The translations under genes and the position numbers were made by a program. This document shows positions 1 to 64,000 of a stretch of DNA of 64,000 nucleotides, piece after piece. The stretch covers positions 1-64,000 of the forward strand of contig PWXV01000324.1 in NCBI GenBank assembly GCA_003568415.1, written 5' to 3'. Below the pieces are notes generated by a model, which saw only the letters and a list, made by a program, of their open reading frames with translations, ran no database searches and had not been told where the DNA came from. The first letter of the stretch is position 1. Each line of letters opens with the position of its first letter. Origin of the DNA: Ignavibacteriales bacterium. GTDB lineage: Bacteria > Bacteroidota > Ignavibacteria > T3Sed10-11.

Positions 1-9
1 GACGAGGGG

Positions 10-106
10 GAAGATACAAACAAGATATGATATGCGGATATTGAGACACGTACGGGGAAACCCCGAAACAGACTTAGGCCGAAATCTAAAGCTCGTGTGT
101 ATCTTC
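10..106 (+). ncRNA. Candidate structured 5' leader RNA
   Basis: The sequence shows nested complementarity. GAAGATAC (10-17) pairs perfectly with GTATCTTC (99-106). Directly inside on the 3' side, CGTGT (94-98) pairs with ACACG (46-50). Within that helix lie CGGGG-AAA-CCCCG (53-65) and a weaker AGACTT/AAATCT stem (70-75/82-87, one mismatch) with loop AGGCCG. Residues 18-45 would form a large one-sided insertion. The element ends 50 bases before the start of the glutamate-synthase-like gene, on the same strand, so a cis-regulatory RNA is plausible. I compared it by eye with remembered riboswitch and ribozyme consensus motifs and recognised none. The window starts at base 1, so the 5' boundary is unknown. 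Confidence 0.4.
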
Positions 107-156
107 TCTACTCTACTGGTTTAGTTTTTATACGAATAAAAAAAAGGAAATAGATA

Positions 157-1740
157 ATGTCATTCTCAAGAATAAACTCATCGGCAGCAACGCTCACAAA
201 AAACAGAACGGAAGAATCAATCACCCCGTCATCCGGTATGTGCGTAACATGTGTCGACGGCTGCATTGGCATGTGTGAAATAGGAAAGTCGGCATACCGC
301 GGTCACGAGGTGATATATCCGCAGCCGTTCGGTGTCATCACCACGGCAGCTGAGAAGAAGTATCCTGTCGATTATTCACATTTCAACATTATGGGGTCCG
401 TTGCCGGTGCACACGGTATCGAAGCCGACAGCGATAAAGCGATCTTCCCCGCAGCAGACCTTGAAGTAAAAATCGGACACGATAACGGTTTGAAGTTCAA
501 ACTCCCTTTGCTTATCCCCGGAATCGGATCGACCAACATTGCGAAGAATAACTGGGAGGGATTGGCTATCGGATCGGCGCTTGCCGGAACGGGATTAACT
601 ATCGGTGAAAACGTCGCAGGTATGGATTCCAAAACACAGATCGATAACGGTCAGGTAAACGATACTGTTGATTTGAAACGGCGGGTTCAATTGTTCAAAG
701 ATTACCAGCGCGACGGCTACGGTGCGATAATCGTTCAGGCGAACGTGGAAGATACCCGGCTCGGCGTGCACGAATACGTCATCGATAAGCTCGGTGTTGA
801 ATGTGTCGAGATGAAGTGGGGACAGGGTGCGAAGAACATCGGCGGTGAGGTGAAGATAAAAGATCTTGAGAAAGCGCAGATGCTGCATAAGCGCGGCTAC
901 GTCGTGCTTCCCAATCCCACCGATCCGCACGTCATCAAAGCATTTGAACGGAAGAACTTTACCGAGTTCGAACGCCACGCCCGCATCGGTATGGTGACCG
1001 AGGAATCCTTTGCGAAACGAGTCGAAGAGCTCCGCAGCGCTGGCGCGAAATATATTTTTCTGAAGACCGGCGCATTCCGTCCCGCCGATATGGCGCGTGC
1101 ACTTGCCTATGCATCCAAATACAAGATCGATGTGCTTACCGTTGACGGCGCCGGCGGCGGAACCGGTATGAGTCCGTGGCGGATGATGAACGAGTGGGGT
1201 ATACCGCCTGTCGAACTCCATTCATTGATGTACAGGTACGCCAAAATGCTTGCCGATAAGGGCAAGCACGTGCCGGCGCTGATCGTTGCCGGCGGGTTCA
1301 TACTGGAAGATCAGATCTTCAAAGGACTTGCACTCGGCGCGCCGTTTGTAAAAATGGTCGGCATGGCCCGGTCGCCTATCGCGGCGGCAATGGTCGGAAA
1401 AACACTCGGTCAGACAATCGATACCGGACAGCTTCCGGTATATGTGGAACGTTTCGGAAATTCCATCGATGAGATATTCGTAACGGCAAGCGAATTAAGA
1501 AAAGAACTGGGCGATGAGGAGTTCTCGCGTCTTCCCACCGGCGCTATCGGTCTGTATACGTATTACGAGCGACTCGCCCAGGGATTGCGTCAGCTTATGT
1601 GCGGCAGCCGTAAATTCGGTCTCGAATACATTGCACGCGACGATCTCGCGGCACTTACGAAAGAGGCGTCGGAAATTAGCAGTATCCCCTATGTGATGGA
1701 CCTTGACAGGCAGGAAGCAGAAGAGATGCTTAATTTTTAG
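157..1740 (+). CDS. FMN-binding glutamate synthase family protein
   Basis: 527 aa, related to the FMN/glutamate-synthase domain of GltB (the archaeal-type, single-domain form). The family carries out reductive transfer of an amide-derived amino group to 2-oxoglutarate, but the partner subunits are not encoded next to it, so the exact reaction is an inference. Visible signatures are a TIM-barrel FMN-binding stretch around VDGAGGGTGMSPW (about residues 329-341), the preceding KTGAFRP segment, and a later VAGGFI. The N-terminus has an unusual four-cysteine cluster, C29-x2-C32-x3-C36-x3-C40, which could bind an iron-sulfur cluster. The start is supported by AAAGGAAA about 8 bases upstream. It follows the structured leader at 10-106 and stands alone, with no downstream partner on its strand for over 1 kb. 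Confidence 0.85.
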   Translation: MSFSRINSSAATLTKNRTEESITPSSGMCVTCVDGCIGMCEIGKSAYRGHEVIYPQPFGVITTAAEKKYPVDYSHFNIMGSVAGAHGIEADSDKAIFPAADLEVKIGHDNGLKFKLPLLIPGIGSTNIAKNNWEGLAIGSALAGTGLTIGENVAGMDSKTQIDNGQVNDTVDLKRRVQLFKDYQRDGYGAIIVQANVEDTRLGVHEYVIDKLGVECVEMKWGQGAKNIGGEVKIKDLEKAQMLHKRGYVVLPNPTDPHVIKAFERKNFTEFERHARIGMVTEESFAKRVEELRSAGAKYIFLKTGAFRPADMARALAYASKYKIDVLTVDGAGGGTGMSPWRMMNEWGIPPVELHSLMYRYAKMLADKGKHVPALIVAGGFILEDQIFKGLALGAPFVKMVGMARSPIAAAMVGKTLGQTIDTGQLPVYVERFGNSIDEIFVTASELRKELGDEEFSRLPTGAIGLYTYYERLAQGLRQLMCGSRKFGLEYIARDDLAALTKEASEISSIPYVMDLDRQEAEEMLNF

Positions 1741-1807
1741 CGTGAGATGGAATATGGATCCAATCTGTGTGATGTAATACACAAGAGAAGATGCTACAGG
1801 AGGTCTG

Positions 1808-1835
1808 GTACCAGTACGATAGCGCCGTACGGTAC
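1808..1835 (+). repeat. Hairpin downstream of the glutamate synthase gene
   Basis: GTACC-A-GTACG (1808-1818) pairs with CGTACGGTAC (1826-1835): a 10-bp stem with one bulged A and a 7-base loop ATAGCGC. It lies 68 bases past the stop codon. There is no T tract, so it is at best an atypical terminator or an mRNA 3'-end stabiliser. Confidence 0.4.
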
Positions 1836-2237
1836 AGGTATTGCCGCCCTAATTAATCAGCGAAAATGTCGGCGATTAAAGTGGGCTATACGGTTTATTT
1901 TAAGAGAATATAACATTGCTATATAATTTTGTATCTCGCAGATTTCTCTAATACAACTCGCAAAACCTAATCACGTCCTGAAAAATACAAAAAGTATTTA
2001 GAGCATACCTTTGCTTCTTGTCGCCCTAAATCCTCTTAAATCAACATATTAGCGAAAGTGTTACTCAACTCGATAATTTTCGCATAATATTGGATTTGGA
2101 AATGATAGATCGCCCAATATGACATCACTGGTTAAATCTGATAAAATCAAACAATTTTCAGCCGAATTCAAAACTACATCTTTATGGGGTTGCGGGATTT
2201 CTTGATTCTTCTTACTCTGTATGCACATTATTTAATA

Positions 2238-2258
2238 ACCGGTGGACGATCACCCGGT
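2238..2258. repeat. Short inverted repeat
   Basis: ACCGGTG (2238-2244) and CACCCGGT (2251-2258) form a 7-bp stem with one bulged C and a short loop. It lies 6 bases before the larger hairpin at 2265-2304, so the two form a tandem pair. Confidence 0.35.
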
Positions 2259-2264
2259 AACCTC

Positions 2265-2304
2265 AGAACCGGATATATTTCCACAAAATAGTGGAATCCG
2301 TTCT
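2265..2304. repeat. Two-tier hairpin in the intergenic stretch
   Basis: The inner stem is TTCCAC (2279-2284) with GTGGAA (2291-2296) around loop AAAATA. The outer stem is AGAACcGGAT (2265-2274) with ATCCGTTCT (2296-2304), with one bulged C. No open frame covers it and no T tract follows. It could be a transcript-end structure or a relic of a mobile palindromic repeat. Confidence 0.4.
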
Positions 2305-2980
2305 AATCGGGGCGATTCAGGGAAATTATACCGTATGGGGGGCTTGAAGCAGTATACCGTAACAAACAGGTAAATATTGCATGAATTTTGAATCATTTGA
2401 AGTCTCTAAAATAGGTGTCATTTTTACTTATCCTCTATTGATTATAATGAATTCTTTTAATATCATCCAAGCTCAATTCATAAGTAAATACATGAAAGCT
2501 GAAAAGTCCGATATAAAATATTTTCGGGGTAGTTATCATAATCGTGTTATTCACGATTCCCATCTTCATTACTACGACTTACATTATATTCTGATCAAGA
2601 ATACGAAAAGATCTGTATCAGGTAGCGGTTGTGTGTACAATTCATATACTATGCACAGAGACCGTCCATTTTAATTTTCAGTTGTATTAATATATATATG
2701 CTATAAAATATTTTCATACATGACGTGAAATATTCAACTTTTGCGTATTTACTATAGTACGGTATCATTCACGTTCGCTCAATGTACTGTAGTGTTGTAA
2801 GTAGTAGTGCACCGATTTCAAAAATAAGTAATTTCTTAGGGATATAAAACTTATCATTGTCGTGATAACGCCGGTATGGTGTACCTTTTGAATTTATCGG
2901 TTGACTTTGATCAGTATACCCAGAATTGTGCGAATAATTCACACAGTTTATACAATTTCACAATAGGTAAGGAGGGATTT

Positions 2981-3487
2981 ATGATGAAGCCGATGAAAAA
3001 ATCACGGGTGATGTTCGTATTGTTTATCGCGCTTTTGTTCGGATTGAGCGCTAACATTTCATTCGCTCAGTTACATACATCGACGATGCAGGAGCTTGTC
3101 TCCGAATCTGAAATGGTGCTGGTGGGTCAGGTGGCCTCTATCAATTCACAGTGGGGTGAGAATCGTTCATACATTTTTTCAGATGTTACCATCAGGATCG
3201 AGGATTTTGTAAAGGGAGAAAGTTCAGAGCGGGAAGTTACGGTTCGACAGCTTGGCGGTGAAATCGGTGAAGTCGGTGAACTCTACAGTCATACAGCACG
3301 GTTTTTACCTGAGGAAGAAGTACTCGTTTTCCTCCAAAGAGATCAACGCGGGACATTACAGGTAACGCATGGAGAGCATGGAAAATTTAAAATCACCAGA
3401 GATAGCGAAACGGGGAGACGAATGATCGATGGACGGGTGCCGCTTGAAAATGTTACGCGCGATCTCCGGATGATTCAAAGGGAGTAG
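2981..3487 (+). CDS. Small exported protein of unknown function, metalloprotease-associated
   Basis: 168 aa from ATG 2981, chosen because GGAGGG (2971-2976) sits directly upstream and a typical signal peptide follows (positively charged MMKPMKKSR, then a hydrophobic core ending near SFAQ, residues 10-29). The frame is open further upstream but that extension has no signal features. The mature part is beta-rich. It contains a stretch about being a carrier of VTVRQLGGEIG (roughly residues 86-96) and a later FLPEEEVLVFL segment. From memory, proteins with this VRQxGG plus F-x-P-G/E-E-E-V-x-x-F-L pattern often accompany matrixin-type metalloproteases in bacteria. Here the metalloprotease gene starts 74 bases downstream, so a partner, chaperone or inhibitor role is reasonable but unproven. 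Confidence 0.6.
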   Translation: MMKPMKKSRVMFVLFIALLFGLSANISFAQLHTSTMQELVSESEMVLVGQVASINSQWGENRSYIFSDVTIRIEDFVKGESSEREVTVRQLGGEIGEVGELYSHTARFLPEEEVLVFLQRDQRGTLQVTHGEHGKFKITRDSETGRRMIDGRVPLENVTRDLRMIQRE

Positions 3488-3561
3488 ACCGGAGCATGGT
3501 AATACATCATAACTGAATTAAGAGTGTTTTTTAAATATACAATTACAGGGAGGAATCAGCC

Positions 3562-6189
3562 ATGCTTGGCAGAATAATTATAAGCTGTATCGTATCGCTC
3601 ATGCTTATGAGCGGTGCATATACTCAGGATGAATTACCGGATACACGACATTTCGGCGACGGTTTTGTCGTCAACCAAACATTATCCGGTTTGCCGCTCC
3701 ACTGGGAGAACGGTGTGATGGAATATCATATCAGCGAATCCGTTCCAAACCGTTTTCAGGATCCGGTACAGGCAGGGTTCGATGCCTGGAATCTACGTCC
3801 GGAAATTTCCGATTTAATTCATTCGGAATTTATAGATTTAACTCCCTCGACTCAGTGGGGAGGACCGGTCGATGGAATTAACAATGTTGTTTATATCGAT
3901 CGTAACTGGACTGAAACAACCGGAGCCGGTGAAGAAACAGTAGCGCTCACCCGCATCAGGTACAATGCATTTACGGGACGAATAACCGATGCCGATATCG
4001 CTCTCAATGCAGATCACCATCGCTTTTCACACAATGCACATCACAGCAGACACGATGTACACAATATCATATCACACGAGGTAGGACATGTATGGGGATT
4101 GAGTGATCTCTTTCCGCCGGGTCATCCGGGGCACCATGGAGATATGGGGGATGATGATGAAAATCAACTCGAGACCATGTATGGTGTCTTTCCATTGGGA
4201 GAAACTACCAAACAAGTAATCCACCATGGTGATATTGACGGTATAAAATATATTTATGAAGAGCTCCCCGTTCTTAACGTCGATATTGTTCTGGCTTTTG
4301 ATGGTTCGGATAATTATATGAATGCGTTTGAGCCGTCAAAGAACAGCTCACTCGGTCTTGTAGATAAAATGGATGACGGTGATGGATTAGGGGTAGTACG
4401 TTTTACGAAAGTAAACGGTGAAGAAGATATTGAAGATTTAACGGTTACGAAACTCAACACAAAAAGAAATGAGTTGAAGGAATTGATAGGTGGATTATCC
4501 GGTGTTGAGGGTGGAAGAGTAGCATTAGGTTCAGGACTTCTTGCTGCACAGGATTTATTCGACCCCGGCAGCCAAAATTTCAGGGCGATAATCCTTTTTA
4601 GCAGAGGCGAAGAACAAGAACCTCCCTGGGCTATCGATGAACTGGAAAATCTTACTGTTCCCGTTTATACAATCGGATTTGAAGGCAGTAGCGGTAATAC
4701 AATATTAAGTACCATTTCAGATGCAACGGGGGGTGAATTTTTAAGCGTACCGGATGAAACGTATATATCGGATGCAGTAAATCAAATATGGACTCATATA
4801 TCGAGTCAAATGATAATATTTGCCGGAAGTACGATGATAAGTGATGTGAACTGGGATTGGGAAGAAGAATATTTTGTCGATTCCGACTTGGAAAGGGAAC
4901 GCATTGAAACAGGCGGATTGTGGTTCGGCAGCAGTGTCGATTTGTGCCTGATCGATCCTGACGGGATAGAGATATGTTTTAATCCCGTTACGGATGAGGT
5001 TGAATGTTATGATCCTCAGGAAAATAAGATCGATTGCCCGGCAGGTGTTCAGTTTTTCCCGGGTAATACATACGGATTTTATCGTATCGATAACCCGAAG
5101 GGCGGTTCCTGGAAGTCGATAATAAAAAATGTCTCGGACGCGGGACCACAGCCATTTTTCGGATTTGTGAGAGGTAAGCCGAATGAATTCATCATGTCGG
5201 CCGAGCTGGATAAGAAGTGGTATATTATCAATGAGGATGATATTAGTATTTCGGTAAGTTTGATTAGAGGAGGGCGTCAGCGGCAACCATGGGAGCACGG
5301 CAGCTTCGGTGAGGGAGTAACCGGTGCGACTGTGGAAGCGGAGGTTATTTTACCCGACGGTACACTCCGTGAAAATAACATTGTTTTTTCTGATCTGGGA
5401 GACGGTAATTATGTGGCAACGTTCAATAAAAATGATATTGAATTGCCAGGCAATTATAAGTTCACGGTAAAAGCAAGCAAAGAAGGTGAATTCACACGTC
5501 AGAGTGTGCTGTCTGCTTATGTTGCAACTTCTGAGGACGAGTTTGCTATAATGACTTCGATATCGATAGTAAATCACATGATCAATTACATTGCCGGTTT
5601 GCCGGTCACGGCATTCAGACCGGCGAGTGAGGGACGAAGGGGTTCTCTCATTAATAAACTGGAAGTCGTTTTGGGGCATATAGAAGCGGAAGCATACGAT
5701 AAAGCAATCGATAAATTGGCAAACGACCTGCTTCCGAAATTCGGTTATGAGCCTTCGAGTGAAGACAACATCTGGATAGATGACGAAGAAGCTCAAGATC
5801 ATCTCATCAGCCAGGCATTAAGAGTAATTGATATCCTCACAGAGATCATCGCAGACCCGGATATGGCGAAATGGATGGATCAGGATTCCATCGCTCAGGG
5901 TGACATCCCCGACCGGTTCGATATATCACAAAATTATCCGAATCCGTTTAATCCCGTGACCACAATACGATATCAATTACCCGATGATTTACACGTGACC
6001 CTCAGTGTTTATAATATGCTCGGTCAGCGTGTACGTATGCTCGTTGATGATATACAAACGGCAGGATATTATACAATTCAATGGGACGGGACGAATCAGA
6101 GCGGTATGCCGCTCAGCAGCGGAATGTACTTCTATCGTATACAGGCAGGTAGATATAGCGAAGTTCATAAGATGTTATTTATGAAATAA
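3562..6189 (+). CDS. T9SS-exported matrixin-like zinc metalloprotease with vWA domain
   Basis: 875 aa, preceded by GGGAGGA. Residues 1-22 are a signal peptide. Residues about 35-225 form a metzincin-like domain with the zinc motif H172-E173-x2-H176-x2-G179-x2-D182; the third ligand is Asp, as in snapalysin-type enzymes, not His. TMYG about 25 residues on may be the Met-turn. A von Willebrand A domain follows (about 236-415), but its metal site reads DGSDN instead of DxSxS. Then come beta-sandwich regions, one resembling an Ig-like or BSD domain near 560-660. The C-terminal 85 residues are a type A T9SS sorting domain (FDISQNYPNPFNP, SGMYFYRI, ending in KMLFMK). Protease, vWA and beta-sandwich in this order resemble animal CLCA proteins. 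Probably secreted or cell-surface anchored. Confidence 0.8.
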   Translation: MLGRIIISCIVSLMLMSGAYTQDELPDTRHFGDGFVVNQTLSGLPLHWENGVMEYHISESVPNRFQDPVQAGFDAWNLRPEISDLIHSEFIDLTPSTQWGGPVDGINNVVYIDRNWTETTGAGEETVALTRIRYNAFTGRITDADIALNADHHRFSHNAHHSRHDVHNIISHEVGHVWGLSDLFPPGHPGHHGDMGDDDENQLETMYGVFPLGETTKQVIHHGDIDGIKYIYEELPVLNVDIVLAFDGSDNYMNAFEPSKNSSLGLVDKMDDGDGLGVVRFTKVNGEEDIEDLTVTKLNTKRNELKELIGGLSGVEGGRVALGSGLLAAQDLFDPGSQNFRAIILFSRGEEQEPPWAIDELENLTVPVYTIGFEGSSGNTILSTISDATGGEFLSVPDETYISDAVNQIWTHISSQMIIFAGSTMISDVNWDWEEEYFVDSDLERERIETGGLWFGSSVDLCLIDPDGIEICFNPVTDEVECYDPQENKIDCPAGVQFFPGNTYGFYRIDNPKGGSWKSIIKNVSDAGPQPFFGFVRGKPNEFIMSAELDKKWYIINEDDISISVSLIRGGRQRQPWEHGSFGEGVTGATVEAEVILPDGTLRENNIVFSDLGDGNYVATFNKNDIELPGNYKFTVKASKEGEFTRQSVLSAYVATSEDEFAIMTSISIVNHMINYIAGLPVTAFRPASEGRRGSLINKLEVVLGHIEAEAYDKAIDKLANDLLPKFGYEPSSEDNIWIDDEEAQDHLISQALRVIDILTEIIADPDMAKWMDQDSIAQGDIPDRFDISQNYPNPFNPVTTIRYQLPDDLHVTLSVYNMLGQRVRMLVDDIQTAGYYTIQWDGTNQSGMPLSSGMYFYRIQAGRYSEVHKMLFMK

Positions 6190-6313
6190 CGAGTACAATA
6201 CAACCGGCCCAAGCTTGCGGGAGCGCGTTGTAAGGGGGACAGCGTGCTTTCGCATTAATACGTTCTTAAGCAGAAAACTTCTAACATATTCAAATAAAGC
6301 AACAACTATAACT

Positions 6314-9300
6314 ATGCCCCGGAAAAAGATTGCGCACTATGAGATAACGGATATACTCGGCGAAGGCGGGATGGGAGTGGTCTATAAAGCGACCGATCTC
6401 AAAGAGGACAAAACCGTTGCGCTGAAGGTTTTGTCGCGCCGATCACTTGTAGACGATGATGTCAGGCGAAGATTTATGCGCGAGGCGAATGCCGGTACGA
6501 ATCTGGATCATTCCGGCATAGTTAAAATATATGACTACGGCGAGGAAGAGGGTGAGCATTATATATCCATGGAATATGTCGAAGGACAAACCCTCCGGCA
6601 CTTTGTAAAAGATACTCCGCTTCCTCCGGAACAAGCCGTCGACATTTGTATTGCAGTTGCCGAAGCCCTTGCAGCCGCTCATAATGCCGGCGTAATACAC
6701 CGTGATATTAAGAGCGAAAATATTATGCTCACCACCACCGGTGAGATAAAAGTGATGGATTTTGGATTGGCAAAATTGCAAAATGCCAGCTTGATCACCC
6801 AGGAGGGAGGTGTGCTGGGAACGGTTGCATATATGTCACCCCAGCAAGCAGCCGGTGAAACGGTCGATCACCGTTCGGATATCTTTTCACTCGGCGTTGT
6901 ACTCTATGAACTGTTAACCGGAAGACTTCCCTTCGGCGCCGAGTATGAAATGGCAATCATGTATTCTATACTCAACGAAGATCCAATTAGCGTAAAAGAT
7001 TTAAATCCTCAATTACCTGAAGCGTTGGATCAGGTTGTTGTCAAAGCACTTCGTAAAGAACTCAATAATCGTTACCAATCGGGCGACGAATTTGCTGCCG
7101 ATCTCAAAAAAGTAAAAGATATTCTGAAATCGGGTATGGATGCCGAGGTCGCGGAAGTCGATCTTATTGCCGCGGTTGACAAAGAGAAACGCGAAATGCG
7201 CGGTTTTCTTGCAAACTTAATCGGCAGGGATGAAGAGTTTGAAACACTAAAAAAAATATTGGTTCTGACAGGTGAATCTGAAGGGCAGACAGCACTCATC
7301 GCCGGTGAAGCAGGCATCGGGAAATCGCGGCTCGTCGCCGAACTCGAGAAGTATGCACGCAACAAGAAGATTACTACATTAACCGGAAGATGTCTCTTCA
7401 AACAGGGCACCCAGCCCTATCAGCCGTTTATCGAGGCGATCGGGAATTATTTCGACATCAAGGGAATCGGTTCCGACGAGCATCTTCGCGAATTCATCGA
7501 ACAGAAGGCGCCCGATTTGTCTCATCTACTGCCGATCTATCGTATGTTTTTGAACATCAAAGATCAGAAAGAAGTCGCACTCGATAGTAAAGAACAACTT
7601 TGGGATGCAATCTACAAACTTATTGTTAAAATCTCTGCCGAGCGTCCCATAATACTGTATCTCGATGATTTACACTGGGCGGATGAAGATACTCTTAATC
7701 TGTTTTATTACACCTCGCGCAATACGACTACCGAAAAAGTAATGATTGTGGGAACGTACCGGGCGGAAGATGTTCTGGCAACGCCGGAAGGCAAAGAACA
7801 TCCCCTGCTTGAAATCCAGCGGCAGATGAATCGTGAGGGGGAGTTGACGGTGCTCGAATTAAAGCGGCTTACCTCAGATGATATCCGCGGTATAGTCGAC
7901 TCGCTTTTCCCTGATACGGATTTCGGTGAATCGTTTTATGAAATGATATTCACCGAAACGGAGGGAAATCCCTTCTTCGCAATGGAGTTGATTAAGCTGT
8001 TTAAATCTGAAGGGATTATCGAGAAAGTAAACGGCATGCACCGCTTGCGGGAAGACTACGACCGCTTCGTGATTCCGAGCAAGATACACGATATCGTCAT
8101 GATGCGAATCGGCAGGTTGAATGACGAGGAACGGGAAATGCTTGAAGTCGGTGCAGTTGAGGGGGATTCGTTCCATTCCGATACGGTCGCTGCATGTCTT
8201 GATCTTCGCCGGATTCAGGTGCTCAGGAAACTGCAGGCGCTTGAGCGCGATCATCATATCATCCATCCATACGAAAAAATGTACCGCTTTGACCACGGAA
8301 AGATCCGTGAGATTCTGTACGATTCCATTTTGCCTGAACTGCGTACCGAGTATCATTTGATGATCGGCGATTTTCTGGCAACCGAATATGAAGGTCAGGA
8401 TTATATGGCTGCAAGCATTGCCCATCATTTCCTCGAAGGAAAAGATCAGAAAAAAGCGCTCCCCTATCTCATCATTGCCGGAGAGCGTGCCCGGACATTT
8501 TTTGCGAACGAACAAGCGCTCAAGTATTATCGCAAAGCATTTGATATCATTACTGTATTTGAACAGAGTGATCGTGATAAAGAATTTGCAAAAGGAAAAG
8601 ATACCGTGCTCGAGGGTATGGGGGATGTGTTTCTTCTGACAGGAAACCACGACGATGCTCTCGAACATTATAATGCATTGCTTAATGAGCCGAAAATAGA
8701 GAAAATACGAAGAAGCGAAGTTATGAGAAAACTGGGCTTGGTATATATCAATAAGGGTGAGACAGCAAAAGCGCTCGGTTTCCTCGGCGATGCGGAGCAA
8801 GCATTTGGCGGTGCATCAGATGATGACAAAATACGTATAATGATCGGAAAGATACGATGCACACGCGCCCGTATTCGTAGAGCTCAGGGTTCGATTGAAG
8901 AAGCGATGAAAGATCTTGACGAAGGACTTCTTATGTTAGGAGATGAAGGAAATTACAGGGAGCGCGGAGAAGCATATAACAATCTTGGAAATATTTATGT
9001 CGATCAGGGAGATTTCAATCGTGCCGTAGAACAATATCAACAAAGTTTAAAACTCCGCGAGGAAGTGAGCGATCAGAAAGGGATTGCTGAAACGTATAAT
9101 AATCTTGGTAATGTCTATTATGAAAAGGGTGATTATCGAAAAGCTGCAGAGATGTTCGAAAAGGGTCTTGAAATCACGCATAAAATTGGATTCAGGGTTG
9201 GTATCGCTGGCGGTTATAATAATCTCGGCACGACGTATCATGATCTTGGAAATTATGAAGAAGCCCGGTCAATGCATGAGAAGAGTCTTGCGATCCGGGG

Positions 9301-9886
9301 AGAGATTGGCGATGTTCCCGGTATAGCAATGTCATTCCTGAATCTTGGTTTGGTTAATCAAGATCTTAATGAACTCGATACGGCACTGGTACAACTTGAG
9401 ACAAGTCTTTCGATGCAAAAAGAGATGCAGGTGCGTGTGTTGCAGGCATTGACGATTCTTTGGCAGGCCCATGTTCTATTAAAGCAGGGTAAATTTGACG
9501 AAGCCCGTCGGGCTGCCGAAGATGCCATCACTGAAGCGCGTGAAACTAATCAGAAAGGAAACGTCGGTAAAGCCAAAAGAGTGCTGGCGATGATAAATCT
9601 TGAACGTTCGGAATCCGAAGATGATGCCGGCCGGCATGAACTAATGAATGAAGCACTGCATTGCTTGAATGAAAGTCTTGAAATACTTGAAAACGTGAAG
9701 ATGGAACATGAGATCGGGAGGACATGCATTGAACTTGCACGTTTCCATTTTACCACCGGTATTACCGAGGAAGGTCGAACCTATATGGAAAGGGCTCGAA
9801 GTATCTTTAATACGTTGGGAGCATCGGGAGATTTACGCAGAGTTGAAGAAATTGAATCGAAATTATTCCATAACAAAGGACAATAG
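6314..9886 (+). CDS. Ser/Thr protein kinase fused to AAA ATPase and TPR domains
   Basis: 1190 aa from ATG 6314. An upstream TTG at 6215 is in frame, but the extra 33 residues are unlike the family, whereas ATG 6314 starts seven residues before the kinase fold. Kinase domain about 7-270: glycine loop GEGGMG, K38, catalytic D131 in HRDIKSEN, D149 in DFG; APE is replaced by SPQ. A predicted ATPase follows (COG3899-like): Walker A GEAGIGKS with K337, Walker B YLDDLHWAD. From about residue 710 to 1170 are tetratricopeptide repeats with NNLGNxY motifs. Likely a cytoplasmic signalling protein that couples phosphorylation, NTP hydrolysis and protein binding. No membrane segment or DNA-binding domain is visible. 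Two bases separate it from the transporter gene, suggesting co-transcription. Confidence 0.85.
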   Translation: MPRKKIAHYEITDILGEGGMGVVYKATDLKEDKTVALKVLSRRSLVDDDVRRRFMREANAGTNLDHSGIVKIYDYGEEEGEHYISMEYVEGQTLRHFVKDTPLPPEQAVDICIAVAEALAAAHNAGVIHRDIKSENIMLTTTGEIKVMDFGLAKLQNASLITQEGGVLGTVAYMSPQQAAGETVDHRSDIFSLGVVLYELLTGRLPFGAEYEMAIMYSILNEDPISVKDLNPQLPEALDQVVVKALRKELNNRYQSGDEFAADLKKVKDILKSGMDAEVAEVDLIAAVDKEKREMRGFLANLIGRDEEFETLKKILVLTGESEGQTALIAGEAGIGKSRLVAELEKYARNKKITTLTGRCLFKQGTQPYQPFIEAIGNYFDIKGIGSDEHLREFIEQKAPDLSHLLPIYRMFLNIKDQKEVALDSKEQLWDAIYKLIVKISAERPIILYLDDLHWADEDTLNLFYYTSRNTTTEKVMIVGTYRAEDVLATPEGKEHPLLEIQRQMNREGELTVLELKRLTSDDIRGIVDSLFPDTDFGESFYEMIFTETEGNPFFAMELIKLFKSEGIIEKVNGMHRLREDYDRFVIPSKIHDIVMMRIGRLNDEEREMLEVGAVEGDSFHSDTVAACLDLRRIQVLRKLQALERDHHIIHPYEKMYRFDHGKIREILYDSILPELRTEYHLMIGDFLATEYEGQDYMAASIAHHFLEGKDQKKALPYLIIAGERARTFFANEQALKYYRKAFDIITVFEQSDRDKEFAKGKDTVLEGMGDVFLLTGNHDDALEHYNALLNEPKIEKIRRSEVMRKLGLVYINKGETAKALGFLGDAEQAFGGASDDDKIRIMIGKIRCTRARIRRAQGSIEEAMKDLDEGLLMLGDEGNYRERGEAYNNLGNIYVDQGDFNRAVEQYQQSLKLREEVSDQKGIAETYNNLGNVYYEKGDYRKAAEMFEKGLEITHKIGFRVGIAGGYNNLGTTYHDLGNYEEARSMHEKSLAIRGEIGDVPGIAMSFLNLGLVNQDLNELDTALVQLETSLSMQKEMQVRVLQALTILWQAHVLLKQGKFDEARRAAEDAITEARETNQKGNVGKAKRVLAMINLERSESEDDAGRHELMNEALHCLNESLEILENVKMEHEIGRTCIELARFHFTTGITEEGRTYMERARSIFNTLGASGDLRRVEEIESKLFHNKGQ

Positions 9887-9888
9887 CT

Positions 9889-11637
9889 ATGACACCCGCT
9901 TCCGACATTGATACCAATCGTGATAATTGGATCGAAACACACTATCGTGGAAATTCAATGCCCGAGTTTACAGTGAAAGCTCTCATTACCGGTGGTCTGG
10001 TGGGGGCACTGCTTATGGGCTCGAATGTATATGTGGGATTAAAGACCGGATTTACCCCGGGAGGTTCGATCTTAGCCGCAATACTGAGTTTTATTATACT
10101 CCGTTCGTTAAAAACAAACTTCTCGATTCTTGAGAATAATATCGCGCAGACGGTCGCCTCTGCCGCTGCTTCTATCGGAATTATTGTAGCTATACTTCCT
10201 GCCCTCATCATGTTGGGGCATGAATTTTTAATGTATCAGATCTTCTTATGGCTATTGTCTGTATGTTTTTTGGGAGTTTTGTTTGCAGTCCCGCTCAGAA
10301 GGCAGACTATTGTTGCCGATAAGCTTCCTTTTCCGAGCGGAACCGCCTGCGCTACAACAATTACTGCAATGCACGCCGATGAAAAAGATGCCATAAAAAA
10401 GGGAAAAGTGCTCGGTCTCTCCGGCGCCTTTGCAGCGGTTATTATATGGTTAAGAGATGCAGTTCCCCAATTGATTCCTGCAAATACATTCCTACCCGGT
10501 AAAATATCGGGTATCGGTTTTAATCAGTTAATGGTTGGTATTAACTGGAGCCCGTTGTTTATTGGTGTTGGGATGTTGATCGGTCCCCGGATAGGTCTCA
10601 GTTTATTTCTTGGTGTCATTGCAGCCTGGGGAATACTCAGTCCGATACTTGTGACAAACGGAGTCATCGAGACTGCATCGTATCCTGCACTCCGGGGGTG
10701 GACAATGTGGCCCGCGATCGGTATGATGGTAGCGGCAGGAATTACAACCATCGTAATAAAATGGAGAATCATTGTCCAGACATTCCGGTCTATGCGAAGT
10801 GCATCACTTACCTCTTCCGGAGGAATTGAATTCCCATTTAGTATGTGGATGGCGGGAGTTATTCTCTTGTCGATTATTATGAGTATTCTTATGCAAAGCT
10901 TTTTTCAGATTCCTGTATGGATGACAATCATCGTCATTCCTTTGGCTTTTATACTTACCTCCGTTGCTGTTCGCACATACGGTGAAACGGATATAAACCC
11001 TGTGGCGCCGATGGGATGGACAACACAGATCACGTTCGGCGCCCTTGCACCGGGAATCACTCTTACCAATGTCATTGGAGGCGGTATAACCGGGGCGACA
11101 TCAAGTTCGGCTGGCGATATTATGGGCGATTTAAAGACCGGTCATTTGCTCGGTGCAACCCCGCGCAGACAAACCTATGCGCAATTCATCGGAGTGATTG
11201 TGGGTATATGTGTTGCACTCCCTGTATTTTCTCTTTTAACCTCTGTGTATACTGTGGGAGGAGATGAACTACCCGCGCCGGCGGGGGTATCATGGTCCGG
11301 TTTGGCAAGTGTTTTAGCAGAAGGATTCAGAGCGCTTCCTCCGTATTCAGACACAGGAGTGTATGCCGGTATTGTGCTGGGAGTACTTCTTACACTGGGA
11401 AGTAATTCAAAATTGAGAGGTATTCTCCCTTCACCTATAGGTATCGGTATCGCAATGATTCTCCCTGCAAGGTTCTCCCTTGCGATCGTTCTCGGATCAA
11501 TGGTTGCAGTAGCTATAAAAAAAGCGGCTCCCGTTTGGTGGGAAAAGTACTCCATGTCCCTTGCATCGGGACTCATTGCAGGAGAAGCGGTGTTTGCTAT
11601 TATCATTATTGTACTGCGAACCACCGGGGTGATATAA
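9889..11637 (+). CDS. OPT/YSL-family oligopeptide transporter
   Basis: 582 aa, very hydrophobic, with about 14 predicted membrane spans. It fits the bacterial branch of the OPT family, which imports small peptides or metal-chelate complexes using a proton gradient. Supporting features are the N-terminal GALLMGSNVYVGLKTG stretch, NNIAQTVASAAAS (about residues 83-95), the FPSGTACA segment and GATSSSAGDIMGDLK in the middle. Length is close to the prokaryotic family norm of 550-670 aa. The start codon lies two bases after the kinase stop. Peptide uptake would fit the exported protease encoded two genes upstream, but that link is an inference. Confidence 0.88.
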   Translation: MTPASDIDTNRDNWIETHYRGNSMPEFTVKALITGGLVGALLMGSNVYVGLKTGFTPGGSILAAILSFIILRSLKTNFSILENNIAQTVASAAASIGIIVAILPALIMLGHEFLMYQIFLWLLSVCFLGVLFAVPLRRQTIVADKLPFPSGTACATTITAMHADEKDAIKKGKVLGLSGAFAAVIIWLRDAVPQLIPANTFLPGKISGIGFNQLMVGINWSPLFIGVGMLIGPRIGLSLFLGVIAAWGILSPILVTNGVIETASYPALRGWTMWPAIGMMVAAGITTIVIKWRIIVQTFRSMRSASLTSSGGIEFPFSMWMAGVILLSIIMSILMQSFFQIPVWMTIIVIPLAFILTSVAVRTYGETDINPVAPMGWTTQITFGALAPGITLTNVIGGGITGATSSSAGDIMGDLKTGHLLGATPRRQTYAQFIGVIVGICVALPVFSLLTSVYTVGGDELPAPAGVSWSGLASVLAEGFRALPPYSDTGVYAGIVLGVLLTLGSNSKLRGILPSPIGIGIAMILPARFSLAIVLGSMVAVAIKKAAPVWWEKYSMSLASGLIAGEAVFAIIIIVLRTTGVI

Positions 11638-11910
11638 TTAATTATCACTGTAATGACATATCGAAAAATTTTATAAACTCCTGATCCCACTTTTCCGCAT
11701 GAGCGGAGACCCCGCAAACAGCACGGGGCAGGTAGGGGCGGGCGATGAGGCTCCTGGCGGACTATTGGATCCATTTCATTAGCATCCCCGACGAGCTGGA
11801 GTAGGTGTATATCGGTTTTTCAGCAAGAACTCCGCACGTAATTTTTATTTACCCCCGCCTGCTTTCTATAAAAACTCGCACCGGAAAGATGGCCAAAGCA
11901 TCATTACCTA

Positions 11911-11958
11911 CCACTCCATCATTCCATTATTCCACCACTCCATCACCCTACAATACCA
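11911..11958. repeat. Imperfect 24-bp direct repeat, CCACTCCATCA core
   Basis: CCACTCCATCA occurs at 11911-11921 and again at 11935-11945, so the unit is 24 bases. The second unit decays into CCATT/CATTC words. The strand is almost free of G. It is non-coding and looks like a slipped-strand repeat or a remnant of a dispersed element. Confidence 0.5.
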
Positions 11959-11967
11959 TTTCATTCA

Positions 11968-11996
11968 TTGACTTATTTTTAAAATAATTGTATGTT
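11968..11996 (+). promoter_or_regulatory. Candidate sigma-70-type promoter for maeB
   Basis: TTGACT (11968-11973), a 17-base spacer and TATGTT (11991-11996). A second candidate -10, a perfect TATAAT at 12083-12088, lies closer to the gene, but its best -35 (TTCCCC at 12061, 16-base spacer) is poor. Either would give a leader of about 30-120 bases. Confidence 0.4.
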
Positions 11997-12124
11997 TGTA
12001 TAAGAATCATTTTTATCCCTGGTAGCTGTCTTCCAGCCACAATTCATTTAAAAAGTTTGATTCCCCATGTATTTTTCTCTTCTATAATATACTTGCCAAC
12101 CGCATATGAAAAAAGGAGTAACCC

Positions 12125-14383
12125 ATGAGCTCAAAGAAGGAAGCATTAGAATACCACAGTCTGGGACGCCGCGGTAAAATCGAGGTAGTTCCAACAAAAC
12201 CATGTTCAACACAACGTGATCTTTCACTTGCATATACTCCCGGTGTTGCCGAACCTTGCCGTGAAATACACAAGAACCCGGACGATGCGTTTACCTATAC
12301 GGCGCGGGGTAATCTTGTGGCGGTGATCTCGAACGGCACTGCCGTACTCGGACTCGGCAATATCGGTGCACTGGCCGGTAAACCCGTTATGGAGGGTAAG
12401 GGAGTATTGTTTAAACGGTTTGCTGACATCGATGTCTTTGATATTGAGATCGATACCGAAGATAAGGATGAAATCGTCAAAACGGTAAAACTACTCGAAC
12501 CGACCTTCGGCGGTATTAACCTTGAAGACATCAAAGCACCCGAATGTTTTTACATCGAGGAAAAGTTAAAGGAGATGATGGACATTCCGGTGTTCCATGA
12601 TGATCAACACGGTACCGCCATTATATCCGGTGCTGCACTGCTCAATGCACTTGAACTTGCGGGTAAAAAACTTAAAGATGTTAAGGTAGTATTTAACGGT
12701 GCCGGCGCATCGGGTATCGCATGTGCAAAGTTCTACGTAAGTCTTGGTGTGGATCAGAAAAATATTATTTTGTGTGACAGCAAAGGAGTTGTTTACAAAG
12801 GAAGAAAAGAAGGGATGAATCCATACAAAGAGGAGTTTGCCGTCGATACAAAATTACGTACACTTGAGGAAGTGATGAAAGGTGCCGATGTGTTTGTCGG
12901 CCTGTCACAGGGTAATGTTGTTTCGCAGGAAATGGTAAAGTCAATGGCCGATAGACCGATAGTTTTTGCAATGGCAAATCCCGACCCGGAGATTACCTAC
13001 GATGATGCCGTTGCTGCCCGTCCGGATATTATTATGGCAACCGGTCGGTCCGATTTCCCGAATCAGGTAAATAACGTGCTCGGTTTTCCGTTTATCTTCC
13101 GCGGAGCGCTCGATGTTCGTGCCCGTGCAATAAATGAAGAAATGAAACTTGCCGCCGCCTATGCCCTTGCTGATCTCGCGAAGCAGGATGTTCCCGATAC
13201 GGTGAGCAAAGCATACGGTGTCGAGCATTTTCGTTTCGGACCGGAATACATTATTCCCAAACCGGTAGATTATCGCGTGTTGCTTTATGTAGCCCCGGCT
13301 GTTGCGAAAGCCGCTGTCGATACAGGAGTTGCACGTGTTCAGATCGATATGGAGCGATACCGGGATAAACTTGAACAGAGGCTCGGTAAATCCCGACAGG
13401 TCATGCGGATGATGATCAACAAGGCGGGACTCAATCCGAAACGAATCGTATTCCCCGAAGGGATTAATGGAAAAATACTCCGTGCAAGCCACATCATTCG
13501 TGAGGAAAAAATAGGATATCCGATCCTGCTCGGCAAAGAGGAGAATGTTCGTGAAGCGGCCGCAGAATTGGATGTCGACTTGGAACAATCGGAGATTGTC
13601 CATCCGACGACATCACCGAAGTTCGATGAATATGTCGAAGAGTTATATAAACTCAGACAGCGGAAAGGTATCACCCGCGAGGAAGCACGTCAACTCATGC
13701 GTACACCGACAGTGTACGGAGCGATGATGGTGCGGATGGGCGATGCCGATGCACTCGTTTCGGGTGTTACCATGCACTATCCGGAAACCATTCGTCCGGC
13801 ATTACAGATTGTCGGGATACGTGAAAACGTTTCAAAGGTATCGGGCTTGTATATCATGGTCATAAAGAATGATGTCTATTTCTTTGCCGATGCAACCGTA
13901 AATATCGAGCCGACCGATGAGGAACTTGCCGAGATCGCGATTATGTCGGCAGCGATGGCGCGGCGTTTCGATATCGAACCGCGTGTGGCGATGCTGTCAT
14001 TCTCGAACTTCGGCAGCGCCCGGCATCATCTTGTCGATAAAGTGCAGCGGGCGACGAAGATCGTGAAGCAGCGGGCGCCGGAGTTGATCGTCGACGGAGA
14101 GATGCAGGCGGATACCGCGGTCGTGCCGGAGCTGTTAAATGAGATCTATCCGTTCAATACGTTGAACGGGAGTGCAAATGTGCTCGTGTTCCCCGACCTC
14201 GAAGCGGGCAACGTTGCCTACAAGTTGCTGCAGCGTCTCGGCGGCGCCGAAGCGATCGGTCCGATCCTGATGGGTATGAAGAAACCCGTTCACGTATTGC
14301 AGCACGGTTCGGAGGTTACTGATGTCGTCAACATGGCTGCGATTGCCGTTGTCGAAGCACAGGAACTTGCCAACGAGAAGTAA
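12125..14383 (+). CDS. maeB: NADP-dependent malic enzyme with C-terminal phosphotransacetylase-like domain
   Basis: 752 aa, matching the usual MaeB length of about 750-760. It oxidatively decarboxylates malate to pyruvate and CO2, usually making NADPH. Residues about 1-425 are the malic enzyme part: [12 protein letters not shown], the dinucleotide-binding [16 protein letters not shown] (about 190-205) and FAMANPDPE. Residues about 430-752 resemble phosphate acetyltransferase ([25 protein letters not shown]); in this family that half is regulatory and binds acetyl-CoA. The start has a good AAAGGAG site. The gene is monocistronic, flanked by a promoter region and a strong terminator. With the malate dehydrogenase at 38.2-39.1 kb it gives two routes for malate use. 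Confidence 0.95.
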
Positions 14384-14406
14384 CGTATAAAAGAAGAATA
14401 ATAGAA

Positions 14407-14443
14407 ACCGCAGACCGTCCCGTTTCCGGTCTGCGGTTTTTTT
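14407..14443 (+). terminator. Rho-independent terminator of maeB
   Basis: Perfect 10-bp stem ACCGCAGACC (14407-14416) / GGTCTGCGGT (14428-14437), 11-base loop, followed by seven T. It starts 23 bases after the maeB stop. Confidence 0.92.
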
Positions 14444-14500
14444 ATGCCGGCCGAATTCAACCGCAGTTGGATTAATCTACCGACGCTGCTTTTTAGCCCA

Positions 14501-14525
14501 GGTAGACACCACCCTGCTTGTGTGC
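14501..14525 (+). repeat. Dispersed repeat copy, GGTAGACACCACC-TTGTGTGC
   Basis: GGTAGACACCACC (14501-14513) followed by CTGC and TTGTGTGC (14518-14525). The same two blocks recur at 29743-29800, 15 kb away, in the same orientation (GGTGGACACCACC and GGTGGCGTCCACC, each followed by TGTGTGC). It lies between the maeB terminator and the Clp1-like gene. Confidence 0.45.
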
Positions 14526-14562
14526 GTATATAGACCGGAGACAAAGGTAACACTTTTTATGC

Positions 14563-14616
14563 TCAATATTGATTTTACCCGAAACATTGAGTAAAATTAC
14601 TCAGTACATTGAGTAA
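14563..14616. promoter_or_regulatory. Cluster of TGAGTAA half-sites, probable operator
   Basis: A near-perfect palindrome, TGAGTAA-AA-TTACTCA (14588-14603), is followed by a third half-site TGAGTAA (14610-14616). The copies at 14585 and 14607 share the longer direct repeat ACATTGAGTAA. A further small palindrome, TCAATATTGA, lies at 14563-14572. All sit within 70 bases upstream of the start at 14632, the usual place for a repressor or autoregulator to act. The binding protein is unknown. Confidence 0.5.
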
Positions 14617-14631
14617 TTTGCATAACATCCT

Positions 14632-15786
14632 ATGCCGCACCGTTCATCTCTGAAAGCCAATATAATACTCGAAGAAAAGGATGTGTTAAACATCAAAGGA
14701 CCCGCTGCATTCGAATGCAAGGGTGAAGCACATATCCTCGGTGTACCGGTGGGTGACCGGGAGTTGTCCATCAGAGGAGATATACAGATTCCGGTAGAAA
14801 CCGGCTCTCAATGTCACATCGCCGTTCACGCGGCGCAAAGTGTGCAGGTTTCGAACAGACATTCGAGCGGTACATTCATATGGCGGGATACGGTACAACA
14901 TATTCTCGATGCATCTCCCCGGTCCGTTGCGATAATCGGAAAGAACGATACCGGTAAGTCCACCTTCTCCGTGTATCTGGCCAATGAACTGATCAGTGCC
15001 GGCGGGCGTGCGGTACTGATCGATTCCGATATAGGACAGGGTGACCTTGCTGCGCCAACCTGCATCGGCGGTGTTTTACGATATAAGCCATTGCTCAGCG
15101 GACGACTGGTGAAACCGCACCGCTGGGGTTTCATTGGTAGAACATCGCCGCATGAAGTCGAAGACCTGATTATTAAAACAATATGTCAGATTGAAAAGGG
15201 ATTTTCGAAAGGTACGCGCCTCATTAACACCGATGGCTATGTCGATGTCGACGGACCCGGTTTTGAATACAAAAGAAAATTGATCGATTCGACCGGGCCG
15301 GATATCATTTGTGTACCCGGCAATACTGAGATATATAAAAATTTCTCCGAATTGTACGGTGATAGAGTGCTTTCGGTTCCGGCGCCCGATATACCGTGGC
15401 GAACGCCCGCCATGCGCCGGGAAAAACGGTTGAAGCAGTTCCGCCGCTTTTTAAGAAATGCCGGATACCGGACGATTGCTCTGGATGATATGCATTTCTG
15501 GTATAAGGGAAGGTTTTGCAGTGTTGATGAAATACCCGGTCCGTTGCTGCACCGGTTCGCCGGACTTACCGTTACGACAGATCGCGAACGGAAGATGGTA
15601 AACGATTCACCGGTTAGTATTGAACGGCGTCTGGGAGAAATAGGGATCGGGGTGATCAGATCGGTAGATGAGGAAACCCAAACGGTGTCAATTCAGAGCC
15701 GTTATACCGGCGATTTTGATACGATTCTTCTCGGTGCAATTAGATTCGATATGAGTCTTTCAAGAGCGGAGAGTATTGAGTGCTAA
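14632..15786 (+). CDS. Clp1/Grc3-like polynucleotide 5'-hydroxyl kinase
   Basis: 384 aa. The family phosphorylates 5'-OH ends of RNA or DNA and is best known from eukaryotic RNA processing (Clp1, Grc3/Nol9) and archaea. Visible family marks are an N-terminal beta domain (about 10-70, with IKGPA and ILGVPVGD), Walker A GKNDTGKS (103-110, K109), the Clp1-type second motif DSDIGQGD (131-138), a GFIGRTSP segment (166-173) where the family has fvGxxsP, and INTDGYVDVDGPG (198-210), equivalent to the NTxGWxxGxG motif. A C-terminal region of about 110 residues is less recognisable. The gene stands alone behind a palindromic operator-like cluster and converges on the TPR-CHAT gene, 18 bases away. Substrate is unknown. 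An alternative is a different P-loop activity on this fold. Confidence 0.75.
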   Translation: MPHRSSLKANIILEEKDVLNIKGPAAFECKGEAHILGVPVGDRELSIRGDIQIPVETGSQCHIAVHAAQSVQVSNRHSSGTFIWRDTVQHILDASPRSVAIIGKNDTGKSTFSVYLANELISAGGRAVLIDSDIGQGDLAAPTCIGGVLRYKPLLSGRLVKPHRWGFIGRTSPHEVEDLIIKTICQIEKGFSKGTRLINTDGYVDVDGPGFEYKRKLIDSTGPDIICVPGNTEIYKNFSELYGDRVLSVPAPDIPWRTPAMRREKRLKQFRRFLRNAGYRTIALDDMHFWYKGRFCSVDEIPGPLLHRFAGLTVTTDRERKMVNDSPVSIERRLGEIGIGVIRSVDEETQTVSIQSRYTGDFDTILLGAIRFDMSLSRAESIEC

Positions 15787-15804
15787 CGCTGAACTGAGGA
15801 AAAA

Positions 15805-18800
15805 TTACACGCCGATCATCACAAATCCGCTCCAGAAAATGGGTAGTGCCGTATCATCCTGTTCAATCATACGTAATTTTGTGTTTCGCAGCGCTTCGGT
15901 GTAGGTCTCTCCTTGCAGAACGTGCCGGTAGAATTCCTCCATAAGATCGGCGGTGTGGCGGTCGGTTACTTTCCATAGAGAGACAAGCAGATTGCGGGCG
16001 CCGGCGTGGATAAATCCGCGTGTGAGTGACATGATCCCCTCGCCGCGCTGTAGTGTTCCGACTCCGCTTTCGCAACTGCTCAGTACAACGAGATCACTAT
16101 CGAGATTAAGTCCGTATATTTCTCCCGCGAAAAGAATATCACGTTCTCCCTCGATATCGGAATAATCGCCTGGTGAGAATAGCACTCCCGACAGCATCGG
16201 TTCCTCTTCGTTAAAGAAACCGTGGCTTGCAATGTGGATGTGCGTATACTCTTCGGCTGTAGCGAGAAAATTTTCCTTTGTCGCATCTGAATGATAGAAA
16301 CCGGCAGTCCGATGATCTTCCATGCCGAACAGATTGACAATTGCATGTACCTCTTCTTCACTATGCGGCAGGTCGGGAAACCATGCAAGTGAGAATTCCC
16401 GGGTAGGCTGCTCAGCACTATCCCGTGCGTATGCAAGATTCACGGGACGTGCGTTTTCATCACGGTCTGTTGTGAAGACAGGAGCGAATCCGGCAAACCG
16501 CGGTTGCGGTGTTCTGGTAATCGTATCACGCTCCTGTTCGAGTTTGTATACAGCGAGCTTCGATGAATAATTATAGGTGATAGAATATTCCTGTATCAGA
16601 TACTGAAGCGAAGAGAATGATATGTTCCGGTAATCGTCATAAACCGCTTCGCTAATAAGTGTTTCGAACGGAAGATGATGCAGTGCTCCGTCGGGAATAA
16701 TCACCAGTTTATCGCGGGATTCGATTAACGGCAATGCCGGTTCGATCAACTGTGTATATAATTCTGTGCTAACGTTTATAAAATCCTGCGGGTTAACGAG
16801 GCGGATAGACCGTCGCAGTCTGTTTGTGAAATCCTCTATTTGCTCAGACGGGGCGAGCTTAATAATTGAATACTCTTTATCGTTCATGACAAACAAAAAG
16901 CTATTTTTCCCCCCGAGATGGAATTGCAGAAGAGCGGTATTCTCATCGAGCACATTCTGCGTTTGAGAGATTGACGGTGAAGAGATATCGTGTTTAAGTG
17001 CAAAATACCGGGGATATTCCTGTTCGAGTTCGGTAATGAAACTCCGGTACTTCATCAACGAGTCGAAATAATTTTCACGAATCGTTTGATAGTTGTCCGA
17101 ATCGGATCGTGTCCGTTGATACCGCATTCGTGTCTGAATAAGCTGCCGGTGAATTTCCTGTTCTTTATCCAGTTTTTCATCGGGTATGCCGGCAAACGAA
17201 CGCGCTCGTGAGTCGATTATCGATTCCCACAGAAGCAATGCCCGGGAATGTTCGGCAAAGGTAAAGGCATCTTGCACATACTGAGGTTCGCCGCTTGCTT
17301 CGTAAAGCAGGAATAATGTGTTGACCGCTTCATCGAAAATGTCCGCGCTGAAATCGCTCAATAAAAGCTTCGACTGTTCTGCTGTATAGGTATTACGTAA
17401 TAGATCGGTGACATGCCTTGCCGTATGATATAACGGTATCGCAGCGTATAACGGTTCAAGGTTCCCGGGTGTGTCTGCATACATATTGTGATATAATTGT
17501 GCTTTCTCTGCCAACGCGTTCAGCAAACTTCTGTTTATAATAGACCGGTCATAGATAGAATGATCATGGACATCCATGCTATCGAAACCCGGCACCAGTG
17601 AAGCGATCGCCTTCCGGTAGTTAATCAATGCATTATCATAATCTTGCATCGAGCGGTACGTGTTACCGACATAAATATACGAGTCGGCGGTTTGCGTAGA
17701 ATGTTCACCGAATATCTGCAGCCGTTGCTCTATGGCATCGCCCAAAAACGCGAGTGCTTTATCATAGTGACCGGTTTTTTTATAGACGACACCGATGTTA
17801 TTCAGGCTTTGTGCAATATCCGGATGGACATTGCCGAGAATTTCCCGCCGCATTTCGAGCGATTCAGTGAGATATGCTAATGCGGAATCATAATCGCCGG
17901 CGCTCCGGTACGTTACACCGATATTGTTTAAAACCAGTGCAATGCTTATATCTTTTTCACCATATACCGATCGCCTGATATCGAGAGCTTTTTTATAATA
18001 CTTGATTGCTTCTTCTTCCATCTCCTTGCTTGAATATATTACCCCGATATTCATGTAGTTGTCGGCTGTTAGCCGGTGTTCTTCACCCTGTGTGGCCAGA
18101 CGTATTGCAAGCGCTTGATGGTAATACTCAAGCGCCGCGTCGTAATCGCCCCGTTGCCGTGCGACGATGCCCAGGTTATTGTACGATGATGCAACATCCG
18201 GATGTTCCTCTCCGAGGAGCGATATTCTCATAGCAAGACTTTTGCTATAGTTTATAACTGCCTCGTCGTAGTGGTCCATCACGCTGTAAAAAGAACCGCG
18301 TAAATTATAGCTGTCGGCAATCCGTTCATGTTTTTTACCAAATGCTGCTTCCCGGTGGGTAATAGACTTATTTATATATACCATTCCGGAATCGTAATCG
18401 CCGAGGATAAATTTGGTGAGGGCCAGAAAGTAATACGATTCTCCGATACGGGGATCATTATCGGGAAGAAATTTTACCCGCAGATTGAGTGCCTGTTTCT
18501 GGTATTTCTTTGCAGTTTGAAATTCACGTGCGCTGCGATAATGCTGGCCAACGCTAAAATACGCATCGGCCATAGAGATATGCGCAGAATCGTAGTAATC
18601 GGTATGTGTTTCAAACTTTTTGAGGAGTGAACTGCATTGTTCCAGATAATGGGCGGCACTGTCGAGTTGTTCCTCACGGGCAAATTCTTTTACCTGATCG
18701 ATCAACGTGAAAAACTTCTCATTTGGATCTCCTTTAATTGAGGAGGCAGGAGATGCGGCAATGAGAAGAAGCAGTCCACTGATAGCTATATATACAAAAC

Positions 18801-18813
18801 CACTGAACTTCAT
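15805..18813 (-). CDS. Exported TPR-CHAT protein (caspase-like peptidase domain)
   Basis: 1002 aa. A signal peptide or N-terminal anchor lies at residues 1-26. Residues about 50-420 hold some eight to nine tetratricopeptide repeats of the kinesin-light-chain type, 42 residues each, with motifs such as SYNNLG and ALxIRxxxxGExH. A helical linker follows, then a CHAT domain (about 690-1002). The caspase-type dyad is present: H864 in ASHGFF and C914 in LSSCESG, with the conserved SLWKVTD downstream. CHAT proteases are known in type III-E CRISPR complexes and bacterial gasdermin defence, but many Bacteroidota TPR-CHAT proteins have no assigned role. Nothing here places a gasdermin or CRISPR gene beside it. 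The gene is a single unit, divergent from the small zinc protein. Confidence 0.85.
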   Translation of the reverse strand: MKFSGFVYIAISGLLLLIAASPASSIKGDPNEKFFTLIDQVKEFAREEQLDSAAHYLEQCSSLLKKFETHTDYYDSAHISMADAYFSVGQHYRSAREFQTAKKYQKQALNLRVKFLPDNDPRIGESYYFLALTKFILGDYDSGMVYINKSITHREAAFGKKHERIADSYNLRGSFYSVMDHYDEAVINYSKSLAMRISLLGEEHPDVASSYNNLGIVARQRGDYDAALEYYHQALAIRLATQGEEHRLTADNYMNIGVIYSSKEMEEEAIKYYKKALDIRRSVYGEKDISIALVLNNIGVTYRSAGDYDSALAYLTESLEMRREILGNVHPDIAQSLNNIGVVYKKTGHYDKALAFLGDAIEQRLQIFGEHSTQTADSYIYVGNTYRSMQDYDNALINYRKAIASLVPGFDSMDVHDHSIYDRSIINRSLLNALAEKAQLYHNMYADTPGNLEPLYAAIPLYHTARHVTDLLRNTYTAEQSKLLLSDFSADIFDEAVNTLFLLYEASGEPQYVQDAFTFAEHSRALLLWESIIDSRARSFAGIPDEKLDKEQEIHRQLIQTRMRYQRTRSDSDNYQTIRENYFDSLMKYRSFITELEQEYPRYFALKHDISSPSISQTQNVLDENTALLQFHLGGKNSFLFVMNDKEYSIIKLAPSEQIEDFTNRLRRSIRLVNPQDFINVSTELYTQLIEPALPLIESRDKLVIIPDGALHHLPFETLISEAVYDDYRNISFSSLQYLIQEYSITYNYSSKLAVYKLEQERDTITRTPQPRFAGFAPVFTTDRDENARPVNLAYARDSAEQPTREFSLAWFPDLPHSEEEVHAIVNLFGMEDHRTAGFYHSDATKENFLATAEEYTHIHIASHGFFNEEEPMLSGVLFSPGDYSDIEGERDILFAGEIYGLNLDSDLVVLSSCESGVGTLQRGEGIMSLTRGFIHAGARNLLVSLWKVTDRHTADLMEEFYRHVLQGETYTEALRNTKLRMIEQDDTALPIFWSGFVMIGV

Positions 18814-19132
18814 TTTTCCCTTTGAGCACTCTTAAAAAACAATTGTATACTATATTAGATAAACACTATGATAAAAGCAATTTATTTTAAAGTTTTCTAA
18901 TTTTTCGGTGTTGAACAACCTGTTGGTGTAGTGTAGATTTTCTCAACACTTGTATTGTCTTCCCATTCATATAATTTCATATTAGAAGACGGCAATTGAG
19001 TAATGGGAACGGTATTATGCAGTGAGTTGTTACATTTTACCCAGGTGCTCCACCATATTGCTGCAGTTTTTATTGATATGACCGCTTTTTATTTTTCACA
19101 TAGCAACTCATCTCAATACAAAGGAGGATAGT
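18814..19132. other. Intergenic region between divergent genes
   Basis: About 320 bases, AT-rich, lying between the starts of the CHAT gene (leftward) and the small zinc protein (rightward). It must hold both promoters. I find no convincing pair of boxes and no open frame. GGAGG (19123-19127) serves the rightward gene. Confidence 0.5.
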
Positions 19133-19366
19133 ATGGCACAGTGTGAAGTTTGTGGAAATGATTATGATAAGGCTTTCGAGGTAATACAAAACGGTGAAAA
19201 GCACACGTTTGACAGCTTTGAATGTGCGATCCATGCTCTTGCACCAACATGCGATAAATGCGGATGTCGGGTTATCGGGCATGGCGTAGAATCGAACGGT
19301 AGTATCTTCTGTTGTGCCCACTGTGCATCAAAAGCAGGTGTCACCGAAGCAAAAGACCGGGTTTAG
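19133..19366 (+). CDS. Small cysteine-rich zinc-binding protein
   Basis: 77 aa with a strong AAAGGAGGA site 5 bases upstream. Nine cysteines are arranged as C4-x2-C7, one in DSFECAIHA, C-x2-C-x-C (CDKCGCR), and C-C-x2-C near the end (CCAHC), plus several His. This suggests two or more zinc sites, like a short zinc ribbon or metallothionein-like fold. I recall this family as widespread in bacteria, usually annotated as hypothetical, with the conserved stretches FDSFECAIHALAPTC and GHGVE. No enzymatic motif is visible. It may be a metal buffer or a small adaptor. It is followed by a repeat region and the restriction-modification genes. Confidence 0.7.
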   Translation: MAQCEVCGNDYDKAFEVIQNGEKHTFDSFECAIHALAPTCDKCGCRVIGHGVESNGSIFCCAHCASKAGVTEAKDRV

Positions 19367-19728
19367 TAGGCGGTGCACAACAGGAGAACCTTTAAAAAAT
19401 TACCACAATTGCAATTTTATGCAATTGTTGAATGAACACCCCTAACGGCGGCTTACAAGAAGAGAAAACTACATTACCATAACGCAGAGGTCGCTGAGTG
19501 CGCAGAGGATTGCAGAGAAAGTTTTAATAATATTTCATTTCTTTCTCTACGTTCTTTTCGGCCTCTGCACTGTTATTGACAAATTAGCGATTGCTATCCC
19601 CTATTATTTCATTTTTTCCGACTCAATTTCGTTTTTAAAATACACAGGACGCTGAATCCTCTTTGCGTCAATCATACGAAATATTTATCTTGATACTTTA
19701 TCACACCACGCAAGGGAACCTGAACTGT
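19367..19728. other. Intergenic region containing a degenerate GCAGAGG repeat
   Basis: About 360 bases before the methyltransferase start. It holds the repeat listed at 19481-19570. In-frame codons from TTG 19663 could extend the methyltransferase, but I judge ATG 19729 the better start. Confidence 0.5.
19481..19570. repeat. Degenerate GCAGAGG intergenic repeat with inverted halves
   Basis: The left arm has two GCAGAGG words (19484-19490 and 19502-19508) and AGAGAAAG (19514-19521). The right arm has CTTTCTCT (19541-19548) and CCTCTGC (19562-19568). It therefore folds as two nested stems around 19522-19540. Words of the type CGCAGAGG in tandem are common intergenic filler in several bacterial genomes. 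It borders the restriction-modification module. Confidence 0.55.
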
Positions 19729-20799
19729 ATGCATGAAAAGCTTACTATTGATAAATCCAACTTCATCGGGTTTTTGGAAGAATTACATAGCTCATCCGAT
19801 TTATCCTCAATTCGCTCAAAACTCAGTGAGCTTGTAGCTATTATTGATGATGCATACGGAAACAGTAAGGGAATAGTTACCACTGACAATAATGGAGACA
19901 CAATTGAGCTTTCAAGATCTTATCTTATTAATGAACTAACACAGATCAAAAAAACACACACGCTCGAGCGGACGAAGTATTACCTGCAAAGATTGATCAA
20001 AGGGGTTACGGAAATAAAGACAACCGGTATCAACGATATCAATCTCAACAGGTGGAAGGAATACGATGAGATACTCACCGATAGTTTGTGGGTACTGCCG
20101 AAACGGGATTCATACGGGGCGCATTCTTCCTGGTACTGGGGAAATTTTATACCACAAATACCGCATCAAATGATGCTGCGATATACCAAAGCGGGTGAAC
20201 TTGTAGTTGATCCATTTGTCGGAAGCGGCACGACCTTACTTGAGTGTCAGCGTTTGGGAAGGCACGGCATCGGCTTAGAACTGAATGAGGATATAGCCGG
20301 ACGTACAAGAGAAATAGTGAAGGATGACGGTAAGGTTACCACCATCATTGAGACCGGCAACAGCGCTGAGATTGATTTTCAAAAGCTTCTCTCAGATAAC
20401 GGTTTCGCATCCGCTCAATTGTTACTGGTACATCCACCGTATCATGACATAATACCGTTTAGCGATAATCCGAAAGATCTGTCGGCACAGAAATCTGTGG
20501 ATGCTTTTCTACATCTCTTCGGGAATGTGTTAGACAATATATATCCAATCCTCGATAAAGGCAGGTTTATGGCGGTTGTTATCGGTGACAAATACGAAAA
20601 AGGGGAATGGATACCGCTCGGCTTTTATATAATGCAGGAAGTACTGAAGCGAAAATTCAAGTTGAAGAGTACCATTGTAAAAAACTTTGAGGATACTACC
20701 GCCAAAAGAAATCAGAAGGAACTCTGGCGCTACCGTGCCATGGCCGGAGGTTTCTATATTTTCAAACACGAATATATTTTTGTGTTTCAGAAAAAATAA
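19729..20799 (+). CDS. Type II DNA methyltransferase (N4-cytosine/N6-adenine class)
   Basis: 356 aa from ATG 19729. It transfers a methyl group from S-adenosylmethionine to an exocyclic amino group of a base and protects host DNA from the adjacent nuclease. SAM-binding motif DPFVGSGTTLLEC starts at D161, followed by GIGLELN. The catalytic motif IV reads HPPY (235-238) with His in the place of the usual Asp, Asn or Ser; I recall THPPY-type variants among N4/N6 methylases, so it is probably active. Motif order is I before IV. The N-terminal 100 residues are helical and may recognise the target. The nuclease gene follows after 4 bases. Specificity cannot be read from the sequence. Confidence 0.85.
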   Translation: MHEKLTIDKSNFIGFLEELHSSSDLSSIRSKLSELVAIIDDAYGNSKGIVTTDNNGDTIELSRSYLINELTQIKKTHTLERTKYYLQRLIKGVTEIKTTGINDINLNRWKEYDEILTDSLWVLPKRDSYGAHSSWYWGNFIPQIPHQMMLRYTKAGELVVDPFVGSGTTLLECQRLGRHGIGLELNEDIAGRTREIVKDDGKVTTIIETGNSAEIDFQKLLSDNGFASAQLLLVHPPYHDIIPFSDNPKDLSAQKSVDAFLHLFGNVLDNIYPILDKGRFMAVVIGDKYEKGEWIPLGFYIMQEVLKRKFKLKSTIVKNFEDTTAKRNQKELWRYRAMAGGFYIFKHEYIFVFQKK

Positions 20800-20803
20800 A
20801 ATA

Positions 20804-21451
20804 ATGGATCTTGATAGAATCGAGCGGGAATTAAAAAAACGTCTTGCCTATCCGTATGCATGGGGCAGAAAGCAAAACGATCACTTCGATAAAAGAACAC
20901 AGTTTATATACGATACGCATACATTTGAAACATTGTTTGCAAGAATAAAGAAAACATTCCGTGATGATCCTCGCTGCGATGCATTAACAATGTATGCAAT
21001 GAATCGCTGGTATAACTACTGGTCTGCACGTGCGGTTGAAGAAATATTCTGTCGTATGCCGGGTGTTGAACCTGAACGGGATGTACGAAACCGGCTTGCC
21101 GATTTTTCTGTACACGGTATCCGCTTTGATCATAAAACGACAGTTTTTCCGAAAAGTTATAACGGAACGATTGAACAAGCCCGGACACATCCGGAAGAGT
21201 TGATAAGGTGGTTGTATTCTAATCAGTCACAGGGAAGCCGTAACCATGCCAGGAACAGATTATTCATTGTACTCTATTCATATGATAATGAACACTGGAA
21301 ATTGAAAGCCGAGATCGCATGGTTGCGGAATATAATCGAGTCGTATGTTATACAGTTTGACCGGGCAAAGTTATTGACTTTTAATTTTGAGGATGGCATT
21401 CCGACGCTTGCCGATGTTATCTGGGGAATAAAAAAGTCCAAAACGGCGTGA
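20804..21451 (+). CDS. Type II restriction endonuclease, PD-(D/E)XK fold
   Basis: 215 aa from ATG 20804, four bases after the methyltransferase stop. The frame is open further left inside the methyltransferase, but this ATG is the natural start. The catalytic pattern is D100-x8-D109-H110-K111 in the stretch HGIRFDHKTTVFP, the DxK half of a PD-(D/E)XK site, with an upstream Glu (E79/E80) on a preceding helix. Length is typical of a simple type II enzyme. I recognise a DHKT-x-FP pattern from other restriction enzymes of this kind but cannot name the recognition site. Tight coupling to the methyltransferase and the flanking repeat suggest the pair arrived together by transfer. Confidence 0.75.
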   Translation: MDLDRIERELKKRLAYPYAWGRKQNDHFDKRTQFIYDTHTFETLFARIKKTFRDDPRCDALTMYAMNRWYNYWSARAVEEIFCRMPGVEPERDVRNRLADFSVHGIRFDHKTTVFPKSYNGTIEQARTHPEELIRWLYSNQSQGSRNHARNRLFIVLYSYDNEHWKLKAEIAWLRNIIESYVIQFDRAKLLTFNFEDGIPTLADVIWGIKKSKTA

Positions 21452-21581
21452 AACAGACAATATTTTTTTTGTAACTTGTATTTTTAAAAAACATATATAT
21501 CTTTATATGATGACCTATGCGGGGATGCGAAAGTGCGAATTTCTAATTCAAGAGAGGTGTTTTGGGTCTTAACTAATCATA

Positions 21582-21613
21582 TATTGTTGATTCCTGCCGT
21601 TTGATCAACAATA
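21582..21613. repeat. Perfect 10-bp inverted repeat before the subtilase gene
   Basis: TATTGTTGAT (21582-21591) and ATCAACAATA (21604-21613) with a 12-base spacer. It ends about 35 bases before the start codon and is followed by A not T, so it is not a terminator of the rightward transcript. It may be an operator or a 5'-UTR hairpin. Confidence 0.5.
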
Positions 21614-21647
21614 AAAAAGCCATTCACCAAAATATTCGGGAGGAAAT

Positions 21648-23414
21648 ATGAAGTATTGGCAACTTTCTTTTTCGGTGGTTGTAGTTTCTATTCTCTTATT
21701 ACTATCCGGTTGTGTTGATCAGGAAGAAGTCCTCGCTCCGAAATCCGGCGAAACAGGGCATCTCGCCAAAACCGTAACGGGCGACCGGTACCTTGTCGGA
21801 TTTACAAATTCACCCGATGCCGGTATTGTAGAAGGTGTGGGCGGACAGGTAACGAGAACGTTTACCATTGTACCTGCAGTTGCGGCGCAGATGAGTCCGC
21901 AAGCGGCAGATGCTTTATTAAAAAACCCCAACATCGCATACGTAGAACCTGACTACGAAATGTTTGCACACAGTCAGACCGTGCCGTGGGGAATTGACCG
22001 GGTCTTTGGAGATGAAAGCTATTCATTTTCGACGTGGGATATCTCCACCGGTAACGACATTGGTGTCGCTATACTCGATACCGGTATAGATGAGGACCAC
22101 GAAGACCTCAAGGTAGCAGGCGGAGAAACTACCGTGGATGATACACACTGGGGAAGCGACGGAAGCGGACACGGGACGCACGTAGCCGGTACTGTTGCAG
22201 CACTGGATAATAATCTCGGTGTGGTTGGTGTGGCACCGGATGTTTCTCTCTATGCGGTAAAGGTCCTATCCGACGGTGGCAGCGGAACGGTCGCTTCAGT
22301 TGTGGCCGGTATCGAATGGGCAGTAGATCAGGGTATACCGGTTCTTAATATGAGTCTCGGCGGCAGCAGCGATTCGCAGACCTTACGCGATGCGTGTGAC
22401 GCTGCTTATGCCGCGGGTCATCTGCTCGTCGCTTCTGCCGGTAACAGTGGTAATCCCGGCGGCCGCGGAGATAACGTCGGTTATCCTGCACGGTACGAAT
22501 CGGTTATTGCCGTTGGATCATCGACTCAAAATGACACTCGTTCCAGCTTTTCAAGTACCGGTCCGGATGTAGAACTCATTGCACCGGGTTCGAGCATTTT
22601 AAGCACACTACCGGGTGATGAATACGGTACTTATAGCGGTACATCAATGGCATCACCGCACGTTGCCGGTGTTGCTGCACTTGCTTGGGCTTCGAATACC
22701 GGTTTAACACATTCAGAAGTGAGACAAATACTTCGTGATACCGCTGAAGATCTCGGACTTTCGTCAAATCACCAGGGGTATGGCCTTGCCCGTGCAGATC
22801 TCGCCGTTGCAGCGGTATCCGGTGCGGAACCTGCCCCTGACGATCCTACAGGAATCCTTGCGGGAACAGTATCAGATGCAGAAACTGGTTCGGGAATTCA
22901 GGGAGCTTCGGTAACTGTAGACGGAACTGATTTCTCCGCAACAACCGGTAGTGATGGATCATATAGTATTGAGAATATACCTGAAGGATCATACGACGTC
23001 ACCGCATCAGCAGATGATTATGTAGCTGAGACAAAACCTGCAACGATCTCCGGCGATGAAACGACGACTCTCGATTTTGCACTTGCACAGGAAGAAGATG
23101 ATGATCCGGACGATCCGGTAAACGGAGAACTGTCAATAGATGTATTTGACCTCACCGATTCAAGCAATCCCGCCTGGGCACGGGTTACTGTGAACTGGGC
23201 GGTGTCGGGAGAAAATCTCTCCAGCGTGCAGTCTGAACTCATACTTGATGGTAACGTGATCGACTCTCAAACGTCGTCTGTCAGCGGTTCAGGGGCTTCG
23301 GGTGAACATTCACTCCGCAACCGCAATGGGCACGGCAATACGTATCAGGTGAAGTTGACGGTAACGGACACCGGCGGCAATAGCGTGTCGGAAACAAAAG
23401 AGATCGATCTCTGA
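21648..23414 (+). CDS. Subtilisin-like serine protease, lipoprotein
   Basis: 588 aa with GGGAGGAAAT upstream. A lipoprotein signal ends in LLSGC (lipidated C22). Residues about 45-107 look like an I9-type propeptide (NIAYVEPDYEM). The S8 domain (about 115-395) has the complete triad: D144 in LDTGID, H175 in GHGTHVAG and S333 in GTSMASPHVAG. A carboxypeptidase-regulatory-like beta domain (about 405-480) follows, then an acidic linker and a last Ig-like domain (about 490-588). There is no T9SS tail, so export is by Sec and lipidation. Likely an outer-membrane or surface protease for nutrient breakdown. Monocistronic, with a terminator. Confidence 0.9.
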   Translation: MKYWQLSFSVVVVSILLLLSGCVDQEEVLAPKSGETGHLAKTVTGDRYLVGFTNSPDAGIVEGVGGQVTRTFTIVPAVAAQMSPQAADALLKNPNIAYVEPDYEMFAHSQTVPWGIDRVFGDESYSFSTWDISTGNDIGVAILDTGIDEDHEDLKVAGGETTVDDTHWGSDGSGHGTHVAGTVAALDNNLGVVGVAPDVSLYAVKVLSDGGSGTVASVVAGIEWAVDQGIPVLNMSLGGSSDSQTLRDACDAAYAAGHLLVASAGNSGNPGGRGDNVGYPARYESVIAVGSSTQNDTRSSFSSTGPDVELIAPGSSILSTLPGDEYGTYSGTSMASPHVAGVAALAWASNTGLTHSEVRQILRDTAEDLGLSSNHQGYGLARADLAVAAVSGAEPAPDDPTGILAGTVSDAETGSGIQGASVTVDGTDFSATTGSDGSYSIENIPEGSYDVTASADDYVAETKPATISGDETTTLDFALAQEEDDDPDDPVNGELSIDVFDLTDSSNPAWARVTVNWAVSGENLSSVQSELILDGNVIDSQTSSVSGSGASGEHSLRNRNGHGNTYQVKLTVTDTGGNSVSETKEIDL

Positions 23415-23443
23415 GTTCAACAGGTAACATTACAGAAGTTATA

Positions 23444-23475
23444 AAAAGGGCGGGATGAAAATCCTGCCCTTTTTT
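23444..23475 (+). terminator. Rho-independent terminator of the subtilase gene
   Basis: 13-bp stem AAAAGGGCGGGAT (23444-23456) / ATCCTGCCCTTTT (23461-23473) with one G-T pair and a GAAA tetraloop, running into a T tract. It begins 30 bases after the stop codon. Confidence 0.92.
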
Positions 23476-23600
23476 ACATGATTCCGTGCAATACTCTCCT
23501 CTGCTTCCTTATGCATAACATAATTGTGTATTTCTGTTGCTTGTTTACCCTGATTCTTTTACCTTACATTAAACACGTACCTATACTTTAGTTCTCACAT

Positions 23601-25751
23601 ATGCCCGATACTATCGACCAAAATACTTTTATCCCATCGGAGTTTGGCGATGAAATGATCGACTTTGCCATCGATTATTCGTTCCGTGCCCGTTTTATAA
23701 GCGGCTTATTTTTGCCGCTTTTTTTTATTGTGCTCGATTATTTTCTAGTCCTGGGACTCCCGATTTGGGTACTTGTAGCGGTGGGGATTTTTGAGGCATT
23801 CATCAATCAACCCCATAAATTCCTGCTTCAGAAGATAAAAAATAAATCCGACGTACTGCTTACAAACATTATACTCGATATTTTCGCTATAGGTCTGGTG
23901 GTATTTTACTCGGGTGGTATTACGGTACCATTTATCGGTTTTGTATTTTTAATCGTTATTGTTTTTAACGGTATTCTTGCCGGCATTACCTGGGCATTGA
24001 TGTTTTCACTGCTCAGCAGTCTTTTTGTTTTTATTCTTGCGATCCTTGAAATAAATGCAGATGTCATACCGCACACAGAGTTACGTATGGAAGCTTCGGA
24101 TCTTCAGATCTGGCTTATCAGCATAGGGTATACTATATTTTTTGTGTTGTTTGCAATTCTTGTCCATCTCCCTTCAAAAAAGTTTAAGGATGAGATCTTC
24201 CATCGTTATGAAGCACATAAAACTATTGCAGAATCGGAGCGCAAATACCGGGAGTTATTTGAGGAGTCAAAAGATACGGTGTATATGAGCGATCCGGAAG
24301 GTCGTTTTATCGATATAAATCCGGCAGGATTAGAGTTGTTCGGTTTCAAAGATAAACAAGAGGCGCTCAATAGTAATATTCAGACTGAAACGTATGCCGA
24401 TCCTGCAGTGCGTGACCGGTGGATGCAGCTAATGGAAGAGAAGGGGTACGTCAAGGATTTCGAAGCAGTATTCAGACGACAGGATGGTGAAGAACGAATT
24501 GCCCTCGAAACAGCAACTGCAGTGCGGGATATAGATGGGAAGATCGTTGTTTACCGGGGAATTATCCGTGATATAACCGAACAAAAACGTCTCGAAGAAC
24601 ATCTCCTGCAATCTCATAAACTTGAGAGTCTCGGGTACCTCGCGGGCGGAATTGCACACGATTTCAACAACATTCTGACAATAATCCAGGGCAGTTTATC
24701 GGTTTTAAAAACAAAACTGCAGGATTCTCCGCTGCAATCTTATATTGAATTGGGTGAAAGCGGTGTCGAGCGTGGCACCGACATTGCCCGCCAGTTACTT
24801 AAATTTGCACGTGTTGAGGATATTCGCTTACATCCATTGTCGGTAGACGAGGTAGTACAGGAACTTATAAAAGTGCTGAAACATACCTTCGAAAAAACTG
24901 TTGAGATTAATTATACTATTGCTGCCAACCTTTCCCAGATACAGGGAGATCGCGGACAGTTATATCAAATGTTGCTGAACTTATCCATTAACGCACGGGA
25001 TGCGATACTGGAACGAAAAGATACCAGGGGTAAAGGAACAATCGATATAACTGTCGATGAAATTAACGCGCAATCTATTCGAGCGCATGTTTCTAACGCT
25101 GAACAACGTAACCATGTACGGATAACTATTAGCGATACGGGTACTGGTATCGACTCAGAGATACATCAACGGGTATTTGATCCCTTCTTTACAACCAAGC
25201 CGGTGGGGAAAGGAACGGGACTTGGTTTGTCGGTTGTGTATGGTGTGGTAAAAAGTCATAACGGCCATATCAATTTTGTTTCGGAGAAAAACAAGGGTAC
25301 AACGTTTGAGATATATTTTCCGGTTATCAAGAAAGATGAAGGTGAGATGGCTGAGGAACCAAAGATCGTTGATGTCACCGGCACTGAAACGATATTTGTT
25401 GTCGAGGATGAAGATGTTTTACGAAATATACTCACCAAAGAATTGCAGGATCGTGGTTATACAGTCATAACGGCCGGCGATGGAAATGAAGCTGTTGAGC
25501 GATATAAATCAAACCATACACATATCGAGTGTATTGTTCTGGATATTGGTTTACCAAGTGTTTCGGGTAATGAAGTATTTCAGAAGATCAAAAATATAAA
25601 CAACGCCGTACCGGTCATCATTGTCAGTGGTTATTTAAGTGCGGGACAACGGGATGAACTTATGTATATGGGAGCCCAAACAATTATACAAAAACCTTAT
25701 AAAGTTCCCGAACTGGTACAAATCATACGTCAACAACTTGATAAAGAATAG
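23601..25751 (+). CDS. Hybrid sensor histidine kinase with PAS and receiver domains
   Basis: 716 aa. Residues about 28-190 contain five to six membrane helices forming a sensor without a large periplasmic domain. A PAS domain follows (about 212-325, RKYRELFEESKD to RDITEQKRLEEH). The HisKA box has H353 in GIAHDFNNIL, the form typical of hybrid kinases. The ATPase domain shows the N box NLSINARDA, DTGTGI and GKGTGLGLS. The C-terminal receiver (about 595-716) has phospho-acceptor D648 in LDIGLP and K in QKPYK. It would autophosphorylate and pass phosphate to its own receiver, then to an unknown output protein. No response regulator gene is adjacent. The SRPBCC gene follows after 6 bases. Confidence 0.92.
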   Translation: MPDTIDQNTFIPSEFGDEMIDFAIDYSFRARFISGLFLPLFFIVLDYFLVLGLPIWVLVAVGIFEAFINQPHKFLLQKIKNKSDVLLTNIILDIFAIGLVVFYSGGITVPFIGFVFLIVIVFNGILAGITWALMFSLLSSLFVFILAILEINADVIPHTELRMEASDLQIWLISIGYTIFFVLFAILVHLPSKKFKDEIFHRYEAHKTIAESERKYRELFEESKDTVYMSDPEGRFIDINPAGLELFGFKDKQEALNSNIQTETYADPAVRDRWMQLMEEKGYVKDFEAVFRRQDGEERIALETATAVRDIDGKIVVYRGIIRDITEQKRLEEHLLQSHKLESLGYLAGGIAHDFNNILTIIQGSLSVLKTKLQDSPLQSYIELGESGVERGTDIARQLLKFARVEDIRLHPLSVDEVVQELIKVLKHTFEKTVEINYTIAANLSQIQGDRGQLYQMLLNLSINARDAILERKDTRGKGTIDITVDEINAQSIRAHVSNAEQRNHVRITISDTGTGIDSEIHQRVFDPFFTTKPVGKGTGLGLSVVYGVVKSHNGHINFVSEKNKGTTFEIYFPVIKKDEGEMAEEPKIVDVTGTETIFVVEDEDVLRNILTKELQDRGYTVITAGDGNEAVERYKSNHTHIECIVLDIGLPSVSGNEVFQKIKNINNAVPVIIVSGYLSAGQRDELMYMGAQTIIQKPYKVPELVQIIRQQLDKE

Positions 25752-25757
25752 AAGTAC

Positions 25758-26216
25758 ATGCACTATATACTCAGCAGGCAACAATGGATTCCTGCATCAC
25801 TTGAACACGTATTCGCTTTCTTTGAAAAACCGGAAAACCTTGCACGGATCACACCGCGCTGGCTTAAATTTCAAATTACAACACCGTCACCGATTCATAT
25901 GGCGCAAGGAACCGAAATAGAGTATACCATTGCATGGCTCGGGTTTCCTGTGCGGTGGCATACGCAGATAACAAAATACGATCCGCCGAGTTGTTTTATC
26001 GATGAGCAGATCAAGGGACCGTACAGAACCTGGATACATGTGCATATGTTTGAAGAGAAAGATGACGGTGTGTTAATGACCGATCGTGTAACCTACAAAC
26101 TGCCGTTCGGACCCTTAGGTCGATTGATGCACATGTCGCTGATAGGGAAACAACTTGATGAAATATTTAATTACCGGCGGAATGTGATCGACAAAATATT
26201 TAATGAACAAAAATAG
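25758..26216 (+). CDS. SRPBCC (START-like) family protein
   Basis: 152 aa. The pattern of an N-terminal strand followed by PASLEHVFAFFEKPENLARITP, then alternating strands and a long C-terminal helix, is that of the SRPBCC/polyketide-cyclase fold, a hydrophobic ligand pocket. Homologues are often annotated as cell division inhibitor-like or CDP-paratose epimerase-associated proteins and are often found next to NAD-dependent epimerases, as here (gap 11 bases). Ligand unknown. Probably cotranscribed with the histidine kinase gene upstream and the epimerase gene downstream. Confidence 0.75.
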   Translation: MHYILSRQQWIPASLEHVFAFFEKPENLARITPRWLKFQITTPSPIHMAQGTEIEYTIAWLGFPVRWHTQITKYDPPSCFIDEQIKGPYRTWIHVHMFEEKDDGVLMTDRVTYKLPFGPLGRLMHMSLIGKQLDEIFNYRRNVIDKIFNEQK

Positions 26217-26227
26217 GAGGGATTACT

Positions 26228-27181
26228 ATGAAAATACTGGTGACCGGTGCTGCTGGATTCGTCGGGAATAACACCGTGCGTCGTCTTGTACAAAGAGGCA
26301 AACCCGTGCGGGCAATGGTGAGAAACGTCGAGAAGGCAAAGAAACGTTTAGAAGATATTGTAGATGAAATTGAGCTCGTCGAGGGTGATGTGACCGACCG
26401 GATAAGTTTAAAACCGTTGATGAAGGATGTAGCAGCAGTGATACATCTTGTAGCGATCGCATTGGAAAAAGGAGGACGAACATATGAGGAGGTCAATTAC
26501 CAGGGCACCGTAAACGTTGTGGATGCGGCTCGGGAGGCAGGCGTTGACCGGTTCATTTATATGAGTCAGAACGGGGCGGATAGTGCAATGCCGTATCGTT
26601 TCCTTAAAAGCAAGGGGAATGCACAGGACTATGTTGCCGGAAATATGCAGAATTGGACGGCCCTTCGACCATCGGCAATATTCGGCCCGCAGGATGAATT
26701 CTTTAATTCAATCGCCCGTCTCGTAAAATTAACGCCGGTAATTTATCCTCTTATCGGTGGCGGAAAAGCAGAATTCCAGCCCGTTTCGGTCAATGACGTT
26801 GCAGAAGCTATTGTACGTTCGTTGGATGATGAAACGACAATCGGGAAAGCGCTTGATCTCGGGGGGCCGGAAATATTAAACCTCGGAGAGATTGAACGTC
26901 GGGTCATAAAGGCTCTCGATTCGCACAGGATCTTGTTTCCGGCACCGACATGGTTGTTACGCGGGCCAGTTATTTTTATGGAGAAAACACTTCCCGGTTC
27001 GCCGGTATCTACCAGCTTACTTGACCTGCTGGCTGTCCCCAATATTGTTAAAGATAATGCACTTGTCAACCAGTTTGGGATGCAACCGATTCCCTTCGAT
27101 GGTGAGCATATCTCCTATCTCAAGAACAATACAGTTGGTGTTGCGGTGAGAACGATCTTTAAAGGAGATATTGTGAACTGA
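26228..27181 (+). CDS. NAD(P)-binding short-chain epimerase-like protein (NDUFA9/NmrA type)
   Basis: 317 aa with AGGAGGG upstream. A Rossmann fold is clear: VTGAAGFVGNNTVRRL at the N-terminus (residues 5-20). The rest fits the complex I NDUFA9-like or NmrA-like atypical SDR families: VIHLVAIALEKG, FIYMSQNGAD, LRPSAIFGP. The usual YxxxK catalytic pair is replaced by YRFLKSKG, where Tyr and Lys are still present in a similar position, so catalysis is possible. Substrate not predictable. It follows the SRPBCC gene and precedes a hydrolase gene by 28 bases. Confidence 0.8.
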   Translation: MKILVTGAAGFVGNNTVRRLVQRGKPVRAMVRNVEKAKKRLEDIVDEIELVEGDVTDRISLKPLMKDVAAVIHLVAIALEKGGRTYEEVNYQGTVNVVDAAREAGVDRFIYMSQNGADSAMPYRFLKSKGNAQDYVAGNMQNWTALRPSAIFGPQDEFFNSIARLVKLTPVIYPLIGGGKAEFQPVSVNDVAEAIVRSLDDETTIGKALDLGGPEILNLGEIERRVIKALDSHRILFPAPTWLLRGPVIFMEKTLPGSPVSTSLLDLLAVPNIVKDNALVNQFGMQPIPFDGEHISYLKNNTVGVAVRTIFKGDIVN

Positions 27182-27209
27182 TAAAGTTTACGATTCGAAA
27201 TATTTAAAA

Positions 27210-28043
27210 ATGAAGATACTTAATTACACTTTATCTATAATCGGTATACTACTCATCGTATCAATACTACTACTCGTTATGATATCAGCACTTGAAAAGC
27301 AAATGATCTATTATCCTGCAAAATATCCGGAGGGGTTCTGGGAGCCGGAACGTTTTGGTGTCGCTGCCAAAGATTGTTGGTTCACGGCTGATGACGACGT
27401 AAAACTGCATGGCTGGTATGCGGAAGGAGCCGGATCCGATCTCAATATTACATTACTCTGGTATCACGGAAATGCCGGCAACATCACCCACCGGCTTGAA
27501 AATATGCGTGACCTTCTCGATCTCGGCGTCAATGTATTTATAATAGATTACCGCGGGTATGGAAAAAGTGAAGGAGAGCCGGATGAAGCCGGAATCTATA
27601 AAGACGGCGTTGCAGCATACGATTACCTGATCAATGAAAAACAACATACCGGAGATACTGTCGTGCTCTTTGGCAGAAGTCTCGGCGCTGCTGTTGCCGT
27701 TGAAGTGGCAACACAGCGGGAGATTCGGGGAATGATCCTCGAATCCGCATTTACCGATGCAAAGGCAATGGCGAGGGTGCTTATGCCCTTCCTTCCCGTC
27801 GGCGCAATGATATCATCAAAGTTTGATTCAATAGGAAAGATAAAAAATATACATATCCCCGTACTGTTCACACACGGCAACCGTGATACCATAGTTCCGT
27901 ACGAGCTTGGCAGAAAATTATATGAGGCAGCCAACCATCCTAAAGAGTTTTATACAATCGAGGGTGCCGATCACAACGATACGTATATTGTGGGCGGCGC
28001 TGCCTATTATCAAAAGATTAAGGAATTTCTGGAGGGATTATAA
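27210..28043 (+). CDS. Alpha/beta hydrolase, membrane-anchored
   Basis: 277 aa. An N-terminal membrane helix (about residues 5-27) precedes a serine-hydrolase domain of the BEM46/YfhR type. The likely triad is S157 (GRSLG nucleophile elbow), D226 (HGNRDTIVP) and H255 (GADHNDT). The oxyanion region reads WYHGNAGN. These proteins are esterases or peptidases with few proven substrates. Orientation of the anchor suggests the catalytic domain lies in the periplasm or at the membrane face. Two bases separate it from the DinB-family gene. Confidence 0.85.
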   Translation: MKILNYTLSIIGILLIVSILLLVMISALEKQMIYYPAKYPEGFWEPERFGVAAKDCWFTADDDVKLHGWYAEGAGSDLNITLLWYHGNAGNITHRLENMRDLLDLGVNVFIIDYRGYGKSEGEPDEAGIYKDGVAAYDYLINEKQHTGDTVVLFGRSLGAAVAVEVATQREIRGMILESAFTDAKAMARVLMPFLPVGAMISSKFDSIGKIKNIHIPVLFTHGNRDTIVPYELGRKLYEAANHPKEFYTIEGADHNDTYIVGGAAYYQKIKEFLEGL

Positions 28044-28045
28044 GT

Positions 28046-28519
28046 ATGGAAAGAGATCAAAAGGTACGGGCATATCTGAAAGATGTGCTTTCCTGGCAGG
28101 AGGCGCATCTCAACTTCGAGAGTGCGGTTGATAATCTTCCAAAAGCATTCCGCGGAATGAAGCCGGACGGGTTTCCCTATTCAATTTGGCAGCTTGTCGA
28201 GCATATCCGCACAGCGCAATGGGATATACTCGATTTTACCCGGAATCCGGATTATCAAGAACACACCTGGCCCGATGATTACTGGCCCGAACAGGAATCA
28301 CCGGACAATGACGAACAATGGGAAAAATCGTTGCTCGCTATACGACAGGACAGGGAAGCGTTCAGAGAACTCCTTGACGATCCCGGTTTTGATTTATTAA
28401 AACAATTTGAACACGGCACCGGACAGACATTATTCCGCCAGGCACTTTTGATCGCAGATCATACTGCATACCATACCGGACAGATCATACTTATCCGGAA
28501 AATATTACAGGAGTCATGA
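28046..28519 (+). CDS. DinB-like four-helix-bundle protein
   Basis: 157 aa, all-helical. Family marks are SIWQLVEHIRTAQWDILDF (about 50-68) and DHTAYHTGQIILIRK near the C-terminus, giving a three-His metal site (H57, H138 and H142 in this reading). The DinB/YfiT superfamily includes metal-dependent thiol transferases and many proteins of unknown role. The gene overlaps the DNA alkylation repair gene by 4 bases (ATGA), indicating translational coupling and perhaps a shared stress response. Confidence 0.82.
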   Translation: MERDQKVRAYLKDVLSWQEAHLNFESAVDNLPKAFRGMKPDGFPYSIWQLVEHIRTAQWDILDFTRNPDYQEHTWPDDYWPEQESPDNDEQWEKSLLAIRQDREAFRELLDDPGFDLLKQFEHGTGQTLFRQALLIADHTAYHTGQIILIRKILQES

Positions 28520-29211
28520 AATCCGAACGGGTGTCCGGCATATTGAACGTAATCAAATCACACGCTAAACCGGGTAACCGTGAAGGAATGGCACGGTTCG
28601 GCATTAACGTCGAGAATGCATATGGTGTATCGATTTATGAACTTCGAAAGATTGCAAAAGATATCGGTCTCGACCACGATCTCGCACGTGCCTTGTGGGA
28701 TACCGGTAATCACGAAGCCCGAATTCTTGCAGGTATGATTGATGACCCTGCCCTGGTTACCGAAGAGCAAATGGAAAGATGGGTGCAGGATTTCAACTCG
28801 TGGGATCTGTGCGATCAGGTTTGCTCCAATTTGTTCGATCGAACAAAGTATGCGTATAAAAAAGCGTTTGCATGGACGAACAGGGAAGAAGAATTCGTGA
28901 AGCGTGCCGGTTTTGTTCTTATGGCAGCGTTATCGGTCCACGATAAGAATGCTTCCGATTCGCGATTTGAAAAATTTCTCCCGATCATAAAAAAACATGC
29001 AATCGATGAGCGTAACTTTGTGAGGAAAGCAGTGAACTGGGTGTTGCGCCAGATTGGTAAGCGAAATGTGGTATTGCATCGAAAAGCTATCGACACTGCA
29101 CTTGATATTGAACAATATAATTCGAAAACTGCCCGGTGGATAGCAAAGGATGCGTTGCGTGAGTTGCGAAGTGAAAAGGTGAAGAAGAAATTGAAAATGT
29201 TAAAGTCATAA
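28516..29211 (+). CDS. DNA alkylation repair protein, AlkD-like
   Basis: 231 aa, composed of HEAT-like helical repeats. It fits the AlkC/AlkD DNA glycosylase family, which removes bulky or positively charged alkylated bases. Supporting stretches are VSIYELRKIAKDIG, HEARILAGMIDDP, FNSWDLCDQVC (the WD pair is part of the AlkD active region) and the conserved ERNFVRKAVNWVLRQIGKRN. Length matches AlkD (about 230). It overlaps the DinB-like gene by 4 bases and ends this five-gene run. Confidence 0.9.
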   Translation: MKSERVSGILNVIKSHAKPGNREGMARFGINVENAYGVSIYELRKIAKDIGLDHDLARALWDTGNHEARILAGMIDDPALVTEEQMERWVQDFNSWDLCDQVCSNLFDRTKYAYKKAFAWTNREEEFVKRAGFVLMAALSVHDKNASDSRFEKFLPIIKKHAIDERNFVRKAVNWVLRQIGKRNVVLHRKAIDTALDIEQYNSKTARWIAKDALRELRSEKVKKKLKMLKS

Positions 29212-29255
29212 AATAAAGAACGACAACGCTATCGAGGCAAAACGATTTACAGGTT

Positions 29256-29729
29256 TTACCCCGAACCGATTTGCTTTTCATCGTTAACCGTTTTTATATC
29301 CGTTAAATTATTCTGAACGATCAGGTAATCCTCTACAATGTTTCCTCCGATGAGATGTTCCTGAATAATGCGTTCGAGCACCGGCGGATCGCAGCTATGG
29401 TACCATACACCTTCGGGGTAGACTACCGCGATGGGACCTGATTCGCAGATGCGTAAACAGTTAGCTTTTGTACGGAATATACTTTTGTTACCATTGAGTT
29501 CAAGTTCTTTTAAACGTTTTTTTAAGTACTCCCACGCCACCAGTGACCTGCCCCGGTCACAGCATTTCGGTTTAGTCTGATCGCAGCATAGGAATATATG
29601 CCGTTTAATATGAGGAATCCCGAGATCTTTTGCTTTCCGATAGGTTGTTTTAATTGTTTTTGTTCCTTTCCCTGGTATCGATACGTAAGTAATATTGTTA
29701 TGAACAGAAAAGTAGAAGGTTTTGTTCAT
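29256..29729 (-). CDS. Thioredoxin-like [2Fe-2S] ferredoxin
   Basis: 157 aa from the ATG at 29727-29729. The frame stays open for 61 more codons, but that part is a palindromic repeat region with no conserved protein features, so I exclude it. Cluster cysteines are visible as CC-x6-CC in [12 protein letters not shown] and C-x3-C in [10 protein letters not shown], followed by [10 protein letters not shown], the standard pattern of the single-domain thioredoxin-like ferredoxins. An electron carrier role is likely. The first 45 residues are an unusual N-terminal extension ([14 protein letters not shown]). It is the last gene of the leftward group but has a 210-base gap with repeats before the ligase-like gene. 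Confidence 0.75.
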
Positions 29730-29742
29730 TGAACCATGGTAG

Positions 29743-29800
29743 GGTGGACACCACCTGTGTGCTGGCTTTGTGTGAAGGGGGTGGCGTCCACCTTGTGTGC
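29743..29800 (+). repeat. Two copies of the GGTGGAC-GCCACC/TGTGTGC dispersed repeat
   Basis: GGTGGACACCACC-TGTGTGC (29743-29762) and GGTGGCGTCCACC-TTGTGTGC (29780-29800) are direct repeats, each beginning with an imperfect palindrome. A third copy lies at 14501-14525. All are non-coding. Confidence 0.55.
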
Positions 29801-29850
29801 GGGAATAATTCGTAGTAGCTTTTTTAAAATCCACACTACTGCAAATCCTT

Positions 29851-29906
29851 CGCGCAGGTGGAGGCCATCTTCCTGCGCGCATCTCCCGGCGCAGATGGTC
29901 TCCACC
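29851..29906. repeat. REP-like palindromic element
   Basis: GGTGGAGGCCATCT (29857-29870) and AGATGGTCTCCACC (29893-29906) match as inverted repeats at 13 of 14 positions. An alternative stem is perfect over 8 bp, CGCGCAGG (29851-29858) / CCTGCGCG (29872-29879). It sits between the ligase-like and ferredoxin genes, which are otherwise on one strand. Confidence 0.6.
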
Positions 29907-29939
29907 CGGCATCGTGCTGTTTAATTTGAATTTACTACC

Positions 29940-30806
29940 TCAACCATCTCTATCATCTAAATAAGAATATACCGTTTCAAGTCGGTCCACCTCATCCAGA
30001 GAAGTATTATCACACCGCCTGATAATCCAGGGTGAGATGAGTTTAACACCGGATTTCCTACGGTTTGCCCGTTCAACCGATTCAAATGCTATTTCATATA
30101 CTAAACCTGGGTTAATACTCACGACCGGACCGAATTGTTCGCGGGTGTTTTTTGACACATAATCCCGTATCCGGAGGTGCTCATCAGAAACGATGCCCGA
30201 CTTTGCTTTAACAATCGGAACAAGCAATTCATCTTTCCAAACGGCAAATGTGTATTCATTGCGGGATACATAAAGCAAGACTGCTTTTATTGTGGCGTGC
30301 CGGCGGGTCGCCGTGAATTTTGTATGGAATGATTCATTGAGCTCCGTTTCACTGACCGGAGACCTGTATGTACCGGTAATAATTCTGTTAAACACATATA
30401 GCTCTTTAGGGGATAACACTCTCCATAGTGAATGGATGTAATCTCTTGTATGTTTATAGGATGAATGATTAAGATCGTGAAGACGATCCATAATTTCGTG
30501 CAATGGCAGTGTTGAAGCACTCGTATTTGATTTTACCAGTAGCGTAGTTGCGTCGGTAAGGTTGCCTGTGTGCTGAATACATTCTTCAATAAGCCATAGC
30601 GGGAGTTCTGTAAAATCCGATACACATATACGAAGTTCATCATACTTGATATATCTGCGTTTACCGGTATTCCGTAACAATGATTCTGCCCAATGCCGGT
30701 CAGCATCAATTTGAATATCTTGCATATACCGGTACAGCCGGTGAACCCGTTGTTTCCGCGACGGTATCGTAAGCAGATCAAAATGAAGTTGTGCAAACGA
30801 ATTCAT
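29940..30806 (-). CDS. ATP-dependent DNA ligase homologue lacking the adenylation domain
   Basis: 288 aa, intact frame. Residues 1-165 match the N-terminal DNA-binding domain of bacterial Lhr-associated ATP-dependent ligases (SFAQLHFDLL, ELPLWLIEEC, GNLTDATTLLV, YVFNRIITGTYR). Residues about 171-288 match the C-terminal OB domain of the same enzymes (IKAVLLYV, EYTFAVWKDELLVPIVKAKSGI, NTREQFGPV, YEIAFESVERANRRKSG). The roughly 230-residue nucleotidyltransferase domain with the KxDG lysine is absent; the two halves meet at 166-171. Motif VI, normally RxDK, reads R264-C-D-N267, losing its lysine. It cannot form a ligase-AMP on its own. It may bind nicked DNA, regulate, or act with another protein. 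It lies 33 bases downstream of the DUF2851 gene, likely in one operon. Confidence 0.8.
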   Translation of the reverse strand: MNSFAQLHFDLLTIPSRKQRVHRLYRYMQDIQIDADRHWAESLLRNTGKRRYIKYDELRICVSDFTELPLWLIEECIQHTGNLTDATTLLVKSNTSASTLPLHEIMDRLHDLNHSSYKHTRDYIHSLWRVLSPKELYVFNRIITGTYRSPVSETELNESFHTKFTATRRHATIKAVLLYVSRNEYTFAVWKDELLVPIVKAKSGIVSDEHLRIRDYVSKNTREQFGPVVSINPGLVYEIAFESVERANRRKSGVKLISPWIIRRCDNTSLDEVDRLETVYSYLDDRDG

Positions 30807-30839
30807 AAAAATATATAAATTAAAAATAACCCGAAGTTA

Positions 30840-32318
30840 TCACCCGAACACAACCTTTCCAACCTCACACTCACCGCACCGTTCTTCCCGGCAATAGAAT
30901 TTATACAATTGTATCTTTCCTTGATACATTGGTGCAGTTGTTTTTTCCGGTTTACCGTTCAGCAATTCCTTGTCGATCTTGCGTGTTATATTGTTATCCG
31001 CCGGTGCAGATAGTGTGGAAAATAATTCTTCAGTCGCACCTCGTAGATCTATGTCTTTATACGTCCGTGCATATAAAAACAGAAATGGTAGTATAACATT
31101 TATCGTAATCTCGTCGATACGGCTCCTGCCGATCAGTTGTGTTAGCTTGCGCGAAGCTTTTTTACCGAACGTATAATGATTCTTCCAGTATCCATCGGCA
31201 GGTATTGTAAAATAGTTTCTGATCTCTTTGATTTTATTCCGTGGTACAGCATCCGGTTGTTTTACAGTACCGAGAAGAAATTCAAGCACAGGATTATCGA
31301 TCATTCGTTCCACTATGCGGGCAAGCGCGGCTATGCGCAGCGTCGGGAAGTTTTGCGGACGCAGCCGGAAGAACTGCCATTCGGTTGCATCCATCGGCGA
31401 ATGTTTGATTTTTGTTTTTTCGTTTCCAACTGTATGGCGTAATTCCTTTTGATAGGTATCGTCGGTTGTATTGTCAAGAAGGCCTGCCATTTCGAAAAGG
31501 AGCCCTTCACGTGCATCCCCGGGTAGTTCGCGTAGACGCGGGAAGGTCACAAGGGACGAAAGCCGTCTGAACGGAAGCTGATTTTTGGAATATCCGAGCG
31601 CTTCGGCTATCGATTCGTATAATAACTGCTCCCACGCATCTTTCTTTCGTAGATCATTAACCGATGGAGGGCGCGCCGGAGGTGGTATCTCATCGATGTT
31701 TCCCTGAAACGGTATCTCGCCGTACCGCGCGGCGGGTTCACGCAGATCGTAATTGTCGGGTGATGCAAGTTCGTGCAGACGGTTATGCATTGTCCGTACC
31801 TTCAGTTCAATTCGCCGCATACCAAGTGTAGTAATCCAGTTCAGTTTGAGGTTATTATCGACACCATCATTCTTTCCATAACAGGCTATATGATCCAACC
31901 GGCGTGAGCGCTCGCCCGATATAGACTTTTGCCAGACCGCGCGAACCGGTTCAATGAGAAACTGGTCGAGAATTAATGTCGGCACTTTGCGTCCGCTTTC
32001 TGTAGTTGTTCTCTCAAAGTCGCTGCCGGATTTCATTACAACGTGTAATATGACTTTATTATATCGCGGGTCGTGCTGGTGAAGGTGAGTTGACCAGTCT
32101 TCGAGCGTGCGGTGTATCTCGATGTCGCCGGCGTAGAGTGTGTCACCGATTTGTATTTTTGCGTTGAGGAAATCCGGTCCGGTGTCGGTGTTCGGTGTGC
32201 CCGGATCGATTATGGTTACGGAAAGTCCCTCGTGTGATTCGAGGGAAGCGGTACGGAAAAGCTGCTGCGACCATACTTCATGCAGGAACTTTTCCGGCAG
32301 CAACGTTGTGCGTGGCAT
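30840..32318 (-). CDS. DUF2851 family protein
   Basis: 492 aa. The N-terminus (LPEKFLHEVWSQQLF, then GPDFLNAKIQIGDTLYAGDIEIH and HDPRYNKVILHVV) is the signature of DUF2851, common in Bacteroidota and relatives. The G-D-I-E-I-H and H-V-V pattern recalls nuclease-like folds with an acidic core, but I cannot prove that. The C-terminus ends in a cysteine cluster, C-x4-C-x2-C in FYCREERCGECEVG, a possible metal or Fe-S site as seen in some nucleases. Function unknown. It follows pyrF by 26 bases and precedes the ligase-like gene by 33 bases, all leftward, so a link to nucleic acid processing is an inference from context. Confidence 0.85.
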   Translation of the reverse strand: MPRTTLLPEKFLHEVWSQQLFRTASLESHEGLSVTIIDPGTPNTDTGPDFLNAKIQIGDTLYAGDIEIHRTLEDWSTHLHQHDPRYNKVILHVVMKSGSDFERTTTESGRKVPTLILDQFLIEPVRAVWQKSISGERSRRLDHIACYGKNDGVDNNLKLNWITTLGMRRIELKVRTMHNRLHELASPDNYDLREPAARYGEIPFQGNIDEIPPPARPPSVNDLRKKDAWEQLLYESIAEALGYSKNQLPFRRLSSLVTFPRLRELPGDAREGLLFEMAGLLDNTTDDTYQKELRHTVGNEKTKIKHSPMDATEWQFFRLRPQNFPTLRIAALARIVERMIDNPVLEFLLGTVKQPDAVPRNKIKEIRNYFTIPADGYWKNHYTFGKKASRKLTQLIGRSRIDEITINVILPFLFLYARTYKDIDLRGATEELFSTLSAPADNNITRKIDKELLNGKPEKTTAPMYQGKIQLYKFYCREERCGECEVGKVVFG

Positions 32319-32344
32319 GATGTTCCTCCCGGTTTGTTCATAGA

Positions 32345-33142
32345 TTATGTGATCTCATTCCGGTATGTATTGATCATTGCATGCACTTCCACTGCGGTAT
32401 CTCGTACATTATTCGCGTAAATGATCGATCGTCCGACGTTTATCAGTAGCAGATCCTTATTCTTCGTACAACCGTGTTCAACTGAATTTTTCAAGTCACC
32501 GCCCTGTGCACCGATACCGGGTAATAGTATCGGCATATCGGGGGCAAGTTTTCTAATGCCGGCAAGCTCGCGTGCTTGTGTTGCTCCGACCACGAGCCCG
32601 ATATTTTTACTGGTGTTCCATTTCTTCGCCCGTTGAACTACCCTTTCATAGAGATAACGGTCACCGACTTTCAATTTTTGAAAATCCTTTGCACCCGGAT
32701 TAGAGGTCAGAGCAAGAATGAAAGCACCTTTCTCCGGATACTGAATAAAAGGCTCCACCGAATCGGTTCCCATATACGGATTGACCGTCACGGCATCGAA
32801 TTCAAATCCATCGAATAGTGTCTCCGCGTACCGTTCTGCTGAATTACCGATATCGTTGCGTTTACCGTCACCGATAGTGATAATTCCATCCGGTACCAGC
32901 TCAAGTGAATCCTCAAGCGCTTCAATACCCGATATTCCCTGTGCTTCGTAAAAAGCAAGATTAAATTTATAGGCACATACCATGTCCGATGTCGATTCGA
33001 TAATGTGTTTATTAAATTCTACAATCGGGTCGCCTGTTTTTTGCAGGTGTGAAGGAATTTTATCGAGCACCGGATCAAGTCCGATACATAACAGACTATT
33101 ACAGGTCTGTTGTATTTGCCGCAGCCGTTCGGTAAAGGTCAT
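32345..33142 (-). CDS. pyrF: Orotidine 5'-phosphate decarboxylase, type 2
   Basis: 265 aa from the ATG at 33140-33142, which overlaps the dcd stop codon (ATGA). A non-conserved extension to 33157 is possible. The enzyme makes UMP from OMP, the last step of pyrimidine synthesis. Family marks are LCIGLDPVLDKIP near the N-terminus, YKFNLAFYEAQG and the active-site DGKRNDIGNSAERYA with its Asp-Lys-Asp. Length and the KRNDIGN motif place it in the longer type 2 subfamily. Coupled to dcd, so pyrimidine nucleotide genes are grouped. Confidence 0.95.
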   Translation of the reverse strand: MTFTERLRQIQQTCNSLLCIGLDPVLDKIPSHLQKTGDPIVEFNKHIIESTSDMVCAYKFNLAFYEAQGISGIEALEDSLELVPDGIITIGDGKRNDIGNSAERYAETLFDGFEFDAVTVNPYMGTDSVEPFIQYPEKGAFILALTSNPGAKDFQKLKVGDRYLYERVVQRAKKWNTSKNIGLVVGATQARELAGIRKLAPDMPILLPGIGAQGGDLKNSVEHGCTKNKDLLLINVGRSIIYANNVRDTAVEVHAMINTYRNEIT

Positions 33143-33675
33143 TTGAAGTTCTTCCACATCATTGATTCCATCGGTTTTTCGTTGCGTTGCGTATATTTGG
33201 CTGAAGTCTTTTTGTTGTATGGTGTAAGCACATCTCCGGATGTTTCAAAATATATTAATTGTCCGATCGGCATGCCATAGTATACGCGTACCGGCTGCTT
33301 AACCGAAATCTCCAGTGTCCAGTAATTACAAAATCCGACATCGCCCTTACCGGCGGTCGCGTGAATATCGATACCGAGCCGTCCAATACTGCTTTTGCCT
33401 TCGAGGAACGGAACGTGTTTATGCGTTTCGGTGTACTCAAGTGTTACACCAAGGTATAATCGTGAAGGAAACAATATCATCCCCTCATCGGGTATTTCAA
33501 TATAGGTAACCTTATTGTGTTCTCTACTGTCCAATAAATCGTCTTTATAGATTGCAAGGTGTTTTCCGAGGTGTACGTCGTAGCTGTTCGAACCGAGGTG
33601 CTTCCGGTCGAACGGTTCAATTACTATTCTACCGCTCTCGATCTCGTCGAGTATCTGTTTGTCTGTGAGGATCAT
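33139..33675 (-). CDS. dcd: dCTP deaminase
   Basis: 178 aa. Converts dCTP to dUTP on the way to dTTP. Typical features are MILTDKQILDEIESGRIVI, LGSNSYDVHLG, the EGKSSIGRLGI motif and ATAGKGDVGF, followed by WTLE with the catalytic Glu. A few positions around GDVGFCNYWTLE differ from the E. coli enzyme (which has DPGWxGxIxLE), as in Bacteroidota homologues. It starts the leftward operon and is divergent from the epimerase gene at 33940; 264 bases between them hold the promoters. Confidence 0.93.
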   Translation of the reverse strand: MILTDKQILDEIESGRIVIEPFDRKHLGSNSYDVHLGKHLAIYKDDLLDSREHNKVTYIEIPDEGMILFPSRLYLGVTLEYTETHKHVPFLEGKSSIGRLGIDIHATAGKGDVGFCNYWTLEISVKQPVRVYYGMPIGQLIYFETSGDVLTPYNKKTSAKYTQRNEKPMESMMWKNFK

Positions 33676-33882
33676 TTGTAAGATAGATAATCTGAGTGGT
33701 TATGTGTGCTTATTTATCCAGTAAAAATACGAAAAATCCGATGAACTGCAAAACCAAACGGCTACCCCATTCCGGATGTGATAAATGTTGAAGGAGAAAG
33801 AGCGGGAGGGCAAAAATTAATATATCTCCCGATTTGTCTGACTATGAAAGTCATTGATTTTAGAATGAAAATGCAGAATATT

Positions 33883-33911
33883 TTGCTTTTTTAGTGCCTT
33901 CTCCGTACTAT
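33883..33911 (+). promoter_or_regulatory. Candidate promoter of the epimerase gene
   Basis: TTGCTT (33883-33888), a 17-base spacer and TACTAT (33906-33911), 28 bases upstream of the start codon at 33940. Confidence 0.5.
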
Positions 33912-33939
33912 TGGTTAGGTTCACTAAATTATAAAATCT

Positions 33940-34797
33940 ATGGAAACAATCCTCGTAACGGGCGGCAGCGGATTGCTTGGCCGGTATGTTGTCAGGGCAC
34001 TGCGGGATAAATATAGGGTTATTGTTCTTGATAAAATACCCCCTGAAGATTCTGTTGAATATCATGAGGGTAACGTCCTCGATCTGCCATTTTTAATAGA
34101 GAAGACACAAGGAATCGATGCTATCGTGCACCTTGCTGCAATCCCGCATCCGCTCGATCACCCGGCAGAGGAGGTGATTAATCTCAATGTAATGGGGACG
34201 TTCAATATGCTTGAGGCCGCCGCCCGGAATAATGTCCGGAAGTTCGTATTTGCCTCCAGCGAATCAACACTTGGCTTCGCATTTGCCGAACGTAAAAACC
34301 ATCCTGATTATGTTCCGGTCGATGAAGATCATCCGCTTCGTCCGCAGGATCCGTATGGTATGAGCAAGGTGTTGTGCGAAGAAATGTGCAAAACATATAC
34401 AAGACGTTACGCAATGCAAACCCTTTGTTTTCGTATGCCGTGGATATGGGTACCCGAACCCGAAGAGCAAAAATTGTATCGTACGTTAATCGATGAGTAT
34501 CCGAATTGGTATAAAAATTTGTGGGCATTTATACATGGCATGGATGCGGCAGATGCGTTCGCACTTGCACTCGAGCGTGAGTATCGTGAGGAACAACGAT
34601 CATGGTTTATTACCGCCGACGATAACTGGACCGGTGTTGCATCGATAAAACTCGTAAGGAAATTTTTCCCTGAAACTATCATCTATAAAAACCGGCTGCC
34701 GGATACAAAGAGTCTGATCGCAAATTACAAGGCAAAAACGGAACTCGGATTCAGACCCCGGCGAACCGTTAATGATGTTTTTAATGAGATCGCATAG
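33940..34797 (+). CDS. NAD-dependent epimerase/dehydratase (extended SDR)
   Basis: 285 aa. N-terminal Rossmann motif VTGGSGLLGRYV, then VHLAAIPHP, FVFASSESTLG (Ser of the triad) and the active YGMSK (Tyr-x3-Lys at about residues 145-149), so the catalytic Ser-Tyr-Lys set is complete. It fits UDP-glucose 4-epimerase-like or uronate dehydrogenase-like SDRs; exact sugar unknown. It is two bases from the nucleoside hydrolase gene and shares its promoter region with dcd. Confidence 0.88.
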   Translation: METILVTGGSGLLGRYVVRALRDKYRVIVLDKIPPEDSVEYHEGNVLDLPFLIEKTQGIDAIVHLAAIPHPLDHPAEEVINLNVMGTFNMLEAAARNNVRKFVFASSESTLGFAFAERKNHPDYVPVDEDHPLRPQDPYGMSKVLCEEMCKTYTRRYAMQTLCFRMPWIWVPEPEEQKLYRTLIDEYPNWYKNLWAFIHGMDAADAFALALEREYREEQRSWFITADDNWTGVASIKLVRKFFPETIIYKNRLPDTKSLIANYKAKTELGFRPRRTVNDVFNEIA

Positions 34798-34799
34798 CA

Positions 34800-35756
34800 A
34801 TGAAACGAACGATACTGCTTGATGTCGATACCGGTGTCGATGATTCAATAGCGATCTTGTTTGCATTACGCCTGCCGCAGCTCGAGGTAAAAGCCATAAC
34901 TACCGTTAGCGGTAATGTGCACGTTGATGAGGTAACTGAAAATACTAAAGTTGTGTTAGGGTTGATCGAGCACAAAGGAATACGGCTCGGTAAAGGAGCC
35001 TCAGCGTCGTTGCGTCGTACCCGTTTCCACGCACCCGAAGTTCATGGTGATGAAGGATTGGGAAATGTCCGGGGAAAATACATACGGTATCGTACCCGTA
35101 TACAAACCGAGCGTGCGGTTCCGTTACTAATCGATATAATAAAAAAAAGTAAAACGCCTGTGTCGATTGTCGCTACCGGTCCGTTGACCAATATTGCCCG
35201 GGCTATTAAAAAAGACAACCGTACTATGCAACGCGTTAAAGAAATCATCAGCATGGGAGGATCGTTCGGGCATCGGGGAAATACCGGCCCGCTCGCTGAA
35301 TTCAATTACTATGTAGATCCGGACGCTGTTAATGTTGTCGCACAAGCAGGAATACCGCTGACGATCGTACCGTTAAATGTAACCGAGACCGTACCCCTGA
35401 GCCGGAAAGATGTGATTGCATGGAGCCGAAAAGCAAATTCAGGTGTCTCGCGTTTTATCGCAGATGTTACAGAATTTTATATGGATTTCCACAGCAGGGT
35501 GGAAGGTTTTAGAGGCGGCTTTATGCATGATCCTCTTACAATAGCAATTGCTGCTGTTCCCTCAATAGTGAAAAAACGTTACAAAAAACCTATATTAATA
35601 GAGACCCAGGGACTTTACACGTCAGGAACAACACTTACCCGGGATGCGATAGGTAATGAAAAAAATGCACCCGTTGTTTCCGTGATTGCCGAGATCGACC
35701 ATCGACGGTTTTGGAACCTGTTTCGAAAAGCTCTATTCGCTACCGATAAACACTGA
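34800..35756 (+). CDS. Nucleoside hydrolase (inosine-uridine preferring family)
   Basis: 318 aa. Splits ribonucleosides into base and ribose. The calcium-binding N-terminal signature DVDTGVDD (D8, D10, D14, D15) is present, with TTVSGNVHVDEVTEN, VATGPLTNIARAI, SMGGSFGHRGN and AEFNYYVDPDA, all diagnostic for the IUNH fold. A purine or pyrimidine salvage role fits the nearby dcd-pyrF genes. The stop codon lies one base before the start of the next gene. Confidence 0.93.
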   Translation: MKRTILLDVDTGVDDSIAILFALRLPQLEVKAITTVSGNVHVDEVTENTKVVLGLIEHKGIRLGKGASASLRRTRFHAPEVHGDEGLGNVRGKYIRYRTRIQTERAVPLLIDIIKKSKTPVSIVATGPLTNIARAIKKDNRTMQRVKEIISMGGSFGHRGNTGPLAEFNYYVDPDAVNVVAQAGIPLTIVPLNVTETVPLSRKDVIAWSRKANSGVSRFIADVTEFYMDFHSRVEGFRGGFMHDPLTIAIAAVPSIVKKRYKKPILIETQGLYTSGTTLTRDAIGNEKNAPVVSVIAEIDHRRFWNLFRKALFATDKH

Positions 35757-35757
35757 G

Positions 35758-37689
35758 ATGAAATTTTCAATTGTATTTACTCTCATCTTATTTTGTGTGC
35801 CGCAATCCGAAGCACAGGTACCGGAAATAATAGCATTTCCACGGGAAGCGCTTGTCGTTACCGATACGCTTGCAGCGCCTCACAGCACTTCACTTTCTTT
35901 TGAGCGTCTGCTTTCAAGTTTCCAGTGGAATCTCAATCATCAAACCAACTATATTCACGACCGATGGTTTCTCATGATTGATGAAAATTTCAGATCGGGA
36001 TTGATCCGAACCGACCGGCAATTTATCAAGGATCAACAGGAACTCAGGATACTCGGGGGCAGACGTCTTAATGACCGTATGGATGTCAGGGTCTCTGGCT
36101 CGTCACTTTTTCTTTCGGATGATCAGATAACCGGCCTGAACGATGCCGGTATCTCTGATATGTATGCCGGTATGGGATATACGCTGTTTGATAATCTTAC
36201 CGTCGTTCCGTATGTCGGGTATACAATAGACCGGCAGGCCGAAAAAACCGATTATGGATGGTCATATCTTGCCCGTTTACGTGGTGAAAATATAGAATAT
36301 GCCGAGACATTCCTGAATATTGACAGTCAGTTTTCATTGCAACAAGTCGATCCGAGGACTACCGCGAGTCACTTTATCCATGTAGATCTTGAACGTGAAT
36401 TCGATCGGCAGACATTTCTTACTGTTCAGTCATACTATACTTATTCACGCCGCGAGTTTTACTTCTCGGCAGATGATGTCACCCGGGATATATTTAATGT
36501 GGCTATGAATATCGATCAGCGGTTCGATCAACGAGTCGGAACCGCAGGAGAGATACAGTATTCGTTGCGTGAAAATATTACCGGTATGGTGAGAACATCG
36601 ATTGATTGGCGCACTGTAACACGTGATTATTTCTATCAACCGACAACACCGGTTACCAGTTATCTGTTCGGTACATCGGTTGATGAATTTTCATTGAATG
36701 CCCGGATTGGGTTACGATATTCTTTCGGAGACCGGTTTAGCGGTTCAAGTCATCTTACCTATAGTGAGCGTTCGGAAGAGCACCGGCTTAGCTCCGTCGA
36801 TGAAACCATACCCTCATCGTTTGTTGATGAGCGGGCAGAAAGCGAGTTTCGAAAAAATAACATTTCTCAGAGAACAACGCTTGCCACACAGGGATCTGTT
36901 CGTTTGGCGCAGGGGCACCGTTTTAACTTTGCCGGTTCGACATCGATACTGCGCTACGATACACCCAGCCCGCTTAGTTTTGATGATCGGGATGAACTTC
37001 GTATATTGCTGTCTACCGGTACCAGTCATACAATAAACAGATATCTTACACTTACTGTGTCGGCAGATCTTATGCTTGCACATGTCGTTTATTTACGGGC
37101 GCAACGAAGCGCCAATAATAACTGGAACAGGGTGTTACGCCTTACTCCTGCCCTCACCTATGAGCCGTTTGATTGGTTGAGAACTACAAATGCCTTTGAG
37201 GTGATGGCGAACTATACCGTATATGATTTTGAAGATATGCTCACGAATCTTCGCAGTCTTTCATACCGACAGATGGGATGGATAGATTCAACACGTGTAC
37301 AATTAACCGAAAATACCCGGTTTGATTTTTTCTCACATTATCGTAGATATGAACGGGGTGAAATCAGGTGGGATGCCTTTACAGAGCGCCCATTGCACTC
37401 TTTTGAGGAAGTAACACTGATTGCATCGGTACGATATGATGTCCGGCCGGGATCAATTGCCTTTGCCGGAGGGATTCGGTATTTTAACCGTAACCGATAT
37501 CGATATATTCAACGTGAACGTGAGTTTGAGACGCAGTTGCGTAACGTCGGTCCGACATGTTATATCTTCTGGGATATAGATCGGCGATTGCGTTTAACAA
37601 TCCAGGGATGGTATGAACTGCAGTTTCGTGACAGAGAACATAGTGGGTCAATACCGAATATGACAGTCGATATCGGTGCTCGATTTTAA
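35758..37689 (+). CDS. Probable outer-membrane beta-barrel protein
   Basis: 643 aa from ATG 35758, chosen because a clean signal peptide follows (MKFSIVFTLILFCVPQSEA) and it starts one base after the nucleoside hydrolase stop; the frame is open further upstream inside that gene. The mature protein is a long succession of amphipathic strands with aromatic girdle residues (GYTLFDNLTVVPYVGY, YRRYERGEIRW) and ends in VDIGARF, a C-terminal Phe typical of outer-membrane insertion. I cannot assign it to a named family. It may be a channel or a structural porin. Its pairing with the nucleoside hydrolase gene could mean nucleoside uptake, but that is only an inference. Confidence 0.65.
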   Translation: MKFSIVFTLILFCVPQSEAQVPEIIAFPREALVVTDTLAAPHSTSLSFERLLSSFQWNLNHQTNYIHDRWFLMIDENFRSGLIRTDRQFIKDQQELRILGGRRLNDRMDVRVSGSSLFLSDDQITGLNDAGISDMYAGMGYTLFDNLTVVPYVGYTIDRQAEKTDYGWSYLARLRGENIEYAETFLNIDSQFSLQQVDPRTTASHFIHVDLEREFDRQTFLTVQSYYTYSRREFYFSADDVTRDIFNVAMNIDQRFDQRVGTAGEIQYSLRENITGMVRTSIDWRTVTRDYFYQPTTPVTSYLFGTSVDEFSLNARIGLRYSFGDRFSGSSHLTYSERSEEHRLSSVDETIPSSFVDERAESEFRKNNISQRTTLATQGSVRLAQGHRFNFAGSTSILRYDTPSPLSFDDRDELRILLSTGTSHTINRYLTLTVSADLMLAHVVYLRAQRSANNNWNRVLRLTPALTYEPFDWLRTTNAFEVMANYTVYDFEDMLTNLRSLSYRQMGWIDSTRVQLTENTRFDFFSHYRRYERGEIRWDAFTERPLHSFEEVTLIASVRYDVRPGSIAFAGGIRYFNRNRYRYIQREREFETQLRNVGPTCYIFWDIDRRLRLTIQGWYELQFRDREHSGSIPNMTVDIGARF

Positions 37690-37719
37690 TTAACTTTTTA
37701 TAAATGCGGGAGCACAACA

Positions 37720-38172
37720 TTGTCGGAACAAAAAGAGAAATATCAGTTAACACTGAAGAGTTCACCGGAAAACGTCGGGGAGGTCGAGCCGTTTTTAGAA
37801 GATGTGAATAACAAAATTAAACTTGGTGAGGTTGAGTTTCATAAGTTATTGGTCGCAACTACCGAAGCAGTCAATAACGCAATTATGCATGGTAATAAGT
37901 CGAATGTGCAGAAAAATGTTACCGTTATTGTTGTGATAAGAAAACACTATATAGTGGTTCGGGTAAGAGATGAAGGAGAGGGCTTCGACCCGAATATAAT
38001 CCCGAATCCGCTGGATGAGGAAAATTTATTGAAAGAAAGCGGGAGAGGCCTGTTTTTAATGCAAACCCTCATGGATGAGGTTGAAGTCCGTGCAAATGAA
38101 CACGATACGGGATGTGAAGTTCGGATGTCGTTATATACCGGACCAAAATCAGGATTGAAAGACGATGAGTAA
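37720..38172 (+). CDS. RsbW-like anti-sigma/serine kinase ATPase
   Basis: 150 aa starting at TTG 37720 after GCGGGAGC. It is a small GHKL ATPase: N box EAVNNAIMHGN, G1 motif VRDEGEGFDP and G2 GRGLFLMQTLMD. Such proteins bind and inhibit a sigma factor or phosphorylate an anti-sigma antagonist (RsbV-like) on serine. No RsbV or sigma gene sits beside it, so the partner must be elsewhere; the kinase at 6.3 kb is a different family. It ends in a bidirectional terminator shared with mdh. Confidence 0.88.
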   Translation: MSEQKEKYQLTLKSSPENVGEVEPFLEDVNNKIKLGEVEFHKLLVATTEAVNNAIMHGNKSNVQKNVTVIVVIRKHYIVVRVRDEGEGFDPNIIPNPLDEENLLKESGRGLFLMQTLMDEVEVRANEHDTGCEVRMSLYTGPKSGLKDDE

Positions 38173-38173
38173 C

Positions 38174-38205
38174 ATCCGGGATACCCTGGAACGGGTACCC
38201 CGGAT
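38174..38205. terminator. Bidirectional terminator between rsbW-like gene and mdh
   Basis: ATCCGGG (38174-38180) / CCCGGAT (38199-38205) and TACCC (38182-38186) / GGGTA (38193-38197), one A-C mismatch, loop TGGAAC. The symmetric position between convergent stops supports a role for both strands, though T tracts are weak. Confidence 0.6.
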
Positions 38206-38220
38206 ATCTACTTGTTTTAA

Positions 38221-39177
<957 letters not shown>

Positions 39178-39268
39178 TTATTTAGACGCATCTAACATTG
39201 TGTAATCTATGGCAGGAGCATCCGCTCTCGATGCGGATATGAGGTAAAGATTAAGATAAATATAAAAA

Positions 39269-39293
39269 AGCCGAAGTTTGTTATGCTTCGGCT
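39269..39293 (-). terminator. Terminator overlapping the 3' end of rpmA
   Basis: On the minus strand AGCCGAAG (39293-39286) pairs with CTTCGGCT (39276-39269), followed by TTTTT (39268-39264). The first arm contains the last codons of rpmA, so the hairpin is partly coding. Confidence 0.85.
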
Positions 39294-39538
39294 ATAATGT
39301 TAACTCTTTTTCTGTTTTTTCCGAATCGCTGAAATTTCACAGTGCCATCCTTCAGTGCAAAGAGCGTATCGTCGCTTCCTTTGCCGACATTAATGCCGGG
39401 ATGAATTTTTGTGCCGCGCTGGCGCATAATAATGCTGCCTGCGGTTACTGTTTGCCCGCCGAAGGCTTTCACGCCCAGACGTTTGGCAACACTATCGCGA
39501 CCGTTTTTTGTACTTCCAAGACCTTTTTTATGTGCCAT
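39281..39538 (-). CDS. rpmA: 50S ribosomal protein L27
   Basis: 85 aa. Canonical N-terminus [15 protein letters not shown] with [20 protein letters not shown] and [17 protein letters not shown]27 reaches into the peptidyl transferase centre of the ribosome. No N-terminal extension needing cleavage is present, unlike in Firmicutes. It follows rplU by 23 bases in the usual rplU-rpmA order. Confidence 0.98.
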
Positions 39539-39561
39539 AATCTTACCTCGTAAAAAAATAC

Positions 39562-39870
39562 TTATGAAATCTTTTCAATGTGCAGTGTTGTGTAATGCTG
39601 GCGGTGACCGCGTTTTACTTTGTAGTCCTTGCGTCGTTTTTTCTTAAACACAATTACTTTTTCACCACGGCCATGCTCAAGCACTTTTGCTTCTACACGA
39701 TGCCCGTCTAACGATGGAGTTCCGATATTCGTTTTTTTATCGTCTGAAATAAGTAAAACCTTATCAAAGCTTACTTTGTCGCCGATTTTGTTCGGTAACC
39801 TATCGACGGTAACCGTATCTTTCGGGGATAATGTATATTGTTTTCCCTGAATTTCAACCACTGCAAACAT
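39562..39870 (-). CDS. rplU: 50S ribosomal protein L21
   Basis: 102 aa. [22 protein letters not shown] and [30 protein letters not shown] are diagnostic for L21, a 23S rRNA-binding protein of the large subunit. AAGGAA about 11 bases upstream serves as ribosome binding site. First gene of the rplU-rpmA operon, driven by the minus-strand promoter at 39924-39952. Confidence 0.98.
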
Positions 39871-39923
39871 AAGTCTTGTTTCCTTACAAATACTTACTTA
39901 ATGTGCTAATATTTAAGACAACC

Positions 39924-39952
39924 AATTTACAAAAAATATTTTTCAATGTCAA
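39924..39952 (-). promoter_or_regulatory. rplU: Promoter of rplU-rpmA
   Basis: On the minus strand TTGACA (39952-39947), a 17-base spacer and TAAATT (39929-39924), about 50 bases upstream of rplU. The boxes and spacing are identical to the divergent promoter at 39987-40015. Confidence 0.7.
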
Positions 39953-39986
39953 TTCAAAAAAATTATCCGAAAAAAGGCAACTTTTA

Positions 39987-40015
39987 TTGACAATAGTGCT
40001 AATTATCTGTAAATT
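39987..40015 (+). promoter_or_regulatory. purN: Promoter of purN-purH
   Basis: TTGACA (39987-39992), 17-base spacer, TAAATT (40010-40015), about 40 bases upstream of the purN start. A TACTTTTG at 40021-40028 also fits the Bacteroidota TAnnTTTG -7 box but lacks a well-placed -33 element. Confidence 0.65.
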
Positions 40016-40057
40016 TCTGGTACTTTTGCGCATATTTGTAAGTAACTATTTAACCGA

Positions 40058-40699
40058 TTGGCCAAAGTGCTTAATGTAGCGGTGTTTGCGTCCGGCCGGG
40101 GGTCGAATTTCCGGGCAATCTTAGACAATATTGACCGGGGCGAGATAAAAGCACGCATATCAATAATTATAAGTAACAGGAGTGATGCCGGCATATTTAA
40201 CATCGCTCAGGATAGAAATATTCCGTACCGGCATATAAACCCATCGGATTATACCACTGAAAAAGATTACTGTAGTGAAGTTCTCTCGCTTCTCGATGAG
40301 TGTAGTGTCGGTTTGATTGTTCTTGCCGGATATTTGAAGAAAATTCCATCGGAGATTATCACACAATATCGCAATAGAATAATGAATATACATCCGGCAT
40401 TGTTGCCTGCATTCGGGGGCCAGGGGATGTATGGGATGAAAGTTCACCAAGCGGTTGTAGAGTACGGGGCCAAGGTAACCGGTGTGACGGTTCACTTTGT
40501 TGATGAGGAATACGATCACGGTCCCATCATACTCCAGGAGCCAATCGGTGTTGATGATGATGATACTCCGGAATTACTTGCGGAAAAGGTACTTTCGGTT
40601 GAACACAGAGTATACTCCCGCGCAATTAAATTATTTGCAGAAGATCGATTATCTATTGATGGCAGACGTGTATACGTAAAAAACAATAAAGGAAAATAA
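40058..40699 (+). CDS. purN: Phosphoribosylglycinamide formyltransferase
   Basis: 213 aa starting at TTG 40058; no in-frame ATG exists near the conserved N-terminus VAVFASGRGSNFRAIL. It adds a formyl group from 10-formyl-THF to GAR in purine synthesis. Catalytic residues are N110 and H112 in NIHPALLP and D149 in VDEEYDHGP. Length is normal. purH follows after two bases, so the two formyl-transferring steps are coupled. Confidence 0.95.
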   Translation: MAKVLNVAVFASGRGSNFRAILDNIDRGEIKARISIIISNRSDAGIFNIAQDRNIPYRHINPSDYTTEKDYCSEVLSLLDECSVGLIVLAGYLKKIPSEIITQYRNRIMNIHPALLPAFGGQGMYGMKVHQAVVEYGAKVTGVTVHFVDEEYDHGPIILQEPIGVDDDDTPELLAEKVLSVEHRVYSRAIKLFAEDRLSIDGRRVYVKNNKGK

Positions 40700-40701
40700 C
40701 G

Positions 40702-42243
40702 TTGATAACTATCAGACGGGCACTGATAAGTGTTTCGTATAAAAAGGGAATTGTTGAATTTGCGGAGGCATTACATAAACGGGGTATCGAGATAATTTCA
40801 ACAGGAGGTACAGCGAAAACGCTCACTGAAAAAGGTATTCCCGTTACCTCGATATCGGATGTAACAGGTTTTCCGGAAATACTGGATGGCCGGGTGAAGA
40901 CGTTACATCCCTCCGTGCATGGTGCTTTGCTTGCACGGTCAGATATTGAATCCGACACCGAAACACTCGCTTTGCATAAAATCGAGCCGATAGAACTCGT
41001 CGTTGTAAATCTCTATCCGTTTGAAGAAACGGTGAGTAACGGAACCGTTTCGGTAGATACAGCAATAGAACAGATTGATATTGGCGGTCCAACAATGATA
41101 CGTGCTGCTGCGAAGAATTTTAAACATCGCGCAGTGATTGTTAATCCGAATCACTATGATGAAATTCTCCGGGAAATTGAAACCCATAACGGGGCTTTGC
41201 CTGAGGAGAGTACTTTCCGGCTTGCTCAGGAAGCATTTCAATATACTGCACACTACGATTCGGTTATTGCACGGTATCTGAATTCGCTCACGGATGAATC
41301 TAGTGGACTTCCGGATATATTATCGTTATCACTAACTAAAGAAATGACGTTGCGGTATGGTGAGAACCCCCATCAGCAGGCAGCACTATACGGGCGCTTC
41401 TCGCGATATTTTCAACAATTACACGGTAAAGAATTATCGTATAACAATATTCTTGATCTTACTGCTGCATGTCAACTGGTCAGCGAATTTGATCGCCCTA
41501 CGGTTGCCATTATCAAACATAACAATCCGTGCGGTGTAGCAAGCGGTGATCGCCTGGCGACAGCATATCAGCGGGCATTTGATGCAGACAGAACATCTGC
41601 ATTCGGGGGCGTAATAGCGGTGAATCGTCCCCTCGATATGGCTACGGCCGAAGCGATCAATAAGATATTTACCGAAGTAATTATTGCACCCTCATATGAA
41701 AATGACGTACTTACTTTTTTACAGAAGAAAAAAGATAGACGTATTGTTCGCCAGGCAGTCGATTTACGATATATACAGGAGATGGATATGCGAAGTGTGT
41801 ATGGGGGTATATTGGTACAGGATCGGGATAGTAAACGAATAACGAAAAACCAATTTCAGGTAGTGACAAAACGCAAACCCGATGATCGGGAATTAGAATC
41901 ATTGCTGTTCGCCTGGCGGGTAGCAAAACATGTTAAATCGAATACAATAGTTTTTGCCCGTGACGATCAGTCCCTGGGAATCGGGGCGGGCCAGATGTCG
42001 CGTGTAGATTCTTCAAAAATTGCTGTAAAAAAAGCAAATGACGCCGGTTTTAATCTCAAAAACAGCGTGGCGGCAAGCGATGGATTTTTCCCTTTCGCCG
42101 ATGGAGTCATCGAGCTTGCACGTGCCGGGGCAACCGCCGTAATTCAACCGGGAGGATCGATTCGGGATCAGGAAGTTATTGATGCAGCCGATAATTATAA
42201 TTTGACTATGGTATTTACCGGTATTCGCCATTTTCGGCATTAA
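40702..42243 (+). CDS. purH: Bifunctional AICAR transformylase/IMP cyclohydrolase
   Basis: 513 aa starting at TTG 40702, two bases after purN. It performs the last two steps of IMP synthesis. The N-terminal cyclohydrolase (about 1-190) shows ISVSYKKGIVEFAEALHKRG, STGGTAKTL and VKTLHPSVHGALLAR. The transformylase part has the catalytic K272-H273 in KHNNPCG and RYGENPHQQAALY. Both domains are complete. Confidence 0.97.
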   Translation: MITIRRALISVSYKKGIVEFAEALHKRGIEIISTGGTAKTLTEKGIPVTSISDVTGFPEILDGRVKTLHPSVHGALLARSDIESDTETLALHKIEPIELVVVNLYPFEETVSNGTVSVDTAIEQIDIGGPTMIRAAAKNFKHRAVIVNPNHYDEILREIETHNGALPEESTFRLAQEAFQYTAHYDSVIARYLNSLTDESSGLPDILSLSLTKEMTLRYGENPHQQAALYGRFSRYFQQLHGKELSYNNILDLTAACQLVSEFDRPTVAIIKHNNPCGVASGDRLATAYQRAFDADRTSAFGGVIAVNRPLDMATAEAINKIFTEVIIAPSYENDVLTFLQKKKDRRIVRQAVDLRYIQEMDMRSVYGGILVQDRDSKRITKNQFQVVTKRKPDDRELESLLFAWRVAKHVKSNTIVFARDDQSLGIGAGQMSRVDSSKIAVKKANDAGFNLKNSVAASDGFFPFADGVIELARAGATAVIQPGGSIRDQEVIDAADNYNLTMVFTGIRHFRH

Positions 42244-42305
42244 TTTTGTTTATGGCATTAAATTTGCTACATTAATATATATTCAATAAAAAGGATTTTA
42301 TAAGT

Positions 42306-43331
42306 ATGGGATTATTTTCAATGTTTTCCGCCGATCTCGCGGTCGATCTGGGAACGGCAAATACACTCATTTATATGCGTGGTAAAGGTGTTGTATTAAA
42401 CGAACCTTCAATTGTTGCCTTTGACCGAAACACAAAGAAAATCGTGTCCATAGGAAATGAAGCTCGGGATATGGTTGGGAAAACACATAGTGATATTCGT
42501 ACTATTAGACCGTTACGGGACGGTGTTATTGCGGATTTTGAGATAGCCGAAGGAATGCTGCGTGCGTTTATTAAAAGAATTAACGCCAACTGGTTTCCAA
42601 GCAGGCGGATTGTAATATGTGTTCCGAGCGGTATTACTGAAGTAGAGAAACGAGCTGTTCGTGATTCTGCAGAACATGCCGGTGCACGGGAAGTTCATCT
42701 CATTGCCGAGCCAATGGCCGCTGCTATCGGCGTGGGACTTGATGTGGAAGCACCTGTCGGGAATATGATTATTGACATCGGCGGCGGCACTACAGAAATT
42801 GCCGTTATAACACTTTCGGGTATTGCAAATGAAGAATCAATACGGATTGCCGGCGATGAAATGAATAGTGCAATCATTCAGTACCTGAAGAAAAATCATA
42901 ATGTTCTTATCGGGGAACGAACTGCCGAAGAAGCCAAATGTAAACTCGGTTCTGCGATGCCGTTAAAGGAGGAGATTACATTACCCATCAAAGGACGTGA
43001 TCTTGTTAACGGTATACCGAAAACGCTCGAGGTTAGTTCCGTTGAAATACGTGAGGCATTATCAGAATCGATAACGACGATCGTTAATGCAATTAAATTA
43101 ACGCTTGAGAAAACCGAACCCGAATTATCAGGTGATATTCTCGATCGCGGCATTATGTTGACCGGCGGAGGCGCATTATTGAAAGGCCTCGATGAACGTA
43201 TCCGGCTTGAATCAAGCATCCCTGTTCACGTTGTGGATGATCCGTTGACAGCGGTCGCACTCGGAACGGGGAAAGTGCTTGAAGATCTTCCAAGATATAT
43301 GAAAGTCTTACTCAAAGCCCGGAATTATTAG
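42306..43331 (+). CDS. mreB: Rod shape-determining protein MreB
   Basis: 341 aa, bacterial actin. DLGTANTLIYMRGKGVVLNEPS and IDIGGGTTEIAVI form the nucleotide-binding phosphate loops, with GGGALLKGLD near the C-terminus. It forms membrane-bound filaments that guide side-wall synthesis. First gene of the five-gene set mreB-mreC-mreD-mrdA-rodA, indicating a rod-shaped cell. AAAGGA lies about 10 bases upstream of the start. Confidence 0.98.
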   Translation: MGLFSMFSADLAVDLGTANTLIYMRGKGVVLNEPSIVAFDRNTKKIVSIGNEARDMVGKTHSDIRTIRPLRDGVIADFEIAEGMLRAFIKRINANWFPSRRIVICVPSGITEVEKRAVRDSAEHAGAREVHLIAEPMAAAIGVGLDVEAPVGNMIIDIGGGTTEIAVITLSGIANEESIRIAGDEMNSAIIQYLKKNHNVLIGERTAEEAKCKLGSAMPLKEEITLPIKGRDLVNGIPKTLEVSSVEIREALSESITTIVNAIKLTLEKTEPELSGDILDRGIMLTGGGALLKGLDERIRLESSIPVHVVDDPLTAVALGTGKVLEDLPRYMKVLLKARNY

Positions 43332-43373
43332 ATGGTTTGAGAAGATACAAGCTATTTTGTATTATACAATGGT

Positions 43374-44204
43374 ATGCAACGACTAATTTATTTCATGCAA
43401 GTATATCGGGAATATGTCATTCTTGCTGCGTTGATTGCAATTTCAGTGGCATTATTCCCCCTCAATGATAATCCTCAGATCAAGCAGCTTCGGGCGTATA
43501 CTATAGCAGGACTCGGATTTTTGCATGAACCTGTATCTGTAGTGACCGAGACGGTTACACTGCGAGCAGAGAATCAGCGGCTGCGACGCTCAAATATTCA
43601 GCTTGCCGATGAGGTGTATCAATTACGCGAAGCACGACTCGAGAACATCCGGCTAAGAAGAAAACTGGAATTCAAGGAACGCTCATCATATGATCTTGTC
43701 GCTGCACGTGTTGTCGGGCAATCTATCGACGCTGTTCGCAATACAATTACGCTTAACGTAGGTAAAAATAACGGTGTCCGTGAACAAATGCCCATCGTTT
43801 CTGAATCAGGATTAGTAGGAAGAGTTGTGCTGACATCGGATAATTATTCGATCGGACAGGTTTTATTAAATATGGACTTCCGGACCAGTGCAAAGGTAGA
43901 GCGGTCAAGGATAGACGGGATAGTGCAATGGGACGGCTCGACACATTTACGTTTAAGCAACGTTGCAAAAACACTTGATGTAAACGAAGGCGACGTAATT
44001 GTTACATCCGAGTATAGTAATATTTTTCCGCCGGGAATATTTATTGGCATTGTTTCCCGTGTGCAAAATATACCGGGTAGTATCACAAAAGATATACGGG
44101 TACAACCGGGGGTTGATTTCTCACGGCTTGAAGAGGTGTTCGTCATGCTGTACAAAGCCGATGAAGAAAAGATAACCCTTGAAGAATATTTTGACCGGAG
44201 ATAA
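43374..44204 (+). CDS. mreC: Rod shape-determining protein MreC
   Basis: 276 aa. One N-terminal membrane helix (about 14-30), a coiled coil rich in Leu/Arg/Glu (about 62-105, ENQRLRRSNIQLADEV), then the periplasmic beta domain with VVGQSIDAVRNTITLNVGKNNGV and a GLVGRVV turn. It links MreB to penicillin-binding proteins. Position between mreB and mreD is canonical. Confidence 0.95.
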   Translation: MQRLIYFMQVYREYVILAALIAISVALFPLNDNPQIKQLRAYTIAGLGFLHEPVSVVTETVTLRAENQRLRRSNIQLADEVYQLREARLENIRLRRKLEFKERSSYDLVAARVVGQSIDAVRNTITLNVGKNNGVREQMPIVSESGLVGRVVLTSDNYSIGQVLLNMDFRTSAKVERSRIDGIVQWDGSTHLRLSNVAKTLDVNEGDVIVTSEYSNIFPPGIFIGIVSRVQNIPGSITKDIRVQPGVDFSRLEEVFVMLYKADEEKITLEEYFDRR

Positions 44205-44213
44205 CGGTCTCTT

Positions 44214-44708
44214 ATGATTAAATATGCTCGCTATGTCCTTGTTGTGGTCGCTCTGCTGGTTTTTCAGGCATCGGTTATACCTTTTATATCGCTGGTAGGT
44301 GTAACGCCTGATCTGCTGCTGATATATGTAGTAGTATTGTCATTGCGTGAAGGCCAGATACCCGGCACAGTTGGTGGTTTCCTTATCGGCTTGGCAAGTG
44401 ATTTCGTGACCGGTGATTTTTTAGGCCTGGGTGCTTTAACCAAAACTATAGCGGGATTTGTAGCGGGTTTTTTCTTTAATGAAACGAGTCCTTTACAGCC
44501 ATTAAGTACATATACCTTTTTGGTGGTTGTGGGTGTTGCGGCGATTGCGCATAATATGATCCATTTCGGATTTTTATTGCAGGGTATGCCGGTAGGAGTC
44601 TCTGAAATTGTATTTAAGTTTATTATCGGAACAACAGTGTATACGGTGGTGGTAGCTTTAATTCCGTATTTTCTTTTTTCAGCACGGTCGAAGTCAATTC
44701 ATACATAA
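44214..44708 (+). CDS. mreD: Rod shape-determining protein MreD
   Basis: 164 aa with five to six membrane helices and few polar stretches. Family patterns are VTPDLLLIYVVVLSLREG and GFLIGLASDFVTGDFLGLGAL. It is the integral membrane member of the Mre complex. Nine bases after mreC and 12 bases before mrdA. Confidence 0.92.
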   Translation: MIKYARYVLVVVALLVFQASVIPFISLVGVTPDLLLIYVVVLSLREGQIPGTVGGFLIGLASDFVTGDFLGLGALTKTIAGFVAGFFFNETSPLQPLSTYTFLVVVGVAAIAHNMIHFGFLLQGMPVGVSEIVFKFIIGTTVYTVVVALIPYFLFSARSKSIHT

Positions 44709-44720
44709 CACGAAGTGGTT

Positions 44721-46553
44721 ATGAGTAACGGACATTTTGGTTCAGAATCACGTAAAAGAATATTTATAACGGTTATTGTCGTTGTCTTGCTGGTTTTGAT
44801 CGGACGGTTGTATCAATTGCAGCTCGTCTATCAGGATGAGTGGGGTAAGAAGTCTCGCGAGAACAGTGTACGCACCGTTTTACAGGAGCCGGTGCGCGGA
44901 TTAATGTATGATCGTCGCGGACGACTCATTGTAGATAATCGTCCGTCGTATGCTGTTACGCTAACACCAAATGAGTTCCGGTCGGATATGATAGCCGAGC
45001 TTGCCTTCATACTCGATCTTGATGAAGAGGTTCTCTCCAATCGAATTCAACGTGCCCGCCGATGGTCAAGATTTGTGCCGAGTAAAATTAAACGGGACGT
45101 CGATTATGATGTGATCGTCCACCTTGAAGAATTTCGTGAACGGTATCCAGGAGTGGATTATGTGGTCGAGGCGAAACGTCATTACAATTCACGAGCACGT
45201 ATGTCGCATATACTCGGATACACAAAAGAGATTTCCGATCGGCAGCTTGCACGGCAACCCGATATCTACCGTCCCGGCGATGTGATCGGCTCATCGGGTA
45301 TCGAAGCCGCTTATGAAAATGTACTTCGTGGTGAACGGGGATATAATTATATTGTTGTTAATGCCCGTGGTCAGTTTGTTGCAGATTATTCGGATGGACA
45401 GAAAAACGTGCCCTCCCGTGAAGGTTCCGATTTATTCTTAACCATCGATGCTGAACTGCAGGCATATGCCGAAGAACTTCTGGAGGATCGGTCGGGATCA
45501 ATTGTAGCCATTGATCCGGAAACAGGCGGTATTCTGGCACTGGTGAGTAAACCTGATTATGATCTTTCATATTTCAGCGGGGTGACCCCGCCGGATGTAT
45601 GGCAACAATTAAATGCCGATACAACTCAACCATTATTTAACAGGGCAGCATCCTCCATATATCCACCGGGATCAACGTACAAATTAGTGCTTGCTGCAGC
45701 GGCGCTTGAAGATGGTATTATTAATGAACGATGGACCGCAAGCTGTCCCGGTTGGTACCGTTTCGGTAACAGGGTATTCAGATGTCATCGAGCCGAAGGC
45801 CACGGAAGTGTAAATGTTGTTGAAGCTATCCAGAAATCGTGTAACGTTTTCTTTTATCAATTAATGTTGAAGGTTGGTTTCGATCGCTGGTCAAATTACG
45901 GCAGGCTTTTTGGGTTCGGTCAGAGAACAGGCGTCGGTAGTTTTGAAGAAACCGGCGGTATTTTACCAACAACTGATTATTACAACCGGATTTACGGTGT
46001 CGGACAATGGACGCGGGGTAACCTCATCAGTCTGGCAATCGGGCAGGGAGAGCTAAGCGTAACACCGATGCAGATGGCAGTCTATGCAATGCTGCTTGCG
46101 AATGAAGGCAACTACCACCAGCCACATATGGTAAGTCACATCTATGATTTCAAATCCAGGAATATTTTTGAGCTTCCGTATGAAACCAACCAGGTTCAAT
46201 TATCAAAATCTACCTGGGATATTTTACGCCGGAGTATGAATCTGGTAGTTGATTATGACGGCGGTACGGGGCGCGGCGCTCAGGTTCGTGGAGTGTCTTC
46301 GGCCGGAAAGACCGGAACATCACAAAATCCCCACGGTGAAAATCACGCCTGGTATATTGGATTTGCGCCGTATGATAATCCGAAGATTGCCGTGGCCGTA
46401 GTCATTGAAAATATCGGAGGCGGTGGTAGATACGCTGCTCCGGTTGCCGGTCGTTTGATTGAACGGTACTTGCAGGGTACGATCGTTCGCGATCGACCGC
46501 ACCGCACCGTCCCGGTCATAGATGATTCACAAACAGAGGGAGATGAGGAGTGA
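44721..46553 (+). CDS. mrdA: Penicillin-binding protein 2 (peptidoglycan transpeptidase)
   Basis: 610 aa from ATG 44721; a GTG two codons earlier is also possible. A membrane anchor (about 15-35) precedes the dimerisation domain and the transpeptidase domain. Active-site motifs are S318-T-Y-K321 (SxxK), SCN in QKSCNVFF, and KTG in AGKTGTSQNP. It cross-links side-wall peptidoglycan together with RodA. The stop overlaps the rodA start by one base. Confidence 0.96.
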   Translation: MSNGHFGSESRKRIFITVIVVVLLVLIGRLYQLQLVYQDEWGKKSRENSVRTVLQEPVRGLMYDRRGRLIVDNRPSYAVTLTPNEFRSDMIAELAFILDLDEEVLSNRIQRARRWSRFVPSKIKRDVDYDVIVHLEEFRERYPGVDYVVEAKRHYNSRARMSHILGYTKEISDRQLARQPDIYRPGDVIGSSGIEAAYENVLRGERGYNYIVVNARGQFVADYSDGQKNVPSREGSDLFLTIDAELQAYAEELLEDRSGSIVAIDPETGGILALVSKPDYDLSYFSGVTPPDVWQQLNADTTQPLFNRAASSIYPPGSTYKLVLAAAALEDGIINERWTASCPGWYRFGNRVFRCHRAEGHGSVNVVEAIQKSCNVFFYQLMLKVGFDRWSNYGRLFGFGQRTGVGSFEETGGILPTTDYYNRIYGVGQWTRGNLISLAIGQGELSVTPMQMAVYAMLLANEGNYHQPHMVSHIYDFKSRNIFELPYETNQVQLSKSTWDILRRSMNLVVDYDGGTGRGAQVRGVSSAGKTGTSQNPHGENHAWYIGFAPYDNPKIAVAVVIENIGGGGRYAAPVAGRLIERYLQGTIVRDRPHRTVPVIDDSQTEGDEE

Positions 46554-47794
46554 TGGGATTGACTCGAGACAACATAAAAGTGACAAACGGCTCTTCTGTT
46601 GACGGTATTCTTATTTTCTGTACCTTGCTCCTTACCGCAATCGGACTTGCATCAATATACAGTGCAACATATGATGCCGGCTCATCAATATATTTTCAAC
46701 GACAGTTAATCTGGGCTATACTTGGTACAGCAGGTATGATTACGATGCTGTTTGTATCCCCCCGTACCGTCGAAACGATTGCAGTGATTGCTCACATAAT
46801 TATGCTCTGTATTCTTGCTATGGTGCCGTTTATCGGGAAAACCGTTGCAGGGACTACTGCATGGATCGACCTTGGACCGTTTAATTTTCAACCATCGGAA
46901 GTTGCAAAAATAACAACAATACTTGTTCTTGCGCTTTACTTATCAAAAAACAATACAACTGTGAAGTCGTTCAAAACACTCGCAACTGCCGGCCTTATTG
47001 TCGCAATTCCAATGGGACTCGTTTTATTACAGGCAGATGTAGGAACATCGTTAATATTCTTCCTGATGTATATACCGGTTGTTTATTGGGCAGGTGCATC
47101 ACCGTTTGTAGTGCTTGTTCTGACTGCTCCGTTCATTATCGGCCTTGCTGCACTTATCGGCGCAACAGCTTTGCTTGTTGCCCTTGGCCTGTTACTAATT
47201 GCCCTTTTTCTGTTGCGTGAAAATGGTTTCTTATCGGCTATAGTTTTTGGATTAAATTCAGCGATTGCAGTTTCAATTCAGTTTTTCTATGAACGACTCG
47301 CACCGCACCAGCAAAGCCGCATTGCAAACTTCATAGAACCGGGCAGTGATCCGCTTGGAGTGGGTTATAATGTAATTCAATCAAAAGTGGCTATTGGGTC
47401 GGGGGGATTGGCCGGGAAGGGCTTTTTAAATGGTACACAAACTCAATTGAATTTTATTCCTGCCCAATGGACGGATTTTATATTTTGTGTGCCGGGTGAA
47501 GAGTTTGGCTTTATTGGAGCATCGTTGGTTTTAATACTACTCGGCATTGTTTTTATCCGCGGGGTAAGAATTGCTTCTATCGTTAAAAGTAAATTTGCAA
47601 GTCTTGTTGCAGTAGGCTTTATCGGCATTCTCTTTTTTCATACCGTTATTAATATTGGAATGACCATCGGTTTGACTCCGGTCATCGGCATTCCTCTTCC
47701 GTTTCTGAGCTACGGTGGATCGGCGCTTTTTTCAAAGTTGATCATGATCGGTTTGCTCAGTTCGTTTTACGCTAACCGCAAAGAATACACATAA
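46553..47794 (+). CDS. rodA: Peptidoglycan glycosyltransferase RodA
   Basis: 413 aa from ATG 46553 (TGATG overlap with mrdA). About ten membrane helices; SEDS-family marks are DLGPFNFQPSEVAKI, QADVGTSLIFF, QSKVAIGSGGLAGKGFLNGTQ and the C-terminal GIPLPFLSYGGSALF. It polymerises lipid II with PBP2. A slightly longer than usual central loop (about residues 180-245) is hydrophobic and may be one added helix pair. Last gene of the rod-shape set. Confidence 0.95.
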   Translation: MGLTRDNIKVTNGSSVDGILIFCTLLLTAIGLASIYSATYDAGSSIYFQRQLIWAILGTAGMITMLFVSPRTVETIAVIAHIIMLCILAMVPFIGKTVAGTTAWIDLGPFNFQPSEVAKITTILVLALYLSKNNTTVKSFKTLATAGLIVAIPMGLVLLQADVGTSLIFFLMYIPVVYWAGASPFVVLVLTAPFIIGLAALIGATALLVALGLLLIALFLLRENGFLSAIVFGLNSAIAVSIQFFYERLAPHQQSRIANFIEPGSDPLGVGYNVIQSKVAIGSGGLAGKGFLNGTQTQLNFIPAQWTDFIFCVPGEEFGFIGASLVLILLGIVFIRGVRIASIVKSKFASLVAVGFIGILFFHTVINIGMTIGLTPVIGIPLPFLSYGGSALFSKLIMIGLLSSFYANRKEYT

Positions 47795-47811
47795 TTTATA
47801 GGAATACTACT

Positions 47812-50292
47812 ATGGCGAAACGAGCGCAACGGTCCCGTCCTGCTAAAAAATCAAATCAAAAATCTCATCCGTTACGGTTACCACCCCATGAACTACGTTG
47901 GCGCTGGTCAGATAAGGATATTTCAGTTACCTCGACTGACGATGCAAAATCTTCAACCGATATTATCGGACAGGAACGGGCACTGAAATCTCTTCGTATC
48001 GGTCTTGAAATGAAACATTTTGGCTATAATGTTTTTGTTACCGGATTAACCGGTACCGGCCGTACCACGACCATTAAACGTATGTTGAAAGAGTTTGAAA
48101 ATAACAATCAGCATCTTGAAGATATCTGTTATGTGTATAACTTTCACGATGCCGACCGACCGCTGATGATTCGTTTGCCGGCAGGACAGGGGAAATCTTT
48201 TGAAAAGGATATGAACGACTTCGTAGCAGATTTACAGAAGACGATCCCCACAGTTCTGGAAGGAAAACGGTTTCAGGAAAAACGGAAGGAGACAATCGAA
48301 CACTTTCAAGGCCGCCAGAGAACAATTTTACGGGACTTTGAGAAAAAAGTAAGAGACCGCGGATTTGAGATGATACAGGTTCAGGTGGGGGCTATGGTCA
48401 GACCCGAGATAGCACCGGTAATCGAAGAAAAACCCATCGCAATGGATCAACTCGACGGACTTGTGAAGGAAGGGAAAATAAGTCAGGACGATCTTAAGAA
48501 ATATCAGGAACAGTATTCTAATCTTGTTGCGCAGATGGAAACTGTTTTCAGGGAAATGAAAAACATTGAACGGAAAGCCCGGGAAGCGCTCGATAAACTC
48601 GACGAGCAATTTATTCTGCCGATTGTAAAGGATGCCGTCTCCGAAATTGCCACAAAATATAAGAATGAAAAGATATCACGTTATCTCGATGATGTTTGTA
48701 AGAGTGTGATGGAAAATCTTGATCGTTTTCGGAAAGACGAACAACAATCACAACAGATGCCCTTCCAGATACAACAACAGGATGATACGTTTACTGAGTA
48801 TAAAGTGAACGTGGTTGTCGATAACTCCGAACAGGAAAATATTCCTATGATCGTTGAAACAAATCCAAAATACCGGAGCCTGTTTGGAACGATCGATCGT
48901 TCGTTTGATCCACGAGGAATGTGGAAAACCGATTTCACTCAGATTAAGGCAGGTTCTTTGTTGAAGGCAAATGGGGGGTATCTCGTACTCAATGCTCTGG
49001 ATACGCTGATCGAACCCGGTGTCTGGCAGGATTTGAAAAGAACTCTGCGTACGAATCTTGTCGACGTTCAGTCGTATGAACCGTGGTTCTTTACATCGAG
49101 CGGTTTAAAGCCCGAACCAATAGAAATTGATGTTAAAGTAATAATGATCGGCGATGCGTTTCTTTATCATTTATTGTATGATAGAGATGAGGATTTTAAA
49201 AAGATATTTAAAATACGTGCCGACTTCGATGTTGAAATGGAGCGGACTGAAGAACATATCGGTAATTACAGCGCTTTTATAAAAATGCTATGTGAAGATG
49301 AGAAAATTCTAAAATTCGAGCAGGATGCTATCGGTGAAGTGGTTGAATTCGGTGTCCGGACTGCCGGGCGCAAGAAAAAACTATCGACTCGTTTTAATGT
49401 TATAGCAGATATTATCCGTGAAGCGAATTACTGGGCAAAAAAAGAGAATGCTTCATCCGTTAACGGTACACACGTTGAGCGTGCAATTGAAGAGCGTATT
49501 GATCGGGTTCGTCTTGTTGAATCCAAGATTCAGGAACTGATTGAAGAAGGCACGTTGATGATAGAAACCGATGGTGAAGTGATCGGTCAGGTTAACGGGC
49601 TTGCTGTATACGATCTCGGTGAACATGCGTTCGGTAAACCAACAAGAATAACGGCAAAAACTTCAATCGGAAAAGGTAATATTCTAAATATCGAACGTGA
49701 AGCGGATCTCAGCGGACGGGTCCACCGTAAAGGGGTTGCGATCCTAACCGGTTACCTCCACTGGATGTTCTCACAGGACAAACCGCTTGCCTTCAATGCC
49801 AGCATTTGTTTTGAGCAGTCATACTCCGGTGTAGATGGCGACAGTGCATCATCAACTGAAATCTATGCTATCCTGTCGAGTCTTGCTGAACTCCCGATCA
49901 AACAAAATATTGCTGTAACGGGCTCGGTTAATCAAAAAGGTGAGATTCAACCGATTGGTGGTGTGAATATGAAAATTGAAGGATTTTTCGATGTTTGTAA
50001 AATGCGCGGTTTAACGGGCGATCAGGGAGTGATTATCCCGCATCAGAATGTACAGAATCTTATGTTAAGAAAAGATGTGATCGAAGCGGTTGAGAAAAGG
50101 AAGTTTCACATCTTCGCCATCAAAACCGTCGAAGAAGGAATTGAACTACTCACCGGGGTAAAAGCCGGTAAACGTACGCGTACCGGAAAATTTGAGGCCA
50201 GAAGTATTTTCGGCCGTGTTGATCATAAGTTACAGGAATATGCAAAACGAGTACGTGGTGCGATGAGACGTGTTGACCGGGAGAGTAATTAA
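47812..50292 (+). CDS. Lon-related ATP-dependent protease (COG1067 type)
   Basis: 826 aa. Not classical Lon: it belongs to the YcbZ/LonB-like group with an N-terminal AAA-type region, a long coiled-coil insertion (about 130-320) and a C-terminal Lon protease domain. The P-loop reads GLTGTGRT (78-85), Arg84 in place of the Walker lysine. The Ser-Lys dyad is intact, S678 in DGDSASS and K721 in GGVNMKIEGFF. The AAA part also has WKTDFTQIKAGSLLKANGGYLVLN. Role in this family is poorly known; protein quality control is likely. It follows rodA by 17 bases and converges on dnaX. Confidence 0.88.
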   Translation: MAKRAQRSRPAKKSNQKSHPLRLPPHELRWRWSDKDISVTSTDDAKSSTDIIGQERALKSLRIGLEMKHFGYNVFVTGLTGTGRTTTIKRMLKEFENNNQHLEDICYVYNFHDADRPLMIRLPAGQGKSFEKDMNDFVADLQKTIPTVLEGKRFQEKRKETIEHFQGRQRTILRDFEKKVRDRGFEMIQVQVGAMVRPEIAPVIEEKPIAMDQLDGLVKEGKISQDDLKKYQEQYSNLVAQMETVFREMKNIERKAREALDKLDEQFILPIVKDAVSEIATKYKNEKISRYLDDVCKSVMENLDRFRKDEQQSQQMPFQIQQQDDTFTEYKVNVVVDNSEQENIPMIVETNPKYRSLFGTIDRSFDPRGMWKTDFTQIKAGSLLKANGGYLVLNALDTLIEPGVWQDLKRTLRTNLVDVQSYEPWFFTSSGLKPEPIEIDVKVIMIGDAFLYHLLYDRDEDFKKIFKIRADFDVEMERTEEHIGNYSAFIKMLCEDEKILKFEQDAIGEVVEFGVRTAGRKKKLSTRFNVIADIIREANYWAKKENASSVNGTHVERAIEERIDRVRLVESKIQELIEEGTLMIETDGEVIGQVNGLAVYDLGEHAFGKPTRITAKTSIGKGNILNIEREADLSGRVHRKGVAILTGYLHWMFSQDKPLAFNASICFEQSYSGVDGDSASSTEIYAILSSLAELPIKQNIAVTGSVNQKGEIQPIGGVNMKIEGFFDVCKMRGLTGDQGVIIPHQNVQNLMLRKDVIEAVEKRKFHIFAIKTVEEGIELLTGVKAGKRTRTGKFEARSIFGRVDHKLQEYAKRVRGAMRRVDRESN

Positions 50293-50312
50293 TTTGTATT
50301 GAGAAAATGACA

Positions 50313-51974
50313 CTACATCGGTTCTGCACCTAATTCCCGCCGCATTGTCTCAATAACGGGATGCTCTTTATTTTTTTCACCGTTTGTACTTTTGTTATCC
50401 CGTCTTATCTTATCTTTCTCTATCTGGAATGAGGTCGGTATCCCGAAAACCCGCTCGGATATTTTACTTAAATAATCCTTATTTCGCCGGAGTGTGTTGA
50501 GTTGAAAATCATTTTCGCAGGATAGTTGTAAACATCCGTTATCTACATCGACAAGTGCCGATTGGCTGAGAATAGAACCCAGGTTAATTCGGGATGTCTT
50601 AACAGCAGTAACGAATTCATTCCAGCGCGCAAATGCCTCCTCAGCGGATATTGATTTAGGTGTGTCAGATGGTTGCACAGGTTTCTGGGGAGGCTGTTCC
50701 CGAACTACGTTCGTAACGGGTGAGGGAGGCGATTGTTTGCTAACCGGCGATGTATTTGTCGTACCATTAGTGGTAGTGGTTTGCCAGCCTGCATGAGCAC
50801 TTCCCCGAATTGGGATGCCGCCATCATCAGTCACGTTGTTTTTTTTTAATTCATCCAGACGGTTAATCAACGTTTGCATATCCGCGGTTTTTTCCATTTT
50901 AATCAATTCGATAATACCGCTTTCCAGCCGGATTCGCGGCTGTGAACTATACCGAAGATCCTTGTGCAATTCGATAATTGCCCGGAGATACCGTATGAGA
51001 TCGACATCGTTGAAGTGCCTGGCTTCTTCCTGATACCGTTTACGGTATTCGGCAGATGTTTCTATCAAATCTGATGAATTTGTTGTAGTAATGGTGAGCA
51101 GATTCCGGACATGTTCTGCAAGACCGGCCAGGAATTCACGCATATCGTATCCATTATCCACAATACGGGCGATAAGCTGGAGCCCGCGTTTTGTATCACG
51201 GTTACGGAGTATATCGGTTACATCGAAATACAGATCCTGATCAACTATATTCAGCGTTTCAAGTACCAGCGCTGCAGTAACATTGGTGCCTGAAAATGCG
51301 ACAACCTGATCGAAGATGCTTTGTGCATCCCGCATAGATCCGTCGCCCTTCTTTGCAATGTATAGCAACGCATCGTCTTCGATGGTAATGTTTTCTTCTT
51401 TCGCAATTAACCGAAGACGCTCTATAATATCATTAATTGCGATGCGCCTGAAATCGAATCGTTGACAGCGTGAAAGGATTGTGGGTGGTACTTTGTGTAC
51501 TTCGGTTGTCGCAAAAACAAACAGAACATGTGACGGCGGTTCCTCGAGAGTTTTTAAAAGTGCATTGAATGCCTCTTTGGTAAGCATATGCACTTCGTCG
51601 ATGATGTACACTTTATATTTTGATTTTGCCGGTGCATAGCGTACCGCTTCACGCAGATTTCGTATTTCCTCAACGCCGCGGTTTGAAGCACCGTCTATCT
51701 CAAAGACATCGACATTCCTTCCGCTGCTGATTTCCTGGCACGATTCGCATTCGTTGCATGGAGTACCATCCACCGGTTTGGCACAATTTAATACGCGGGC
51801 GAGTATCCGGGCAACGGTAGTCTTACCGACACCGCGCGGGCCGCTGAAGATGTAGGCATGGCCGAGCCGGTTCTGCTGGATGGCATTCTTTAATGTTAAA
51901 CTAACATGTTGTTGTCCGACAACGTCTTCGAATGTTGTCGGCCGCCATTTTCGAGCTGTTACGATGTAGGTCAT
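50313..51974 (-). CDS. dnaX: DNA polymerase III subunits gamma and tau
   Basis: 553 aa. Clamp-loader ATPase: Walker A GPRGVGKT (45-52, K51), four zinc cysteines C64, C73, C76, C79, Walker B region IIDEVHML and the sensor SRCQRFDFRRI. Domain III follows (about 225-365), then a low-complexity Pro/Thr/Ser linker (about 385-440) and a tau-like C-terminal domain (about 440-540). No clear frameshift slippery site stands out. First described start is ATG 51974. The Usp gene ends upstream of it on the same strand by 27 bases. Confidence 0.95.
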   Translation of the reverse strand: MTYIVTARKWRPTTFEDVVGQQHVSLTLKNAIQQNRLGHAYIFSGPRGVGKTTVARILARVLNCAKPVDGTPCNECESCQEISSGRNVDVFEIDGASNRGVEEIRNLREAVRYAPAKSKYKVYIIDEVHMLTKEAFNALLKTLEEPPSHVLFVFATTEVHKVPPTILSRCQRFDFRRIAINDIIERLRLIAKEENITIEDDALLYIAKKGDGSMRDAQSIFDQVVAFSGTNVTAALVLETLNIVDQDLYFDVTDILRNRDTKRGLQLIARIVDNGYDMREFLAGLAEHVRNLLTITTTNSSDLIETSAEYRKRYQEEARHFNDVDLIRYLRAIIELHKDLRYSSQPRIRLESGIIELIKMEKTADMQTLINRLDELKKNNVTDDGGIPIRGSAHAGWQTTTTNGTTNTSPVSKQSPPSPVTNVVREQPPQKPVQPSDTPKSISAEEAFARWNEFVTAVKTSRINLGSILSQSALVDVDNGCLQLSCENDFQLNTLRRNKDYLSKISERVFGIPTSFQIEKDKIRRDNKSTNGEKNKEHPVIETMRRELGAEPM

Positions 51975-52001
51975 AGATAAAGATTTACTGAGTATTCAAT
52001 G

Positions 52002-52910
52002 TTACCGTGTCACGAGTATCGGGCAAGGTGCACTCTTGATCACCCTGTCGGTCGTGCTGCCGATGAGATAATCGGCGATTTCGTCGTGGCCGCGTGTTGA
52101 CATTACAATGAGATCATGTTTTTGCGATTGTGCTTGTTTTACTATTTGTGTGTGAGAGCTGCCCTCGGTAATGCTTGTTGCAACTTCGATTCCCGAAAGA
52201 TCGAATGATTGTAAGAAAGCTTCGAGCCGCGCCTGTATACGCGGCTTGATGTCGGGATCGAGCTGGAATATTGATTCTACCCCGGCGGCATAATATGCAG
52301 GATGAAACCGTACTTCAAGCGAATGCATCAGGTTAATTTTCGCATTGTATTCCTTTGCCAGTACTACTGCGTACTCCATTGCCTGCCGTGAGCTTTCTGA
52401 AAAATCTGTCGGCACCAGTATATTGTTAAATAAAAGCTCTTGTAAATCCGCATGCTTCGGTTTTTTTGTCACAAGCACGGGACAAGACGCGGTTTGAATG
52501 ACTTTTTCGGTAACGCTACCCAATAATACGTGTGCCACTCCTGACCGGCCATGCGTTGCCATCACAATCAGGTTAACGATATTATTCTTTGCATACCCGG
52601 TGATAACTTCGTGTGGTGAGATACCGCGTTCCATCACTTTTTCAATTGAAAGCTTCTTCGATGTTTCGTTTGCGTTTTCGATGATCTCATCACAATAATT
52701 GTTGGCTGATTCCTCGATGCTTTCATACAAGTCATCGGCCGATGAAAATGATTTTTGTGAACCGTACGGATCATATTCAAACATTGTAATTGCATGCAGT
52801 AATGTGATCTTCGATCCGAATTTACCGGCAATTTTATATGCATAGGGGAGTGCTTCTCTGGATGTATCGGAGAAGTCTATCGGTACCAGTATATGATCGA
52901 GAGGTATCAT
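52002..52910 (-). CDS. Universal stress protein with two UspA domains
   Basis: 302 aa made of two tandem UspA domains (about 1-145 and 155-302). Each ends with the ATP-binding pattern G-x2-G-x9-G-[ST]: ATHGRSGVAHVLLGSVTEKV in the first half and STRGHDEIADYLIGSTTDRV in the second. Tandem UspA proteins bind nucleotides and appear under growth arrest. Its start overlaps the lon stop by 4 bases (ATGA), so it is translationally coupled to a stress protease, which supports a stress role. Confidence 0.93.
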   Translation of the reverse strand: MIPLDHILVPIDFSDTSREALPYAYKIAGKFGSKITLLHAITMFEYDPYGSQKSFSSADDLYESIEESANNYCDEIIENANETSKKLSIEKVMERGISPHEVITGYAKNNIVNLIVMATHGRSGVAHVLLGSVTEKVIQTASCPVLVTKKPKHADLQELLFNNILVPTDFSESSRQAMEYAVVLAKEYNAKINLMHSLEVRFHPAYYAAGVESIFQLDPDIKPRIQARLEAFLQSFDLSGIEVATSITEGSSHTQIVKQAQSQKHDLIVMSTRGHDEIADYLIGSTTDRVIKSAPCPILVTR

Positions 52911-55336
52911 CGCTTCTTCTTTTTTGTTTTTGATGTATTTCGTTTTCTGGTCTTACCATTAGTAAACGTATGGTCGAGTGCCTCCAGTATAGTATTGACC
53001 GGAATAATTTGCAAGCCCGTTTTCACCCGTTCGGGTATTTCAACTAAATATTTTTCATTTTCTTTCGGAATAAGCACTTTTTTTATACGGTGACGTTTTG
53101 CAGCGAGAAGCTTTTCGGTTAAGCCGCCAACTGCAAGTACCTTGCCGCGTAATGTTATTTCGCCGGTCATCGCCACCTCGGGGTCGGTGCGGCGATTTGC
53201 AAGCGCTGAAATGACAGCCATTGTCATGGTTAGTCCAGCCGAGGGGCCGTCTTTCGGGATGGCACCCTCCGGGAGATGAATATGTATTTCTTTACCCTTG
53301 TAAAATTCAGGATGAATACCCAATGCTTCGGCATTTGACCGAATATAACTCAACGCTGCATGTGCCGATTCTTTCATCACATCGCCGAGTTTGCCGGTGA
53401 GATTTAAACGCTCTTTACCGTCCATAATAATTGCTTCGACATTCAACAGTTCGCCGCCTACACTTGTCCATGCAAGACCGGTCGCGATACCAATGCGGCG
53501 GGTTTCATCTTTTGGCCGTTGAACGTAGCGTGGCACGCCGAGATACGCCTCAACTTTTTTAGGATCGATGGATATCCTGGTAATTTTCCGTCGACCGTTA
53601 GATTGTCGTTTTGTAACAATATCTTTTGCGCTCTTGCGTACTAAGGATGCAATTTCCCGTTCGAGATTACGAACACCGGCCTCTTTGGTATACTCTTCAA
53701 TAACCTTGGAAATACTTTTATTATGTATTTTAATCTGCGATGTCTTCAGCCCGTGCATGCTAATTTGTTTGGGGATGATATGCCTTCGTGCAATTTCGAT
53801 TTTTTCGTGAGCAAGATATCCCGGTAGATCGATGATCTCCATTCTGTCCTGAAGCGGCAACGGTATCGCGTGCCGGTTGTTGGCAGTCGTTATGAAGAGT
53901 ACATTTGATAGATCGTAATCCACCTCAATGTAATGATCTGAAAACGTATGGTTCTGTTCGGGGTCAAGCACTTCGAGCAATGCCGATGCAGGATCACCAT
54001 GAAAATCGAATGTGAGTTTATCAACTTCGTCCAGAAGCATAACGGGATTGATAACACCGGCCCGTTTCATCGACTGGATGATCTTACCTGGCATCGAGCC
54101 GATATATGTTCTGCGATGACCGCGAATCTCAGCTTCATCGCGTATACCGCCGAGCGAGAATCGGACAAATTTACGGTTCAGAGCGCGGGCGATTGAACGA
54201 CCGAGCGATGTTTTGCCAACACCGGGTGGCCCAACAAAACAAAGAATCTGTCCGCGAATCTGTTTGACAAGATTAAGAACTGCAATATGCTCAATGATAC
54301 GGTCCTTCGGTTTATCAAGTCCGTAATGGTCTTCATCGAGAATTTTTTTAACGTGTTCGATATCTAGGTGATCTTCGGTACGTTCTTTCCATGGTATCGA
54401 AACCATCCAATCCAGATAATTGCGGCTCACGGTATATTCGGGCGACATCGTCGGTATCTTCTTCAGTTTATTCAGTTCTTCCTCTGCCTTTGCACGTGCT
54501 TCTTCCGGAAGTCCTGCTGCTTCTATCTCTTCACGAAGTTTTGCCAGTTCGGGTGTTGCTTCGTCATCGCCCAGTTCATTCTGGAGAATTTTTATCTGTT
54601 CCTGTATAAAGTATTTTCGTTGTGATTTTTGAATGTTGTCATGAACCTTGGTATCGATTTCCTGTTCGAGTTTCAGAATATCGATCTCACCGCTGAGAAT
54701 TCGTGAAAGTTCATAAAGTTGTTCCTGCAGTGAAGTTATTTTTAATAATCGCTGTTTAACTTCTACCGATTGTACTAAATTGGCTGCTATATAGTATAAT
54801 TTTTGGACCGGATCTTTAATGTTCTCGTACACAACCAGGACTTCGGATGGGATGTTCCGGCTTGATTTTACATAGTCGACAAACAGATTAGACAAATGAC
54901 GCATATGTGCATCGAGTTCGGTCGTCTCTTTAAAATCGGGCTGGATGATTTTTACTTCGGCTTCCATAAATTCTTCGTCCTGCCGAAGTTTTTTTGCGTG
55001 TGCCTGGATTGTTCCATCGACAAGGATCTTGATTAAACCATTCGGCAATTTAAGAATTTGTACAATGCGTGCAATGGTACCTTCGTGATATATGTCTTCA
55101 ATGCCGGGTTCCTCGACGGTTGGATCCTTCTGCGATGTGATAAAAATAAATTTTTCCTGCTCGAGGGCTTTGTATGCCGCTTTTAATGATGATTCACGTC
55201 CGACGAGCACGGGAAAAATCATATACGGAAATAAAACAACATCCCTGAGCGGTAATACCGGTAAATCGGTCGGGATTGACTCGGGTGATTTTATAATATC
55301 TTCTTGTTCCTGCTCTTTGGTCAAATTAAAATTCAT
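52907..55336 (-). CDS. lon: ATP-dependent protease Lon
   Basis: 809 aa, full length. N-terminal substrate domain (about 20-215), a coiled region, AAA domain with Walker A GPPGVGKT and Walker B VMLLDEVDKL, and the protease domain with dyad S699 (DGPSAG) and K742 (GGLTEK). Degrades misfolded and regulatory proteins. The C-terminus ends in a Lys-rich tail (KTRKRNTSKTKKKKR-like) not usual for Lon. A promoter lies at 55379-55407; no CIRCE element is seen. Confidence 0.97.
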   Translation of the reverse strand: MNFNLTKEQEQEDIIKSPESIPTDLPVLPLRDVVLFPYMIFPVLVGRESSLKAAYKALEQEKFIFITSQKDPTVEEPGIEDIYHEGTIARIVQILKLPNGLIKILVDGTIQAHAKKLRQDEEFMEAEVKIIQPDFKETTELDAHMRHLSNLFVDYVKSSRNIPSEVLVVYENIKDPVQKLYYIAANLVQSVEVKQRLLKITSLQEQLYELSRILSGEIDILKLEQEIDTKVHDNIQKSQRKYFIQEQIKILQNELGDDEATPELAKLREEIEAAGLPEEARAKAEEELNKLKKIPTMSPEYTVSRNYLDWMVSIPWKERTEDHLDIEHVKKILDEDHYGLDKPKDRIIEHIAVLNLVKQIRGQILCFVGPPGVGKTSLGRSIARALNRKFVRFSLGGIRDEAEIRGHRRTYIGSMPGKIIQSMKRAGVINPVMLLDEVDKLTFDFHGDPASALLEVLDPEQNHTFSDHYIEVDYDLSNVLFITTANNRHAIPLPLQDRMEIIDLPGYLAHEKIEIARRHIIPKQISMHGLKTSQIKIHNKSISKVIEEYTKEAGVRNLEREIASLVRKSAKDIVTKRQSNGRRKITRISIDPKKVEAYLGVPRYVQRPKDETRRIGIATGLAWTSVGGELLNVEAIIMDGKERLNLTGKLGDVMKESAHAALSYIRSNAEALGIHPEFYKGKEIHIHLPEGAIPKDGPSAGLTMTMAVISALANRRTDPEVAMTGEITLRGKVLAVGGLTEKLLAAKRHRIKKVLIPKENEKYLVEIPERVKTGLQIIPVNTILEALDHTFTNGKTRKRNTSKTKKKKR

Positions 55337-55378
55337 ATACTTTCTGGAGAAAATGAGGAAAATTATCCGTAAATAGTA

Positions 55379-55407
55379 AATATACTAAGATTCGAATGGT
55401 ATAGCAA
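55379..55407 (-). promoter_or_regulatory. lon: Candidate promoter of lon-usp
   Basis: On the minus strand TTGCTA (55407-55402), 17-base spacer, TATATT (55384-55379), about 43 bases upstream of the lon start. Confidence 0.55.
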
Positions 55408-55491
55408 ATCAAATGTTTTTTTGTAATTTTACCTAAAATTTTTATTATATAACTTGTTTTTAAAAATTAATATTAAAATATTATGTAGTTT

Positions 55492-56187
55492 ATGCGCTAT
55501 GCAATCATATCAGACATAAACGGTAATTTAGAGGCACTGACAACCGCTCTCAATTATATCGAAGAACTCGAAATTGATCATATTGTCTGTCTTGGTGATA
55601 TTGTCGGCTACGGTCCGAATCCCAATGAATGTGTGGATTTGGTAAGGACGAAATGCCTGTTTACGGTAAAAGGCAATCACGATGCCGCAGCAGTAGATCT
55701 CATGGAAACTATACATATGAATAAGTTAGCCCGGGAAGCAGCGATATGGACCCATGAACGTCTTACTCCGCAGGCAAAACAATATATATTGCAATTATCG
55801 CTTAAGGTAACTATTGAAAATGCTACATTGGTGCATGCCTCACCTCACATCCCTGAAAACTGGGATTATATCTTCACCGGATTCGATGCAGAGCATGTGT
55901 TTTCTCACTTTGAAACGCCGTTTTGTTTTATAGGTCACTCACACCGGCCCGGTGAATTTACCAATAATTCGACCAAGTCTGCAAACAAGAAAAAACGTAT
56001 CATTAATGTCGGCAGTATAGGTCAGCCGCGTGACAGAAATCCGAAACTTAGTTTCGGTATATACGATACCGAATCTCTCTCGTATGAGAACATTCGTTTA
56101 TCGTATGATGTCGAAATAACTGCCAATAAAATACATATGGCAGGATTACCAAACGAATTAGCTGAGAGATTATATTACGGATTATAA
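55492..56187 (+). CDS. Calcineurin-like metallophosphoesterase
   Basis: 231 aa. Dimetal phosphoesterase fold: GDIVGYGPNPNEC, KGNHDAAA, LVHASPH and GHSHRP. The first motif, normally DxHxN, reads D8-I-N10-G-N12, with Asn replacing the metal-binding His. The other four motifs are intact, so activity may persist with altered metal use. Substrate unknown; relatives cut phosphodiesters in nucleotides or proteins. It is divergent from lon and convergent with thiL. Confidence 0.87.
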   Translation: MRYAIISDINGNLEALTTALNYIEELEIDHIVCLGDIVGYGPNPNECVDLVRTKCLFTVKGNHDAAAVDLMETIHMNKLAREAAIWTHERLTPQAKQYILQLSLKVTIENATLVHASPHIPENWDYIFTGFDAEHVFSHFETPFCFIGHSHRPGEFTNNSTKSANKKKRIINVGSIGQPRDRNPKLSFGIYDTESLSYENIRLSYDVEITANKIHMAGLPNELAERLYYGL

Positions 56188-56191
56188 GCGA

Positions 56192-57256
56192 TCACTTTTT
56201 AAAATGCTCATATCCGCCTGAGAGGATATTTCTAATTGTCCCGTCAGTTTGTTGTAATGATACCGTTTCTTTATCTTCGTTAATTTCACCGATAACGGTA
56301 ACGCCGGGTATGGTGTCCGATATTTCCTGTTCATATTCGGAGTCGATGGTAAATAGTAGCTCGAATTCTTCACCTCCGAAAAGAGCATAATCCAAAGCGT
56401 TTTCATTAAACTCTTCAGCGATACTTCCAACTAACGGGTCCAATGGGATAGCGTTTTCATACAACAGTGCTCCGACCCCGCTCTGCTTACAAACATGCCG
56501 CACGTCCGATACTAATCCATCACTGATATCGATCATCGCATGCACCCATTCCTTTTGTGATGTAATGGTGGAGATGTCGAAACGTGCCTTCGGTGCTAGA
56601 TGTTTTGATACGGCAAAACTGTATTTCTGTAATTGCGATTGGAATCCTTCTGGTGCTTGTGTTTCGATGAATCGTTGTTTTTCCCGCAATAAGATTTTTA
56701 ATCCTGCATGAGACAGACCGAGGTTACCGGTTACACATATTTTATCACCCGGTTTCGCGCCATTGCGTCTTTTAATAAACTGTACAGGTGCTTCACCGGT
56801 AATTGTTGCCGAAAGAACAGTGTTTCCTAATGACGTACTTGTATCACCGCCGATGATGGCACATGTATATGTTTGTGCCGCCTGGAGAATACCATCATAT
56901 AATTCATCGACCATTTCGACAGAAATTTTAGCGGGTAATGCAATCGATATTATCGCGTGGGTCGGCACTCCTCCCATCGCTGCAATGTCACTGAGGTTTA
57001 CGACCATCAATTTCCATCCGAGATGTTTCATTGAGGTGTATGTGAGATCAAAGTGAACACCTTCAATGAGCAAGTCGGAAGCGGTGAGTTGCATCATACC
57101 GGTTGATGGTTCGGTTATGGATGCATCGTCATCAATGCCGAGTATGATCTGTTTTGCAATTTTATCTGATAAACGTGCTTCGTTACATTTTTTTTTGATA
57201 CGTTCGATGAGGCCGAACTCACCGATTTCTGCAATAGGAGTATGCTTTTTTGTCAT
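56192..57256 (-). CDS. thiL: Thiamine-monophosphate kinase
   Basis: 354 aa from ATG 57256, which precedes the conserved IAEIGEFGLIERI. An earlier ATG at 57325 would overlap the tlpA stop (ATGA) but adds 23 non-conserved residues and lies in a hairpin. It phosphorylates thiamine monophosphate to the active pyrophosphate. Family marks are GIDDDASITEP (metal-binding), VNLSDIAAMGGVPTHAI, GGDTSTS and MIDISDGLVSD. Last gene of the sigma/anti-sigma/tlpA group; convergent with the phosphoesterase gene by 4 bases. Confidence 0.93.
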   Translation of the reverse strand: MTKKHTPIAEIGEFGLIERIKKKCNEARLSDKIAKQIILGIDDDASITEPSTGMMQLTASDLLIEGVHFDLTYTSMKHLGWKLMVVNLSDIAAMGGVPTHAIISIALPAKISVEMVDELYDGILQAAQTYTCAIIGGDTSTSLGNTVLSATITGEAPVQFIKRRNGAKPGDKICVTGNLGLSHAGLKILLREKQRFIETQAPEGFQSQLQKYSFAVSKHLAPKARFDISTITSQKEWVHAMIDISDGLVSDVRHVCKQSGVGALLYENAIPLDPLVGSIAEEFNENALDYALFGGEEFELLFTIDSEYEQEISDTIPGVTVIGEINEDKETVSLQQTDGTIRNILSGGYEHFKK

Positions 57257-57293
57257 GTAATTATCGAACTTATGGGAGGTTTGATGAAAGGAT

Positions 57294-57322
57294 ACAACCC
57301 GGTGACAGCGCGTCCGGGTTGT
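57294..57322 (-). repeat. Intercistronic hairpin between tlpA and thiL
   Basis: Perfect 9-bp inverted repeat ACAACCCGG (57294-57302) / CCGGGTTGT (57314-57322), 11-base loop. It begins at the tlpA stop codon and has no T tract on the minus strand. It could be an attenuator, RNase barrier or leaky terminator. Confidence 0.6.
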
Positions 57323-57891
57323 CATAAATACTTTTTAATTTTTTCCATAAATTGTTCTTTGGTACGTATGCCGACTATTGTTTCTTGAAGGTTTCCCTCT
57401 TTGTCTAGTATGAGAGTTGTCGGTATGGCACGAATGTTGCCGAATTGTCGTGTCAGTCGTCCGTCATCGAGTATTGTTATATAATTAATATTTTCGTCTT
57501 CAATGAAGATATCGACTTTATTAATGTCGGATACATCGTCGACCGAGATTCCGAGTACGGCAAATGTGTTATCATCTAACTCGTTATTGATCTCAATGAG
57601 ATACGGGATCTCTCTCCGGCAAGGAACACACCAGGTTGCCCAAAAATTGATAAGAACAACTTTGTCGCGGTAATCGCTGAGTGAAGCAGTTTCACCGTCT
57701 GCATTTTTCCACGAAAAGTTGATATTTGTTTCACCCGATTCACCAACTTCTGTTACGACTGCAACATTTCCAAGCGGCTCGATCGAGTCATTGACGGCAG
57801 GAGCTTGTTGAGAGTAATAAAAAAATACTATTCCGAGTACAGCGATAGTTATACCGAGGCGCATAATTTTAGTTTTTGTAATCTTGTGCAT
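57322..57891 (-). CDS. TlpA-like thioredoxin, membrane-anchored
   Basis: 189 aa. An N-terminal membrane anchor (about 9-27) is followed by a thioredoxin fold with the active motif WATWCVPC (C88, C91) and the cis-Pro region AIPTTLILD. The CVPC pair is typical of periplasmic TlpA/ResA reductants. It likely acts in cytochrome c or other disulfide reduction outside the cytoplasm. It follows the anti-sigma gene by 12 bases, so the sigma factor may respond to redox or envelope stress; that is inference. Confidence 0.92.
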   Translation of the reverse strand: MHKITKTKIMRLGITIAVLGIVFFYYSQQAPAVNDSIEPLGNVAVVTEVGESGETNINFSWKNADGETASLSDYRDKVVLINFWATWCVPCRREIPYLIEINNELDDNTFAVLGISVDDVSDINKVDIFIEDENINYITILDDGRLTRQFGNIRAIPTTLILDKEGNLQETIVGIRTKEQFMEKIKKYL

Positions 57892-57903
57892 TGGATAAAC
57901 TTT

Positions 57904-58728
57904 CTATTCCTGAGTGTCTTCAGCAAACATCTGTCTAAGTTGATCTTTTTCCATTGATGAGACAGCAGTACAGACGGTTTCGTCATTGTATAACCACATA
58001 ACAACACTGTATTCGTCGTGTGTCCCGTTGACATACCAGCCGGTTTGATTCAGTGAGGTGACAGCACCGTTGGATAGTGAAATCTTGTCACCTTCCAGCA
58101 CGGCGTTCCAGTTTGTTTGGTAGACATAAACAATTCCTCCCGGAAGTTTATATACCAGGTGAGCAAGGGATAACCCATCATAATCTGATAGTACACCACC
58201 AACCCACTCGCAATCTTTCACCGGTTTTAAAGCGACCGGAAATTCGACACGCTCCTGGAAGTAATCGCGCAACTCATCAACATTCTGACCGATTTGCTGT
58301 GGCTGGATGGTTCCTGCCAAAAACAAGCCGTAATTCTCGATTGATTTATCCATCATATCTGCAGCTTGTACGGTATTTTGAATGTCGGGCGAGTTAAGGA
58401 AGTATAGAACAAAGGCTATGCCAAAGACCAACATTGCAATGACAGCGGCACGTGCAAGCGGATATTGTGCAAACACTCCTCTTGTACGTTGTTCTTGGGC
58501 GACGTGTTTATCAATATCCTGTTTTATTCGCGATGCAATCTCGTGTGGAGTAGTTTGGCGCGAAATTTTGGTCTTGACAAAATCTTTGGTGAGAACGTCC
58601 AGCTCGTAGTCATTCCGACAGGAATGACATTTACTGATATGGGATTGAAAGAATTCTTTATCTGCTTCTTTGAGACGGTTATCTACCGCATCGGTGATAA
58701 ATTGCTGAATTTTTTTACATTCGTTCAT
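57904..58728 (-). CDS. Anti-sigma factor with zinc-finger and one membrane span
   Basis: 274 aa from ATG 58728; the open frame reaches a TTG at 58740. The N-terminal domain has the ZAS/zf-HC2 pattern with H-x3-C-x2-C (HISKCHSC) and an upstream Cys (NECKKIQQF). One membrane helix lies at about residues 88-110 (AAVIAMLVFGIAFVLYF). A periplasmic domain of about 160 residues follows and may be a sensor; it resembles outer-membrane lipoprotein sorting (LolA-like) regulators only loosely. It would hold the ECF sigma factor at the membrane until a signal arrives. 15 bases from the sigma gene. Confidence 0.85.
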   Translation of the reverse strand: MNECKKIQQFITDAVDNRLKEADKEFFQSHISKCHSCRNDYELDVLTKDFVKTKISRQTTPHEIASRIKQDIDKHVAQEQRTRGVFAQYPLARAAVIAMLVFGIAFVLYFLNSPDIQNTVQAADMMDKSIENYGLFLAGTIQPQQIGQNVDELRDYFQERVEFPVALKPVKDCEWVGGVLSDYDGLSLAHLVYKLPGGIVYVYQTNWNAVLEGDKISLSNGAVTSLNQTGWYVNGTHDEYSVVMWLYNDETVCTAVSSMEKDQLRQMFAEDTQE

Positions 58729-58743
58729 AGCTACATCCAAATT

Positions 58744-59337
58744 TTACTTATCTTTGACCTCGTATCCTCTCTCGTGGGCGTATTTAAATAGTTTATCACG
58801 CAGCAGTTTTCTGCCTCGATGTAATCGTGAACGAATTGTACCGATCGGACAATCTACAAATTCGGCTGCTTCTTCATAGGTAAAGCCTTCTATATCACAA
58901 AGAATAACAACTGTCCTGAATTCCTCCGGAATATCAGTTATTGCCGTTGCAACCTGATCGTCAAGAAGTTGTCCGAATAATCGTTCTGAAAGATCATTTG
59001 CATCGGTCGATTGTTCACGAATTGTATTGTAAAACTCCTTTATTTCATCATAATCAACATGCTCAGGAGTTTTCACCGCTTTACGATATCTATTGATATA
59101 CGAGTTACGCATTATTCGAAACAGCCATGCACGACAATTGGTTCCCTTTTCGAACTTATCCCAGAACCGGTATGCTTTGAGATATGTTTCCTGCAGCAGG
59201 TCGTTTGCGTCTTCCGGATTACCCGTCAGGCGAAGAGCATAGTTGTACAGGATATCCATATGCGGAACCGCCTCACGCTGGAATTCCTCGTGTTTTTGCT
59301 GTGTATTGTTGTTATTTTTCGGAAGTGCAAATAGCAT
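58744..59337 (-). CDS. ECF-type RNA polymerase sigma factor
   Basis: 197 aa. Region 2 is DANDLLQETYLKAYRFWDKFEKG and region 4 is TYEEAAEFVDCPIGTIRSRLHRGRKLL, with a short linker, so it is a group 4 (ECF) factor. An N-terminal extension of about 25 residues is rich in Asn and Gln. It directs transcription of an unknown regulon, probably including its own operon. First gene of the operon sigma, anti-sigma, tlpA, thiL. Confidence 0.95.
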   Translation of the reverse strand: MLFALPKNNNNTQQKHEEFQREAVPHMDILYNYALRLTGNPEDANDLLQETYLKAYRFWDKFEKGTNCRAWLFRIMRNSYINRYRKAVKTPEHVDYDEIKEFYNTIREQSTDANDLSERLFGQLLDDQVATAITDIPEEFRTVVILCDIEGFTYEEAAEFVDCPIGTIRSRLHRGRKLLRDKLFKYAHERGYEVKDK

Positions 59338-59485
59338 GTAATTGATATTTTGTGGACGGGATACCGGATTAAATTCTGGAATCGGAACAGTATCTGCCGA
59401 CTAAGTATAATATTCTATTTCAGTTATCTATAATACGAAAATTAATTTTTTGTAGCAAGCCTCTGCAGATTGTAAGATTTACAAC

Positions 59486-60736
59486 TTAAATCTGTAAATT
59501 GAATATATCCTGCGGTTCGACGGTGGGGATTCCATCGGTGATGGTTATCTGTTTACCGGATGCCGGTTCCACTATTTCACAGTGTCCATTCTCATCAGTC
59601 TCGGGTAGCCCCGATGTTGATGATGCATCGACTATGAAGTTTATCCGGATTTTTGATTTATCAAATATATATGAGGCAGCAAACGGACTGCAATCGCCTA
59701 ACTCGGTCAATGCGAGTTTAAATCTTACCGTCGTTGTAGATTTGTCAGGGTGGTGTACAAGATGAAAGGCCGCATCCTGTACTCCGGCATTCTCTCCATT
59801 AATTGAAATTGCAGCGTTCTTAAAGATATATTCAGCAAAATATCGACGGTTAAGCGGGATTGTATGATACGAAGCATCGGTCGGTAATTCCTGCCGTGCG
59901 AGGTGATAGAGGGAACCGATAATTGCAATTGCATTTGCCTTCCGGATGATCTCCTTATACCGGTCGCGTGGTATATACCCTGATTCAATTAATACACCGC
60001 GTGTTCCCCAGGTATGCAATGCGTCTCCGAACGCGCGGGGTTCGTAAGCGTCATCATATTTTCCGACCTGATCGGGAAGTGTCATCTGAACATAGTCACC
60101 GACGCACGATGCCAGCCGCATTGCATCACGACGTACTTCTGTAATTGACTGATCCCAATCGCTGGCCGCTGCAAGTAAAGAGATACCGGCAGCTTTGCCG
60201 ATACCGCCGGCAGTGTATCGTGGTTCCTGATCATGAAGAGAATATGCCCACTGCGTGTTATATGTATCACGGACCGATTTAAGGATGCGGGCTTCGGGAG
60301 TTCGGAGAGCAAGCGCGTCCCGGTTCATATCGATACTGAGTGCCGTCCGCCTGGTAAACCGTTCTGCACCGTCGGGATTGAGCATAGGTATAACATAGAG
60401 TGTAATAGTATTGATAATGCTTTGTATTATTTCAGTTTTCTTCTGATTCTGCATTATAGAAAAAATATCAAGTAATGCCCGGGTCGCAGTTGGTTCGTCG
60501 CCATGCATTTGCGACCACATAAGTACGGGAATGTTCCCGTTGCCGAGCTTTAAGTATCGTATCGGTCTCTTCTCGGTTGATTCTCCGGCTACTTCCTGAG
60601 TAAACAAGTCGGTTTGCAATTCATCGAGTTTCGGGTAAAGATACTTTTGGGTTATCCAGTACGGGACGTTTTCAATTCGGTGCTCTGCATACCATTGCTC
60701 GATCGTATTGAAAATCTGGGTTGTGTCCATAGGCAT
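59486..60736 (-). CDS. M14-family zinc carboxypeptidase-like protein
   Basis: 416 aa. Zinc motif H78-x2-E81 in SQMHGDEPT, third ligand likely the His of SLHDQEP, and the catalytic Glu in GVLIESGYI, all in M14 order. No signal peptide is visible, so it may act in the cytoplasm, unlike secreted carboxypeptidases. The C-terminal 120 residues form a beta domain of unknown role. Monocistronic, between the sigma operon and mfd. Confidence 0.83.
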   Translation of the reverse strand: MPMDTTQIFNTIEQWYAEHRIENVPYWITQKYLYPKLDELQTDLFTQEVAGESTEKRPIRYLKLGNGNIPVLMWSQMHGDEPTATRALLDIFSIMQNQKKTEIIQSIINTITLYVIPMLNPDGAERFTRRTALSIDMNRDALALRTPEARILKSVRDTYNTQWAYSLHDQEPRYTAGGIGKAAGISLLAAASDWDQSITEVRRDAMRLASCVGDYVQMTLPDQVGKYDDAYEPRAFGDALHTWGTRGVLIESGYIPRDRYKEIIRKANAIAIIGSLYHLARQELPTDASYHTIPLNRRYFAEYIFKNAAISINGENAGVQDAAFHLVHHPDKSTTTVRFKLALTELGDCSPFAASYIFDKSKIRINFIVDASSTSGLPETDENGHCEIVEPASGKQITITDGIPTVEPQDIFNLQI

Positions 60737-60804
60737 TGGTTCTCCGGAATTGCATTTATTTTTTTAACAGGGAACAATATATATAAAATAATGTTGTCTA
60801 ACAA

Positions 60805-63800
60805 TTATTTTGTATCATGTTTCTCCCCGCTAACCCGGTCTATTATTTCAATCGCAAGATCAAGCGGCGATCGCTTGCCGGCAAGTCCGTCGAGATGCAC
60901 GATCAATTTTAATGATGTATCTATCTCATGCACACGTGCACGCACATTTTTTAATGTCGGTACCTTTGCGATGATTCCTTTGAATAATTCACCGTCATAA
61001 TACTCTTTCATATCCACGTGCGGGAATTCATACATTATTCGCTTTGTTCCGGCATCTACTTTGACAAATCCAAGTTTGGTTGCTCGTATACGTAAGCGGA
61101 TGACGTTCAGCAATGCCTCCGCTTCGGGGGGTAGTTTACCGAACCTGTCTTTCAATTCATCACGCATCTCATCCACTTCTTTTTCATCGGTGAGTGCATA
61201 TAATCGGCGGTATAATTCAAGACGCTCGGCATCAAATGATACATAGGTGTCGGGTAAATATGCATCGACGCTGACATTGACCGTGGCCAGTTCTTTTGGT
61301 AGCGTTTTCTTGCGCTGCTCTTCGGGAAAGAGGTCTCGGAACTCCTCTTCCTTTAATTCTTTTACCGTGTCATCAACCAGTTTCTGATACATATCGAATC
61401 CGACTTCTTCTATGAATCCGCTTTGTTCGGCGCCGAGCATATTACCCGCACCGCGTATTTCAAGATCTCGCATACTTAAATTGAAACCGGAGCCGAGCTC
61501 GGTGAACTCCTCAATTGCCTGTAGTCGTCGCAGTGCCTGCCTGCTCATTGTTGACATCGGCGGTGTGAGGAAATATGCATATGCCTGGGTATTTGATCTG
61601 CCCACGCGGCCGCGTAATTGATACAATTCAGCAAGACCGAACCGGTCAGCTCTTGTTACAACAATTGTGTTTACATTCGGCATATCGATGCCGGATTCGA
61701 TAATCTTTGTGCTGATGAGGACGTTAAATTTTTGTTCCAGAAAATCTACCATTGTTTTTTCAAGATCGTGCGGCCGCATCTGTCCGTGTGCAACCCGCAC
61801 GCGTGCTTCGGGTATAAGTTCGCGCACCCTGTTGGCAACCTCTTCAATATCGGCAACACGGTCATGGACGACATACACCTGCCCCCCCCGTTCAAGCTCG
61901 GGAATGATCGCTTCTCGTATTGCTTTCTTTGAATATGGGGCGATCTCGGTTATAATCGGAAGACGGTTTTTGGGTGCGGTGTTTATGATTGAAAGATCGC
62001 GTGCGCCCAATAGTGAAAAATGCAAAGTACGGGGGATCGGTGTTGCCGTAAGAGTAAGTGTATCGACATTTGCACGCATATTGCGTATCCGTTCTTTCGC
62101 CGTTACACCGAACCGGTGCTCTTCATCCACCACAAGTAAGCCGAGATTCTTAAATGCTACATCTTTTGAAATAAGCCGGTGTGTACCGATCACTATATCG
62201 GTTTGACCGGTTTTGAGCCGTTCAACTATTTTTTTCTGCTGTCCCGATGTTCTGAATCGTGAGAGGACATCGATTTTGATAGAATACCGGTCCAGCCGTT
62301 CGCGGATAGTCTGATAATGCTGCTCGGCAAGAATCGTTGTCGGCACGAGCACGGCCACTTGTTTACCGTCCATTACTGCTTTAAATGCAGCACGCACCGC
62401 TACTTCGGTTTTCCCAAATCCGACATCTCCGCAGATGAGACGGTCCATGGGAACGGGTACTTCCATATCAGCTTTGACAGCCCGGGTTGCTTCTGACTGA
62501 TCCGGTGTATCGTCATACATAAACGATGCTTCAAGTTCCTTTTGCCAATGAGTATCTTCAGAGAAGGCAACTCCGCGGCTTGCTTTTCGTTTTGCATATA
62601 ATAAAATAAGCTCGCGTGCGATATCTTTGACACGACGTTTGGTACGCGCTTTTGCTTTTTCCCACTCACCGCTTCCGAGCCGGTTAATCATCGGGATGTG
62701 TCCTTCTTTCGAAGAATATTTCTGAATGCGGTGGATTGTATTCAGGTTAACATATAACATATCTTTATCTGCATACATAATGCGGATAACTTCCTGATGC
62801 GTATTGCCGACTTTCAGTTTCTGAAGTCCGTCAAACTTTCCTATACCGTGATCGATATGTACAACATAATCGCCGCGTTTGAGCGACTGCATTTCATGCA
62901 GTGAAAAACCTTTGAAGCGTTTTCGTTTTTTTATCTTTCGCCGTTTCAGCCGACCGAAAATTTCATGTTCGGTATAGCAGAGAAGTTTTGATTCGGCAAG
63001 CACAAACCCGCGTTGTAACGTTTCGCTGACATAATTAATAGAAAGTTTACCGGATGTATCGGTACTACCGTCTTCGGTAGAATCCTCCGCTTCATCGATT
63101 AATTCCCTTATTCGCTCGGTCTCTTCCGGACCGTCTGCAGTTATGTATAGCTCGTATCCTTCGTTATATTTTCCGGTCAAATCACGGTAAAGTTGATGGA
63201 TGCTTCCCTGGAATGAAGGTTGTGATCGGGCGTCCATATTTAACAGGTTTTCACCGCTCTGCGACCGCAGAGAAACATGGTTTATTTGACGGAAACGTAT
63301 GCATTTATCCGCAATACTATCAGTATCGACTTCACTTTGTGACTTTTGTAATTGGGCAAGGATGGTCGAACGGTCATTCCATACGATTATGGCGGAATCA
63401 TTGAGGTAATCGAAAATTTCGTGCTCGTTCTCCCGTTCGCCGTTAACGAGATTAGGTGTAATGCGGACTTCCTCAAGCTCACGGATCGAGCGTTGTGACA
63501 TCACTTCAAACTCCCGGATGGATTCAACCGTATCTCCCAGGAAGTCGAGACGCACAGGATTATGGCCGGTAAACGGAAACACGTCAACAATGCCGCCCCG
63601 TATCGAGTAATCGCCGTATGCCTCGACAAACGGTTTCTTTTCAAAGCCCAGTTCATTCAGCACTCCGGTAAGAGTTTCAAAATCGTAATCCTGATTAACG
63701 GCAACGGAGAACACATCTTTTTTTACGCTGGCCGGCTGCGGCAAAGGGGTGGCAATCGAGGCGGCACTTGCCAAAACAATGCAAGCATCTTTTCGTGCAA

Positions 63801-64000
63801 GGGCATCGAGGGTTTCAATCTGACCGATGTGCTCTTCGGCATCGAGATTCTGATCCGAAAGGTGTCTTCCTTTCTCGAACCGGTAGACATGTTCGGGGGA
63901 GACGAGAGTCGTCAGGTCATCGTACAGCTCTGCTGCTTCATCGGTGGTTTCTGCAATAACGAGAAAATGTGCGGGCTGAGTGTTATAAAGCATAGATATT
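60805..64000 (-). CDS. mfd: Transcription-repair coupling factor, 5' end outside the window
   Basis: At least 1062 codons, open to the right edge, so the first about 40-60 residues and the start are missing. Mfd frees RNA polymerase stalled at DNA damage and recruits UvrA. The UvrB-like N-terminal module, the RNA-polymerase-interacting domain (SLKRGDYVVHIDHGIGKFDG), the RecG-like helicase with Walker A GDVGFGKTE, DEEHRFG, and the C-terminal TRCF domain (about 930-1030) are in order. The tail after VARVHEIDTSL is normal. Confidence 0.96.
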   Translation of the reverse strand, partial: ISMLYNTQPAHFLVIAETTDEAAELYDDLTTLVSPEHVYRFEKGRHLSDQNLDAEEHIGQIETLDALARKDACIVLASAASIATPLPQPASVKKDVFSVAVNQDYDFETLTGVLNELGFEKKPFVEAYGDYSIRGGIVDVFPFTGHNPVRLDFLGDTVESIREFEVMSQRSIRELEEVRITPNLVNGERENEHEIFDYLNDSAIIVWNDRSTILAQLQKSQSEVDTDSIADKCIRFRQINHVSLRSQSGENLLNMDARSQPSFQGSIHQLYRDLTGKYNEGYELYITADGPEETERIRELIDEAEDSTEDGSTDTSGKLSINYVSETLQRGFVLAESKLLCYTEHEIFGRLKRRKIKKRKRFKGFSLHEMQSLKRGDYVVHIDHGIGKFDGLQKLKVGNTHQEVIRIMYADKDMLYVNLNTIHRIQKYSSKEGHIPMINRLGSGEWEKAKARTKRRVKDIARELILLYAKRKASRGVAFSEDTHWQKELEASFMYDDTPDQSEATRAVKADMEVPVPMDRLICGDVGFGKTEVAVRAAFKAVMDGKQVAVLVPTTILAEQHYQTIRERLDRYSIKIDVLSRFRTSGQQKKIVERLKTGQTDIVIGTHRLISKDVAFKNLGLLVVDEEHRFGVTAKERIRNMRANVDTLTLTATPIPRTLHFSLLGARDLSIINTAPKNRLPIITEIAPYSKKAIREAIIPELERGGQVYVVHDRVADIEEVANRVRELIPEARVRVAHGQMRPHDLEKTMVDFLEQKFNVLISTKIIESGIDMPNVNTIVVTRADRFGLAELYQLRGRVGRSNTQAYAYFLTPPMSTMSRQALRRLQAIEEFTELGSGFNLSMRDLEIRGAGNMLGAEQSGFIEEVGFDMYQKLVDDTVKELKEEEFRDLFPEEQRKKTLPKELATVNVSVDAYLPDTYVSFDAERLELYRRLYALTDEKEVDEMRDELKDRFGKLPPEAEALLNVIRLRIRATKLGFVKVDAGTKRIMYEFPHVDMKEYYDGELFKGIIAKVPTLKNVRARVHEIDTSLKLIVHLDGLAGKRSPLDLAIEIIDRVSGEKHDTK

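What the first reader, a model, noticed from the sequence alone, without database searches (positions are those of the whole stretch)
14632..15786. Clp1/Grc3-like polynucleotide kinase in a bacterium
All family motifs that can be read by eye are present (Walker A 103-110, DSDIGQGD, INTDGY). The family is known mainly from eukaryotic RNA processing and archaea; in bacteria its targets are not established. It is a lone gene with its own operator-like region, next to a CHAT protein and 4 kb from a restriction system.
Basis: partly seen in the sequence, partly recalled or inferred. Interest (0 to 1): 0.7.

Follow-up and report, generated by a model that had tools for sequence, protein, structure and literature searches.

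The report
Rare bacterial Clp1-type RNA 5'-end kinase
The gene is a genuine bacterial member of the Clp1/Grc3 family of enzymes that put a phosphate on the 5' end of broken RNA; such genes are rare and scattered in bacteria but already described and tested in one species, so this is a new example rather than a new kind of thing.

Summary
Window 14632-15786 (+) encodes a 384-aa protein that matches Pfam CLP1_P at E=1.3e-24 (87.5 bits, cut-off 26.6), with every rival P-loop family below its cut-off. Its best solved-structure matches are C. elegans CLPF-1, human CLP1 and NOL9. Walker A, Walker B, clasp and lid motifs are present, so an active polynucleotide 5'-hydroxyl kinase is predicted. The family in bacteria is not new: Saito et al. 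2019 found it in 144 bacterial species (0.9% of complete genomes) and showed RNA 5'-kinase activity for Thermus scotoductus Clp1. The window's protein carries an extra ~95-residue N-terminal region that phylum relatives (283-318 aa) lack. That "long" form is mainly archaeal but was also reported in bacteria. The gene is single-copy, undetected in five congeners, present in 2 of 391 class genomes, and has host-like codon usage. Neither the CHAT protein (convergent, secreted-type) nor the restriction system looks linked to it. The genome also encodes archease-RtcB and two MazF-family toxins, and no PF09414 RNA ligase was found. The most likely role is phosphorylating 5'-OH RNA fragments, in competition with RtcB sealing. 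Archaeal origin could not be tested. Ordinary but solid.

The parts
14632..15786 (+). clp1-like gene, 384 aa: predicted polynucleotide (RNA) 5'-hydroxyl kinase
   Evidence: Pfam CLP1_P E=1.3e-24, 87.5 bits; PDB matches CLPF-1, human CLP1, NOL9; Foldseek top 19 hits all Clp1/Grc3
14632..14916 (+). N-terminal region (residues ~1-95), absent from the shorter phylum relatives; predicted beta-rich at low confidence
   Evidence: Alignment with the 283-308 aa relatives; model 1 secondary structure; no Pfam match above cut-off of its own
14938..14961 (+). Walker A / P-loop GKNDTGKS (residues 103-110)
   Evidence: Sequence; G103, G108, K109 invariant among relatives
15022..15039 (+). Walker B DSDIGQ (residues 131-136), containing the presumed general-base Asp133
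   Evidence: D131, D133, G135, Q136 invariant
15136..15156 (+). Clasp motif GRTSPHE (residues 169-175)
   Evidence: G169, S172, P173 invariant; aligned to GHTSP of CLPF-1
15400..15453 (+). Lid motif RTPAMRREKRLKQFRRFL (residues 257-274)
   Evidence: aligned to RTGQIRSKMRGENVHRYF of CLPF-1; R262 and R266 invariant
14575..14619 (.). Upstream direct/inverted repeats (ACATTGAGTAA ... TTACTCA ... ACATTGAGTAAT), possible operator for this gene alone
   Evidence: the repeat finder; other genome matches to the palindrome lie inside genes
14409..14447 (+). Hairpin followed by a T-run after maeB, likely separating maeB from the clp1-like transcription unit
   Evidence: Read directly from the sequence: CCGCAGACC...GGTCTGCGG then TTTTTTT; the automatic scan did not list it

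Best explanation
The gene encodes an active Clp1-family polynucleotide kinase that uses ATP to phosphorylate 5'-hydroxyl ends of RNA (and, more weakly, DNA). In this cell its likely substrates are RNA fragments with 5'-OH ends left by MazF-type or other metal-independent endoribonucleases. Phosphorylation would make those ends unusable by the host's archease-RtcB ligase (which needs 5'-OH) and open them to 5'-phosphate-dependent decay or processing. Shown here: family membership, motifs, presence of RtcB-archease and two MazF-family genes, and no detected PF09414 RNA ligase. Inferred: catalytic activity, RNA preference, and the cellular role. The confidence below is for the family and the 5'-kinase activity; for the specific competition with RtcB it is about 0.35.
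For: CLP1_P E=1.3e-24 over the whole domain. Best PDB sequence matches are Clp1/NOL9/Grc3. A template-free model, though of low confidence, retrieves only Clp1/Grc3 structures in its first 19 hits, the best (human CLP1) over 387 alignment columns at E=1.8e-17. All four catalytic motifs are kept. Thermus scotoductus Clp1, which lacks both flanking domains, phosphorylates ssRNA and dsRNA and, at high enzyme, ssDNA (PMC6777427). The host has RtcB (E=9.7e-177) 15 bp downstream of an archease-like gene (read by eye), two PemK/MazF genes and no PF09414 RNA ligase. In metazoa CLP1 phosphorylation is thought to compete with RTCB ligation (PMC13247085).
Against: No assay exists for this protein. Some Clp1 proteins keep the fold and ATP binding but lack kinase activity (yeast Clp1; PMC6777427 discussion). 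Tyr203 stands where CLPF-1 and human CLP1 have Trp. No conserved gene neighbour links it to RNA repair. The genome is 94.9% complete, so an ATP-dependent RNA ligase could be missing, and only one ligase family was searched.
Confidence: 0.8

Rival explanations
1. An ATP-binding but catalytically inactive Clp1 homologue that acts as a scaffold or regulator, as yeast Clp1 does.
For: Yeast Clp1 has the fold without kinase activity (PMC6777427). The C-terminal third matches no Pfam family.
Against: Walker A lysine, Walker B aspartates, clasp and lid arginines are all retained.
Confidence: 0.1
2. A defence or anti-phage RNA-repair enzyme linked to the nearby restriction system, in a variable locus after maeB.
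For: The position after maeB holds a type IIG restriction gene in the closest congener and other genes in two more. A methylase gene lies 3.9 kb away. The gene is patchily distributed.
Against: No PADLOC family matches the protein beyond a weak P-loop hit (mad8, E=0.0013). No matches in plasmid or phage collections at E<=0.01. Gene order here is mosaic in general, and the genes after maeB in two congeners are ordinary. Codon usage is host-like, unlike the methylase.
Confidence: 0.08
3. A P-loop NTPase of another family (MinD/ParA-like or GTPase) whose Walker motifs mimic Clp1.
For: Weak ParA/MinD matches at E=0.013-0.06. Bacterial Clp1 proteins are often annotated as GTPases (PMC6777427).
Against: CLP1_P wins by more than 20 orders of magnitude and covers clasp and lid. 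Fold hits are Clp1/Grc3 first.
Confidence: 0.01

Closest known systems
Thermus scotoductus Clp1 (Ts-Clp1, UniProt E8PQM6), bacterial RNA 5'-kinase
   Same: [quoted passage not shown] sporadic single-copy gene
   Different: Ts-Clp1 is ~27 kDa and has neither N- nor C-terminal domain; the window protein is 384 aa with both flanking regions
Archaeal Clp1 (for example Pyrococcus horikoshii)
   Same: Similar length (archaeal mean 376 +/- 46 aa, PMC6777427) and long N-terminal region before the P-loop
   Different: Bacterial host; homology of the N- and C-terminal regions to the archaeal ones was not tested because no archaeal sequence could be obtained
Eukaryotic Clp1 (C. elegans CLPF-1, human CLP1) and Grc3/NOL9
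   Same: Kinase domain, motifs and low-confidence overall fold
   Different: Bacterial host without the TSEN/Pcf11 or Las1 settings of the eukaryotic proteins (general knowledge); about 20% identity; Tyr in place of the Trp of INTCGW
Short Clp1-like proteins of phylum relatives G043/G047/G080/G508, G101, G214 (283-318 aa)
   Same: CLP1_P over cut-off with the same invariant residues
   Different: 20-26% identity overall and no ~95-residue N-terminal region; unrelated gene neighbours

Membership tests
Clp1/Grc3 polynucleotide kinase family (PF16575) | Profile match above the curated cut-off over the whole kinase domain | tested here: met
   87.5 bits vs 26.6; profile 1-186 of 188
Clp1/Grc3 polynucleotide kinase family (PF16575) | Walker A, Walker B (DxDxGQ), clasp (TSP) and lid (R..R) motifs | tested here: met
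   Residues 103-111, 131-136, 169-175, 257-274
Clp1/Grc3 polynucleotide kinase family (PF16575) | Clp1 fold | tested here: inconclusive
   Model pLDDT is 49 with only 4-6 sequences, yet Foldseek ranks 19 Clp1/Grc3 chains first; TM about 0.45
Clp1/Grc3 polynucleotide kinase family (PF16575) | ATP-dependent phosphorylation of 5'-OH RNA or DNA | not testable with these tools
   Needs an assay
Archaeal-type Clp1 (long N-terminus, Clp1_aC domain) | More than 60 residues before the kinase domain | tested here: met
   102 residues precede the P-loop
Archaeal-type Clp1 (long N-terminus, Clp1_aC domain) | Phylogenetic placement among archaeal proteins, and homologous C-terminal domain | not testable with these tools
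Anti-phage defence systems (PADLOC) | Match to a defence family | tested here: not met
   Only a weak mad8 P-loop match, E=0.0013

The most novel reading that the evidence does not exclude
A long-form, archaeal-like Clp1 captured by one species of a bacterial genus that already has archease-RtcB, creating a two-way switch for 5'-OH RNA ends (RtcB seals, Clp1 phosphorylates) during toxin-induced RNA cleavage: a bacterial counterpart of the CLP1-RTCB competition proposed in animals.
Probability: 0.15. Interest if true: 0.55.

Novelty: new member of a known kind. Interest (0 to 1): 0.3.

Why it matters
Bacterial Clp1 proteins are rare and their cellular targets are unknown. This one sits in a genome with RtcB, archease and MazF-family toxins, and its congeners seem to lack it, so it offers a natural comparison for asking what a 5'-OH kinase does in a bacterium. 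It also adds a long-form example from a phylum where only short forms were otherwise found here. It does not change the known picture.

Tried and rejected
Operator regulon: the palindrome WTTGAGTAANNTTACTCAR has one other exact genome match, but it lies inside an iron-sulphur oxidoreductase gene, and a one-mismatch site on contig C73 is not upstream of a comparable gene, so a shared regulon is rejected. L002 as a relative: antisense of rpoC, rejected. Viral origin: three scans of viral contigs with the protein or alignments and three with DNA patterns gave no Clp1 relative; tblastn against phages and plasmids gave nothing at E<=0.01; PHROG 32231 matches weakly (E=7.7e-6; 26.4 bits for the whole protein against 19.2 for the kinase domain alone); the viral fold search gave no full-length match. 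Recent import by composition: GC and codon usage are in the host range. CHAT partnership: the genes converge, the CHAT protein starts with a signal-peptide-like stretch, and in congener G004 a CHAT homologue stands next to another gene. Better structure: a second model with six sequences was no better (pLDDT 49.3).

Full report
Observation. The ORF at 14632-15786 (+) is complete, 384 aa; the same stretch read on the other strand is broken by stops. Pfam gives CLP1_P at E=1.3e-24, 87.5 bits against a cut-off of 26.6, over residues 103-274; all other P-loop families are below their cut-offs. NCBIfam has no family above its cut-off for it. Sequence search of the PDB gives C. elegans CLPF-1, human CLP1 and NOL9 first. 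A profile made from this protein and three relatives adds Grc3 and yeast Clp1.

Anatomy. Walker A GKNDTGKST 103-111, Walker B DSDIGQ 131-136, clasp GRTSPHE 169-175, INTDGYV 198-204 and lid RTPAMRREKRLKQFRRFL 257-274 align with the CLPF-1 motifs and keep the residues invariant among relatives. About 95 residues precede the domain and 110 follow it; neither part matches a Pfam family above cut-off. AlphaFold models are of low confidence (pLDDT 49). Because the model is weak, I treat this as support, not proof, for the flanking regions.

Distribution. The gene is single-copy. It was not found in five congeners (68-88% complete each). CLP1_P at E<=1e-8 occurs in 2 of 391 genomes of the class (this one and G214), and in 7 of 396 genomes sampled from the phylum, in 3 genera. 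In another class of the phylum it was found in 8 of 245 genomes, seven of them of one genus, g45 (in two of these, G087 and G787, the match is partial or split in pieces). Those relatives are 283-318 aa, lack the N-terminal region, are 20-26% identical and have unrelated neighbours (a chorismate-synthase-like and a reductase-like gene; a small DUF971-like gene; a MobA-like gene; identified by eye). The window carries a Por_Secre_tail protein and a DUF2851 protein, which points to the Bacteroidota group in the wide sense; this is an inference.

Context. A hairpin with a T-run follows maeB (read), so the gene is probably its own transcription unit. Upstream repeats at 14575-14619 could be an operator, but no regulon was found. 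The segment after maeB differs in each congener whose contig extends past it: a type IIG restriction gene start in G002, a small gene and an SppA-like peptidase in G003, an aldo-keto-reductase-like gene in G005. In G004 a CHAT homologue lies next to another gene. The region is therefore a mosaic, and proximity to CHAT or restriction genes carries little weight. The clp1-like gene has host-like codon usage, while the methylase is the furthest from it of the genes compared.

Mechanism. Known biochemistry of the family, including the bacterial enzyme of Thermus scotoductus (PMC6777427), and intact motifs predict ATP-dependent phosphorylation of 5'-OH RNA. The genome has RtcB just downstream of a gene I read as archease (by eye), two MazF-family genes (that MazF leaves 5'-OH ends is general knowledge), and no PF09414 RNA ligase. 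A 5' kinase would therefore not feed a known sealing step here but would remove substrates from RtcB, as argued for metazoan CLP1 and RTCB (PMC13247085). That role is inferred.

Comparison with the known. Saito et al. 2019 (PMC6777427) described Clp1 proteins in 144 bacterial species, 0.9% of complete bacterial genomes, in short and long N-terminal forms, the long one mainly archaeal but found in bacteria too. This protein fits the long form. It is a new member of a known kind. Whether it came from archaea cannot be decided here, because no archaeal sequence could be fetched.

Noticed in passing
19663-21451: N6/N4 DNA methylase gene (strong PADLOC MTase_II match) followed by a 214-aa ORF with no Pfam or PADLOC match that could be its restriction partner. 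Congeners G001, G003 and G005 carry related methylase genes in other settings.
   Followed up: partly
15805-18813: TPR-CHAT protein with a signal-peptide-like N-terminus, convergent with the clp1-like gene.
   Followed up: partly
G000:C222 (L088:5456-7333): Archease-like gene directly upstream of rtcB in the same genome.
   Followed up: partly
L034:2-856: In the closest congener (G002) the place after maeB holds the start of a type IIG restriction-modification gene, so this junction is variable within the genus.
   Followed up: partly
19133-19366: 77-aa cysteine-rich protein with zinc-ribbon-like CxxC pairs and no Pfam match.
   Followed up: no
G087:C41 (L049) and G787:C220/C168: The CLP1_P match is partial or split in these two relatives, from a frameshift, assembly error or contig break.
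   Followed up: no
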